Assembly: GCA_025350365.1 (NCBI GenBank)
Contig: JANXXY010000224.1
Coordinates: 1-43,764, forward strand
DNA length: 43,764 bases
Direction of reading: 5' to 3'
DNA from: Bacteroidales bacterium
GTDB lineage: Bacteria; Bacteroidota; Bacteroidia; Bacteroidales; JAAUTT01
A program made the position numbers and the translations under genes. The notes under the pieces were generated by a model, which had not been told where the DNA came from, made no database searches, and was given only the letters and a program-made list of their open reading frames with translations. Position 1 is the stretch's first letter; each line of letters starts with the position of its first letter. Shown piece after piece: positions 1 to 43,764 of this stretch.

Positions 1-10
1 TTATAAAAGT

Positions 11-36
11 GGTTATAGCCCCTTTTGGTTGAGGTT
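11..36 (+). repeat. Small palindromic-type repeat, copy 1 (GGTTATAGCCCCTTTTGGTTGAGGTT)
   Basis: Shares GTTATAGCCCCTTTT...GGTTGAGGTT with copies at 2073-2418. Confidence 0.6.
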
Positions 37-118
37 GAAAAAAAAAGGTTACGATATGCTCGCAAACGGTTAAAATATTTACCTGGTACTTTTTACGCAG
101 TACTAAATACTAAAATTG

Positions 119-703
119 ATGTCACACGGAAGTATCATAGATCATAAACTTTATGTCAGAGAAGGCAGAGAAGTGCGTTTCCCGGATGAAACACTCAAAC
201 GGGTCAATCTCATTATTGAGCGCTATCCGAAAGGAAAGGAAAAATCAGCGGTGCTTCCTATTCTGCATATTGCCCAGGAAGAACTTGGAGGTTACCTTAG
301 CGTGGATGTGATGGATTATGTTGCATCCCTATTGAATATTCAACCAGTTGAAGTTTACGAAGTAGCTACTTTTTATACTCAGTATTACCTCGAAAAAGTC
401 GGTAAATATGTTGTAGAGGTATGTAGAACTGGCCCTTGTGCAATGTGTGGAGGCGAGGATATTGCCGATTATCTCGAGAAAAAGTTACAGATAAAAACGG
501 ATGAAACTACCCCTGACGGTTTATTTACTGTCCGCAGGGTTGATTGTCTCGGTGCCTGTGGTTATGCACCTGTGATGCAAATAAACACTGAATTTTACGA
601 ATTTCTTACCAAAGAAAAAATTGATCTGATAATTGACGATCTTCGAGCCAAAGCCAACGAAGACAAACCTAAGGAAGCGAAATGGGTAGAAAAATTCTTT
701 TAG
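119..703 (+). CDS. nuoE: NADH-quinone oxidoreductase subunit E (2Fe-2S, thioredoxin-like)
   Basis: ORF with VEVYEVATFYTQY, CRTGPCAMCGGEDI and CLGACGYAPVM motifs typical of NuoE; followed by nuoF. ATG at 119 preferred over TTG at 116. Confidence 0.95.
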   Translation: MSHGSIIDHKLYVREGREVRFPDETLKRVNLIIERYPKGKEKSAVLPILHIAQEELGGYLSVDVMDYVASLLNIQPVEVYEVATFYTQYYLEKVGKYVVEVCRTGPCAMCGGEDIADYLEKKLQIKTDETTPDGLFTVRRVDCLGACGYAPVMQINTEFYEFLTKEKIDLIIDDLRAKANEDKPKEAKWVEKFF

Positions 704-2028
704 ATAAAGTCCATATTCCCGGAATAAAAACATTTAAAGTATATCGGGACAATGGTGGGTATGCATCTGTTGAGAAAGCCTTAAAGAAGATGACTCCCGC
801 AGAAATTATTGAGGAAGTTAAAAAATCGGGTCTGCGCGGACGCGGCGGCGCTGGTTTTCCGACGGGTATGAAATGGTCGTTTCTCGATACCAGGTCAAAC
901 AACCCTCGTTACTTGGTTTGTAATGCCGACGAAAGCGAACCCGGCACTTTTAAGGATCGGTACCTGATTGATTATATTCCGCATTTACTCATTGAAGGAT
1001 TGATAGTTTCGAGTTTTGCACTTGGAGCTAACACCACATTTATATATGTTCGAGGCGAATTCAAACAACAAATTGGAATATTAAACAAGGCGATTCGTGA
1101 AGCCCGCGATAATGGATTTCTTGGAAGTAACATTTTAGGAACATCATTTTCACTGGATATTCATGTACATTCTGGCGCCGGGGCTTATATTTGTGGCGAA
1201 GAAACGGCTTTGCTGGAATCGCTGGAAGGAAAGAGGGGAAATCCACGATTGAAACCGCCCTTTCCGGCAGTAAAAGGATTGTACGATTGTCCAACCGTGG
1301 TAAACAATGTAGAAACATTGGCCGCTATAGTTCCTATCATCAATTTTGGTGGTGACGAATATGCTAAAATCGGTATTGGACGCAGTACAGGTACAAAACT
1401 AATCTCGGCATGTGGACATATCAATAAACCTGGCGTTTATGAAATAGAAATGGGACTTTCGGTGGAAGAATTTCTCAATTCAGAAGAATATTGTGGAGGT
1501 GTCCGTAATGGGAAAAAGCTTAAAGCTATTATACCGGGTGGTTCATCAGTACCCATCCTGCCGGCTCATCTGGTTGCGGTTACTGCAGCAAACACTCCCC
1601 GGTTAATGAGTTATGAATCGCTATCGGATGGTGGTTTTGCTACCGGAAGCATGCTTGGTTCAGGCGGCTTTATTGTGTTCGACGAAGATGCTTGTATCGT
1701 GCGGAATACGTGGAACTTCACCCGGTTTTATTATCATGAATCGTGTGGACAATGTTCCCCCTGCCGCGAAGGAACCGGCTGGCTCGAAAAAATACTTTAC
1801 CGTATTGAGAATGGTCAGGGACGCGAAAGAGATATCGACGTACTGGATAGTGTAGCAAAAAAAATTGAAGGAAATACCATTTGTCCACTTGGCGATGCCG
1901 CAGCATGGCCCGTAAATAGTGCCATACGTCATTTCCGAAACGAATTTGAATTTCATATTGAACATCCTGACCTTATCAAAAATGTTCAACATGGTTCCAT
2001 TGAAAAATATATGAAAGTAATGGCGTAA
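682..2028 (+). CDS. nuoF: NADH-quinone oxidoreductase subunit F
   Basis: GLRGRGGAGFPTGMKW, CNADESEPGTFKDR, GAGAYICGEETALLESLEG and ESCGQCSPCREGTGW motifs; overlaps nuoE by 22 nt. Confidence 0.97.
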   Translation: MGRKILLDKVHIPGIKTFKVYRDNGGYASVEKALKKMTPAEIIEEVKKSGLRGRGGAGFPTGMKWSFLDTRSNNPRYLVCNADESEPGTFKDRYLIDYIPHLLIEGLIVSSFALGANTTFIYVRGEFKQQIGILNKAIREARDNGFLGSNILGTSFSLDIHVHSGAGAYICGEETALLESLEGKRGNPRLKPPFPAVKGLYDCPTVVNNVETLAAIVPIINFGGDEYAKIGIGRSTGTKLISACGHINKPGVYEIEMGLSVEEFLNSEEYCGGVRNGKKLKAIIPGGSSVPILPAHLVAVTAANTPRLMSYESLSDGGFATGSMLGSGGFIVFDEDACIVRNTWNFTRFYYHESCGQCSPCREGTGWLEKILYRIENGQGRERDIDVLDSVAKKIEGNTICPLGDAAAWPVNSAIRHFRNEFEFHIEHPDLIKNVQHGSIEKYMKVMA

Positions 2029-2072
2029 TATGAATTAATTACCGAAAAAAGTTTAAACAGGGTAATAAACAA

Positions 2073-2418
2073 GTTATAGCCCCTTTTTAAGGAATAGCCG
2101 TCAAGCTAAAGTTTATAAGATGTTTATTTTAAAAAAAGTATTAAATAATTGGAATGGTTTTAAATTTGCAAAGTACAACCTCAACCCCTTAAAAAGTGGC
2201 AATAACAGTGCAATACATAATTAAGTTTCAAAATTAAAAACAATTTTTTTATTTTCTAAGTCAAGAAATGTAAGTAATTTAAAACTCCCAATTCATCGAG
2301 GACTGTTATAGCCCCTTTTTAAGGGGGTTGGGGTTACAAAAAACTTAATAAATATATGATATACAATTTTTTATGAATATTAACTTGACAGCCATACCTT
2401 ATAAAGGGGTTGAGGTTA
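2073..2418. repeat. Cluster of four REP-like copies between nuoF and nuoG
   Basis: 2073-2095 GTTATAGCCCCTTTTTAAGGAA; 2175-2208 inverted (ACAACCTCAACCCCTTAAAAAGTGGCAATAAC); 2305-2336 GTTATAGCCCCTTTTTAAGGGGGTTGGGGTTAC; 2390-2418 AGCCATACCTTATAAAGGGGTTGAGGTTA. Confidence 0.75.
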
Positions 2419-2461
2419 AAACAAAAACAGATGCCGATCTGCAAGGGCAATTAATTTAAAA

Positions 2462-3439
2462 ATGATGCTAAAAGTAACAATAGACGGACATACTACCGAA
2501 GTGGAGGAAGGAACAACAATTCTTCAGGCTGCACGGAAAATTGGAGGCGAAATTGTTCCTCCGGCAATGTGCTATTATTCGAAGCTCAAAGGATCGGGTG
2601 GAAAATGCCGAACCTGTTTGGTTAAAGTATCCAAAGGGTCGGAGAAAGATCCGCGGCCGATGCCAAAACTCGTAGCCTCCTGTAGCACTCCCGTTCAGGA
2701 TGGTATGGAAGTTCAAAATATTACTTCTCCGGAAGTGCTCGAAACCCGTAAAGCCATCGTTGAGTTTTTGCTGATTAATCATCCTCTCGACTGTCCCATT
2801 TGTGACCAGGCTGGTGAATGTGACCTTCAGGACTTAAGTTTTGCGCACGGTGCGGATACATCGAGGTTCGAAGAACAAAAAAGAGAATTTGAACAGGTAG
2901 ATATTGGTCCCAATATCAAATTGCATATGAATCGGTGCATTCTATGTTACCGTTGTGTATACACTGTTAACCAGATTACTAACGGGCGTATTCATGGGGT
3001 GCTTTACCGTGGTGATGCATCCGAAATATCAACATTCATTAAAAATTCCATTGAAAACGATTTCTCGGGAAATGTTATCGACGTGTGTCCCGTTGGTGCG
3101 CTTACCGACAGTACATTCCGTTTCAAAAGCCGGGTTTGGTTTTTAAAATCGATGGATGTTCACCGCACTTGTCCTAAATGCTCCGGAAAGGCTGTGGCCT
3201 GGATGAGCGGGAACGAAATATACCGGGTAACAGCACGCAAAGATGAATTCAATGAAGTGGAAGAATTTATTTGTAACGAATGTCGTTTTGAAAAAAAGGA
3301 TGTCAATGACTGGGTTATTGAGGGTCCCAGAAAGATTAAGCGCACATCGATCATTTCGGTCAATCATTATTTAAATGAGAAACAAGGCGCAATTATTAAT
3401 CCTGTCGATAAAAAGATAGAGAAACCGAGTGAATTATGA
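2462..3439 (+). CDS. nuoG: Short NuoG-type 2Fe-2S/4Fe-4S subunit without molybdopterin-like domain (325 aa)
   Basis: N-terminal 2Fe-2S ferredoxin domain, HPLDCPICDQAGECDLQD (N5-type), RCILCYRC...DVCPVGALTD (N4-type); ORF ends before a molybdopterin domain. Confidence 0.9.
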   Translation: MMLKVTIDGHTTEVEEGTTILQAARKIGGEIVPPAMCYYSKLKGSGGKCRTCLVKVSKGSEKDPRPMPKLVASCSTPVQDGMEVQNITSPEVLETRKAIVEFLLINHPLDCPICDQAGECDLQDLSFAHGADTSRFEEQKREFEQVDIGPNIKLHMNRCILCYRCVYTVNQITNGRIHGVLYRGDASEISTFIKNSIENDFSGNVIDVCPVGALTDSTFRFKSRVWFLKSMDVHRTCPKCSGKAVAWMSGNEIYRVTARKDEFNEVEEFICNECRFEKKDVNDWVIEGPRKIKRTSIISVNHYLNEKQGAIINPVDKKIEKPSEL

Positions 3440-4452
3440 TAGTCTATTTGATTTATAAAGTAGCATTAATTACTACCATTTTGTTATTGAGCCTTTTGAT
3501 AGCGATGTATGCAACATTGGTGGAACGTAAATTTGCCGGATTTATTCAGGACAGATATGGTCCCGACCGTGCAGGCCCATGGGGTATTTTACAGCCTGTT
3601 TGCGATGGTGTAAAACTCTTCTTTAAAGAGGAATACATGCCCAATACGGCCGATAAATTTTTATATATTTTAGGCCCATGTCTTACCATGATGGTGTCGT
3701 TGTTAACCAGTGCGGTTATTCCCTGGGGTGGCACAATTTCAATTGCCGGAAATAATTTTCCTCTACAGGTAGCAAGCAGTAGTGTAGATATTCTATATAT
3801 TTTTGCGGTTGTATCGATGGGCGTTTATGGCATTATGATTGGTGGCTGGGCATCAAACAATAAATTTGCTTTGTTAGGCGCTGTCCGGGCATCGTCGCAA
3901 ATGATCAGTTACGAATTGGCCATGGGTTTGGCGATAGCTTCAGTAATTTTGATGACGGGTACTCTTAGCCTTCAGCAAACAGTAGATCAGCAAACATCGA
4001 TGTGGAATGTGGTTTATCAGCCGTTGGCATTTCTCATATTTTTTATCTGTGCCCTGGCCGAAACAAACCGGGCTCCGTTTGATTTGCCCGAATGTGAAGG
4101 AGAATTAGTGGGCGGCTATCATACGGAATATAGCGCCATGAAACTGGGCTTCTATCTTTTTTCGGAATACATTAATATGTTTATATCATCGGCAATAATG
4201 GCTACCTTGTTTTTTGGAGGTTATCATATGCCGTTTATCGACAAGTTGGGTTTATCTCCTAACCTTTTAACTCTTCTTGGAACTGCATTTTTATTTGTTA
4301 AAATATTCCTCTTTCTCCTTTTGTTTATATGGGTGCGATGGACATTACCCCGTTTCCGCTATGACCAACTGATGAAATTAGGATGGAAAGTGCTATTTCC
4401 ATTGGCTTTGATTAATTTGATAATTACGGGCATTGTTATGCTTTTGAAATAA
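3436..4452 (+). CDS. nuoH: NADH-quinone oxidoreductase subunit H
   Basis: ERKFAGFIQDRYGPDRAGPWGILQPVCDGVKLFFKE and ETNRAPFDLPECEGELVGGYHTEYS motifs; multiple TM segments; overlaps nuoG stop. Confidence 0.97.
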   Translation: MIVYLIYKVALITTILLLSLLIAMYATLVERKFAGFIQDRYGPDRAGPWGILQPVCDGVKLFFKEEYMPNTADKFLYILGPCLTMMVSLLTSAVIPWGGTISIAGNNFPLQVASSSVDILYIFAVVSMGVYGIMIGGWASNNKFALLGAVRASSQMISYELAMGLAIASVILMTGTLSLQQTVDQQTSMWNVVYQPLAFLIFFICALAETNRAPFDLPECEGELVGGYHTEYSAMKLGFYLFSEYINMFISSAIMATLFFGGYHMPFIDKLGLSPNLLTLLGTAFLFVKIFLFLLLFIWVRWTLPRFRYDQLMKLGWKVLFPLALINLIITGIVMLLK

Positions 4453-4462
4453 TAGCAACAAT

Positions 4463-5035
4463 ATGAATCTGACAAACAGAAGCAAAGTTGTAACTAATAA
4501 ACAGATGACTTTCGTGGAAAGCCTATACCTTCCTGCCATTTTTGCAGGAATGTGGATTACCATAAAGCATGTTTTCGGGAAGAAAGCTACCATAAAATAT
4601 CCCGAGAAAAAAAGGGAATTCTCGGAAATATATCGCGGGCAGCATGTTTTGAAACGCGATGACGAAGGTCGGGAACGGTGCACTGCATGTGGGCTTTGTG
4701 CACTGGCGTGTCCTGCTGAGGCTATCACCATGATTGCAGCTGAACGTCAACCGGGTGAGGAAAATCTCTACCGCGAAGAAAAATATGCCAAAGTATACGA
4801 AATCAACATGCTTCGATGCATCTATTGTGGTTTGTGCGAGAGTGCCTGCCCCAAGGAAGCTATCTTTCTTACAAAAAAAACTGTCGATTCTGAGTATTAT
4901 CGGCAGGCTTTCATTTATGGTAAGGACAAACTTGTTGAACCAGTTGAAAAAGATAAACGGATTGATGTCACAAAACGGCAAACGCCCGAAGTACTACAGT
5001 TTAAAAAATTGCCCAACGAGAGACATAATATTTGA
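4463..5035 (+). CDS. nuoI: NADH-quinone oxidoreductase subunit I (2x 4Fe-4S)
   Basis: CTACGLCALACPAEAI and CIYCGLCESACPKEAI ferredoxin motifs; operon position. Confidence 0.96.
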   Translation: MNLTNRSKVVTNKQMTFVESLYLPAIFAGMWITIKHVFGKKATIKYPEKKREFSEIYRGQHVLKRDDEGRERCTACGLCALACPAEAITMIAAERQPGEENLYREEKYAKVYEINMLRCIYCGLCESACPKEAIFLTKKTVDSEYYRQAFIYGKDKLVEPVEKDKRIDVTKRQTPEVLQFKKLPNERHNI

Positions 5036-5046
5036 AGCAAAACTTT

Positions 5047-5535
5047 ATGGAAAAATATATTTTCTTTACCTTATCGGGATTGGCAATTTTTTCGGCCATC
5101 ATGGTGCTGGTTTCTAAGAGACCGGTACATAGCGTATTATATTTGATTCTTTGCTTTTTTACCATTGCCGGCCATTATATTATGTTGAATGCGCAATTTC
5201 TGGCTGTGGTTCACATTATCGTTTATGCCGGAGCCATCATGGTTCTTTTTCTTTTTACCCTGATGCTGCTGAACCTGAATCTGGCAAACGAATTACGTAA
5301 ATCTATACTGGCAAGGGTTACAGCAGTAATTGCCGGTGGTCTTTTACTTGTTACATTGGTAGCCGTGTTGAAAGGGCTGGATGCAAGTGGTCCGATTATG
5401 GCAAATACACAAATTGGTATGACAACCAACATTGGCAAAGTATTATTTAACGAATATATGTTTCCTTTCGAAGCTGCCTCAGTTCTTTTTTTAGCAGCTA
5501 TGGTAGGAGCAGTAATGATGGTGAAAAAGGAATAG
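5047..5535 (+). CDS. nuoJ: NADH-quinone oxidoreductase subunit J
   Basis: Hydrophobic ORF with HSVLYLILCFFTIAGHYIMLNAQFLAVVHIIVYAGAIMVLFLF; ATG at 5047 (ORF track begins at TTG 5032). Confidence 0.94.
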   Translation: MEKYIFFTLSGLAIFSAIMVLVSKRPVHSVLYLILCFFTIAGHYIMLNAQFLAVVHIIVYAGAIMVLFLFTLMLLNLNLANELRKSILARVTAVIAGGLLLVTLVAVLKGLDASGPIMANTQIGMTTNIGKVLFNEYMFPFEAASVLFLAAMVGAVMMVKKE

Positions 5536-5547
5536 AAATAAAAGAAT

Positions 5548-5877
5548 ATGAATAACGTAGTACAAGGTTTACAGTTGATGCCAATTAGTTATTACATTTC
5601 ATTTTGTTCGATACTTTTTGTGATCGGAATGATTGGAGTGTTGATCAAACGTAATGCATTGGTTATTTTTATGTCCATTGAATTGATGCTTAATTCCATT
5701 AATCTGTTGCTGGCGGCATTTTCGGTTTATCATAACGATCCCGCCGGACAGATTCTGGTAATTTTCATTATGGTAGTAGCCGCAGCTGAGGTAGCTGTGG
5801 GGCTTTCCATTTTAGTGGTTACCTACCGGAAAAACAATTCCATTGATGTTAACCTTTTGAACCAGTTGAAAGGATAA
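5548..5877 (+). CDS. nuoK: NADH-quinone oxidoreductase subunit K
   Basis: GVLIKRNALVIFMSIELMLNSINLLLAAFS and AAAEVAVGLSILV motifs; 109 aa. Confidence 0.96.
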   Translation: MNNVVQGLQLMPISYYISFCSILFVIGMIGVLIKRNALVIFMSIELMLNSINLLLAAFSVYHNDPAGQILVIFIMVVAAAEVAVGLSILVVTYRKNNSIDVNLLNQLKG

Positions 5878-5994
5878 ATATGAGGAAAGTAGTATGTAAT
5901 TAGTTGTAAGTCGTAAGACTATTTTCTTGGTAATCAGTAGCAAGTACTTAGAAAAAGTTGAGAATTTACTTTTTATAGAATGAAATAAAGAAAC

Positions 5995-7887
5995 ATGAAT
6001 ACTTTAGCAGCTTTAGTGCCCATTTTACCTCTCCTTTCATTTCTTGTGATAGGTCTTAATTTTAGGCGGTTACCAAAACCTGTCACATCCATTTTGGCAT
6101 GTGGCTCAGTGCTGGTTTCATTCATATTTTCAGTAGTGTTGTTTTTTCATATAAAAGGTGGAAACCCGACTGTAAATGTCACCTTGTTTGAATGGATTCC
6201 CGCAGCAGCTACCTCTCTTGGTTTTTCGTTTGTTGTCGATCCCTTGTCATCACTAATGTTGCTGATAGTTACCGGTGTTGGATTTCTCATCCATGTTTAT
6301 TCCATTGGTTACATGCACGATGACGAAGGTTTCAACCGCTTCTTTTCATACATGAATCTGTTTGTGTTTTCGATGCTGGTGCTTGTGCTTGGCTCTAACT
6401 ATTTAATGATGTTTATTGGTTGGGAAGGCGTTGGGCTATGTTCTTATCTGCTCATTGGGTTTTGGTTTAAAAATCAAGCATATAATAACGCCGCCAAGAA
6501 AGCTTTTATCATGAACCGGATTGGCGACCTGGGTTTTCTTCTGGGGATGTTTATTTTATATGTTCAGTTCGGGTCGTTAGATTATCAGACGGTTTTTGCG
6601 AAAGCCAGTCTGCTGGAGTCTGGAAATCTTATTCTTACCATAGCCACCATGTTACTTTTTGTAGGAGCTATTGGAAAAAGCGCTCAAATACCTCTTTTCA
6701 CCTGGTTACCTGATGCTATGGCAGGACCAACGCCGGTTTCGGCTCTAATCCATGCTGCCACAATGGTTACAGCAGGCGTTTATATGGTTGCCCGGTCACA
6801 TGCCTTGTATATATTGGCTCCTGCAACTATGATGGTAATTGCAGTTATAGGTATTACCACTGCACTTTTTGCAGCTACCATCGCTATTTTTCAAAATGAT
6901 ATTAAAAAAGTGCTGGCATACTCAACAGTAAGTCAGCTGGGATATATGTTTGTTGGGTTGGGCATGGGAGCCTTTACCGGTGCGATGTTTCACCTAACCA
7001 CACATGCTTTTTTTAAAGCCTTGCTTTTTCTTGCTGCCGGAAGCGTAATTCATGCAATGGGTGGTGAACAGGATATTCGTAAAATGGGAGGTTTGAAAAA
7101 GGCTTTACCTATTACCTGGCTGGTATTTCTTGCCGGAACGATTGCCATATCGGGTATTCCTCCATTTTCAGGATTCTTTTCGAAAGACGAAATTCTTCTT
7201 CATGCATACGAGCAAAACAAAGTGATATGGGTGCTAGGTATATTAGGATCGTTAATGACAGCATTTTATATGTTCCGGTTATTCTACCTTACCTTTGCCG
7301 GGATGTTTCGCGGTACCGATAAACAAAAACAACATCTTCACGAATCACCAAAATCCATGACCATACCGTTAATCATTCTCGCGGTTCTCGCGGTAGCAGG
7401 TGGTTTGCTTAATATTCCGGCTGTCTTTGGCGGGTCATCGTCTCTTAACACATTTTTATCCCCGATTTTTGGTTCCGGTGTCGAACCGGTTGGCGAAGTA
7501 TCTTATGGTACAGAAATTCTTCTGATGTCAATTGCTGTAATTGGATCATTAGCAATGATTGGCTTTGCGTGGTTTCGTTTCGTTAAAACAGCTACCATTC
7601 CGGTTACCGATGGTATCAAACGACCGGCTCTTTCAAATTTACTATATCATAAATATTACATCGACGAAATATACCAATTTCTTATTGAGAAGCCAGTTCT
7701 ATGGTTGTCGGACATCATGCATCTTTTTGATGTATATGTAATTGATAAAACAGTCAATTTCGTTGGCAATGCCACTGTTTGGCTGGGTAAACAATCGGGA
7801 TTTCTGCAAACCGGAAATATTGGCTTTTATTTGATTGCCATGGTGCTTAGTATAGTTGCTTTTCTTGTATTTGGATTGATGATTTAA
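5995..7887 (+). CDS. nuoL: NADH-quinone oxidoreductase subunit L
   Basis: WEGVGLCSYLLIGFWF, TWLPDAMAGPTPVSALIHAATMVTAGVYM, FFKALLFLAAGSVIHAMGGEQDIRKMGGL motifs. Confidence 0.97.
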   Translation: MNTLAALVPILPLLSFLVIGLNFRRLPKPVTSILACGSVLVSFIFSVVLFFHIKGGNPTVNVTLFEWIPAAATSLGFSFVVDPLSSLMLLIVTGVGFLIHVYSIGYMHDDEGFNRFFSYMNLFVFSMLVLVLGSNYLMMFIGWEGVGLCSYLLIGFWFKNQAYNNAAKKAFIMNRIGDLGFLLGMFILYVQFGSLDYQTVFAKASLLESGNLILTIATMLLFVGAIGKSAQIPLFTWLPDAMAGPTPVSALIHAATMVTAGVYMVARSHALYILAPATMMVIAVIGITTALFAATIAIFQNDIKKVLAYSTVSQLGYMFVGLGMGAFTGAMFHLTTHAFFKALLFLAAGSVIHAMGGEQDIRKMGGLKKALPITWLVFLAGTIAISGIPPFSGFFSKDEILLHAYEQNKVIWVLGILGSLMTAFYMFRLFYLTFAGMFRGTDKQKQHLHESPKSMTIPLIILAVLAVAGGLLNIPAVFGGSSSLNTFLSPIFGSGVEPVGEVSYGTEILLMSIAVIGSLAMIGFAWFRFVKTATIPVTDGIKRPALSNLLYHKYYIDEIYQFLIEKPVLWLSDIMHLFDVYVIDKTVNFVGNATVWLGKQSGFLQTGNIGFYLIAMVLSIVAFLVFGLMI

Positions 7888-7897
7888 ATAATATCTG

Positions 7898-9376
7898 ATG
7901 TTGACGATATCGCTAATTTTATTGCCGCTTCTTGCTTCGCTTATTCTATTCTTACTGAAAGATAAGAAGGGTTTTCATATTCTGGCTTTGGTTGCCTCTC
8001 TCGCTGAGTTGGTGTTGGGAATTGTTGCACTTTTCGGTTTCGATAAAGGCGCTGCCAGAAATTTTCCTTTTGATGCCATGTGGATCAAATCCATGGGAAT
8101 CAGTTTCTCCTTCGGAATGAGTGGATTATCACTTTTATTAGTGCTTCTGACGGTGTTTTTGGTTCCAATGATTATTTTAACAACCTTCCATCGCGATAAT
8201 AAATATTCGTCGGCATTTTATGGATTAATATTACTGATGCAGTCAGCATTGGTAGGAGTTTTCACGAGCTCAGATGGTTTTCTTTTTTACATATTCTGGG
8301 AAATGGCTCTTATTCCGATTTATTTTATCTGCGGATTGTGGGGTGGTGAAAACAAAATTAAAATTACCCTTAAATTTTTTATCTATACCATGCTTGGGAG
8401 TTTGTTTATGCTTACAGCGCTTATCTGGCTATACATAAAAACTCCTGCCCCGCATACCTTTAATATCGACACCATGGTAATGGTAAAACTACCACTTGGT
8501 GAACAATTCTGGGTTTTTCTGGCTTTTTTCCTTGGTTTCGCGATTAAGATTCCAGTTTTTCCTTTTCATAGCTGGCAGCCTGATACATACACCGTGGCTC
8601 CTGCCGCCGGCAGCATGTTGCTTGCCGGAATTATGCTAAAGATGGGATTGTATGGAATTCTGAGATTTCTAATACCTTCCTGTAGTTTCACAGTAATTCA
8701 GTTTGCCCCGGTAGTGATGATTATGGCCATAACGGGTTTGTTGTATGGTTCCGTTATTGCTATAAAACAAAAGGAAATAAAGCGATTGATAGCCTATTCC
8801 TCTTTCGCACATGTGGGCTTGATGACTGCTGCCCTTTTTGCTTTAAATGTGGATGCATTGCAAGGAACTATCTATCAAATGATTTCTCATGGTTTTAATG
8901 TGGTGGCTTTGTTTTTTATTGCTGATATCATACAACGACGCACAAATACATTGCAAATTAATGAGTTGGGAGGAATTGCCAAAGTTGCACCGCGGTTTGC
9001 TGTTTTCTTTATGATAGTGATGCTTGGCTCAGTCGCATTGCCGCTTACCAACGGTTTTATCGGTGAGTTCCTGATGCTGGTTGGTATGGTTCAATATAGT
9101 TTTTATGTGGCTGCTATTGCTGGAATAAGTATTATTCTGGGAGCTGTGTATATGTTCTGGTTATATCAGCGAAGCATGTATGGCGAAACCAAACCGGTTA
9201 CCGCTGCATTTGCCGATCTTACTTCCACCGAAATGTGGGTGGCAGTTCCGCTTATTATTATTATTATAGCAATGGGTGTTTACCCAAAGCCAATCCTGGA
9301 GATCGCCAAACCGACGGTTGAAAGCATTTTATTTTCATTAAAACCTTTAAAGGAAGCTATCATCCCAGTTTTATAA
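7898..9376 (+). CDS. nuoM: NADH-quinone oxidoreductase subunit M
   Basis: FYIFWEMALIPIYFICGLWGG, KIPVFPFHSWQPDTYTVAPAAGSMLLAGIMLKMGLYG, IAYSSFAHVGLM motifs. Confidence 0.97.
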   Translation: MLTISLILLPLLASLILFLLKDKKGFHILALVASLAELVLGIVALFGFDKGAARNFPFDAMWIKSMGISFSFGMSGLSLLLVLLTVFLVPMIILTTFHRDNKYSSAFYGLILLMQSALVGVFTSSDGFLFYIFWEMALIPIYFICGLWGGENKIKITLKFFIYTMLGSLFMLTALIWLYIKTPAPHTFNIDTMVMVKLPLGEQFWVFLAFFLGFAIKIPVFPFHSWQPDTYTVAPAAGSMLLAGIMLKMGLYGILRFLIPSCSFTVIQFAPVVMIMAITGLLYGSVIAIKQKEIKRLIAYSSFAHVGLMTAALFALNVDALQGTIYQMISHGFNVVALFFIADIIQRRTNTLQINELGGIAKVAPRFAVFFMIVMLGSVALPLTNGFIGEFLMLVGMVQYSFYVAAIAGISIILGAVYMFWLYQRSMYGETKPVTAAFADLTSTEMWVAVPLIIIIIAMGVYPKPILEIAKPTVESILFSLKPLKEAIIPVL

Positions 9377-9512
9377 TTAAAATCGCAAATAATAAACACA
9401 AAAATTAAATGCTTTACGAAAAATTTAAAACTTTAAATGTTTGGTGTTTGCTTACAACTTACGACTTGATACTTACGACTATTATTATTTTTAAAACTTA
9501 CGATATAAAAGC

Positions 9513-10889
9513 ATGAATACAATTATTGCTATATCTCTTCTTGGTGTTATCACATTATTTCTGGGAATTTTTAATCTCAAGCGGTGGCTTCTACCAGTAA
9601 TAATAGCAGGCTTAGTCATTGCCCTTGGTTTGGATATAGCCGATTGGGGAACAACGACATATTACTTCAGTAACATGTTTTTTACTGATAAGTTTTATGT
9701 GTCGTTTGCTGGTTTGATGATTGTTGCAACCATTGTAACCTTTCTTATTTCGGCTCAGTATTATAAAGAAGAAACCCGAAGCCTCGAAGGTATTTTCGCT
9801 ATTATACTTTTCTCGCTGGTTGGCGGACTTATTATGATTTCGTCAGGTAATCTGGCTACTTTCTTTATCGGGTTGGAGATACTTTCTATCTCTTTATACT
9901 TACTTGCCGGAAGTCATAAAAATTCCAGTTTCTCCAACGAAGCTGCTATGAAATACTTTCTCATGGGATCGTTCGCCTCCGCATTTTTGTTGTTTGGTAT
10001 CGCGTTGGTTTATGGAGCAACGGGGTCGCTATACAATAAAGATATTGCGCTGTTCATTAACACCAATGCCTGGAATTTGAGTTCGTTGTTAAAGGCAGGA
10101 GTTTTTCTAATTTCCGTTGGCATGGCGTTTAAGGTTGCCGCTGTTCCATTTCATTTTTGGGCTCCCGATGTGTATCATGGATCGCCCACATTGATTACCT
10201 CTTATATGATTACGGTTGTAAAGGCTGCAGGTTTTGCTGCTTTTCTCCGGTTAACCACTACCTGCTTCGGGTTGGATACCGATTTATGGGCGCAAAACAT
10301 TGCTATTATTGCCGCATTATCTATTATTGTTGGCAATATAGGAGCACTATCTCAAACACGGACCAAACGGATGCTTGCCTATTCAAGTATCGCACATACC
10401 GGTTACATTCTAATTGTATTAGTGGCTGCTCAAAAATCAGCTTCAGCAGTGTTGTTTTATTATTCTATTGCCTATATACTTTCCAATCTTTCGGCATTTA
10501 TTGTAGTGATTATGGTTAAAAAATCGACAGGGAGCTCAGGCATCGATTCATTCAACGGATTGGCAAAGGTTAATCCTGTGGTTGCTTTGTGCGCGGCAAT
10601 TTCTTTTTTATCGCTTGCAGGTATTCCCCCATTGGCCGGGTTTATGGCAAAGTATATAGTTTTTACCTCGGCGCTTTTGCAAGGTTATATCTGGTTAGTG
10701 GTTATTGCCATTATAGGATCAATTATCAGTATTTTCTATTATTTCCGACCAATTATCAATATGTATATGAAAAAGCCTGATTACGAACAGATTGATACAC
10801 CAAAATTATCGATGGTTGTTCTGGTTATTCTCACCATTTTAACTGTTGTTATTGGCTTTGTGCCAGGGTTAATTTTGAGCTGGATGTAA
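9513..10889 (+). CDS. nuoN: NADH-quinone oxidoreductase subunit N
   Basis: FFIGLEILSISLYLLAGS, AAVPFHFWAPDVYHGSPTLITSYM, MLAYSSIAHTGYILI motifs. Confidence 0.96.
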   Translation: MNTIIAISLLGVITLFLGIFNLKRWLLPVIIAGLVIALGLDIADWGTTTYYFSNMFFTDKFYVSFAGLMIVATIVTFLISAQYYKEETRSLEGIFAIILFSLVGGLIMISSGNLATFFIGLEILSISLYLLAGSHKNSSFSNEAAMKYFLMGSFASAFLLFGIALVYGATGSLYNKDIALFINTNAWNLSSLLKAGVFLISVGMAFKVAAVPFHFWAPDVYHGSPTLITSYMITVVKAAGFAAFLRLTTTCFGLDTDLWAQNIAIIAALSIIVGNIGALSQTRTKRMLAYSSIAHTGYILIVLVAAQKSASAVLFYYSIAYILSNLSAFIVVIMVKKSTGSSGIDSFNGLAKVNPVVALCAAISFLSLAGIPPLAGFMAKYIVFTSALLQGYIWLVVIAIIGSIISIFYYFRPIINMYMKKPDYEQIDTPKLSMVVLVILTILTVVIGFVPGLILSWM

Positions 10890-10906
10890 ATCGTATTTGT
10901 ATCCTT

Positions 10907-11338
10907 TTATCCCATATTTCCGGTAAGCAGCATCTTGTAAAATATATACATCGTCTGAAAGATCAGATTTTTGAATGTGATCAGAAAAAGGAGTAACGAA
11001 AGTGTAATATCAACGTTTGTAATTAGTTTAAGTGTAATACTCGATTTACGAACCAGCATAATTGCAAACAAACGCATCAACAGTTGTAAAGCAAAGAATA
11101 AAAATACCGGAATACTGTTACGTTGAAATTCCATGGCATCGGTAAACCTTAATCTTACAATGGCAGAAAATCCGCGTGACATCCCACAGGTGGGACATTT
11201 CGACCCGAGCAATTCCTCGTGAATGCATTTCACAGGATGTTCATTTTTGTAAGGGTTGTATAGCCCGGAATAAATAAAAATTACCAGAATGATTCCCGCA
11301 AAAATAAAATTGATTAATAAGTAACTGCGTTTATCCAT
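10907..11338 (-). CDS. DUF2752 family membrane protein
   Basis: CPTCGMSRGFSAIVRLRFTDA motif typical of DUF2752, with TM segments. Confidence 0.8.
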   Translation of the reverse strand: MDKRSYLLINFIFAGIILVIFIYSGLYNPYKNEHPVKCIHEELLGSKCPTCGMSRGFSAIVRLRFTDAMEFQRNSIPVFLFFALQLLMRLFAIMLVRKSSITLKLITNVDITLSLLLFLITFKNLIFQTMYIFYKMLLTGNMG

Positions 11339-11360
11339 CCGGTTTTTCGATTAATGATAT

Positions 11361-12047
11361 TTATTTTTTAAGAGAGTCCAGGTCGTTTTCGTATTTTTTA
11401 TTCAGCTTGTTTAGTCGTTCCTGCTGATCTTCTGTAAAACTTGAAACTGTGGTTGCGAGTTTGGTGATGAGTTGCGTAAGTTTAAGAGACACCTCCGAAT
11501 AAGCCTGTATAGCTTTGGAATCGCCATTTTTTGATTTTTTCTGAAGATGAATCGTTTCTTTAATAAGTTTCTCATAACCTTCGAGGAATTTATTGAATTG
11601 CTCATCAGTCATAGGCTTGTTTATTTCAATTTTCAGCGCCCCACTATCGACTTTATTTTCGAGTTGTTCTAAAACTTTCTCCAGGTTGTTTCCGAATTCA
11701 GCCATATTTTCGTCAATCCCTTTGCCTGTTTCCTCTTCAATGGCATTTTCGATCTGGTTCTTGATCCAGGGAGCTTTATGCCCGATGGATGCAAAAACCA
11801 ATCCCCAAATAGCAGCAACTGAAGTACCTATAATAGAAATAACCAGTGCCGCGATAATTAAACCTTTGGCTCCGTTGCCCTTTGTTGCCTGATTGTAGGC
11901 AATAGCGCTAAATGTGATGGCAATTGCACCTGGTATCAGAGCTAATAAACCGATGCATGGAATAAAAGCAATAACCAGAGCAATAATTCCAAGGACAAGA
12001 CCAGCAATTCCTAATCCTTGACCGGCGTTTGATTTGTTGTTTTCCAT
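11361..12047 (-). CDS. DUF4190 domain-containing membrane protein
   Basis: GLGIAGLVLGIIALVIAFIP...IPGAIAITFSAIAYNQATKGNGAKGLIIAALVISIIG; start placed at ATG 12047 (MENNKSNAG) rather than the track's 12149. Confidence 0.7.
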   Translation of the reverse strand: MENNKSNAGQGLGIAGLVLGIIALVIAFIPCIGLLALIPGAIAITFSAIAYNQATKGNGAKGLIIAALVISIIGTSVAAIWGLVFASIGHKAPWIKNQIENAIEEETGKGIDENMAEFGNNLEKVLEQLENKVDSGALKIEINKPMTDEQFNKFLEGYEKLIKETIHLQKKSKNGDSKAIQAYSEVSLKLTQLITKLATTVSSFTEDQQERLNKLNKKYENDLDSLKK

Positions 12048-12071
12048 AATAGATAATTGTTTAGCTGTTAA

Positions 12072-12110
12072 TATTATTCCAAAGGTAAGAAAAAGACAAT
12101 AGTAGTGTAT
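12072..12110 (+). repeat. Direct repeat, left copy flanking the accessory region
   Basis: TATTATTCCAAAGGTAAGAAAAAGACAATAGTAGTGTAT; matches 15632-15669 with one 1-nt indel and one mismatch. Confidence 0.85.
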
Positions 12111-12346
12111 GGGTTCAGTCGGAAATGTTAGGGACTGCAAGACAAACAATTAAATCCGCAATGCATTAAACTGTAATTTCTAATGCTTTACAAAGTTAAT
12201 AATAAAATCCTCTACTGCCCCCTTGTTATAAGAACCTCAAATTCAATATTTATCTGTATTTTTTTAATGCTTCCCAAAAAAAATGTGCGATAAATTACCA
12301 ACCTTCTAACATTTTTGCCGTGTAAGTTTCCATAAATAAAAAGCTT

Positions 12347-12679
12347 ATGAAGGGGGAAAGTGTAATAAAAAAAATAGAAGAGAATTGGCTGTTTGCTTCG
12401 AGAAAATTAAATTTTGAAATAGTATGTCCATTTTTAATTAAGTCTGAGGGTATTGAAAAAAAGGTATTTGCTTTTCTACCAACCTATGGTTCAAAAAATG
12501 GAATGATTATTGATTTTATTTACCCCCCTGATTTTTATATTGATACTAAAATAATTAATTTGGCTAAAAAAAATGGATATTATTATAGTTTTATAAACCC
12601 AGATAAATTTTTAATCTATAATGAAGGAAATTTTATGGAAGCTTTAGAAGATTGGGGAAATTTTATGGAATTGAAATAA
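12347..12679 (+). CDS. Hypothetical protein, possible orphan immunity protein
   Basis: 110-aa ORF, AT-rich, next to another small ORF and an RHS fragment; family not recognised. Confidence 0.45.
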   Translation: MKGESVIKKIEENWLFASRKLNFEIVCPFLIKSEGIEKKVFAFLPTYGSKNGMIIDFIYPPDFYIDTKIINLAKKNGYYYSFINPDKFLIYNEGNFMEALEDWGNFMELK

Positions 12680-12721
12680 TACTCTTCAGCTAGTAAAATG
12701 GGATTGTAAATTATAATTAAA

Positions 12722-13072
12722 ATGAACAGTTTAGAGATGGCGATGATCAAAAGTATTGCGAACAGCAATAAAGAGCAATACCCGTTTATTGAAAATCATT
12801 TACCTTACCTGAAAGTTAATCAGCGAAATCTGACAGGTGCTGGAATGTACGTTAATTTTGAATATTTACCCGAAGGAAAGTCTTTAATAAAATCTGAATA
12901 TGGTGATGGTATTCTTGGAAGCAATCAAATTGCTGAACTAAATACAATGAGCAACGGTTTGGGTTTTTCACTTGAATTAGAAAAAGGGGAAATAAAATAT
13001 TTGGAAATTTTTACTTATGGTGATGAGGCTTGGGATGGGACTTATAATTTGTTTACTTTAATTGATATTTAA
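12722..13072 (+). CDS. Hypothetical protein, possible orphan immunity protein
   Basis: 116-aa ORF (MNSLEMAMIKSIANSNKEQYPFIENHLPYLKV...GDEAWDGTY); located near RHS fragment. Confidence 0.5.
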   Translation: MNSLEMAMIKSIANSNKEQYPFIENHLPYLKVNQRNLTGAGMYVNFEYLPEGKSLIKSEYGDGILGSNQIAELNTMSNGLGFSLELEKGEIKYLEIFTYGDEAWDGTYNLFTLIDI

Positions 13073-13122
13073 AGGATTATACCCCCCGCTAACCGAAGTG
13101 TTCAGGAATAAATGAGCGGCTC

Positions 13123-13172
13123 GGCGAAGTTTCGTTAACTTCGCCGTATTAAATAGCGGTCTCCTGACCGCT
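13123..13172 (+). repeat. Two adjacent perfect hairpins
   Basis: GGCGAAGTT-TCGTT-AACTTCGCC (13123-13145) and AGCGGTC-TCCT-GACCGCT (13155-13172). Confidence 0.75.
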
Positions 13173-13260
13173 GCAATAAAATACCGCTTAGTTTTGTAAA
13201 ATTGGTAAACTGTTATAGACCTGTTTTGTTCTGAAATCTCAGTATCATTTCTGGGGCGGA

Positions 13261-14199
13261 GTGGAAAAAACCATGCAGCGCCATCATTTTGATGCCTCCA
13301 ACTCCCTGGCTATCGAGCAGAATTTTCAATACGATCACTCAGGGCGGTTAAAATCAACTACCGAAAGTGTCAACGGGAAAACCCCTGTTACCACCTCACA
13401 AATGGTTTATAACGAACTGGGACAAGCGGCCGCCAAAAAACTAAATGATACTACGTCCGGTCAATGGCAAAAGGTCGATTATGCCTACAATATCCGCGGC
13501 TGGCTCACAGGTATAAATCCTCGTTTTAATCCTGTCGAAAACGACCTTTTTAGTCTGAAATTATACTATAACGATACGATAGGACCTTTACAGGGAGCGC
13601 CGCAGTTCAACGGCAACATCAGCGCCATGAAGTGGAAGAACAAGGCCGAAGTGGAAAGCGGCTACGAATATCAGGCTTATGGCTTCAATTACGACAAGCT
13701 CAATCGTCTCACATCCGGCAAACATGGCCTCTGCAATACCTCCGGCGTTTTTCCGGCTGAGTATATGGATCGCTATAACGAAGGGAACATTGATTACGAC
13801 AGTAATGGTAATATATTAAAATTAAACCGCACAGGCGGCTACAAAGATGTAAACGACATTCGGTTTGGGTTGTTGGATAGTTTGAAATACCAGTACCTGC
13901 CTAATAGCAACCAGTTAATGAATATTACCGACAATGCCAATGTGGACTCCTACGGCTACAATGACCGCAATAAAGACACCACTGACTTTGCATATGATGG
14001 CAATGGCAACCTTAGGCAATATAAGGACAAGAATATTAAAAGCATTGATTATAATTTCTTAAATTTACCAAAGAAAATTGTATTTGACAATGCCGATTCC
14101 ATCGTGTATATTTACGATGCCAATGGCAGTAAGCACATTAAAAAGTTCTTTGAAAAAGGCAAACAGATTGGAAACAATCTGGTTCACAACAAATGCTAA
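13261..14199 (+). pseudogene. RHS/YD-repeat protein fragment
   Basis: YDHSGRLKS, YNIRGWLTGIN, YDKLNRLTSG, YDSNGNILKLNR, YDGNGNLRQY, YIYDANGSK repeats; no signal peptide and no C-terminal core or toxin domain. Confidence 0.75.
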
Positions 14200-14446
14200 A
14201 CATGAGGATATGCCTCAAAAATGGGCAAAGCGATAAATTACGAATTTTTATTGCAGATTATCAAAACGTTGCATAAAGAGAATATTGTCGTACACCCCCC
14301 TGGTAATAGCTTTTCCGTTGTTCTACAAACTTATTGTGATGCTCCTTTGCAAGCTGAAATTTAATTTGTATCTTTCTATTTATCCATAACCTTCAACAAG
14401 TTAGCCCTTATTTAATGAAAAATAAGCAGCATAAGATTTAAAATTA

Positions 14447-14454
14447 TATCTTTG
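14447..14454 (+). promoter_or_regulatory. Bacteroidetes-type -7 element TATCTTTG upstream of antitoxin
   Basis: Matches TAnnTTTG; 21 nt before ATG 14476. Confidence 0.45.
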
Positions 14455-14475
14455 TTATCATTAAAGTTTTTTGAT

Positions 14476-14703
14476 ATGGAAAAAGATGTTTTAATAAAAA
14501 AGGCTATTAATAATATTCAACGGCTACCTGTCGCTAAAGTTAAGGAAGTTAATGATTTCGCTGAATTTTTATTAAATAAAATTGACGACCAGATGATAAC
14601 GGAAGGGTTTAAAAGGATTTCCTCTTCATCAAAGTCATTAGATTTTCTAAATAATGAACCTTATTTGTATACTGTAACAGATTTAAAAGTAAAATACAAG
14701 TGA
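14476..14703 (+). CDS. Antitoxin-like protein of a type II TA pair
   Basis: MEKDVLIKKAINNIQRLPVAKVKEVNDFAEFLLNKID...LYTVTDLKVKYK; small ORF overlapping the downstream toxin frame by 4 nt (GTGA). Confidence 0.65.
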   Translation: MEKDVLIKKAINNIQRLPVAKVKEVNDFAEFLLNKIDDQMITEGFKRISSSSKSLDFLNNEPYLYTVTDLKVKYK

Positions 14704-15026
14704 AAAAAGGTTCAATTGTATTGATTCCATTTCCTTTTACGGACTTAAAAGGCATTAAAAACAGACCAGCGGTAGTTTTATTTGCCAATGAATTGGATGT
14801 AACTATCTGTTTTATTACTTCAGAGCTTAAATGGCAAGAGGAATTTGATATTACTTAAACACCAACAGATACTAACGGATTAAAAACTACGTCTCTCATT
14901 AGGGTTTGCAAAATTGCGACTGTTGATACCGATTTGATACTTGGCGAGTTAGGTGAATTGACCCAAATTCAGATAAAAGAATTAAATAAAAACCTCATTA
15001 GTCTTCTGAAATTAAAAATCGGGTAG
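14700..15026 (+). pseudogene. PemK/MazF-like toxin disrupted by an in-frame stop
   Basis: GTG at 14700: MKKGSIVLIPFPFTDLKGIKNRPAVVLFANELDVTICFITSELKWQEEFDIT*TPTDTNGLKTTSLIRVCKIATVDTDLILGELGELTQIQIKELNKNLISLLKLKIG*; stop TAA at 14856-14858, same frame to TAG 15024. Confidence 0.8.
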
Positions 15027-15097
15027 GAGAAACGGGATTATTTCTCGTTTCGACCTCCCACACCACCATACGTGCCGTTCGGCATAAGGCAGTTTAT
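15018..15097 (-). mobile_element. Group II intron 3' fragment (domains V and VI)
   Basis: Minus strand: D5-like ACTGCCTTATGCC-GAAC-GGC-AC-GTATGGTGGT with 2-nt AC bulge (15062-15093), then D6-like GGGAGGTCGAAACGAGAAATAATCCCGTTTCTCCTACCC with a bulged A 7 nt from the 3' end ...CCCGAT. Confidence 0.7.
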
Positions 15098-15279
15098 CAG
15101 TTAAGATTTTACTTGACAAAATTCAGGCACAAGAAATAATTATTTCAAAGCTTGAGACAGAAAATGCCGAACTCCAATCTCGTTTAAATTTAAACAATCC
15201 CAATAGTAGCAAACCTCCTTCAACCGATGAATTGCACAAAAAAGCTATTGAACTTAATAAACTTACAGACTCTAATTAA
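15097..15279 (+). mobile_element. IS66-family transposase N-terminal fragment
   Basis: Frame 15109-15279: LLDKIQAQEIIISKLETENAELQSRLNLNNPNSSKPPSTDELHKKAIELNKLTDSN*; ENAELxxRL...NSSKPPS is the IS66 TnpC N-terminal signature. Confidence 0.75.
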
Positions 15280-15290
15280 TAAATTTGTAT

Positions 15291-15584
15291 ATGCGTATAA
15301 TCATTATACTTATTCTTTTTCTCTTTAGCTTCAAGTGTTATGCAAAGGAAACTCCTGATAGCCTAATAAGTAATTTATTTGATTTTTTAAATATGAAAGG
15401 GGAATTGCCCAAAGAGCTTAATCAAGATAAAAAAGGTGATTCCGATTTCTTTTATATACAAGATGTTCTTGGAGTAGGTAAAAATTATTCTCAAGAATAC
15501 GGAGTTTTTAAATTTCTTTGTAAATATAATGAAGAGTCTCATTATAATGTATTTATAAAAAAAGATAAAGCAATTGAGATTTAA
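15291..15584 (+). CDS. Hypothetical small protein with signal peptide
   Basis: MRIIIILILFLFSFKCYAKETPDSL...; start codon uncertain. Confidence 0.4.
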   Translation: MRIIIILILFLFSFKCYAKETPDSLISNLFDFLNMKGELPKELNQDKKGDSDFFYIQDVLGVGKNYSQEYGVFKFLCKYNEESHYNVFIKKDKAIEI

Positions 15585-15631
15585 TTACAAACATTCAAAT
15601 TCAAAAAAATAATGATCGGTTCAAAGTGTTG

Positions 15632-15669
15632 TATTATTCCAAAGGTAAGAAAAGACAATAGTCGTGTAT
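15632..15669 (+). repeat. Direct repeat, right copy flanking the accessory region
   Basis: TATTATTCCAAAGGTAAGAAAAGACAATAGTCGTGTAT; see 12072-12110. Confidence 0.85.
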
Positions 15670-15714
15670 CGGATTTCATAATTCGTTGTTCGTAATTTGA
15701 TATTGGTAAAATAT

Positions 15715-16230
15715 TTACTTAAAGTTCCTCACAATCTCCAACATATCTTTTTCCAGAGTCGTTTTAGGAGTTTCGACAATTCTGTTTTCACGATTATTTG
15801 AATAAAAGATAAACGTTGGTACACGTTCAATTTTAAGATGAACCAGACTGAAGTGTGATGTCTTTTTCTGATGATCGACTGCAATAAACGTAACGTTTTT
15901 TTGATCGAAACCTACATTATCAAGAATCTTTAAAAAGTGTGGCACTTCTCGCTGACTGTCCGAGCACCACGAACCCATAATAACAAAAATCTTAAGATCG
16001 ACAGGTATTTTACGCTTTAACGATTTCATAGTTTTTTTATCTGGATTATAGTTGTCGTATCCCTCCTGGAACCAACTCTTGTATGGTGATGTGGTAAGAA
16101 TATCACGTGTGAAATATCCATATAAGATTTCAGACGAATCTTTTGGATCGATGATGGTTTGGTTAACGGGCTGGGCAAGAGCTGACGTTCCAAAAACAGT
16201 AACAAGCAATAAACCAATAAATATTTTCAT
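15715..16230 (-). CDS. Secreted thioredoxin-like family protein
   Basis: Signal peptide MKIFIGLLLVTVFGTSALAQ; IFVIMGSWCSDSQREVPHFLKIL and VPTFIFY motifs; single WCSDS, not CxxC. Confidence 0.7.
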   Translation of the reverse strand: MKIFIGLLLVTVFGTSALAQPVNQTIIDPKDSSEILYGYFTRDILTTSPYKSWFQEGYDNYNPDKKTMKSLKRKIPVDLKIFVIMGSWCSDSQREVPHFLKILDNVGFDQKNVTFIAVDHQKKTSHFSLVHLKIERVPTFIFYSNNRENRIVETPKTTLEKDMLEIVRNFK

Positions 16231-16313
16231 GTTGTTTTTATTGCGAAGATACAACACCTGAACTTAGATGCCAATTGTTCTATTTTGCCACTTTAAATTT
16301 CAAATAATTTAAT

Positions 16314-16647
16314 AGGTATAGGCGCTTAGACAACCTAAATTTAGTATGTATGCCTACTTTTAATAAATACGTCCTAAACCCAACGGGTTTAAATGTTTAT
16401 AGAAAATTTGCACAACAAGAAAATTTCGACTCCAACGGAGTCGTACATCAGAAGGGCTCGCTCATTTCTATAAACATATTAACCCTCCGGGTTAAAGAAC
16501 TAATTAACTTTTATAAATAAAGTTATTAACACAATCAATGTCCATCTATTGGGATGATGTTAGGTCACCATTAATAAACATGGATTTGGTTAAGTCTTTT
16601 CATTTATAGTCAATTAATTAAATTGAGCGGTCTAAACGCCTATACCT
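16314..16647. mobile_element. MITE-like element with 18-bp terminal inverted repeats
   Basis: AGGTATAGGCGCTTAGAC (16314-16331) versus reverse complement of GTCTAAACGCCTATACCT (16630-16647), 17/18 identity; nested palindromes inside; no ORF. Confidence 0.55.
16377..16493. repeat. Composite nested inverted repeat
   Basis: AACCCAACGGGTT, AATGTTTATAGAAA ... CGACTCCAACGGAGTCG ... TTTCTATAAACATATT, AACCCTCCGGGTT arranged symmetrically. Confidence 0.75.
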
Positions 16648-16804
16648 GTAATTTAAAATTGTATATTCCAGACCATGAATGGTGAAGGCTGAAAAACAAC
16701 TGGTTCCATTTAGGGATTCAAGGTAAAATAGGCTTTTTTTCTAAAGTATTAAAGTAGAATTTGTTAATTTTTAGATTATTCAACGATATTTTTCATAATT
16801 AGTT

Positions 16805-16832
16805 TATATTTGCATAGTATATAAAGTACACT
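16805..16832 (+). promoter_or_regulatory. Putative promoter (-7 TATATTTG) and overlapping operator-like inverted repeat
   Basis: TATATTTG at 16805-16812, then AGTATATAAAGTACACT (16816-16832) with imperfect dyad AGTATA/TACACT, upstream of the regulator gene. Confidence 0.35.
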
Positions 16833-16863
16833 AAGTAAATATAATTTGTTAACTAACTGATTA

Positions 16864-17613
16864 ATGACTATTTCACACAAGATTATTTCTAATATTTCAG
16901 TTGATTGTGTCATATTTGGTTTCGATTTTGAAAAGCTGAATGTATTATTGGTTGAAAGAGAACTTGTGGATGAAAAATCAGGTAGAATATTAATTAAAGA
17001 TTTTACATTAACCGGATATCATATTTTTGAAGACGAAGATCTGGATAAGGCTGCCTATCGCATATTAAAAGATCTTACAGGCTTTGAAAACATTTATCTT
17101 GAACAATTTACCGTTTTTGGCAAAACCGACAGGGTTTCGAATGAAAAGGATCAGATTTGGTTAACCTATTTAAATCAGGGGTTTTCTGAAAGAATCCTCA
17201 CTGTTGGTTACTTTTCTCTTATCGACAGTACTAAAGTTACCTTGTCACATAACGAACGAAAAATACACTGGTTTCCAATTGATGAGGCTCACAATCTCGA
17301 GTGGGCTTTCGATCATAAACAAATATTTATGAAAGCGTTGGAAGTATTGCGCAATAAAGTACGCACTGAACCTATTGCGTTCGAACTTTTACCGGAACGG
17401 TTTACTCTCACTCAGCTTCAGAAACTATATGAAGCAATTTACGGAACGCCAATCGATAAACGTAATTTCCGAAAAAAAATAGTACAGATGCCTTTCATTG
17501 TGGCGTTAAAAGTGAAACAAAAAGGTGTGCCGCATAAACCGGCGCAATTGTTTCTTTTTAGTCGCGAAGTATTTGAAAAAACAAAAAAGGAGCGTTTGGG
17601 ATTCTTGTTTTAA
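16864..17613 (+). CDS. NrtR-like Nudix-domain transcriptional regulator
   Basis: N-terminal Nudix fold with degraded Nudix box (DLDKAAYRILKDLTGFENIYLEQFTVFG) and C-terminal wHTH-type FTLTQLQKLYEAIYGTPIDKRNFRKKI. Confidence 0.85.
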   Translation: MTISHKIISNISVDCVIFGFDFEKLNVLLVERELVDEKSGRILIKDFTLTGYHIFEDEDLDKAAYRILKDLTGFENIYLEQFTVFGKTDRVSNEKDQIWLTYLNQGFSERILTVGYFSLIDSTKVTLSHNERKIHWFPIDEAHNLEWAFDHKQIFMKALEVLRNKVRTEPIAFELLPERFTLTQLQKLYEAIYGTPIDKRNFRKKIVQMPFIVALKVKQKGVPHKPAQLFLFSREVFEKTKKERLGFLF

Positions 17614-17668
17614 TTGCTAAATAAATAAAGTCTTTAATTATAATTTACTAACGATAAAACTATTTACT

Positions 17669-19270
17669 GTGGAAAAATTATCTCTAAAAGAAAAAATCGG
17701 TTACGCCCTCGGCGATGGGGCAGCAAATATAGCCTGGCGTGGGGTGGCTACTTTCTTATTTATTTTTTACACTGATGTTTTTGGAATAAATCCTGCGGTT
17801 GTAGGGGTGCTTATGCTAATTGCCCGATTCGGTGATGGAATTATCGATGTTTTAATGGGTGTTATCTGCGACCGAACAAATTCAAAATATGGTAAGTTTC
17901 GTCCTTGGATATTATGGACAGCCATACCTTTGGGGATAACATTATCGTTGTTGTTTACATCGCCTAATTTAGGTCCAACAGGGAAAATAGTTTATGCCTA
18001 TGCTACTTATCTGTTATTTTTTCTGATTTACACAGCCAATAATATCCCCTACGGTGCATTAATGGCTGTGATGACCAGCGACAACAAAGAACGCACAAGT
18101 TTGGGTTCGTATCGTATGGTTGGTGCATTTACCGGTGGAATGGTGGTTCAGGGAGCTTTGTTGTTTTTAGTTGTATATTTTGGCAATATAAATCCAACTA
18201 TTAATATCAATAAGCTTGATACAAAAAAATATGAAGTAATAGTATCAACCAATCAGGATGTTAAAAACGTAAACATCAAAACCAAAGATGGAATTGCCCT
18301 GTTTACCTGGGCTAATTCAGAAATGGCCAACAGCCTTAACATTCCTGCGCAGGGCAAAAGCTTTTCAATGGAAGCGCAAAAAAAATACTCATTTATTGTA
18401 TCCGGTGAAGAAAATCTTGAGGCCAAAAACATAACCATCATTGACCAGAAGAGGGGCTATAGCCATGCCATTTATCTTTTATCGGTTTTCTTAGCTCTAT
18501 TCCTGATGGTAACTTTCGCTACCACCAAGGAACGTGTGCAACCACCTAAAGAACAAAAAACAAATTTGGGCAAGGACCTTAAAGATCTTATCCGAAACAA
18601 GCCTTGGATTATCCTTCTTATCATCGGATTGCTATTTAATGTATACAACTCGATCAAACAAGGTATTGTGGTTATCTATTTTAGCCACTATTTGCACAAT
18701 CAGCTGTTGGCTGCCACTTTTATGGTTGGATTAATGCTGGCTTCAATAGCAGGCGCAATGATCACATCTCCGCTGGGCAAACGTTTTGGTAAACGCAACT
18801 TGTTCATTTATGCCCTTATTTTCTCTGGCGTTGTAAATGCATTACTTGTTTTTTGCAGTTCGGAAAATATAATAGGCATTTTTACAATCGGTATCATCTC
18901 GGAGTTTGGAGCTGCAATATTTCCAACGCTCTTTTTTGCAATGCTTGGTGATGCTGCCGATTACTCGGAATTCAAAAATGGACGAAGAGCGACCGGACTC
19001 GTTTATTCTGCTGGTTCTTTTGCAACCAAATTTGGAGGAGGTATAGCCGGTGCAATTATTGGATTTGTGTTAGCAGCATTTCATTACAATGGTCAGGATG
19101 CCATTGCCATTCAAGGCGCAGTTCCAGGTATCATTATGCTTATGAGTTGGATACCCGCAATTATTGCTCTTATAGCAGCAGGTGTGATGACTATCTATCC
19201 ATTAAACCAAGCGAAAATGGATGAAATAACCATTGAATTAAACAATAGAAGGGCTAACGAATTAGCTTAA
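17669..19270 (+). CDS. GPH (MelB-type) sugar:cation symporter with a periplasmic insert
   Basis: LKEKIGYALGDGAANIAWRGVATFLFIFYTDVFGI, ARFGDGIIDVLMGVICDRTNSKYGKFRPWILW; about 90-aa hydrophilic insert between TM segments. Confidence 0.88.
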   Translation: MEKLSLKEKIGYALGDGAANIAWRGVATFLFIFYTDVFGINPAVVGVLMLIARFGDGIIDVLMGVICDRTNSKYGKFRPWILWTAIPLGITLSLLFTSPNLGPTGKIVYAYATYLLFFLIYTANNIPYGALMAVMTSDNKERTSLGSYRMVGAFTGGMVVQGALLFLVVYFGNINPTININKLDTKKYEVIVSTNQDVKNVNIKTKDGIALFTWANSEMANSLNIPAQGKSFSMEAQKKYSFIVSGEENLEAKNITIIDQKRGYSHAIYLLSVFLALFLMVTFATTKERVQPPKEQKTNLGKDLKDLIRNKPWIILLIIGLLFNVYNSIKQGIVVIYFSHYLHNQLLAATFMVGLMLASIAGAMITSPLGKRFGKRNLFIYALIFSGVVNALLVFCSSENIIGIFTIGIISEFGAAIFPTLFFAMLGDAADYSEFKNGRRATGLVYSAGSFATKFGGGIAGAIIGFVLAAFHYNGQDAIAIQGAVPGIIMLMSWIPAIIALIAAGVMTIYPLNQAKMDEITIELNNRRANELA

Positions 19271-19323
19271 CGATAGCAAAAATTAATATAGCAATATAAA
19301 ATTATACTATAAAAATAATCAAT

Positions 19324-21762
19324 ATGAAATTTGGCCACTTCGACGACAAAAACAGGGAATATGTGATTGATAATCCACGTACACCTTGGCCTTGGATCAA
19401 TTATCTTGGAAATGAAGATTTTTTCTCACTTATTTCAAATACTGCCGGTGGTTATACTTTTTATAAAGATGCCAAATTCCGACGTATTACCCGCTATCGA
19501 TACAACAACGTACCGATGGATAGCGGAGGAAAATACTTTTACATTAAAGACGGAGACAGCATATGGTCGCCGGGTTGGAAACCATGCAAAACAGAACTCG
19601 ACAGTTATGAATGTCGTCATGGGATGAGCTACACCAACATTAAAGGCGAGAAGAATGGTGTTACAGCCAATGTTCTCTATTTTGTACCACTAAAAACGTG
19701 GGCAGAAATACAAAAACTTACATTAACCAATAATTCAAATGAAGTTAAGAAATTAAAGATTTTTTCTTTTGTTGAATGGTGTTTGTGGAATGCAGCCGCC
19801 GATATGGAAAACTTTCAACGAAACTTCTCAACCGGTGAAGTGGAAATTCAGGATTCTGTTATCTACCACAAAACCGAATATAAAGAGCGACGAGATCATT
19901 ATGCGTATTATTCCGTAAATACTCCTATACATGGTTATGATACTGATCGTGAATCATTTTTTGGTTTATATAATGGTTTCGATGAACCACAAGTTGTTGC
20001 AGAAGGCAAGCCTCTTAATTCAGAGGCACATGGTTGGTCACCTATCGCATCCCATTACATCGAAGTAGAATTGAAACCAGGCGAATCGAAAGATTTTATC
20101 TATGTTTTGGGCTATGTCGAAAACAAAGAAGAGGAAAAATGGGAATCGAAGAATATTATCAATAAGAAAAAAGCGAAGGAAACCATAGCGAAGTTTAATA
20201 CTGTCGCAAAAGTAGATACCGCATTAGCAGAATTGCGTAAATACTGGGATAACTTATTAAGTATTTATTCGGTTAACTCAGGAGATGATAAACTCGACCG
20301 CATGGTAAATATTTGGAATCAATATCAATGCATGATTACCTTTAATTTTTCCCGTTCGGCATCCTTCTTCGAATCGGGTATTGGTCGTGGTATGGGTTTC
20401 CGTGATTCAAATCAGGATCTTATTGGTTTTGTTCACCAGATTCCGGAAAGGGCGCGGGAGCGAATTATCGATATTGCTTCCACCCAATTTCCCGACGGAG
20501 GTTGCTATCATCAATACCAGCCACTTACCAAGCGGGGTAACAATGATATTGGAGGAGGTTTTAACGATGATCCCATGTGGCTTATCCTTGGCACGGTCAG
20601 CTACATAAAAGAAACAGGGGATTATGGTATTCTGGATGAAAAAGTTCCTTTTGACAATGATATATCTATTTCACGTAGTTTATTTGACCACCTTACGGTA
20701 TCGTTCGACCATGTAGTAAAAAATCTTGGACCTCACGGATTACCGCTTATAGGTCGTGCCGACTGGAACGATTGCCTCAATCTGAATTGTTTTTCCAACG
20801 ATCCTAACGAGTCGTTCCAAACTACAGAAAATAAAACAGTAGGCACCAAAGCGGAATCGGTGATGATTGCAGGATTATTCGTATTATATGGTCGTGATTA
20901 TGTTGATCTTTGCAAAAAACTAGGTAAAAATGACGAAGTTGTTCGTGCTCAAAAGCATGTGGATACTATGGTGGATGTAATTAAAAAACATGGTTGGGAT
21001 GGTGAGTGGTTTATTCGTGCTTACGACTATTATGGTCGTAAAATCGGGAGTAACGAAAACGAAGAAGCTAAAATATTTATCGAATCGCAGGGATGGTGCA
21101 CAATGGCGGGCATTGGCAAAGATGAAGGCCTTTGCACCAAATCGCTTGATGCAGTAAAGGAACGGCTTGATAGTCAATATGGGATAGTATTAAATAACCC
21201 TGCATTTACTAAATACTACATCGAATACGGCGAAATATCTTCTTACCCAGCTGGTTATAAGGAAAATGCCGGTATTTTCTGCCATAATAATCCTTGGATT
21301 ATGATTGGCGAAACAGTGGTAGGAAATGGAAACCGTGCCTGGGATTATTATCGTAAAATCTGTCCTTCCTACCTTGAAGAAATCAGTGATCTGCATAAAA
21401 CCGAGCCTTATGTATACGCTCAAATGGTATCCGGAAAGGATGCTTTCAAACCTGGGGAAGCTAAAAACTCCTGGTTAACCGGTACTGCGTCCTGGAATTT
21501 CTTTGCTATTTCACAATATATCCTCGGTATACGTCCCGATTATGATGGATTGATAATTGATCCCTGTATCCCTGCTGATTGGAAAGGGTTTAAAGTTACC
21601 CGTAAATTTCGCGGCGCTACCTACCTGATTGAAATTACAAACCCCAATGGTAAAATGAAAGGTGTAAAAGAGGTTTTGATCGATTCCAAACCGCAGGCTT
21701 CCAATATTATCCCTATATTTGGGGATGGCAGGGAACATACGGTAAAGGTGATTTTGGGATAA
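19324..21762 (+). CDS. GH94 cellobiose phosphorylase-type glycoside phosphorylase
   Basis: [95 protein letters not shown] motifs. Confidence 0.93.
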
Positions 21763-21769
21763 TCGTTTT

Positions 21770-21796
21770 GTAGAGACAACGCATGCATTGTCTCTA
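21770..21796. repeat. Palindromic repeat GTAGAGACAACGCATGCATTGTCTCTA
   Basis: Near-perfect dyad just after the GH94 stop; second copy at 22668-22695. Confidence 0.85.
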
Positions 21797-21841
21797 ATGT
21801 CTATAAATTATCATCGGATAATTTTAAAAATATAATCCACA

Positions 21842-21906
21842 TTGCAGCAAATTTGCAAGCCAATACGAGCCAACGCTGAAACTAAAGGCTTGCAAAAGAG
21901 CTGCAA
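21842..21906. repeat. 20-bp bipartite inverted repeat
   Basis: TTGCAGC-AAAT-TTGCAAGCC (21842-21861) versus GGCTTGCAA-AAGA-GCTGCAA (21887-21906). Confidence 0.7.
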
Positions 21907-21992
21907 TTTTGCTTTCACAAATCGTGTCGATATTGACAATTAAAAACATAAAGTTGTTAACTATAAAACAGATAAAAAATTAAAAGTATATA

Positions 21993-22253
21993 ATGGCTAA
22001 AAAAGCAAAAACAAAACAGGAAGAACCATTGAAGATTTACCCGGCTTCTGCAAGTTATCAACTATAGAAGTTTTGGCAAAATCAAATTATGCCAACTGGC
22101 AGATATTTGGGCATATATGACGCAGAAGATGATTTCAATTTTGTGGAACGCTTTACTTCTTTAAAAACAGAACTGGAAAGTCAAATTGCCGAAGAAGCAG
22201 ACTTGAATAAAAAAATTGCTGAGAATTTATCTAAAATAAAATTACCTAAGTAA
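21993..22253 (+). pseudogene. hsdM (type I R-M methylase) remnant, internally deleted and frameshifted
   Basis: MAKKAKTKQEEP(L) start fused to C-terminal IEDLPGFCKLSTIEVLAKSNYA | TGRYLGIYDAEDDFNFVERFTSLKTELESQIAEEADLNKKIAENLSKIKLPK*. Confidence 0.75.
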
Positions 22254-22651
22254 TGGCAATGGAAATAGTAAAACAAGCAATGTCGGTGTTTGAACAGATA
22301 CGGCAAACCGATGAAAACGGAAATTAATTCTGGGTAGCACGTCAATTGACTAAGGTGCTCGAATATACCGATTTCAGAAATTTTCTTTCGGTAATTGAAA
22401 AAGCCAAAGAAGCTTGTAAAAATAGTGGACAGGAGGTCGAACATCACCTCGTTGAATTCAACGAGGTGATAACTCACGGGAAAGGTGCTGTACAAGTTTA
22501 CCAAAGTTATAAATTGAGTCGTTATGCCTGTTACTTAATTGTACAAAATGCCGACCCATCAAAAGAAATAGTTGCGTTGGGGCAGACCTATTTTGCCGTG
22601 CAAACACGTTTGCAGGAAATACGACAGATGGAAAACTGTAAAATTCCCTGA
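22253..22651 (+). pseudogene. dinD-like (BRO-N/DNA-damage-inducible protein D) remnant with internal stop and truncated C-terminus
   Basis: MAMEIVKQAMSVFEQIRQTDENGN*FWVARQLTKVLEYTDFRNFLSVIEKAKEACKNSGQ...ALGQTYFAVQTRLQEIRQMENCKIP*; TAA at 22325-22327; overlaps hsdM stop (taATG). Confidence 0.8.
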
Positions 22652-22667
22652 TTTAACGGGTTTAATT

Positions 22668-22695
22668 GTAGAGACAACGCATGTGTTGTCTCTAC
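22668..22695. repeat. Palindromic repeat GTAGAGACAACGCATGTGTTGTCTCTAC
   Basis: 28-nt near-perfect palindrome a few nt from the GH1 stop; copy of 21770-21796. Confidence 0.85.
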
Positions 22696-22700
22696 AAAAC

Positions 22701-24119
22701 CTATTTCAGAAAATTGCGAAACCATAACCCAGAATCTTTAATGGTACGTTTTTGAGTTTCAAAATCATTATAAACAATGCCAAAACGAGGTTTATAGCCG
22801 TAACTCCATTCAAAATTGTCCATAAAGGTCCACAAAAAATATCCTGTCACATTTATTCCCTCGCATTTTGCCTTTAATACACTTTTGAGGTAATCCTTAA
22901 AATAGTTACATCGCTGGGTATCATGAACGCTTTCACCTTGAAGCTCATCAGGAAAGGCGGCTCCGTTTTCGGTTATAATAATTTCTTTAATCGGATATTT
23001 GGCATATTGCTTAATACTCATGTAAATACCTTTTGGCCAAACTTCCCAGCCCATTTCGGTAAGTTCTGATTTTTCCTTATCGGGTTTTACCTTGGTTGCC
23101 CGGATATAGGGAATAATTCCAGGTCGGCTTATTACCCGGAAATAATTCTGCAAGCCAATAAAATCGAAGTCGAATTTAAGCCTTTCCTCATCACCGGGTT
23201 GAATAAACCTTTCCATTTTTTCCAGAAAGGGGAGATCTTTTTTGGGATAACCCATCCCAAGAGTAGGTTCAATATAAAGCCTGTTAAGAATTACATCAAT
23301 TCGTTTGGCGGCCCTTTCATGTCGTGGCAATTGCTTTTTAGGCTCTACATAGGAGCATGAGAGCGCTGTTCCGATATGGGCATCCGGCAGATGACTGCGA
23401 ATAATTCGACCTCCTTCGGCCTGACAAAGCATTGCATGATGTACAGAAGCAAGAAATTTATTTATTCCCCGATGCCCGGGGGCATGCATGCCAATAAGGT
23501 ATCCTAGTGTAGTAAAAGCCGCCGGTTCATTTAACACAATCCAATTTCGAACCCGGTCGCCGAATTTTTGAACGCAAAAATCAGTATATTCAGCAAACCA
23601 ACCAATAATGTCGCGGTTTGTCCATCCACCTTTATCTTCCAACAGTTGAGGTAAATCCCAATGGTAAAGAGTAATCCATGGTTCGATACCAATGCGGAGA
23701 CATTTGTCTATTACCCGGTTGTAAAAATCAACTCCCTTATCATTAATTCTTCCTGTTCCGTCGGGTAGCAAACGCGACCAGGAAAGTGAGAAGCGGAAAT
23801 CTTTAAAATTCAGACTTTTCAACAAGTCCAAATCGTTATCGAATTGGTGATAAAAGTCGCAGGCAATCTGGCCGGTGGAATGGTCTTTTATTTTCCCCTT
23901 CATCATTTCAAAACGATCCCATATATTTTCACCCTTTCCGTCAACATTCCATGCGCCCTCAATTTGATGAGATGCTGTTGAAACGCCCCAATGAAACGCG
24001 GAACCGAATAATTCTTTTGATAGTTCAGGGTCTGGTTGATTTGCTTTCGATAAGAGGGAGCCGGAATATAAAAAAGCAGTTCCTGCACTGGCTAATTTCA
24101 AAAATTCAGAACGTTTCAT
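22701..24119 (-). CDS. GH1 beta-glucosidase, exported
   Basis: FHWGVSTASHQIEGAWNVDGKGENIWDRF, VLNEPAAF (acid/base), IIITENGAAF (nucleophile), GYFLWTFMDNFEWSYGYKPRFGIVYND; N-terminal signal-like segment. Confidence 0.93.
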   Translation of the reverse strand: MKRSEFLKLASAGTAFLYSGSLLSKANQPDPELSKELFGSAFHWGVSTASHQIEGAWNVDGKGENIWDRFEMMKGKIKDHSTGQIACDFYHQFDNDLDLLKSLNFKDFRFSLSWSRLLPDGTGRINDKGVDFYNRVIDKCLRIGIEPWITLYHWDLPQLLEDKGGWTNRDIIGWFAEYTDFCVQKFGDRVRNWIVLNEPAAFTTLGYLIGMHAPGHRGINKFLASVHHAMLCQAEGGRIIRSHLPDAHIGTALSCSYVEPKKQLPRHERAAKRIDVILNRLYIEPTLGMGYPKKDLPFLEKMERFIQPGDEERLKFDFDFIGLQNYFRVISRPGIIPYIRATKVKPDKEKSELTEMGWEVWPKGIYMSIKQYAKYPIKEIIITENGAAFPDELQGESVHDTQRCNYFKDYLKSVLKAKCEGINVTGYFLWTFMDNFEWSYGYKPRFGIVYNDFETQKRTIKDSGLWFRNFLK

Positions 24120-24223
24120 AAAAAAATAAATGCCAAAGGTATTAGGAAAACATTAATGTCATAAATTTACAAATATTTTTCTGCAAATTTGACTCGAACC
24201 AGACTTACATAAATGAATTTAAT

Positions 24224-25828
24224 ATGAAAAAAAGTTTAATTATCACAGGCATCATTTTATATCCGTTTTTAATTAGCGGTGCACAGGAAAAACCTGAACC
24301 AGTTATATCGAAGATTAAGGAGGTTACTGTTTTTGTAAACGGCGCCCAGATAACACGCATTGGGTCAGTAATATTAAAAGAAGGAAACCAGCAACTGGTA
24401 TTTGAAAATCTACCTCAGGCTATGAACGCTCAAAGTATTCAGTTATCCGGAACCGGGAATTTTACCATATTGGCGGTTAACAATCAGATTAATTACCTTA
24501 AACCCCAACAAAAATCAAAAGACATAATTGCATTGGAAGATTCTGTTGAAATACTTCAGTACAAACTAAGAACCAACAATGCTTCGTTGGAAGTATTGAA
24601 AGATGAAGAATCCCTTCTTAAAGTCAATCAGTCCTTGGGGGGTTCGCAAACAGGCGTAAAAGTGGATGAGCTTAAAGCAGCGTTGGAATTGTTTCGCTCC
24701 AGGTTGACGGATATAAAAACAAAAACGATAAAACTGGTAAATGACAGCAAAAAACTGAACGAACTATTAAAGAATTTGAACGATCAGTTAACACAAATTC
24801 GAAATAAAAGCAATACTCCGACAAGCGAGGTTGTAGTTACATTGCTTGCTCCGTCTCCTGCGAAAGCGCAATTATCGCTTTCGTATCTGGTGTCGGAGGC
24901 TGGTTGGATGGCTGCTTATGATGTTAGGGCAATTGATATAATGAAACCCATAAATCTTATTTATAAGGCTAAGGTATTCCAATCGACAGGGGAGAATTGG
25001 AACGATATAAAAATTACACTTTCAACGGGAAATCCGGCAGCCAGTGGAAATGCACCCATTGTTAATCCATGGTATCTGAATATTATTGAGCCTGTTTCCC
25101 GCCTTAAAAATGAACTAATGGAGGCAAAAAACGTGATGCTGGAAGAAGTAGCGGTAATTGGTTACGGTGCTCAAAAGAAAGTACAAACAACAGCCTCATT
25201 TACTCAAACAACAATAAATCAGACTACGGTTGAGTTTAAGATCGAACTCCCTTACAATATCCCATCCAACGGTCAACAATATACCGTTGAGGTAAAATCA
25301 TTTACGCTTCCGGCATCGTATGAGTATTATTGTGCGCCCAAGTTAGATACCGATGCCTTTTTACTTGCAAAAATCACGGGTTGGGAAGAATTGAACATGC
25401 TTTCGGGTGAATCCAGTTTGTTTTTCGAGGGAACATTTGTTGGAACAGCATTTATCGATACTCAAAACACAAAAGATACATTAATGGTTTCGCTGGGACG
25501 TGATAAAGGTATTGTTGTTACACGAATCAAACAGAAGGATTTTACTTCGAAAAAATTTATCGGTTCCACCAGAAAAGACTCCCGATCGTTTGAAATTGTT
25601 GCCAGAAATAAAAAGAAACAAACTATTAACCTGTTGATAAACGATCAGGTTCCCTTATCAACAACGAAAGAAATTGAAGTTGAGTCAACCAATATATCCG
25701 GAGGGATACTTGAGAAGGCCTCCGGAAAATTAACCTGGAAAATACAATTGCAACCTTCAGAAAGTAGGACGTTTACCAATGGGTATAATGTAACTTATCC
25801 TAAAGATAAAACGATTATACTTGAATAA
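24224..25828 (+). CDS. DUF4139 (mucoidy inhibitor A-like) secreted protein
   Basis: Signal peptide; VTVFVNGAQITRIGSVILKEGNQQLVFENLP, LSYLVSEAGWMAAYDVRA and VSLGRDKGIVVTRIKQKDF; contains a SusC-like EEVAVIGYGAQKK segment. Confidence 0.8.
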   Translation: MKKSLIITGIILYPFLISGAQEKPEPVISKIKEVTVFVNGAQITRIGSVILKEGNQQLVFENLPQAMNAQSIQLSGTGNFTILAVNNQINYLKPQQKSKDIIALEDSVEILQYKLRTNNASLEVLKDEESLLKVNQSLGGSQTGVKVDELKAALELFRSRLTDIKTKTIKLVNDSKKLNELLKNLNDQLTQIRNKSNTPTSEVVVTLLAPSPAKAQLSLSYLVSEAGWMAAYDVRAIDIMKPINLIYKAKVFQSTGENWNDIKITLSTGNPAASGNAPIVNPWYLNIIEPVSRLKNELMEAKNVMLEEVAVIGYGAQKKVQTTASFTQTTINQTTVEFKIELPYNIPSNGQQYTVEVKSFTLPASYEYYCAPKLDTDAFLLAKITGWEELNMLSGESSLFFEGTFVGTAFIDTQNTKDTLMVSLGRDKGIVVTRIKQKDFTSKKFIGSTRKDSRSFEIVARNKKKQTINLLINDQVPLSTTKEIEVESTNISGGILEKASGKLTWKIQLQPSESRTFTNGYNVTYPKDKTIILE

Positions 25829-25899
25829 AATATAATAAATTTTACGTTTTAGTGACTAGAACTTTATATTGATTTTACAAAACAGAGCTTTGGAAATCT

Positions 25900-25907
25900 T
25901 ATCTTTG
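25900..25907 (+). promoter_or_regulatory. Bacteroidetes-type -7 element TATCTTTG
   Basis: TAnnTTTG 20 nt upstream of ATG 25927. Confidence 0.4.
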
Positions 25908-25926
25908 AATTTCGCAATTATAAACT

Positions 25927-27012
25927 ATGGCTGAAAAAGAACCAAATCCCTTTAAAAAAATTTCCGGAATACGGGTTATTTATCCGATAATCATTGGACT
26001 TGGCGTTGTTTTTTATTTCTTTTTTAAGGAATTTAATCATGAGGCTTTTTCGGTTATAACCTTTAGCTTTCGGATGGCTATATTTCTTTTTATTGCCGTT
26101 TTATTTATGGTATTGCGGGATGTGGGCTATATTATTCGGATACGTATTTTAAGTCATAATGAACTTTCGTGGAGACAAGCCTTACGAGTGATCATGCTGT
26201 GGGAATTTTCGTCGGCTGTAATGCCGTCTGCTGTAGGTGGAACCACTATTGCGATGATTTATATCAACAAGGAAGGCATCAATTTGGGTCGTAGCACGGC
26301 AGTGGTAATGGCCACATCGTTTCTCGACGAAGTGTATTTTATTCTAATGTTTCCGGTATTATTGCTTACAATTAAGGTGCATAAACTTTTTACGGTGGGA
26401 ATGGGTGTTTCCGGCACCGATTATATTTCGCTTGCCAACGAATTTTTATGGTTTGCAATTATTGGCTATTCCTTAAAACTCGTCTACACAATTGTTTTGA
26501 GCTATGGTCTTTTTGTAAACCCTCGTGGACTTAAGTGGTTGTTAATGATAGTATTTAAACTCCCATTCTTACGTAAGTTCAGGTATGCCGCACACATCAC
26601 CGGAACCGATATCATTACAAGTTCGAATGAACTTAAAAAACAAAAAATCGGTTTCTGGTTAAAGGCCTTTGGAGCTACTTTTTTTTCATGGACATCAAGG
26701 TATATGGTAGTTAACGCATTAATTCTTGCGTTTTTTGCGGTCTCTGATCATTTTTTACTTTTTGCAAGACAGTTGGTCATGTCGAATATGGTTTTGCTTA
26801 GCCCAACACCCGGCGGAAGTGGTTTTTCGGAATATATTTTTACACGATATCTCAGCGATTTTTTTCCTGTTGATGCCGCAATTGTCGGAAGTATTGGGAT
26901 TGTGCTGGCGTTGCTGTGGAGAATAATCAGTTATTACCCTTACTTATTAATTGGAGCAATAATTTTACCTAACTGGATTAAAAAAAGGTTCACAAACGAA
27001 AATAAATCTTAA
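25927..27012 (+). CDS. YbhN/LPG-synthase-TM-like flippase-domain membrane protein
   Basis: Polytopic; FSSAVMPSAVGGTTIAMIYINKEGINLGRSTAVVMATSFLDEVYF and LLSPTPGGSGFSE motifs of the UPF0104/LPG_synthase_TM family. Confidence 0.8.
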   Translation: MAEKEPNPFKKISGIRVIYPIIIGLGVVFYFFFKEFNHEAFSVITFSFRMAIFLFIAVLFMVLRDVGYIIRIRILSHNELSWRQALRVIMLWEFSSAVMPSAVGGTTIAMIYINKEGINLGRSTAVVMATSFLDEVYFILMFPVLLLTIKVHKLFTVGMGVSGTDYISLANEFLWFAIIGYSLKLVYTIVLSYGLFVNPRGLKWLLMIVFKLPFLRKFRYAAHITGTDIITSSNELKKQKIGFWLKAFGATFFSWTSRYMVVNALILAFFAVSDHFLLFARQLVMSNMVLLSPTPGGSGFSEYIFTRYLSDFFPVDAAIVGSIGIVLALLWRIISYYPYLLIGAIILPNWIKKRFTNENKS

Positions 27013-27181
27013 CATTTTTACACACATTATTCTTTATTTAAATAACTCAAAATATAAAGAGTCGCATATTGATGAAATAAAATATGGGTTTTATAGAATT
27101 AGTCTTGGTTTATTACTAATTTAGAAATACAATTCGGTCGCTTTAAAATTTAAAGTTTCCGGCAAAGGTTAAAACATTTTA

Positions 27182-27189
27182 TAGCTTTG
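27182..27189 (+). promoter_or_regulatory. Bacteroidetes-type -7 element TAGCTTTG upstream of the cheR operon
   Basis: TAnnTTTG 47 nt upstream of ATG 27236. Confidence 0.4.
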
Positions 27190-27235
27190 TAATTTGGTAA
27201 AACATTGTGAAAAACTGTAGACTTTCGCTTACAAT

Positions 27236-28117
27236 ATGACGATAACCAGCCTTGATTTGCAACAGTTTATAACTGCTCTAAGAAATTTTTCAACTTATGA
27301 CTTCAGCGAATACTCTGACAAGTCTTTAAAGCGAAGACTAACTAAGGTATTGATTGACTACAAACTTGAATTGGGTGAGTTGATTTCTCAAATGCGAAAC
27401 AATACTCAATTGCTTGAACAAGTAGTTAAAGACATCACTGTAAATACTACCGAACTATTTCGCGACCCTCTGGTATGGCAGCATTTGCGTTATACAATAC
27501 TTCCGAAACTTAAAAATCAACAAACCATTAATATCTGGCATGCAGGATGTTCTACCGGGCAGGAAGTGTATTCCATGATGATGATTTTGAATGAACTTGA
27601 TCTTTTAGAACGCACAAGGATATATGCCAGTGATTTAAATACCGATGTTCTTCAAGCTGCAAAAAAAGGACTATATAAATACCGGTTTAATATCGCATAC
27701 CTAGATAATTTCGACAAAGCGATAAAAGAAAATCCTTTTAATTACGAGCAGTTTTTTGATATTCCTTATTCAAAGTATTTTGAAATAGACAAGGAGAAAG
27801 ATTTTATAAAAATGAATCACTTTCTCACTGAAAAACCAATTTTTAAAAAACTTGATTTAGTTAAGGATAGTAATATTTTTTATGTGAAATTCGATATTAT
27901 CATTTGTAGGAATGTAATTATCTATTTTAATTACGATCTGCAAAATAAAATATTTGAATTGTTTCATAACAATCTGTACAGTAATGGTTATTTATGGCTT
28001 GGCATGCATGAATCCATTCTGGGCCCTTTTGCATCAAAATTTGAAAAAATCGGGCATGTTTATCAAAAAAAGGAAAGTCTGTTTTCGAGTATCGATTATG
28101 GGAAATTGAATAAATAA
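27236..28117 (+). CDS. CheR-type SAM-dependent methyltransferase (intact motifs)
   Basis: TELFRDPLVWQHLR, INIWHAGCSTGQEVYSMMMILNEL, YASDLNTDVLQAAKKGLY, FDIIICRNVIIYFNYDLQNKIFELF motifs. Confidence 0.92.
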   Translation: MTITSLDLQQFITALRNFSTYDFSEYSDKSLKRRLTKVLIDYKLELGELISQMRNNTQLLEQVVKDITVNTTELFRDPLVWQHLRYTILPKLKNQQTINIWHAGCSTGQEVYSMMMILNELDLLERTRIYASDLNTDVLQAAKKGLYKYRFNIAYLDNFDKAIKENPFNYEQFFDIPYSKYFEIDKEKDFIKMNHFLTEKPIFKKLDLVKDSNIFYVKFDIIICRNVIIYFNYDLQNKIFELFHNNLYSNGYLWLGMHESILGPFASKFEKIGHVYQKKESLFSSIDYGKLNK

Positions 28118-28221
28118 TAATATTTATGCTTCAGATATTTAAATATCAACCATAACAAACTATATTTGAAGAAAAGGCAACGAAAATAAATATCGAAACA
28201 TCGAAAATAGTTTAAAATCAA

Positions 28222-30909
28222 ATGATAAGAATTAATCAAAGTATAAAATCAAGACTTCTTCTCTTTACAGGAACTATTGTTTTCCTTTTTGGACTGTTCT
28301 TTATTTTTTTATACAATGATTTTTTCTTCGCTCGCAGAACTATTGAATTCTATAACCGGATAAATATTCTAAATTCTGCACCCGGTCAATTGACTTTGCT
28401 TCATAACTCATTTGTTACGAACGAAATTATAAATGAACGGTATTATTTAACGGGGAAAAGCAAATTACTTGATAGTATATTTAGTACTTCAGAACTATAT
28501 CAAAAGCAACTTGATAGTTTAAATTACCTTCCATATTTTTCACCTCAAGTCGTTACCAGAACTCAAATCAAAGGACTCATTACTCAATGCAAAAAACTTA
28601 GTGATATTTATATTATTCTTAACCAACAAATTATTGGGCGTGGGTATTTGAAAACCGGTGAGGCCGGGGAAGTTGATAGGTTTATAAACTTTTTTATAGA
28701 ATTTGCTGTTGCTGAGAACAATCCAATTCTTATGAAATCTATTGTTGAAATCAATAGAATTCAATCCGCTTATCAATTGGGAAAAACTAACGATCACATT
28801 CAACTTCTTTTCGATAGGGTAGATGCTCTCAAAGTTCTTCTTTCCATAAATGATGTCAAACTTTGCAATGGAATGACAGAGATAAACCGCATGAGGCTTA
28901 TCAAGGAGTTAGAATCATTTGCGGCTCTTATTGGAGAATTACAAAAAACTGACATTAAAATTGGATTTTCTGGTGGTCAGGGAACGATAGGTGATGCCCA
29001 ACTCAAACTCGAAATAATAGGCGATAAATCGCAAAACATTTATAAGGAAATAAAAAATGAGGTCGGTCAGCAAATATTCATTCAGTTTATAATTAAAACA
29101 TCATTGTTAATTATTCTGTTATTATTTTATTTGTGGTTTCTACTTCGATTTTCAAGGACTGTAACATTTGCAATACAACAAATTAAAAATTTTGCTTCGG
29201 AACTGGTTCTGGGAAAATTGCCGAATCCTTTGGAACTTAGTGCATGTGATGAATTAATCTCCATATCAGAACTATCAAATAATTTTGCGAGTAGTTTACG
29301 CGAAAAGATTCATTTTGCGACTAATCTTGGCTCGGGGAAAACGAATGTGACCATGTTACCTCTTAGTGAGGAAGATACAATGGCTAATGCATTGTTAAAC
29401 ATGGAGAAAAGTCTTAAAAAAGCCGTTGAGGAAGATCAGAAATATAAAATTGAAGAGCAAAAACGTGCCTGGACCAATGAAGGACTTGCAAAATTCGGTG
29501 AAATCCTCAGAATGCAAACAGACAATTTGGCGACTTTGTCAGATTCCGTCATTGCTAATCTTGTTAAATACCTTAATGCCAATCAGGGAGGTATTTTTCT
29601 TTACAACAACGATGATAAATCAGACATACATCTGCAACTTATATCGGCATTTGCTTTTGATCGCAAAAAATACCTTACAAAACGAATTGAACTTGGCGAA
29701 GGGTTGATAGGCACTTGTGCCCTCGAAAGGCAAACCATTATAATTACTGATGTCCCAGAAGGATATATGGAAATCACCTCGGGTTTGGGAGAAGCTCCTC
29801 CCCGAAGTATTTTAATTGTTCCATTGCGATCCGAAGAAGTGATTTTTGGTGTTCTGGAAATTGCATCACTTAACTTTTTTCAGCCTCATGAAATAGATTT
29901 TGTTGAAAAAATTGCTCAAAGTACCGCTTCAACTTTTGATACTGTAAAAATTAATATCAACACGTCACGATTATTGGAACAGTCCAAAAAACAAGCTGAA
30001 GAAATGGCGCAACAGGAAGAAGAAATGCGTCAAAACCTTGAAGAATTGCAAGCTACACAGGAAGAATCGGAACGCCGTGAAGCAGAAATCAACAGTTTGT
30101 TAGTGGCCGTGGATGCTTCAGCTTTGGTTATCCAAACTGATATGGAAGGCCGGATAATGGAGGTTAATAAAAAGTTCTCTTTTATCGTAAAAAAACATCG
30201 CGACGAGCTAATTGGAACGTATTTGAGAAATATCTTCACTTTCAATGTCGAGATTGACGAATATTACAATTTATTGCTCGATTTGAAACAGGGTAAATTA
30301 ATCAATCGTAACGAAATATTGGATTTTGAGGATGGAAGTAAAGTTTACCTGGTTTTAAATTATTCTCCAATTCTTGATCGAGACGGGAAACCATATAAAG
30401 TTTTAGGAATTGCTACCAACATTACCGATAAAATAGTACTCGAAAATTCAATCTCCAAAAAAGATATCGAGTTAGGTGAAATGGAATTTCATCTCACTCA
30501 TTTTGATCAACTTATTGATTCAGGATTTATTAGAAGCGAATTATCCGCCGAGTGTATTCTGATGAAGGCAAATGATAACTTTACAGAGGTAACCGGTTAT
30601 ACATCAAAAGAATCCATTGGTAAAGATTATCGAAAGTTTTTAAAACCCGATGAATTAAAGCAATTTGAATTGATTTGGAACGAAGTTCTGAAAGATAAAC
30701 CATACAAAGCAGTTGTTAAAAGGACAATGCCGGCAGGCGATGAGCACTGGTTAATGGCCAGTTTCATACCTTTTAAAAACAAATCAGGAAAAATTACTAA
30801 AGTTATTCTGGTTGCGCAAGATATTACGGAAAAGAAATTAAAATACCAGGTTTTAGAAGAGGCTAATAAAGAGATTGAGCGACTCAAAGGAATGCAAAAT
30901 CAAAGCTGA
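28222..30909 (+). CDS. Membrane-anchored GAF-PAS-PAS sensor, no kinase domain
   Basis: TM pair flanking a helical periplasmic region; GAF (LGEGLIGTCALERQTIIITDVPEGYMEITSGLGE); coiled coil QQEEEMRQNLEELQATQEE; two PAS/PAC (NITDKIVLE, DITEKKLKYQ). Ends without HisKA or HATPase. Confidence 0.82.
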   Translation: MIRINQSIKSRLLLFTGTIVFLFGLFFIFLYNDFFFARRTIEFYNRINILNSAPGQLTLLHNSFVTNEIINERYYLTGKSKLLDSIFSTSELYQKQLDSLNYLPYFSPQVVTRTQIKGLITQCKKLSDIYIILNQQIIGRGYLKTGEAGEVDRFINFFIEFAVAENNPILMKSIVEINRIQSAYQLGKTNDHIQLLFDRVDALKVLLSINDVKLCNGMTEINRMRLIKELESFAALIGELQKTDIKIGFSGGQGTIGDAQLKLEIIGDKSQNIYKEIKNEVGQQIFIQFIIKTSLLIILLLFYLWFLLRFSRTVTFAIQQIKNFASELVLGKLPNPLELSACDELISISELSNNFASSLREKIHFATNLGSGKTNVTMLPLSEEDTMANALLNMEKSLKKAVEEDQKYKIEEQKRAWTNEGLAKFGEILRMQTDNLATLSDSVIANLVKYLNANQGGIFLYNNDDKSDIHLQLISAFAFDRKKYLTKRIELGEGLIGTCALERQTIIITDVPEGYMEITSGLGEAPPRSILIVPLRSEEVIFGVLEIASLNFFQPHEIDFVEKIAQSTASTFDTVKININTSRLLEQSKKQAEEMAQQEEEMRQNLEELQATQEESERREAEINSLLVAVDASALVIQTDMEGRIMEVNKKFSFIVKKHRDELIGTYLRNIFTFNVEIDEYYNLLLDLKQGKLINRNEILDFEDGSKVYLVLNYSPILDRDGKPYKVLGIATNITDKIVLENSISKKDIELGEMEFHLTHFDQLIDSGFIRSELSAECILMKANDNFTEVTGYTSKESIGKDYRKFLKPDELKQFELIWNEVLKDKPYKAVVKRTMPAGDEHWLMASFIPFKNKSGKITKVILVAQDITEKKLKYQVLEEANKEIERLKGMQNQS

Positions 30910-30920
30910 ACAAAATTGAT

Positions 30921-31745
30921 ATGCTGGAATTAGGAATAGTTGAGACAAGGAATATTATTAAAACTATATTAGAAAAGTACAATTACGACTTTTCTGATTA
31001 TTCTTTGACGTCATTCAAACGCCGGCTTGAGAAGATAGTAGATCAGCAAAACCTGAAAAATGTCGATCAGCTGATAATAAAATTGCGAGACAATAATAGT
31101 TATTTTGAACAATTTCTTAATGAATTGGCAACACCATCAACAGAAATGTTTCGTGATCCTTCATTGTGGCGTATTTTAAGGGATGAACTATTGCCTTCAT
31201 TAATAAGCGATTTGGGGTCAAATCTAAAAATATGGCTTCCAAATTCAGTTTCTGGCGACGAACTTTTTTCACTGGTAATTACACTACATGAATTGAATCA
31301 GCTTAATAAAGTTCAAATATATGTTTCCTCTTTAAGTACCGTGTCTCTTGATACTATTAGATCAGGCTTGTTGCTTGCCAGTAAACTTGATTTAAGTGCT
31401 GATAATTATATTCGTGCCAATGGAACTGAGGTTTTCCCGAATTATTATAAAATGGAAAACAATGCCATATATAGAGATACTTCATTAATAAAGAACGTTA
31501 TTTTTTCACGGCAAAACTTGAGTTTGGACCCTCCGGTTCAAGGGATTAAACTTGTTTTGTTCCGAAATAAAATGGTATACTACAATCAAACTCTTCAAAG
31601 TAAGGTTTTAAGACAATTGTTTAGTTCTTTGGTACCAAATGGATACTTAATTGTAGGTGCCAAGGAATCGATAAATACCCTCTATGGGAACAACGAATTT
31701 TCATTAATCAATAATTCTGAAAGTATCTATAAGCGCAAACCATGA
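30921..31745 (+). CDS. Degenerate CheR-like protein (SAM motif lost)
   Basis: CheR N-domain TEMFRDPSLWRILRDELLPSL retained; LKIWLPNSVSGDELFSLVITLHEL replaces IWHAGCSTGQE; LVLFRNKMVYYNQTLQSKVLRQLF replaces IICRNVIIYF. Confidence 0.8.
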   Translation: MLELGIVETRNIIKTILEKYNYDFSDYSLTSFKRRLEKIVDQQNLKNVDQLIIKLRDNNSYFEQFLNELATPSTEMFRDPSLWRILRDELLPSLISDLGSNLKIWLPNSVSGDELFSLVITLHELNQLNKVQIYVSSLSTVSLDTIRSGLLLASKLDLSADNYIRANGTEVFPNYYKMENNAIYRDTSLIKNVIFSRQNLSLDPPVQGIKLVLFRNKMVYYNQTLQSKVLRQLFSSLVPNGYLIVGAKESINTLYGNNEFSLINNSESIYKRKP

Positions 31746-32299
31746 TTTATAAAGCAATTATGATAGGCGGATCGGCCGGAAGTTTTCAGGTAGTAACGAA
31801 AATATTAAGTGCTTTGCCAAAGACACTGAATATGCCTCTGTTTTTATGTCTTCATCGGCTAAAGCATGTTCGGTCCGGTTTTCTTGAAGCTTTGTCACTG
31901 AAATCAAATCTTCCGGTTATAGAACCTGACGACAAAGAACAAATTAAACCTGGAAGGGCTTACCTTGCACCTGCAAACTATCATATGTATATTGAACTTG
32001 GAAATAGAATTGCATTGTCTACGGAGGAGCCTGTAAACCATTCGCGGCCATCCATCGATCTTTCGTTTGTTACTGCAGCGCATGCTTACCGCGAAAAACT
32101 CATTGGGATTATTCTGTCTGGCGCTAATAGCGACGGAGCTTACGGGCTAAAAAAAGTGAAAGACTTAAATGGCTTTACAATTGTTCAGGATCCTAATGAA
32201 TGCCAGGTTCGAACGATGACTGAAGCGGCCATGAAAAGCACAAACGTAGATCAGGTTTTATCGACTGACCAGATTATTAAATTTTTACTAAAATTATAA
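31742..32299 (+). CDS. CheB-type methylesterase/deamidase catalytic domain without receiver
   Basis: IGGSAGSFQVVTKIL, FLCLHRLKHVRSGFLEAL, PGRAYLAPANYHMYIE, IGIILSGANSDGAYGLKKVK; Ser, His and Asp positions present; only 185 aa. Confidence 0.9.
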   Translation: MIYKAIMIGGSAGSFQVVTKILSALPKTLNMPLFLCLHRLKHVRSGFLEALSLKSNLPVIEPDDKEQIKPGRAYLAPANYHMYIELGNRIALSTEEPVNHSRPSIDLSFVTAAHAYREKLIGIILSGANSDGAYGLKKVKDLNGFTIVQDPNECQVRTMTEAAMKSTNVDQVLSTDQIIKFLLKL

Positions 32300-32312
32300 A
32301 AGAAATAGTTCT

Positions 32313-33077
32313 ATGAAAATGAACCTTTCTTATAAATATCTTAACCTGATTATTTTTCTGCTTATAGTGGCGGTAGTATTCGCTCTTTTTGGTGTGATTA
32401 ATAATATATCCAATGATAATTCAGATAAAATTACATTTGCGTACATTCTGCTTTTTGCAATTCTTTTTCTCATTGTTGTCTGGTTTTTAGTTACATTAAA
32501 AATAGGAAGAATATCCAATGACATTTCGTTGTCCGATAACGCTGATCATGAAATTTTAAATAACACGAGTAATTTCATGTCTAACGACAAAGAGGAAATT
32601 CGTGCAAATAAAAATGAAATTGATGTTTCCCGGATAATTCCAGATAATTGCAAGTCGGTCGAAGAGTTTTCAGAGCATATCCTTCAGAATTTAGCTCAGG
32701 AATTTAATATCGTTCAAGCTTTAATGTATTTGAAAACAGCCGATACCGACAATTACGAATCAATTGCTCAGTATGCTTATTTTTCTGAATCAAAGCCACA
32801 AGCCTTTAAGGCCGGCGAAACATTGCCCGGTCAGGCAATTAAAAACAGAACTATTGTTATGTTAACCGATGTACCTGAAAACTATTTGACCATTGCTTCA
32901 GGATTAGGAAAAAGTGGCATCAAATATTTGGTATTTGTGCCGCTGATTCACAATGATGATGTTGTTGGATTGATCGAATATGCAACTTTTACCCAGATAA
33001 ATGAAGATATAATCAAAATGCTGGGCAATATTGCAGATTTGGTTGCTGAAACTATTGTTAAACTCATAAAAAAGTAA
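32313..33077 (+). CDS. Membrane-anchored GAF-domain protein
   Basis: Two TM helices, then GAF-like AFKAGETLPGQAIKNRTIVMLTDVPENYLTIASGLGKSGIKYLVFVPL, similar to GAFs of neighbours. Confidence 0.75.
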   Translation: MKMNLSYKYLNLIIFLLIVAVVFALFGVINNISNDNSDKITFAYILLFAILFLIVVWFLVTLKIGRISNDISLSDNADHEILNNTSNFMSNDKEEIRANKNEIDVSRIIPDNCKSVEEFSEHILQNLAQEFNIVQALMYLKTADTDNYESIAQYAYFSESKPQAFKAGETLPGQAIKNRTIVMLTDVPENYLTIASGLGKSGIKYLVFVPLIHNDDVVGLIEYATFTQINEDIIKMLGNIADLVAETIVKLIKK

Positions 33078-33086
33078 AACAAACAT

Positions 33087-35702
33087 ATGCCGGTAAAGGT
33101 GAACTATATCCTTGATAACGCAAAAGCTCGGGCTGTAATAATCGGAGTGGCAGTGAGCATTGTTGTTCCTGTTATTGCATGGATGATGGATATCATTGTG
33201 GCCGGCCGGATGCTGAGCTTAACAACTCTATTGCAAATACATATCAATCATCCGAGTCTGTTTTTTGTTGATTTAATACCAATTGCTTCCGGAATAATTA
33301 TCTATTTTATAATAAGTATTCGGGAAAAGGATAAGGACTTCTACGAGGGAAAAATCATTAAAAGAGATCACCGCATTAATAAAAACGCCTCATTCGCAAA
33401 ACAAATAGGTGAAGGAGATTATACCAGCCCGTTTGAACCATCGGGTAGTGACGATGCATTAGGCGAATCGTTGCTTTTAATGCGCGATAACCTGATTTTA
33501 AATACCCGCAAAGAAGCTGAACAGAGCTGGATTGCTGCAGGAAAGGAACAAATTTCGAATGTGCTTCGAATTCATAACAAAATTGACGTTCTGGCAAATG
33601 AGACATTGGTTTCACTTACAAAATATATCAATGCCGTTCAGGGCGCATTCTATTTGTTTGAATCGGATAGACAGGTGCTTATAAATATTGCCACTTATGC
33701 TTTTAACCGTAAAAAATTTGTAAATCAGGAGTTTCAGGTAGGTGAGGGGCTGATAGGTGAGTGTGCCTATGAAATGGATCTTATTTATCGTACCGAAATA
33801 CCTGAAGATTATGTTACTATCACCTCGGGTATTTTAGGTGACAAGCGGCCAAAAACAATTCTAATTGTGCCCTTGGTATCAGACGAAAACCTGCAAGGTG
33901 TTATAGAATTTGCGTTTTTACTCGATGAGCTTCCTGCTCTAACGCTTCATTTTATGAAGGAGTTAGGAGAAATTATTGCTCGCACAATTTTTAACCTTCG
34001 TGTAAACGAAAAAACCGAACGTTTGCTTGAGGAGTCGCGCCAAATGACGGGTGAACTTATGGAGAACGAAGAACAACTGCGGCAAAGTGCGGAAGAAATG
34101 CGTGCTACTCAGGAAGAACTACAACGCTCCAACGAAAAACTCGAAGGCCAAATTAACGAAGTCGAAAATGCCCAAAAACGTCTTCATTCGCTTCTCCAAA
34201 ATGCATCCGAAATTATTTTTATTTACGATGAAAGTTTAAATCTGGCATATATTAGTCCTTCAGTTTCCGGCATTTTGGGATTTACACCCGATGAGATGAT
34301 GAAAGGTAAGGATTTTGACCGTCTTACCCGCAAGGGTGAAGTTGAACTCCGGTCCATGTTTAGCCGCTTGCTTGAAAGGCCGGCCGAACCTATTACAATC
34401 CAGTACACTTACATGAAAAAGGATGGACAAAAAATTTTCCTCGAAACTACGGGAAGAAACCTTTTGGCCGACCCTGCACTTCATGGAATCATCCTAAATT
34501 CGCAGGATATAACCGAACGAAAACGAGCAGAAAAAGAAGAGCGGATGAAAAGCAAAATGCAATCCCTCTCTGAGAACTCTCTCGATTTGATTATACGATT
34601 AAATATGCATGGTATGTTTTTCTATGCCAATCCGGTAGTTGAAGATTATATTGGCATAAAAAGTTCTGAAATTTTGAATAAAACTATTCAGGATACTGAG
34701 ATGCCGCCAAATTTGCTTTCCTATTTTCAAACAACCCTCATAGAAGTTAAAGCCTCCCCGCAAAAACGGAATAATCAGATTTCCATTTCAATTCAACTTG
34801 GCGAAAAGATGGCAGAAAGAATCATTAGTCTTGATGCCATACCGGAATTTAATGAAAATGAGCTGGAAACTATATTATTTGTTGGTCATGATATAACTGA
34901 GGCTAAACGTATTGAATTAGAAATTGCCGATAAAAATAGGAAGATCGAGGATAGCATCAACTATGCTCAGCGCATCCAGTCCGCCATTCTTCCCGATAAT
35001 GCATTTATTCGCGATTACCTGCCAAAATCGTTTATTTTTTACAAACCACGCGATGTTGTCAGCGGAGATTTTCCATGGTTCTTTAAACGCGATGATACTT
35101 TATATATTGCAGTAGTGGATTGCACAGGTCACGGTGTGCCCGGCGCGTTGCTTTCATTTGTTGGTTATTTTATTCTTAATAATGTAGTTGACCATGAACG
35201 GGATTATACCGCTGCCGAAGTTTGCGATCTGTTACATAATGGAGTACGTCAAACACTTAAGCAAAATCGCGAAGATGCTCAAGGTCGTGACGGCATGGAT
35301 ATCGCCCTGGTGAAATATAACCCGAAGAAAAACGAAATACATTATGCCGGCGCTCATCGCCCTCTATATTTCTTACGTAATGGTGAATTGACCGAATATA
35401 AGGGTGACAGAAAAGCTATCGGTGGTATCCCTTTGGGGAGTAAACCTGAAAAGAACTTCACTAATTATGTTATTCCCGTGGAAACTGGTGATAAAGTGTT
35501 TTTCTTCTCCGATGGTTTAACTGATCAACTGGGAGGTACCGAATTTAAAAAGTTTTCACCGGCACGCGTGCGGGATATGATCTCACAAAATTCAAATAAT
35601 ACAATGGAAGACTATCATCAATTATTTGATAAAGATTTTTTTGCATGGAAGGGTAACGAAAAGCAAATAGATGATGTTTTATTAATCGGAATAGAATTTT
35701 AA
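33087..35702 (+). CDS. SiaA/RsbU-like TM-GAF-PAS-PAS-SpoIIE (PP2C) phosphatase
   Basis: Two TMs, GAF, PAS, and C-terminal YAQRIQSAILPDNAF...FYKPRDVVSGDFPWF...VVDCTGHGVPGALLSFVG...YAGAHRPLYFLRNGEL...FFFSDGLTDQLGG. Confidence 0.9.
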   Translation: MPVKVNYILDNAKARAVIIGVAVSIVVPVIAWMMDIIVAGRMLSLTTLLQIHINHPSLFFVDLIPIASGIIIYFIISIREKDKDFYEGKIIKRDHRINKNASFAKQIGEGDYTSPFEPSGSDDALGESLLLMRDNLILNTRKEAEQSWIAAGKEQISNVLRIHNKIDVLANETLVSLTKYINAVQGAFYLFESDRQVLINIATYAFNRKKFVNQEFQVGEGLIGECAYEMDLIYRTEIPEDYVTITSGILGDKRPKTILIVPLVSDENLQGVIEFAFLLDELPALTLHFMKELGEIIARTIFNLRVNEKTERLLEESRQMTGELMENEEQLRQSAEEMRATQEELQRSNEKLEGQINEVENAQKRLHSLLQNASEIIFIYDESLNLAYISPSVSGILGFTPDEMMKGKDFDRLTRKGEVELRSMFSRLLERPAEPITIQYTYMKKDGQKIFLETTGRNLLADPALHGIILNSQDITERKRAEKEERMKSKMQSLSENSLDLIIRLNMHGMFFYANPVVEDYIGIKSSEILNKTIQDTEMPPNLLSYFQTTLIEVKASPQKRNNQISISIQLGEKMAERIISLDAIPEFNENELETILFVGHDITEAKRIELEIADKNRKIEDSINYAQRIQSAILPDNAFIRDYLPKSFIFYKPRDVVSGDFPWFFKRDDTLYIAVVDCTGHGVPGALLSFVGYFILNNVVDHERDYTAAEVCDLLHNGVRQTLKQNREDAQGRDGMDIALVKYNPKKNEIHYAGAHRPLYFLRNGELTEYKGDRKAIGGIPLGSKPEKNFTNYVIPVETGDKVFFFSDGLTDQLGGTEFKKFSPARVRDMISQNSNNTMEDYHQLFDKDFFAWKGNEKQIDDVLLIGIEF

Positions 35703-35732
35703 TTTTACTCTTAAACTAATACTTTAACTGAT

Positions 35733-36317
35733 ATGGGCACAAATGAAAAGAAGGATGTAAGAGGATTCCTCGAATTTGTATATGAGTTTTATAAATCAAT
35801 GAAGGAACATGAGATTACGCTGGTATACGAGGGTGAAATAACACACCAAATAACAAAAGCCTTCACTTCTCTTACCGAATCTAATATGGCAAAAGAAGAA
35901 GAGTCTAATTTAGTTCAAAAAAAGGTTTTTCATGTGATGGTTGAATGTTTACAAAATATCAGCAAACACGCCGATGATTATGGCGCTAACGATTATTTGT
36001 TTTCCGGAAGAGGCATATTTTTAGTTTCGAAAGGGAAAGATGAGTATTCCGTTACTACAGGCAACGCAATTGACCACACCCGTATGCCGGAATTGAAACG
36101 TATGCTTGAACAAGTAAATAGTCTGGATAAAGAAGAACTTACCGAACTTTACAAGAAACAGATTAAGGAAGGCAGATTGTCCGATAAGGGAGGTGCCGGA
36201 TTAGGCTTTATTGATATTAAGCGGAAAACCGGGCGTAATCTTGAGTATCACTTTTTGCCTATAAACGATGTCTCATCGTTCTTTTTATTAACATCAACTA
36301 TTTCACGAAATGCTTAA
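35733..36317 (+). CDS. SiaB-family protein kinase-like (DUF6272)
   Basis: VFHVMVECLQNISKHADDYG and DKGGAGLGFIDIKRKTGRNLEYHFLPI motifs; adjacent to the SiaC-like gene. Confidence 0.82.
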   Translation: MGTNEKKDVRGFLEFVYEFYKSMKEHEITLVYEGEITHQITKAFTSLTESNMAKEEESNLVQKKVFHVMVECLQNISKHADDYGANDYLFSGRGIFLVSKGKDEYSVTTGNAIDHTRMPELKRMLEQVNSLDKEELTELYKKQIKEGRLSDKGGAGLGFIDIKRKTGRNLEYHFLPINDVSSFFLLTSTISRNA

Positions 36318-36341
36318 TGCTTAAATAATAATATTGAAGCT

Positions 36342-36719
36342 ATGGAAGTTTTCAAAATTTTGGGTACTGACGATACCCCTGGTGTAACGCTGGATGCGGC
36401 TAACGACATATTTGAAATTTCAGGTCGGTCGCTACCGGAGGATGTAAATGCATTTTACAAACCTATTATTGATTGGATGGATAAGTACAACTTGGCTCCA
36501 AAAGCAAAAACCATCTTTTATTTCAGATTGGTTTATTTTAATACTGCTTCGTCAAAGATGTTACTCGATGTTCTTATGAAATTGGAGGAACTCTATAAAT
36601 CAGGGAATGATGTTGTTGTTCGGTGGCAATATCCTGATGATGACGAAGATATGAAAGAGGCTGGCGAGGAATATGCTGACATTGTTGACGTTCCATTCGA
36701 GCAAATTGAAATATCCTGA
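36342..36719 (+). CDS. SiaC-family regulatory phosphoprotein (DUF1987)
   Basis: GTDDTPGVTLDAANDIFEISGRSLPEDVNAFYKPIIDWMDKY and RLVYFNTASSKMLLDVLMKLEEL; Thr is residue 68. Confidence 0.87.
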   Translation: MEVFKILGTDDTPGVTLDAANDIFEISGRSLPEDVNAFYKPIIDWMDKYNLAPKAKTIFYFRLVYFNTASSKMLLDVLMKLEELYKSGNDVVVRWQYPDDDEDMKEAGEEYADIVDVPFEQIEIS

Positions 36720-36833
36720 TTTGTATCCTGTGGGCACTTCAATTGGCCTATACCAACGAAAACTGTATAATCATAATCAATCAAATGTGCCAGAGCCCCG
36801 ATATATATGGCTTTTCATCAGTAATATAATTTT

Positions 36834-39800
36834 ATGAGTGAAGAGATTTTAAAAGCGTTAATGCAACTGTTTGCGATTATTGCTAAACAGGACGAGGGTG
36901 TGGAACTTAGCGAGCGTGAGTACGTTAAAACCTTTTTGACCCTTCAACTGAGTGATGAAGCCGTAAACGAATATTTGATTCTGTTTGATAGTTTTGCAGG
37001 TCTTGATAAAACTGTTGACGAAAACGGTGTTGAGATTGCAAGGAAAAAACTGACTTCTGTTAAAGATTCGGTTCGTATTCTGGGTATTTGTAAAAAAATC
37101 AACAAAACACTTACTCAGGAACAAAAAGTAGTAGTCTTGGTTCGACTTTTTGAGTTGGTAAATGCGGACCGTAAATTTACCGATCAGCGAATGGCTATCA
37201 TCAATACGGTGGCCGAAGTTTTTAATCTTCCCAGAGAAGAATTTAAAAGCATTGAGACTTTTGTAGTTAAAAACCGACCTGAAGCGCTTGATCAACCTGA
37301 TGTTTTAGTTATTGCCGATAAGCCTGTTGTAAACCTGCAAAGTAAATTTATTCTCACTGAAAAACTTGACGGCAACCTCTATATTCTCAGGATTGCCAGT
37401 GTTGATCTGTATTTTCTGAAATATACAGGGCATGAAGATCTATTTTTGAATGGCCTCGGAATTACCAATAGACGCATCTATTTATACGCCAGCGGAAGTG
37501 CCGTAAAAATGCCTAAAGGAAAGCCGGTTTATTACAGTGATGTTGTAGCGCACTACCTTGCTGATATTACTTCGAACAAAATATCATTCGAAGTGAATAA
37601 CCTCGAATTTCGATTCCCTAATGGAAATATTGGACTGCGAAACGTTAGCTTTTCTGAAGGTCAGGGAAAACTGATTGGTATTATGGGAGCCAGTGGAGCA
37701 GGTAAAACTACGTTGTTGAATGTATTATGCGGAACGGAGTTACCTTACAAAGGAGAAGTGATTATTAACGGTCACAATCTTCATAAAGAGAAAGATAAAG
37801 TGGAGGGAGTTATTGGTCTTATTCCTCAGGACGACCTTTTAATCGAAGAATTAACCGTTTTTGAAAATCTATATTATAACGCAAAACTGTGTTTTAAGAA
37901 CCAAACTGAAGAACAGATTAACGAACGTGTCGTTCGAACACTTTCAAGTCTTGGACTTTTAGAACGTAAGGATCTCAAAGTCGGATCGCCACTGAACAAA
38001 ACCATTAGTGGTGGACAACGGAAACGCTTGAATATCGCGCTTGAATTAATTCGCGAACCGTCTATCTTGTTTGTTGATGAGCCTACCTCCGGACTTTCGT
38101 CGAGAGATTCCGAAAACGTGATGGACTTATTACGGGAACTTGCATTGAAAGGAAAACTTATTTTTGTAGTAATTCACCAGCCGTCGTCGGAAATTTATAA
38201 GATGTTCGACAAAATGATTATCCTGGATACGGGAGGATACCTAATATATTATGGCAACCCAGTTGAAGCTGTGATGTATTTTAAAAGAATTGACGCTCAA
38301 ATTAACAGCAATGTAGGAGAGTGTCCCGTTTGTGGAAATGTGAATCCCGAACTTATTTTTAACATTATTGAAGCCAAGGTTGTTGACGAGTTTGGCAGGT
38401 ATACTGATAAACGCAAAGTACAACCGCCGAAATGGGAGGGATTTTACTCTGAAAATTTTCATCCTGAAAAGATGCAGGTAATCAGCGAGGATCCGCCAAA
38501 ATCATTAAATATCCCAAACTGGATCAACCAGATTAAGATTTATACAGTTCGTGATTTTGTTTCTAAAATAAGCAATACCCAATATATATCGCTTAATCTT
38601 CTGGATGCTCCCCTGCTGGGATTAATTCTTGCATATGTTATCAGGTATATTTCCGACCCGGGTTCGGATGTGTATATTTTTAGAGAAAATGAAAATATTC
38701 CGGTTTATATTTTCATGAGTCTCATTGTGGCTTTGTTTCTGGGCTTAATCGTTAGTGCCGAAGAAATATTTCGCGATCGTAAAATACTCAAACGCGAAGG
38801 TTTTCTTAATTTGAGCCGTTCAAGCTATCTATTATCTAAAATATTTATATTATTAGTAATTAGCGCTATACAAAGTTTAACATTTGTACTTATTGCGAAC
38901 TCAATTCTGGGAATTAACGGAATGTATTTTACGTACTGGTTTGCCCTATTCACTACGGCTGCTTTTGCTAACATGTTAGGGTTAAATGTTTCAGCTTCAT
39001 TTAATTCAGCTGTAACTATATATATTCTTATTCCACTGCTTATGATCCCTATGATGATCCTAAGCGGGGCAATGTTTCGTTTTGATAAACTTAACCGTAA
39101 TGTTGGTAGTGTGGATAAGGTTCCTCTGTTGGCTGAAATAATGGTAACTCGTTGGGCTTATGAGGCCTTGGTGGTTCATCAATTTAAAGACAATCAATTT
39201 GAAAAAGCATTTTACGATATTGAGAAACGTGAAAGCAACGCTGATTTTAAACAGGTGCATCTTATACCCGAACTTCAAAAACGACTGGACGATTGCAACG
39301 CTGAATTCTCAAAGTTTGGAAAAATAGAGAAAACCAATGTTCAGCTTGATGTTCTAAAGAACGAAATATCCAAAGAATTGATGATTAATATGGATCTTCC
39401 ATTTAAAAATGCAGATGGAATAATAGCTGAAAAATATAGTGCCAGGATGGCTAAAGCATTACAATCTTTTATTGATAGAATGAAAGCTGATTATTCAGGG
39501 AAATTTATGCAAGCCAACAAAGAAAAGGAAGATAAAATAAATAGAGAACTTAAAAAGGATCCTGAAAGATATAAGCAGTATAAAAACGTGTACCATAACG
39601 AAAATTTGTCGGATTTGGTGCGGAAAGTGCTTGAAAAAAATAAAATATTAGAATATAATCACGAATTGGTTCAGCAGGTAGATCCAATTTATATGGATCC
39701 TACCATTCGGGGACCTTTAAGTTTGCGATCTCATTTTTTTGCCCCTCGCAAACCATTTTTTGGCGTTTATTATGATACATACTGGTACAATATGATTGTA

Positions 39801-39908
39801 GTATGGTTATTTACTGTCATTCTTTATCTGGCTCTCTATTACGAGTGGTTTTTAAGATTTATGAATATGTTCGGAAAACTTAAACTTAAAAAGGAAAGTT
39901 CAGAATAA
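36834..39908 (+). CDS. TerB-like/ABCG-type ABC transporter fusion (ATPase plus ABC2 membrane domain)
   Basis: Walker A GIMGASGAGKTTLLNVLCG, signature TISGGQRKRLNIALEL, Walker B ILFVDEPTSGLSS, VVIHQPSSEI; N-terminal helical TerB-like domain; C-terminal TMs with ~200-aa loop. Confidence 0.88.
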   Translation: MSEEILKALMQLFAIIAKQDEGVELSEREYVKTFLTLQLSDEAVNEYLILFDSFAGLDKTVDENGVEIARKKLTSVKDSVRILGICKKINKTLTQEQKVVVLVRLFELVNADRKFTDQRMAIINTVAEVFNLPREEFKSIETFVVKNRPEALDQPDVLVIADKPVVNLQSKFILTEKLDGNLYILRIASVDLYFLKYTGHEDLFLNGLGITNRRIYLYASGSAVKMPKGKPVYYSDVVAHYLADITSNKISFEVNNLEFRFPNGNIGLRNVSFSEGQGKLIGIMGASGAGKTTLLNVLCGTELPYKGEVIINGHNLHKEKDKVEGVIGLIPQDDLLIEELTVFENLYYNAKLCFKNQTEEQINERVVRTLSSLGLLERKDLKVGSPLNKTISGGQRKRLNIALELIREPSILFVDEPTSGLSSRDSENVMDLLRELALKGKLIFVVIHQPSSEIYKMFDKMIILDTGGYLIYYGNPVEAVMYFKRIDAQINSNVGECPVCGNVNPELIFNIIEAKVVDEFGRYTDKRKVQPPKWEGFYSENFHPEKMQVISEDPPKSLNIPNWINQIKIYTVRDFVSKISNTQYISLNLLDAPLLGLILAYVIRYISDPGSDVYIFRENENIPVYIFMSLIVALFLGLIVSAEEIFRDRKILKREGFLNLSRSSYLLSKIFILLVISAIQSLTFVLIANSILGINGMYFTYWFALFTTAAFANMLGLNVSASFNSAVTIYILIPLLMIPMMILSGAMFRFDKLNRNVGSVDKVPLLAEIMVTRWAYEALVVHQFKDNQFEKAFYDIEKRESNADFKQVHLIPELQKRLDDCNAEFSKFGKIEKTNVQLDVLKNEISKELMINMDLPFKNADGIIAEKYSARMAKALQSFIDRMKADYSGKFMQANKEKEDKINRELKKDPERYKQYKNVYHNENLSDLVRKVLEKNKILEYNHELVQQVDPIYMDPTIRGPLSLRSHFFAPRKPFFGVYYDTYWYNMIVVWLFTVILYLALYYEWFLRFMNMFGKLKLKKESSE

Positions 39909-39962
39909 TTACTAAATTTGTATAAACAGCAATCAAACAAACAATAATCTAATTATGCTGCT

Positions 39963-40865
39963 ATGATTAAGAGACTGACTTATTTATTTTTATGTAGTGT
40001 ATTTGTGTTTTATTCATGCAAATCCGGAGTTAAGAAAAGCAAAGGAGAATTTGGAGAAAATGATAGTATAAAAGCAGATAGCGCCTTGCCGGTTTCAAAA
40101 GAAGCAATGGCTGATCTCGTACAAAATATTTCATCTCCCATTGAAATGGCAGCTTTAATTAAGAGTCTGGGCGTGCCCTTTTCACAAAAATATTTAGCCC
40201 CTACAAACCATCTTGATAACTTTAACACAAATACCTCAAAGGCTGTTAATTTAGGCATTTTTGGAGCCGACCTTGGATATATAAACATGTATAGTAAAAC
40301 GTCAACTGTTCTTTCGTATATCTCAGCAGTTAAAACATTGGCTGATGGGATTAACGTAGGTCAATTTTTTGATTTTACTACGCTAAAAAGGCTGGCCACA
40401 AATAACGAAAATATTGATTCGTTAATGTATATTTCCATACATAGTTTTAATGTAATGGATGAGTATTTGCGTAAAAACAACCGCAGTAACCTCAGCGCTC
40501 TTATGATTGCAGGCGTTTATATTGAGGGGTTGTATCTTATGACTCAGGTAGCAAAAGAAAAACCTAATAAAAAATTGGCAGAAAGCATTGGAGACCAAAA
40601 AATTATTTTTGAACAGATGTTACTGATTTTGAAAAACTATCAGAAGGATCCTTATTTTAAAGATTTTATTGCCAATATGGAAACGCTTAAAAAGGAGTTT
40701 TCGGAAATTAAAATAACCATCGAAATGGGTGAACCTAAATCAGTTGAAAAAAATGGAATGCTTACTATTATTCAAACATCAAAAAGTACTGTTCATATTA
40801 CGGATGAACAGTTAAAGAGAATTATATCTCAAACTGAAATAATTAGAAATAAGCTGATTAAGTAA
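39963..40865 (+). CDS. Conserved hypothetical lipoprotein
   Basis: Lipobox-like signal MIKRLTYLFLCSVFVFYSCKSG; soluble helical remainder. Confidence 0.65.
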   Translation: MIKRLTYLFLCSVFVFYSCKSGVKKSKGEFGENDSIKADSALPVSKEAMADLVQNISSPIEMAALIKSLGVPFSQKYLAPTNHLDNFNTNTSKAVNLGIFGADLGYINMYSKTSTVLSYISAVKTLADGINVGQFFDFTTLKRLATNNENIDSLMYISIHSFNVMDEYLRKNNRSNLSALMIAGVYIEGLYLMTQVAKEKPNKKLAESIGDQKIIFEQMLLILKNYQKDPYFKDFIANMETLKKEFSEIKITIEMGEPKSVEKNGMLTIIQTSKSTVHITDEQLKRIISQTEIIRNKLIK

Positions 40866-40949
40866 TAAGTTGTAAATAAATCGCTCTGACATATTTTGTG
40901 GGTAAAGTGGTTTGAATATCTTTTATAAAATAATCAAAAAAAGTGTACA

Positions 40950-41393
40950 ATGAAGCATATAACATTCATCCTTGCGATTGTTTTCCTGTCAATAGGTTAT
41001 GCAGCAAACGCGCAAACTGAAGCGCAAAAAGTTGAAATTTGTTCAGGTACAGCCGGTCCTGATGCTTCTTATCTAAAAGATTTTGTTGTTGATTTACCTG
41101 CAGCTCAAGGAGATGAAAAAGCCCCTACTGCTAAATATTCTCTTATTCTTCAAAAGGATACTAAATATCGTATCACAATCTGCACTGATGACGATTCACC
41201 AGGGAAAGGATATGTACAACTTTTAGATACAAATTCGCTATTGGGAAGTTCCTTTAATCCACAGACTGGAAAGGAATACAAAGGATTTGACTTCGATTGT
41301 CAGAAAAGTAGTGTTTATCACATTTTTATCCAGTTTCAGGAAGGCAAGGCAGGTAAATCAATTGTAATTCTTTCGTTTATCAAAAAATTATAA
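40950..41393 (+). CDS. Small secreted hypothetical protein
   Basis: Signal peptide MKHITFILAIVFLSIGYAANAQ; beta-rich remainder. Confidence 0.65.
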   Translation: MKHITFILAIVFLSIGYAANAQTEAQKVEICSGTAGPDASYLKDFVVDLPAAQGDEKAPTAKYSLILQKDTKYRITICTDDDSPGKGYVQLLDTNSLLGSSFNPQTGKEYKGFDFDCQKSSVYHIFIQFQEGKAGKSIVILSFIKKL

Positions 41394-41447
41394 ATATTAA
41401 AAGTCGTAAGTAAACTGAAAACGGTAAAATTTTATTGAATAATTACA

Positions 41448-41478
41448 AAAGGTTGGTTCGGAGAGTCAACCTTTTTTT
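41448..41478 (+). terminator. Rho-independent terminator
   Basis: AAAGGTTG-GTTCGGAGAGT-CAACCTTT followed by T-run. Confidence 0.85.
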
Positions 41479-41659
41479 ATTGCTTTGTATTCAGAAGCTT
41501 GATAGAGATTAACTTTTTTAATAGCTAAATAAAAAACAGAATGTCAGAAGGGCATCATTTTTGATATACATTTTTGTTTTTTAAGTAATAAGGCGTTGAG
41601 CAGAACAAAGCATTTCGTTTAGGTTTTGCTATATAAACGAAAATTTATAGTTTCATTAT

Positions 41660-42355
41660 ATGAGATCACAAAAGAAAATTGATATTGCTTACCTTGAGAA
41701 ATATCGGGGGATATTTTTCCAGATAGGAATTATCATTGTTCTTTGCATCGTTTTTTTTGCCATTGAATGGAATACCCAGCCATCCAAAAAAGAAAATGTT
41801 ATACAGGCAATGGATGAACCTGTTAAACAAATAATATTTACAGGCGAACAAATAAAGGAAATAAATACTCTTCCACAACCTTTGCAATTAGTGCCTTATG
41901 AGATAAAGGTAGTTGACAGTAATGTGCAAATTGATGATGAAATAAAGATAAATCCTAATTTTTCACAGGATTTTGTTATACGTCCAATTGAATTTTCTCC
42001 CAAAACTCAAAATGAGGAGAAAGTAAAAGACGATAAGGTATTTGTGATAGTTGAAGAAATGCCTTTATTCAATGGAGGCAATTCAAATACATTTAGAGAT
42101 TGGATTCAAAAAAACATCAAATATCCTGACATAGCCAGTGAAAACGGGATTAAAGGGAATGTACTCATTTCGTTTAGCATAAACAGCATCGGAGAAGTTT
42201 GTGATGTAAAGGTTCTTCGGGGCATTGATCCTTCATTAGACAAAGAAGCAGTTAGGATAATTTCTTCATCACCAAAATGGACACCGGGAAAACACAACGG
42301 TAAAAATGTTAAAGTTATATTTAACTTTAATGTAAGGTTCGTTTTGCAAAATTGA
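41660..42355 (+). CDS. TonB-like energy transducer
   Basis: Single N-terminal TM, then C-terminal WIQKNIKYPDIASENGIKGNVLISFSINSIGEVCDVKVLRGIDPSLDKEAVRIISSSPKWTPGKHNGKNVKV. Confidence 0.9.
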   Translation: MRSQKKIDIAYLEKYRGIFFQIGIIIVLCIVFFAIEWNTQPSKKENVIQAMDEPVKQIIFTGEQIKEINTLPQPLQLVPYEIKVVDSNVQIDDEIKINPNFSQDFVIRPIEFSPKTQNEEKVKDDKVFVIVEEMPLFNGGNSNTFRDWIQKNIKYPDIASENGIKGNVLISFSINSIGEVCDVKVLRGIDPSLDKEAVRIISSSPKWTPGKHNGKNVKVIFNFNVRFVLQN

Positions 42356-42410
42356 TTATTTTCGAATCTTTAACACTCATTAATTTGTTGATTGAATTTA
42401 ACAAAACTTT

Positions 42411-43604
42411 ATGCCAAATCTATATTCTACAGAAGTAATACCAGAAAAAGCCATATTGATTGGTGTAATAAATAAGTATCAGGATGAGTGTCAGGTAAAT
42501 GATTTTCTTCAGGAACTTGCCTTTTTAACTGAAACTGCCGGTGCTGTGCCCGTAAAAAAATTCATTCAACGACTTGAATCGCCACATCCGCGTACATTTG
42601 TGGGAACTGGTAAACTAGCTGAAATTCAGTCTTACATCAAGGAGAATAATATTGACTTGATTATTTTTGATGATGAACTTACTGCTACACAACTTCGAAA
42701 TCTTGACAAGGTGCTGGAGATTAAAATTCTTGACCGCACTAACCTCATTCTGGATATTTTTGCTAAACGAGCCAAAACATCTTATGCTAAAGCTCAAGTT
42801 GAACTGGCTCAATATCAATATTTGCTTCCCCGACTCACCCGTATGTGGACTCACCTTGAACGGCAGCAAGGAGGTATTGGCATGCGGGGGCCTGGCGAAT
42901 CAGAGTTGGAGACCGACCGCCGTATAATTCGCGACAAAATTGCGGACCTTAAAGAAGACCTCAAGAAAATTGACCGGCAAATGGCTACACAGCGGCAAGG
43001 TCGTGGAAATATTGTTCGGGTGGCTCTGGTGGGTTATACCAATGTTGGTAAATCCACATTGATGAATTTGCTGAGCAAATCGGAGGTATTTGCCGAAAAT
43101 AAATTGTTTGCCACACTCGACACTACTGTGAGAAAGGTAGTTATTAATAGTCTTGCTTTTTTATTAACAGATACTGTTGGGTTTATCCGTAAATTGCCTC
43201 ATCAATTGGTGGAATCGTTTAAATCGACATTAGATGAAGTTCGGGAGGCTGATATTCTGGTGCATGTAGCTGATATTTCTCACCCAGAATTTGAAGAGCA
43301 AATTAATGTTGTGAATCAGACTTTATCAGACCTAAATGCAGCCAGTAAAAAAATTATTATAGTTTTTAACAAGGTGGATGCATTTTCATATGTAGCCAAG
43401 GACGACGACGACCTAACTCCAAAAACCAGAGTGAATTATTCGTTGGACGAACTGAAAAATAGTTGGATGTCTAAACTTAGTCAACAGGCTCTTTTTATAT
43501 CTGCAACTGAAAAAACGAACATTGATGAGCTTAGGAATACCCTTTACGAGGAAACGAAAAAAATACATATCCTGCGTTATCCGGGAGACAGTTATTTGTT
43601 TTAG
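42411..43604 (+). CDS. hflX: GTPase HflX
   Basis: PRTFVGTGKLAEI, LERQQGGIGMRGPGESELETDRR, VALVGYTNVGKSTLMNLLS, LTDTVGFIRKLPHQLVESFKSTLDE motifs. Confidence 0.95.
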   Translation: MPNLYSTEVIPEKAILIGVINKYQDECQVNDFLQELAFLTETAGAVPVKKFIQRLESPHPRTFVGTGKLAEIQSYIKENNIDLIIFDDELTATQLRNLDKVLEIKILDRTNLILDIFAKRAKTSYAKAQVELAQYQYLLPRLTRMWTHLERQQGGIGMRGPGESELETDRRIIRDKIADLKEDLKKIDRQMATQRQGRGNIVRVALVGYTNVGKSTLMNLLSKSEVFAENKLFATLDTTVRKVVINSLAFLLTDTVGFIRKLPHQLVESFKSTLDEVREADILVHVADISHPEFEEQINVVNQTLSDLNAASKKIIIVFNKVDAFSYVAKDDDDLTPKTRVNYSLDELKNSWMSKLSQQALFISATEKTNIDELRNTLYEETKKIHILRYPGDSYLF

Positions 43605-43664
43605 TCTGATAATATTACGTAGGAAGGAATAAACTTGTGCAAAATAAAAAAGTTTCATTACTGA

Positions 43665-43731
43665 CCGACTAAAATAATAAGATTCTTCGCTTCGCTCAGA
43701 ATGACAAACGTTTATGTTAGTTTTTAGTCGG
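43665..43731. repeat. Repeat unit bounded by CCGACTAAAA/TTTTAGTCGG
   Basis: Inverted arms 43665-43674 and 43722-43731 enclose GATTCTTCGCTTCGCTCAGAATGAC (43681-43705). Confidence 0.6.
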
Positions 43732-43735
43732 AGGG

Positions 43736-43764
43736 GGTGGTTTGCGGTAAAGCCGCAAACCACC
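43736..43764. repeat. Perfect 12-bp hairpin GGTGGTTTGCGG-TAAAG-CCGCAAACCACC
   Basis: Perfect inverted repeat at the window edge; no T-run visible because the window ends. Confidence 0.75.

Follow-up and report, generated by a model that had tools for sequence, protein, structure and literature searches.

A gene at 30921..31745 on the forward strand of the window (the whole 43,764-nucleotide stretch analysed, contig C156 of a Bacteroidota genome that has 483 contigs and is 85% complete) encodes a relative of the methyltransferase CheR that is best described as a conserved pseudoenzyme. The protein, called pseudo-CheR (PsR) here, has kept the CheR fold, and its pattern of lost residues supports the prediction that it is catalytically inactive. 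The explanation we favour, tentatively and at slightly under an even chance, is that PsR is a non-methylating, helix-binding partner of CheB in a methylation system that is not based on methyl-accepting chemotaxis proteins (MCPs). The genes of the locus from CheR1 to the TerB-ABC fusion, described below, all lie on the forward strand.

The reading frame was confirmed at exactly these bounds and specifies a stand-alone protein of 274 residues with no CheW fusion. PsR scores 73.3 bits against Pfam CheR and 28.3 bits against CheR_N, both above the cut-off of 27, and phmmer matches it to solved CheR structures. The ten best PDB matches of its AlphaFold2 model (pLDDT 93.2, pTM 0.90) are all CheR proteins, including 5ftw, 1bc5, 1af7 and 5y4r, and the TM score of 0.78 to 5ftw places the model within the CheR fold. 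This bears out the retained fold proposed in an earlier note, which had been made from the DNA sequence.

A comparison with the intact methyltransferase of the same locus, CheR1 (27236..28117; Pfam CheR, 130 bits), using residue numbers from an alignment to Salmonella CheR, locates the losses. CheR1 keeps all pocket residues. PsR, about 29–33% identical to it, replaces NTTELFRD with PSTEMFRD, IWHAGCSTGQE with IWLPNSVSGDE, ASD with SSL and CRN with FRN. The equivalent of the SAM-pocket residue N92 is P72 (31134..31136). Motif I is degenerate at residues 105–114 (31233..31262), reading WLPNSVSGDE in place of WHAGCSTGQE: A122 has become P107 and the next three residues are NSV, which turns GCSTG into NSVSG. 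The D154 equivalent is S137 (31329..31331). Kept are R53 (R35, in the N-domain), T94, R98 (R78, 31152..31154), G127, E129 and, in the segment from R215 to Y220 (31563..31580), R230, N231 and Y235 (Y220). The catalytic pair R98 and Y235 is present as R78 and Y220, and the SAM-pocket residue set is incomplete, the real losses being N92, motif I and D154. The N-domain likeness to CheR1 and the motif replacements described earlier are real, and the same changes are found in four congeneric orthologues. Of the motifs then claimed to be lost, motif I is indeed degenerate; the change of CRNVIIYF to FRNKMVYY leaves the motif functionally intact, as R230, N231 and Y235 are kept.

The same pattern runs through the PsR family. 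Among 68 distinct members, R98 is retained in 68/68, R230 in 67/68, E129 in 65/68, Y235 in 60/68 and R53, which we take to lie on the substrate-binding side of CheR, in 56/68; A122 has become proline in 60/68 and N92 is lost in nearly all. Six later additions, all degenerate, bring the D154 tally to 74, and the aspartate is lost in 72 of these and kept in 89/89 intact relatives tallied. The two exceptions read from the motif tables (L078:1495-2328 and L088:1405-2319) are pseudo-CheRs that have the aspartate without N92 and motif I, and may be intermediates.

Mutations made in CheWS of Treponema denticola, a protein with a CheR-like domain, bear on these residues. When E297A and D321A were combined in the SAM pocket of that domain, binding of SAM or SAH was no longer measurable, and D321A by itself was enough to abolish chemotaxis in response to SAM (PMC10653840). 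By motif position, E297 and D321 would correspond to E129 and D154, an analogy that supports an importance of D154 for SAM binding. Judged by residue identity, PsR would no longer bind SAM, although E129 and G127 are kept. Continued methyltransferase activity of PsR through an unusual cofactor mode is very improbable: R98 and Y235, named as catalytic in CheR (PMC3447774), are kept and two clade members retain D154, but the proline at A122, the near-universal loss of N92 and the loss of D154 in 72/74 all weigh against activity. The remodelled pocket might instead accommodate a different small ligand, such as an amino acid or a methyl-ester side chain, which would make PsR an intracellular sensor. 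R98, E129 and R230 are nearly invariant, and a CheR-fold SAM sensor does exist in a spirochete in the form of CheWS (PMC10653840); however, CheWS keeps equivalents of both E129 and D154, and the loss of D154 in PsR leaves the ligand reading improbable.

Inactive relatives of CheR are already known, and the pattern of losses in PsR differs from both of them. Like the CheR-derived domain of CheWS, PsR is conserved without methyltransferase function, in its case a predicted lack. CheWS, however, joins the domain to CheW, retains a SAM pocket that binds SAM and lacks the residues for catalysis and receptor binding (PMC10653840); PsR is stand-alone, shows the mirror image of these losses and does not fit a CheWS-type SAM sensor. 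CheR proteins with an N-terminal TPR are likewise CheR relatives suggested to be inactive, but the four sequences reported do not conserve R98 and Y235 (PMC3447774), whereas PsR keeps both and has no TPR. With CheR itself (PF01739; 1af7, 5ftw, 5xly) PsR shares the fold, the two-domain layout and R53, R98, E129, R230 and Y235, and differs in the loss of N92, D154 and the small residues of motif I and in coexisting with an intact CheR1. Searches of the literature, with subscription journals mostly outside their coverage, for catalytically dead CheR paralogues and for Bacteroidetes loci combining CheR, CheB and SpoIIE gave no account of this system.

The degeneration of PsR is old. Its losses recur in four orthologues of the same genus that are 56–77% identical to it, so the motif changes reflect neither chance nor sequencing error. 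Searching genome contigs and 149 genomes of the host order revealed many more, and the 74 distinct PsR homologues tallied in all form one clade. In a tree of 53 rows with the motif columns excluded, the 24 sampled PsR members group together with support of 99/97 and CheR1 forms a separate clade with support of 100/100. The deep nodes of the CheR trees, which bear on an origin of CheR1 and PsR by one duplication, are weakly supported. Against its 77% identical orthologue PsR has a dN/dS of about 0.06, at a dS near saturation, and the value for CheR1 is the same. Recent decay is ruled out by this ratio together with the presence of the same losses in the four congeners and across the order, and an assembly or frameshift artefact is ruled out by a frame that is open in all relatives.

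Intact orthologues do exist, and they occur in a different setting. In single-CheR loci of Cytophagales and a few other groups, the CheR at the PsR position is intact (L050, L054, L057, L061, L065, L085/L101), further intact orthologues occur at L136–L138, and CheR1 was not found alongside the intact orthologues at L050, L054, L057, L061, L065, L085 and L136–L138. Elsewhere in the phylum, the homologues are intact in 29/29 sampled. CheR1-like genes with at least 43% identity were found only in the host order, and in the order sample an intact CheR1 accompanies PsR in 47/47 PsR genomes. Intact motifs in orthologues, which the earlier note would have read as recent decay, were thus found only in loci or genomes without CheR1; the same losses are kept across many genera in copies that are paired with CheR1. 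The proposal of a pseudoenzyme is supported by the losses shared within the 74-member clade, by purifying selection and by the intact CheR1 partner.

The PsR gene stands in a locus that joins a methylation module to a phosphatase switch. CheR1 is followed by a membrane sensor with GAF-PAS-PAS domains (28222..30909), a candidate substrate in which Pfam finds no kinase or MCP domain, and then by PsR. The stop codon of PsR overlaps the start of cheB as ATGA, as had been pointed out before, which supports a coupling of the two genes. This CheB (31742..32299; Pfam, 167 bits) is a catalytic domain without a receiver domain; its alignment to CheB is confined to residues 168-351. Downstream are a small membrane GAF protein that is a conserved neighbour of cheB (32313..33077), a GAF-PAS-PAS-SpoIIE phosphatase with a SiaA-like C-terminus, also a candidate substrate (33087..35702), a Pfam DUF6272 protein (35733..36317), which we take to be SiaB-like from general knowledge of the SiaABC module, a SiaC family regulatory phosphoprotein assigned by Pfam (36342..36719) and, by Pfam and synteny, a TerB-ABC transporter fusion (36834..39908). 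The full order, from CheR1 to the TerB-ABC gene, is seen again in dozens of genomes. In other families CheR1 directly adjoins PsR and the Sia part is missing in some, down to a locus of just CheR1-PsR-CheB (L169, L170). The SpoIIE phosphatase, SiaB-like and SiaC genes together correspond to a SiaABC module of phosphatase, kinase and phosphoprotein; the Pseudomonas module, however, has no CheR or CheB (PMC7647112), and the PsR locus adjoins a methylation module and has no SiaD.

Several neighbouring features accompany these loci. The TerB-ABC fusion consists of an ATPase and an ABC2 membrane domain and adjoins SiaC in most loci. An LPG-synthase-TM membrane protein (25927-27012) lies directly upstream of CheR1, and such a gene is also found upstream in several relatives (L029, L036, L053 and L058). 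The same genomes carry a second, likewise intact CheR that is accompanied by a CheB of its own (L011–L014, and contig C304 of the window genome); in relatives, this second type often lies 3' of a very large GAF/PAS-like protein (L122–L126, L132, L133).

The distribution of the genes points to CheB as the partner of PsR. Of the sampled genomes of the host order, 52 have CheR1; 47 of these also have PsR together with the adjacent receiver-less CheB, and five lack both; PsR without the locus CheB, or the reverse, occurs in 0/52. This table was compiled by hand for each genome, and its genomes are not independent data points. The five exceptions belong to three genera. L134 and L174 keep CheR1, the sensor, SpoIIE and the Sia genes and lack both PsR and CheB, L176 has CheR1 with SiaB and SiaC only, and L135 and L175 have CheR1 alone. 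CheR1 persists without PsR, whereas PsR and CheB come and go as a pair, which makes CheB the likelier partner. The gap between PsR and cheB is mostly below 10 nt or an overlap, and no PsR-CheB fusion was seen among the reading-frame lengths examined. Across 41 complete loci, the rate of PsR co-varies most strongly with that of CheB (r=0.42, p=0.002) and less with that of CheR1 (r=0.23, p=0.056), in a crude test whose pairs differ only moderately. Co-occurrence and rates are a pointer rather than proof: co-loss need not mean partnership, as one deletion could remove the adjacent PsR and cheB genes, and shared ancestry weakens the association too.

The same observations bear on a role directed at CheR1. 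PsR could be a non-catalytic subunit or activator that dimerises with CheR1 and positions its substrate, by the logic of METTL3-METTL14 or of a prozyme. In the order sample it occurs only in CheR1 genomes, the two genes are often 2–9 nt apart where they abut, and the trypanosome prozyme is a precedent for a dead paralogue that activates its partner (PMC5201418). Such a role is nonetheless unlikely given the persistence of CheR1 without PsR in three genera, the weak rate co-variation with CheR1 and the sensor gene that separates the two in many loci. PsR could also be a simple competitor that occupies acceptor helices, blocks CheR1 and lowers methylation while CheB is untouched, which agrees with the retention of substrate-side R53, R98 and Y235 and the loss of SAM residues. 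This, however, leaves the consistent pairing with cheB unexplained, and a pure brake would be expected to persist where CheB is gone; we regard it as distinctly unlikely. The survival of CheR1 without PsR in three genera, set against the joint presence or absence of PsR and CheB, likewise disfavours the suggestion in the earlier note of a competitor or scaffold for CheR. A dedicated non-enzymatic modulator of receptor methylation has a precedent in the c-di-GMP adaptor MapZ, which binds CheR1 of P. aeruginosa (5xly; PMC6370697), but MapZ has a PilZ fold and, unlike PsR, is not a CheR paralogue.

Candidate methylation sites for this system are found in the two signalling proteins of the locus. 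The sensor contains QEEEMRQNLEELQATQEE (30013..30066) and the SpoIIE phosphatase NEEQLRQSAEEMRATQEE (34065..34118), both in coiled-coil-like linkers and both with the pair spacing of seven residues found in MCP methylation helices. Each matches exactly E-E-x-x-A-S/T, the E. coli CheR consensus (PMC1079850). The linker is the best conserved segment of the phosphatase, at 0.82 against 0.67–0.76 for the folded domains. The motif occurs in 41/57 phosphatases and 29/37 sensors, where about 0.2 is expected from composition shuffles that leave coiled-coil character unpreserved.

The more specific pattern EE[LMI]xATQEE, searched in DNA, follows CheR1 across genomes. It is found in 39 of 149 genomes of the host order: in 38/52 with CheR1, the other 14 lacking the exact pattern, and in 1/97 others, namely G058, which has a single intact locus-type CheR, so that the remainder is 0/96. 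A reversed control pattern gave one match in the 149 genomes. In a search of 393 genomes the pattern occurred only in G200, G297 and G337 and in the window genome. G200, G297 and G337 are the sampled genomes outside the order with a locus-type CheR, and it had been forecast beforehand that outside the order the pattern would be limited to them; most of their matches are at a distance from the CheR locus. Among the dispersed proteins, many are Cache-HAMP-GAF-helix-PAS sensors, chemoreceptor-like but without an MCP domain, and a simple histidine-kinase H-box pattern was present at 0/27 of the motif occurrences examined. Instead of a methylation site, the EExxAT helix could represent a family of coiled coils that has been passed on together with the locus.

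Tandem paralogous receptors of this Cache-HAMP-GAF-helix-PAS type with the acceptor motif occur at L180:1306-13563, L181:2487-9541 and L190:803-8242, in arrays with no recognisable output domain. Acceptor-motif GAF-PAS proteins at L179:3388-5682 and L194:9821-12100 lie about 2 kb or less from a canonical CheB gene (C379 in G000 and C12 in G004), which may connect the two systems.

The MCP signalling domain PF00015 is not among the Pfam matches of 28222-30909 or 33087-35702, and 12/47 PsR genomes have no PF00015 match. Since no MCP signalling domain was detected in these 12, an MCP is an unlikely substrate there, and MCPs as sole substrates are not favoured. Most PsR genomes do have MCPs, which could also be substrates.

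The favoured reading, PsR as a helix-binding partner of CheB, would bring these observations together as follows. The ancestor of PsR would have been a once-active CheR adjoining cheB. Once CheR1 had become established as a second, intact CheR in the ancestor of the order, methylation would have passed to it, and the old CheR gene would then have lost its SAM pocket while its fold, the residues on the substrate side and the coupling with cheB were retained. CheR1 would be the writer and CheB the eraser. PsR, we infer, would still dock on the EExxAT helix of the sensor and of the SiaA-like GAF-PAS-SpoIIE phosphatase without methylating it, and would recruit or gate a CheB that has no receiver domain to regulate it. 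The joint action of PsR and CheB would set the level of methylation and, through it, the SiaB/SiaC switch.

To our knowledge, almost all known cases of reversible glutamate methylation concern MCP chemoreceptors. In the system described here, an MCP-type helix in sensors and a phosphatase lacking an MCP domain goes with a writer, an eraser and a CheR-derived protein predicted to be non-catalytic, in some genomes with no MCP detected. This raises the possibility, which we hold plausible but on balance doubtful, that the host order uses an adaptation by glutamyl methylation that does not rest on MCPs, in which CheR1, the receiver-less CheB and PsR act on dispersed Cache-HAMP-GAF-PAS sensors and SiaA-like phosphatases through a shared EE[LM]RQNxEE[LM]xATQEE helix. 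Such a system is a more novel and less certain claim than PsR itself. The acceptor motif allows its candidate substrates to be listed, and PsR would give the CheR/CheB pair a dedicated non-catalytic third member.
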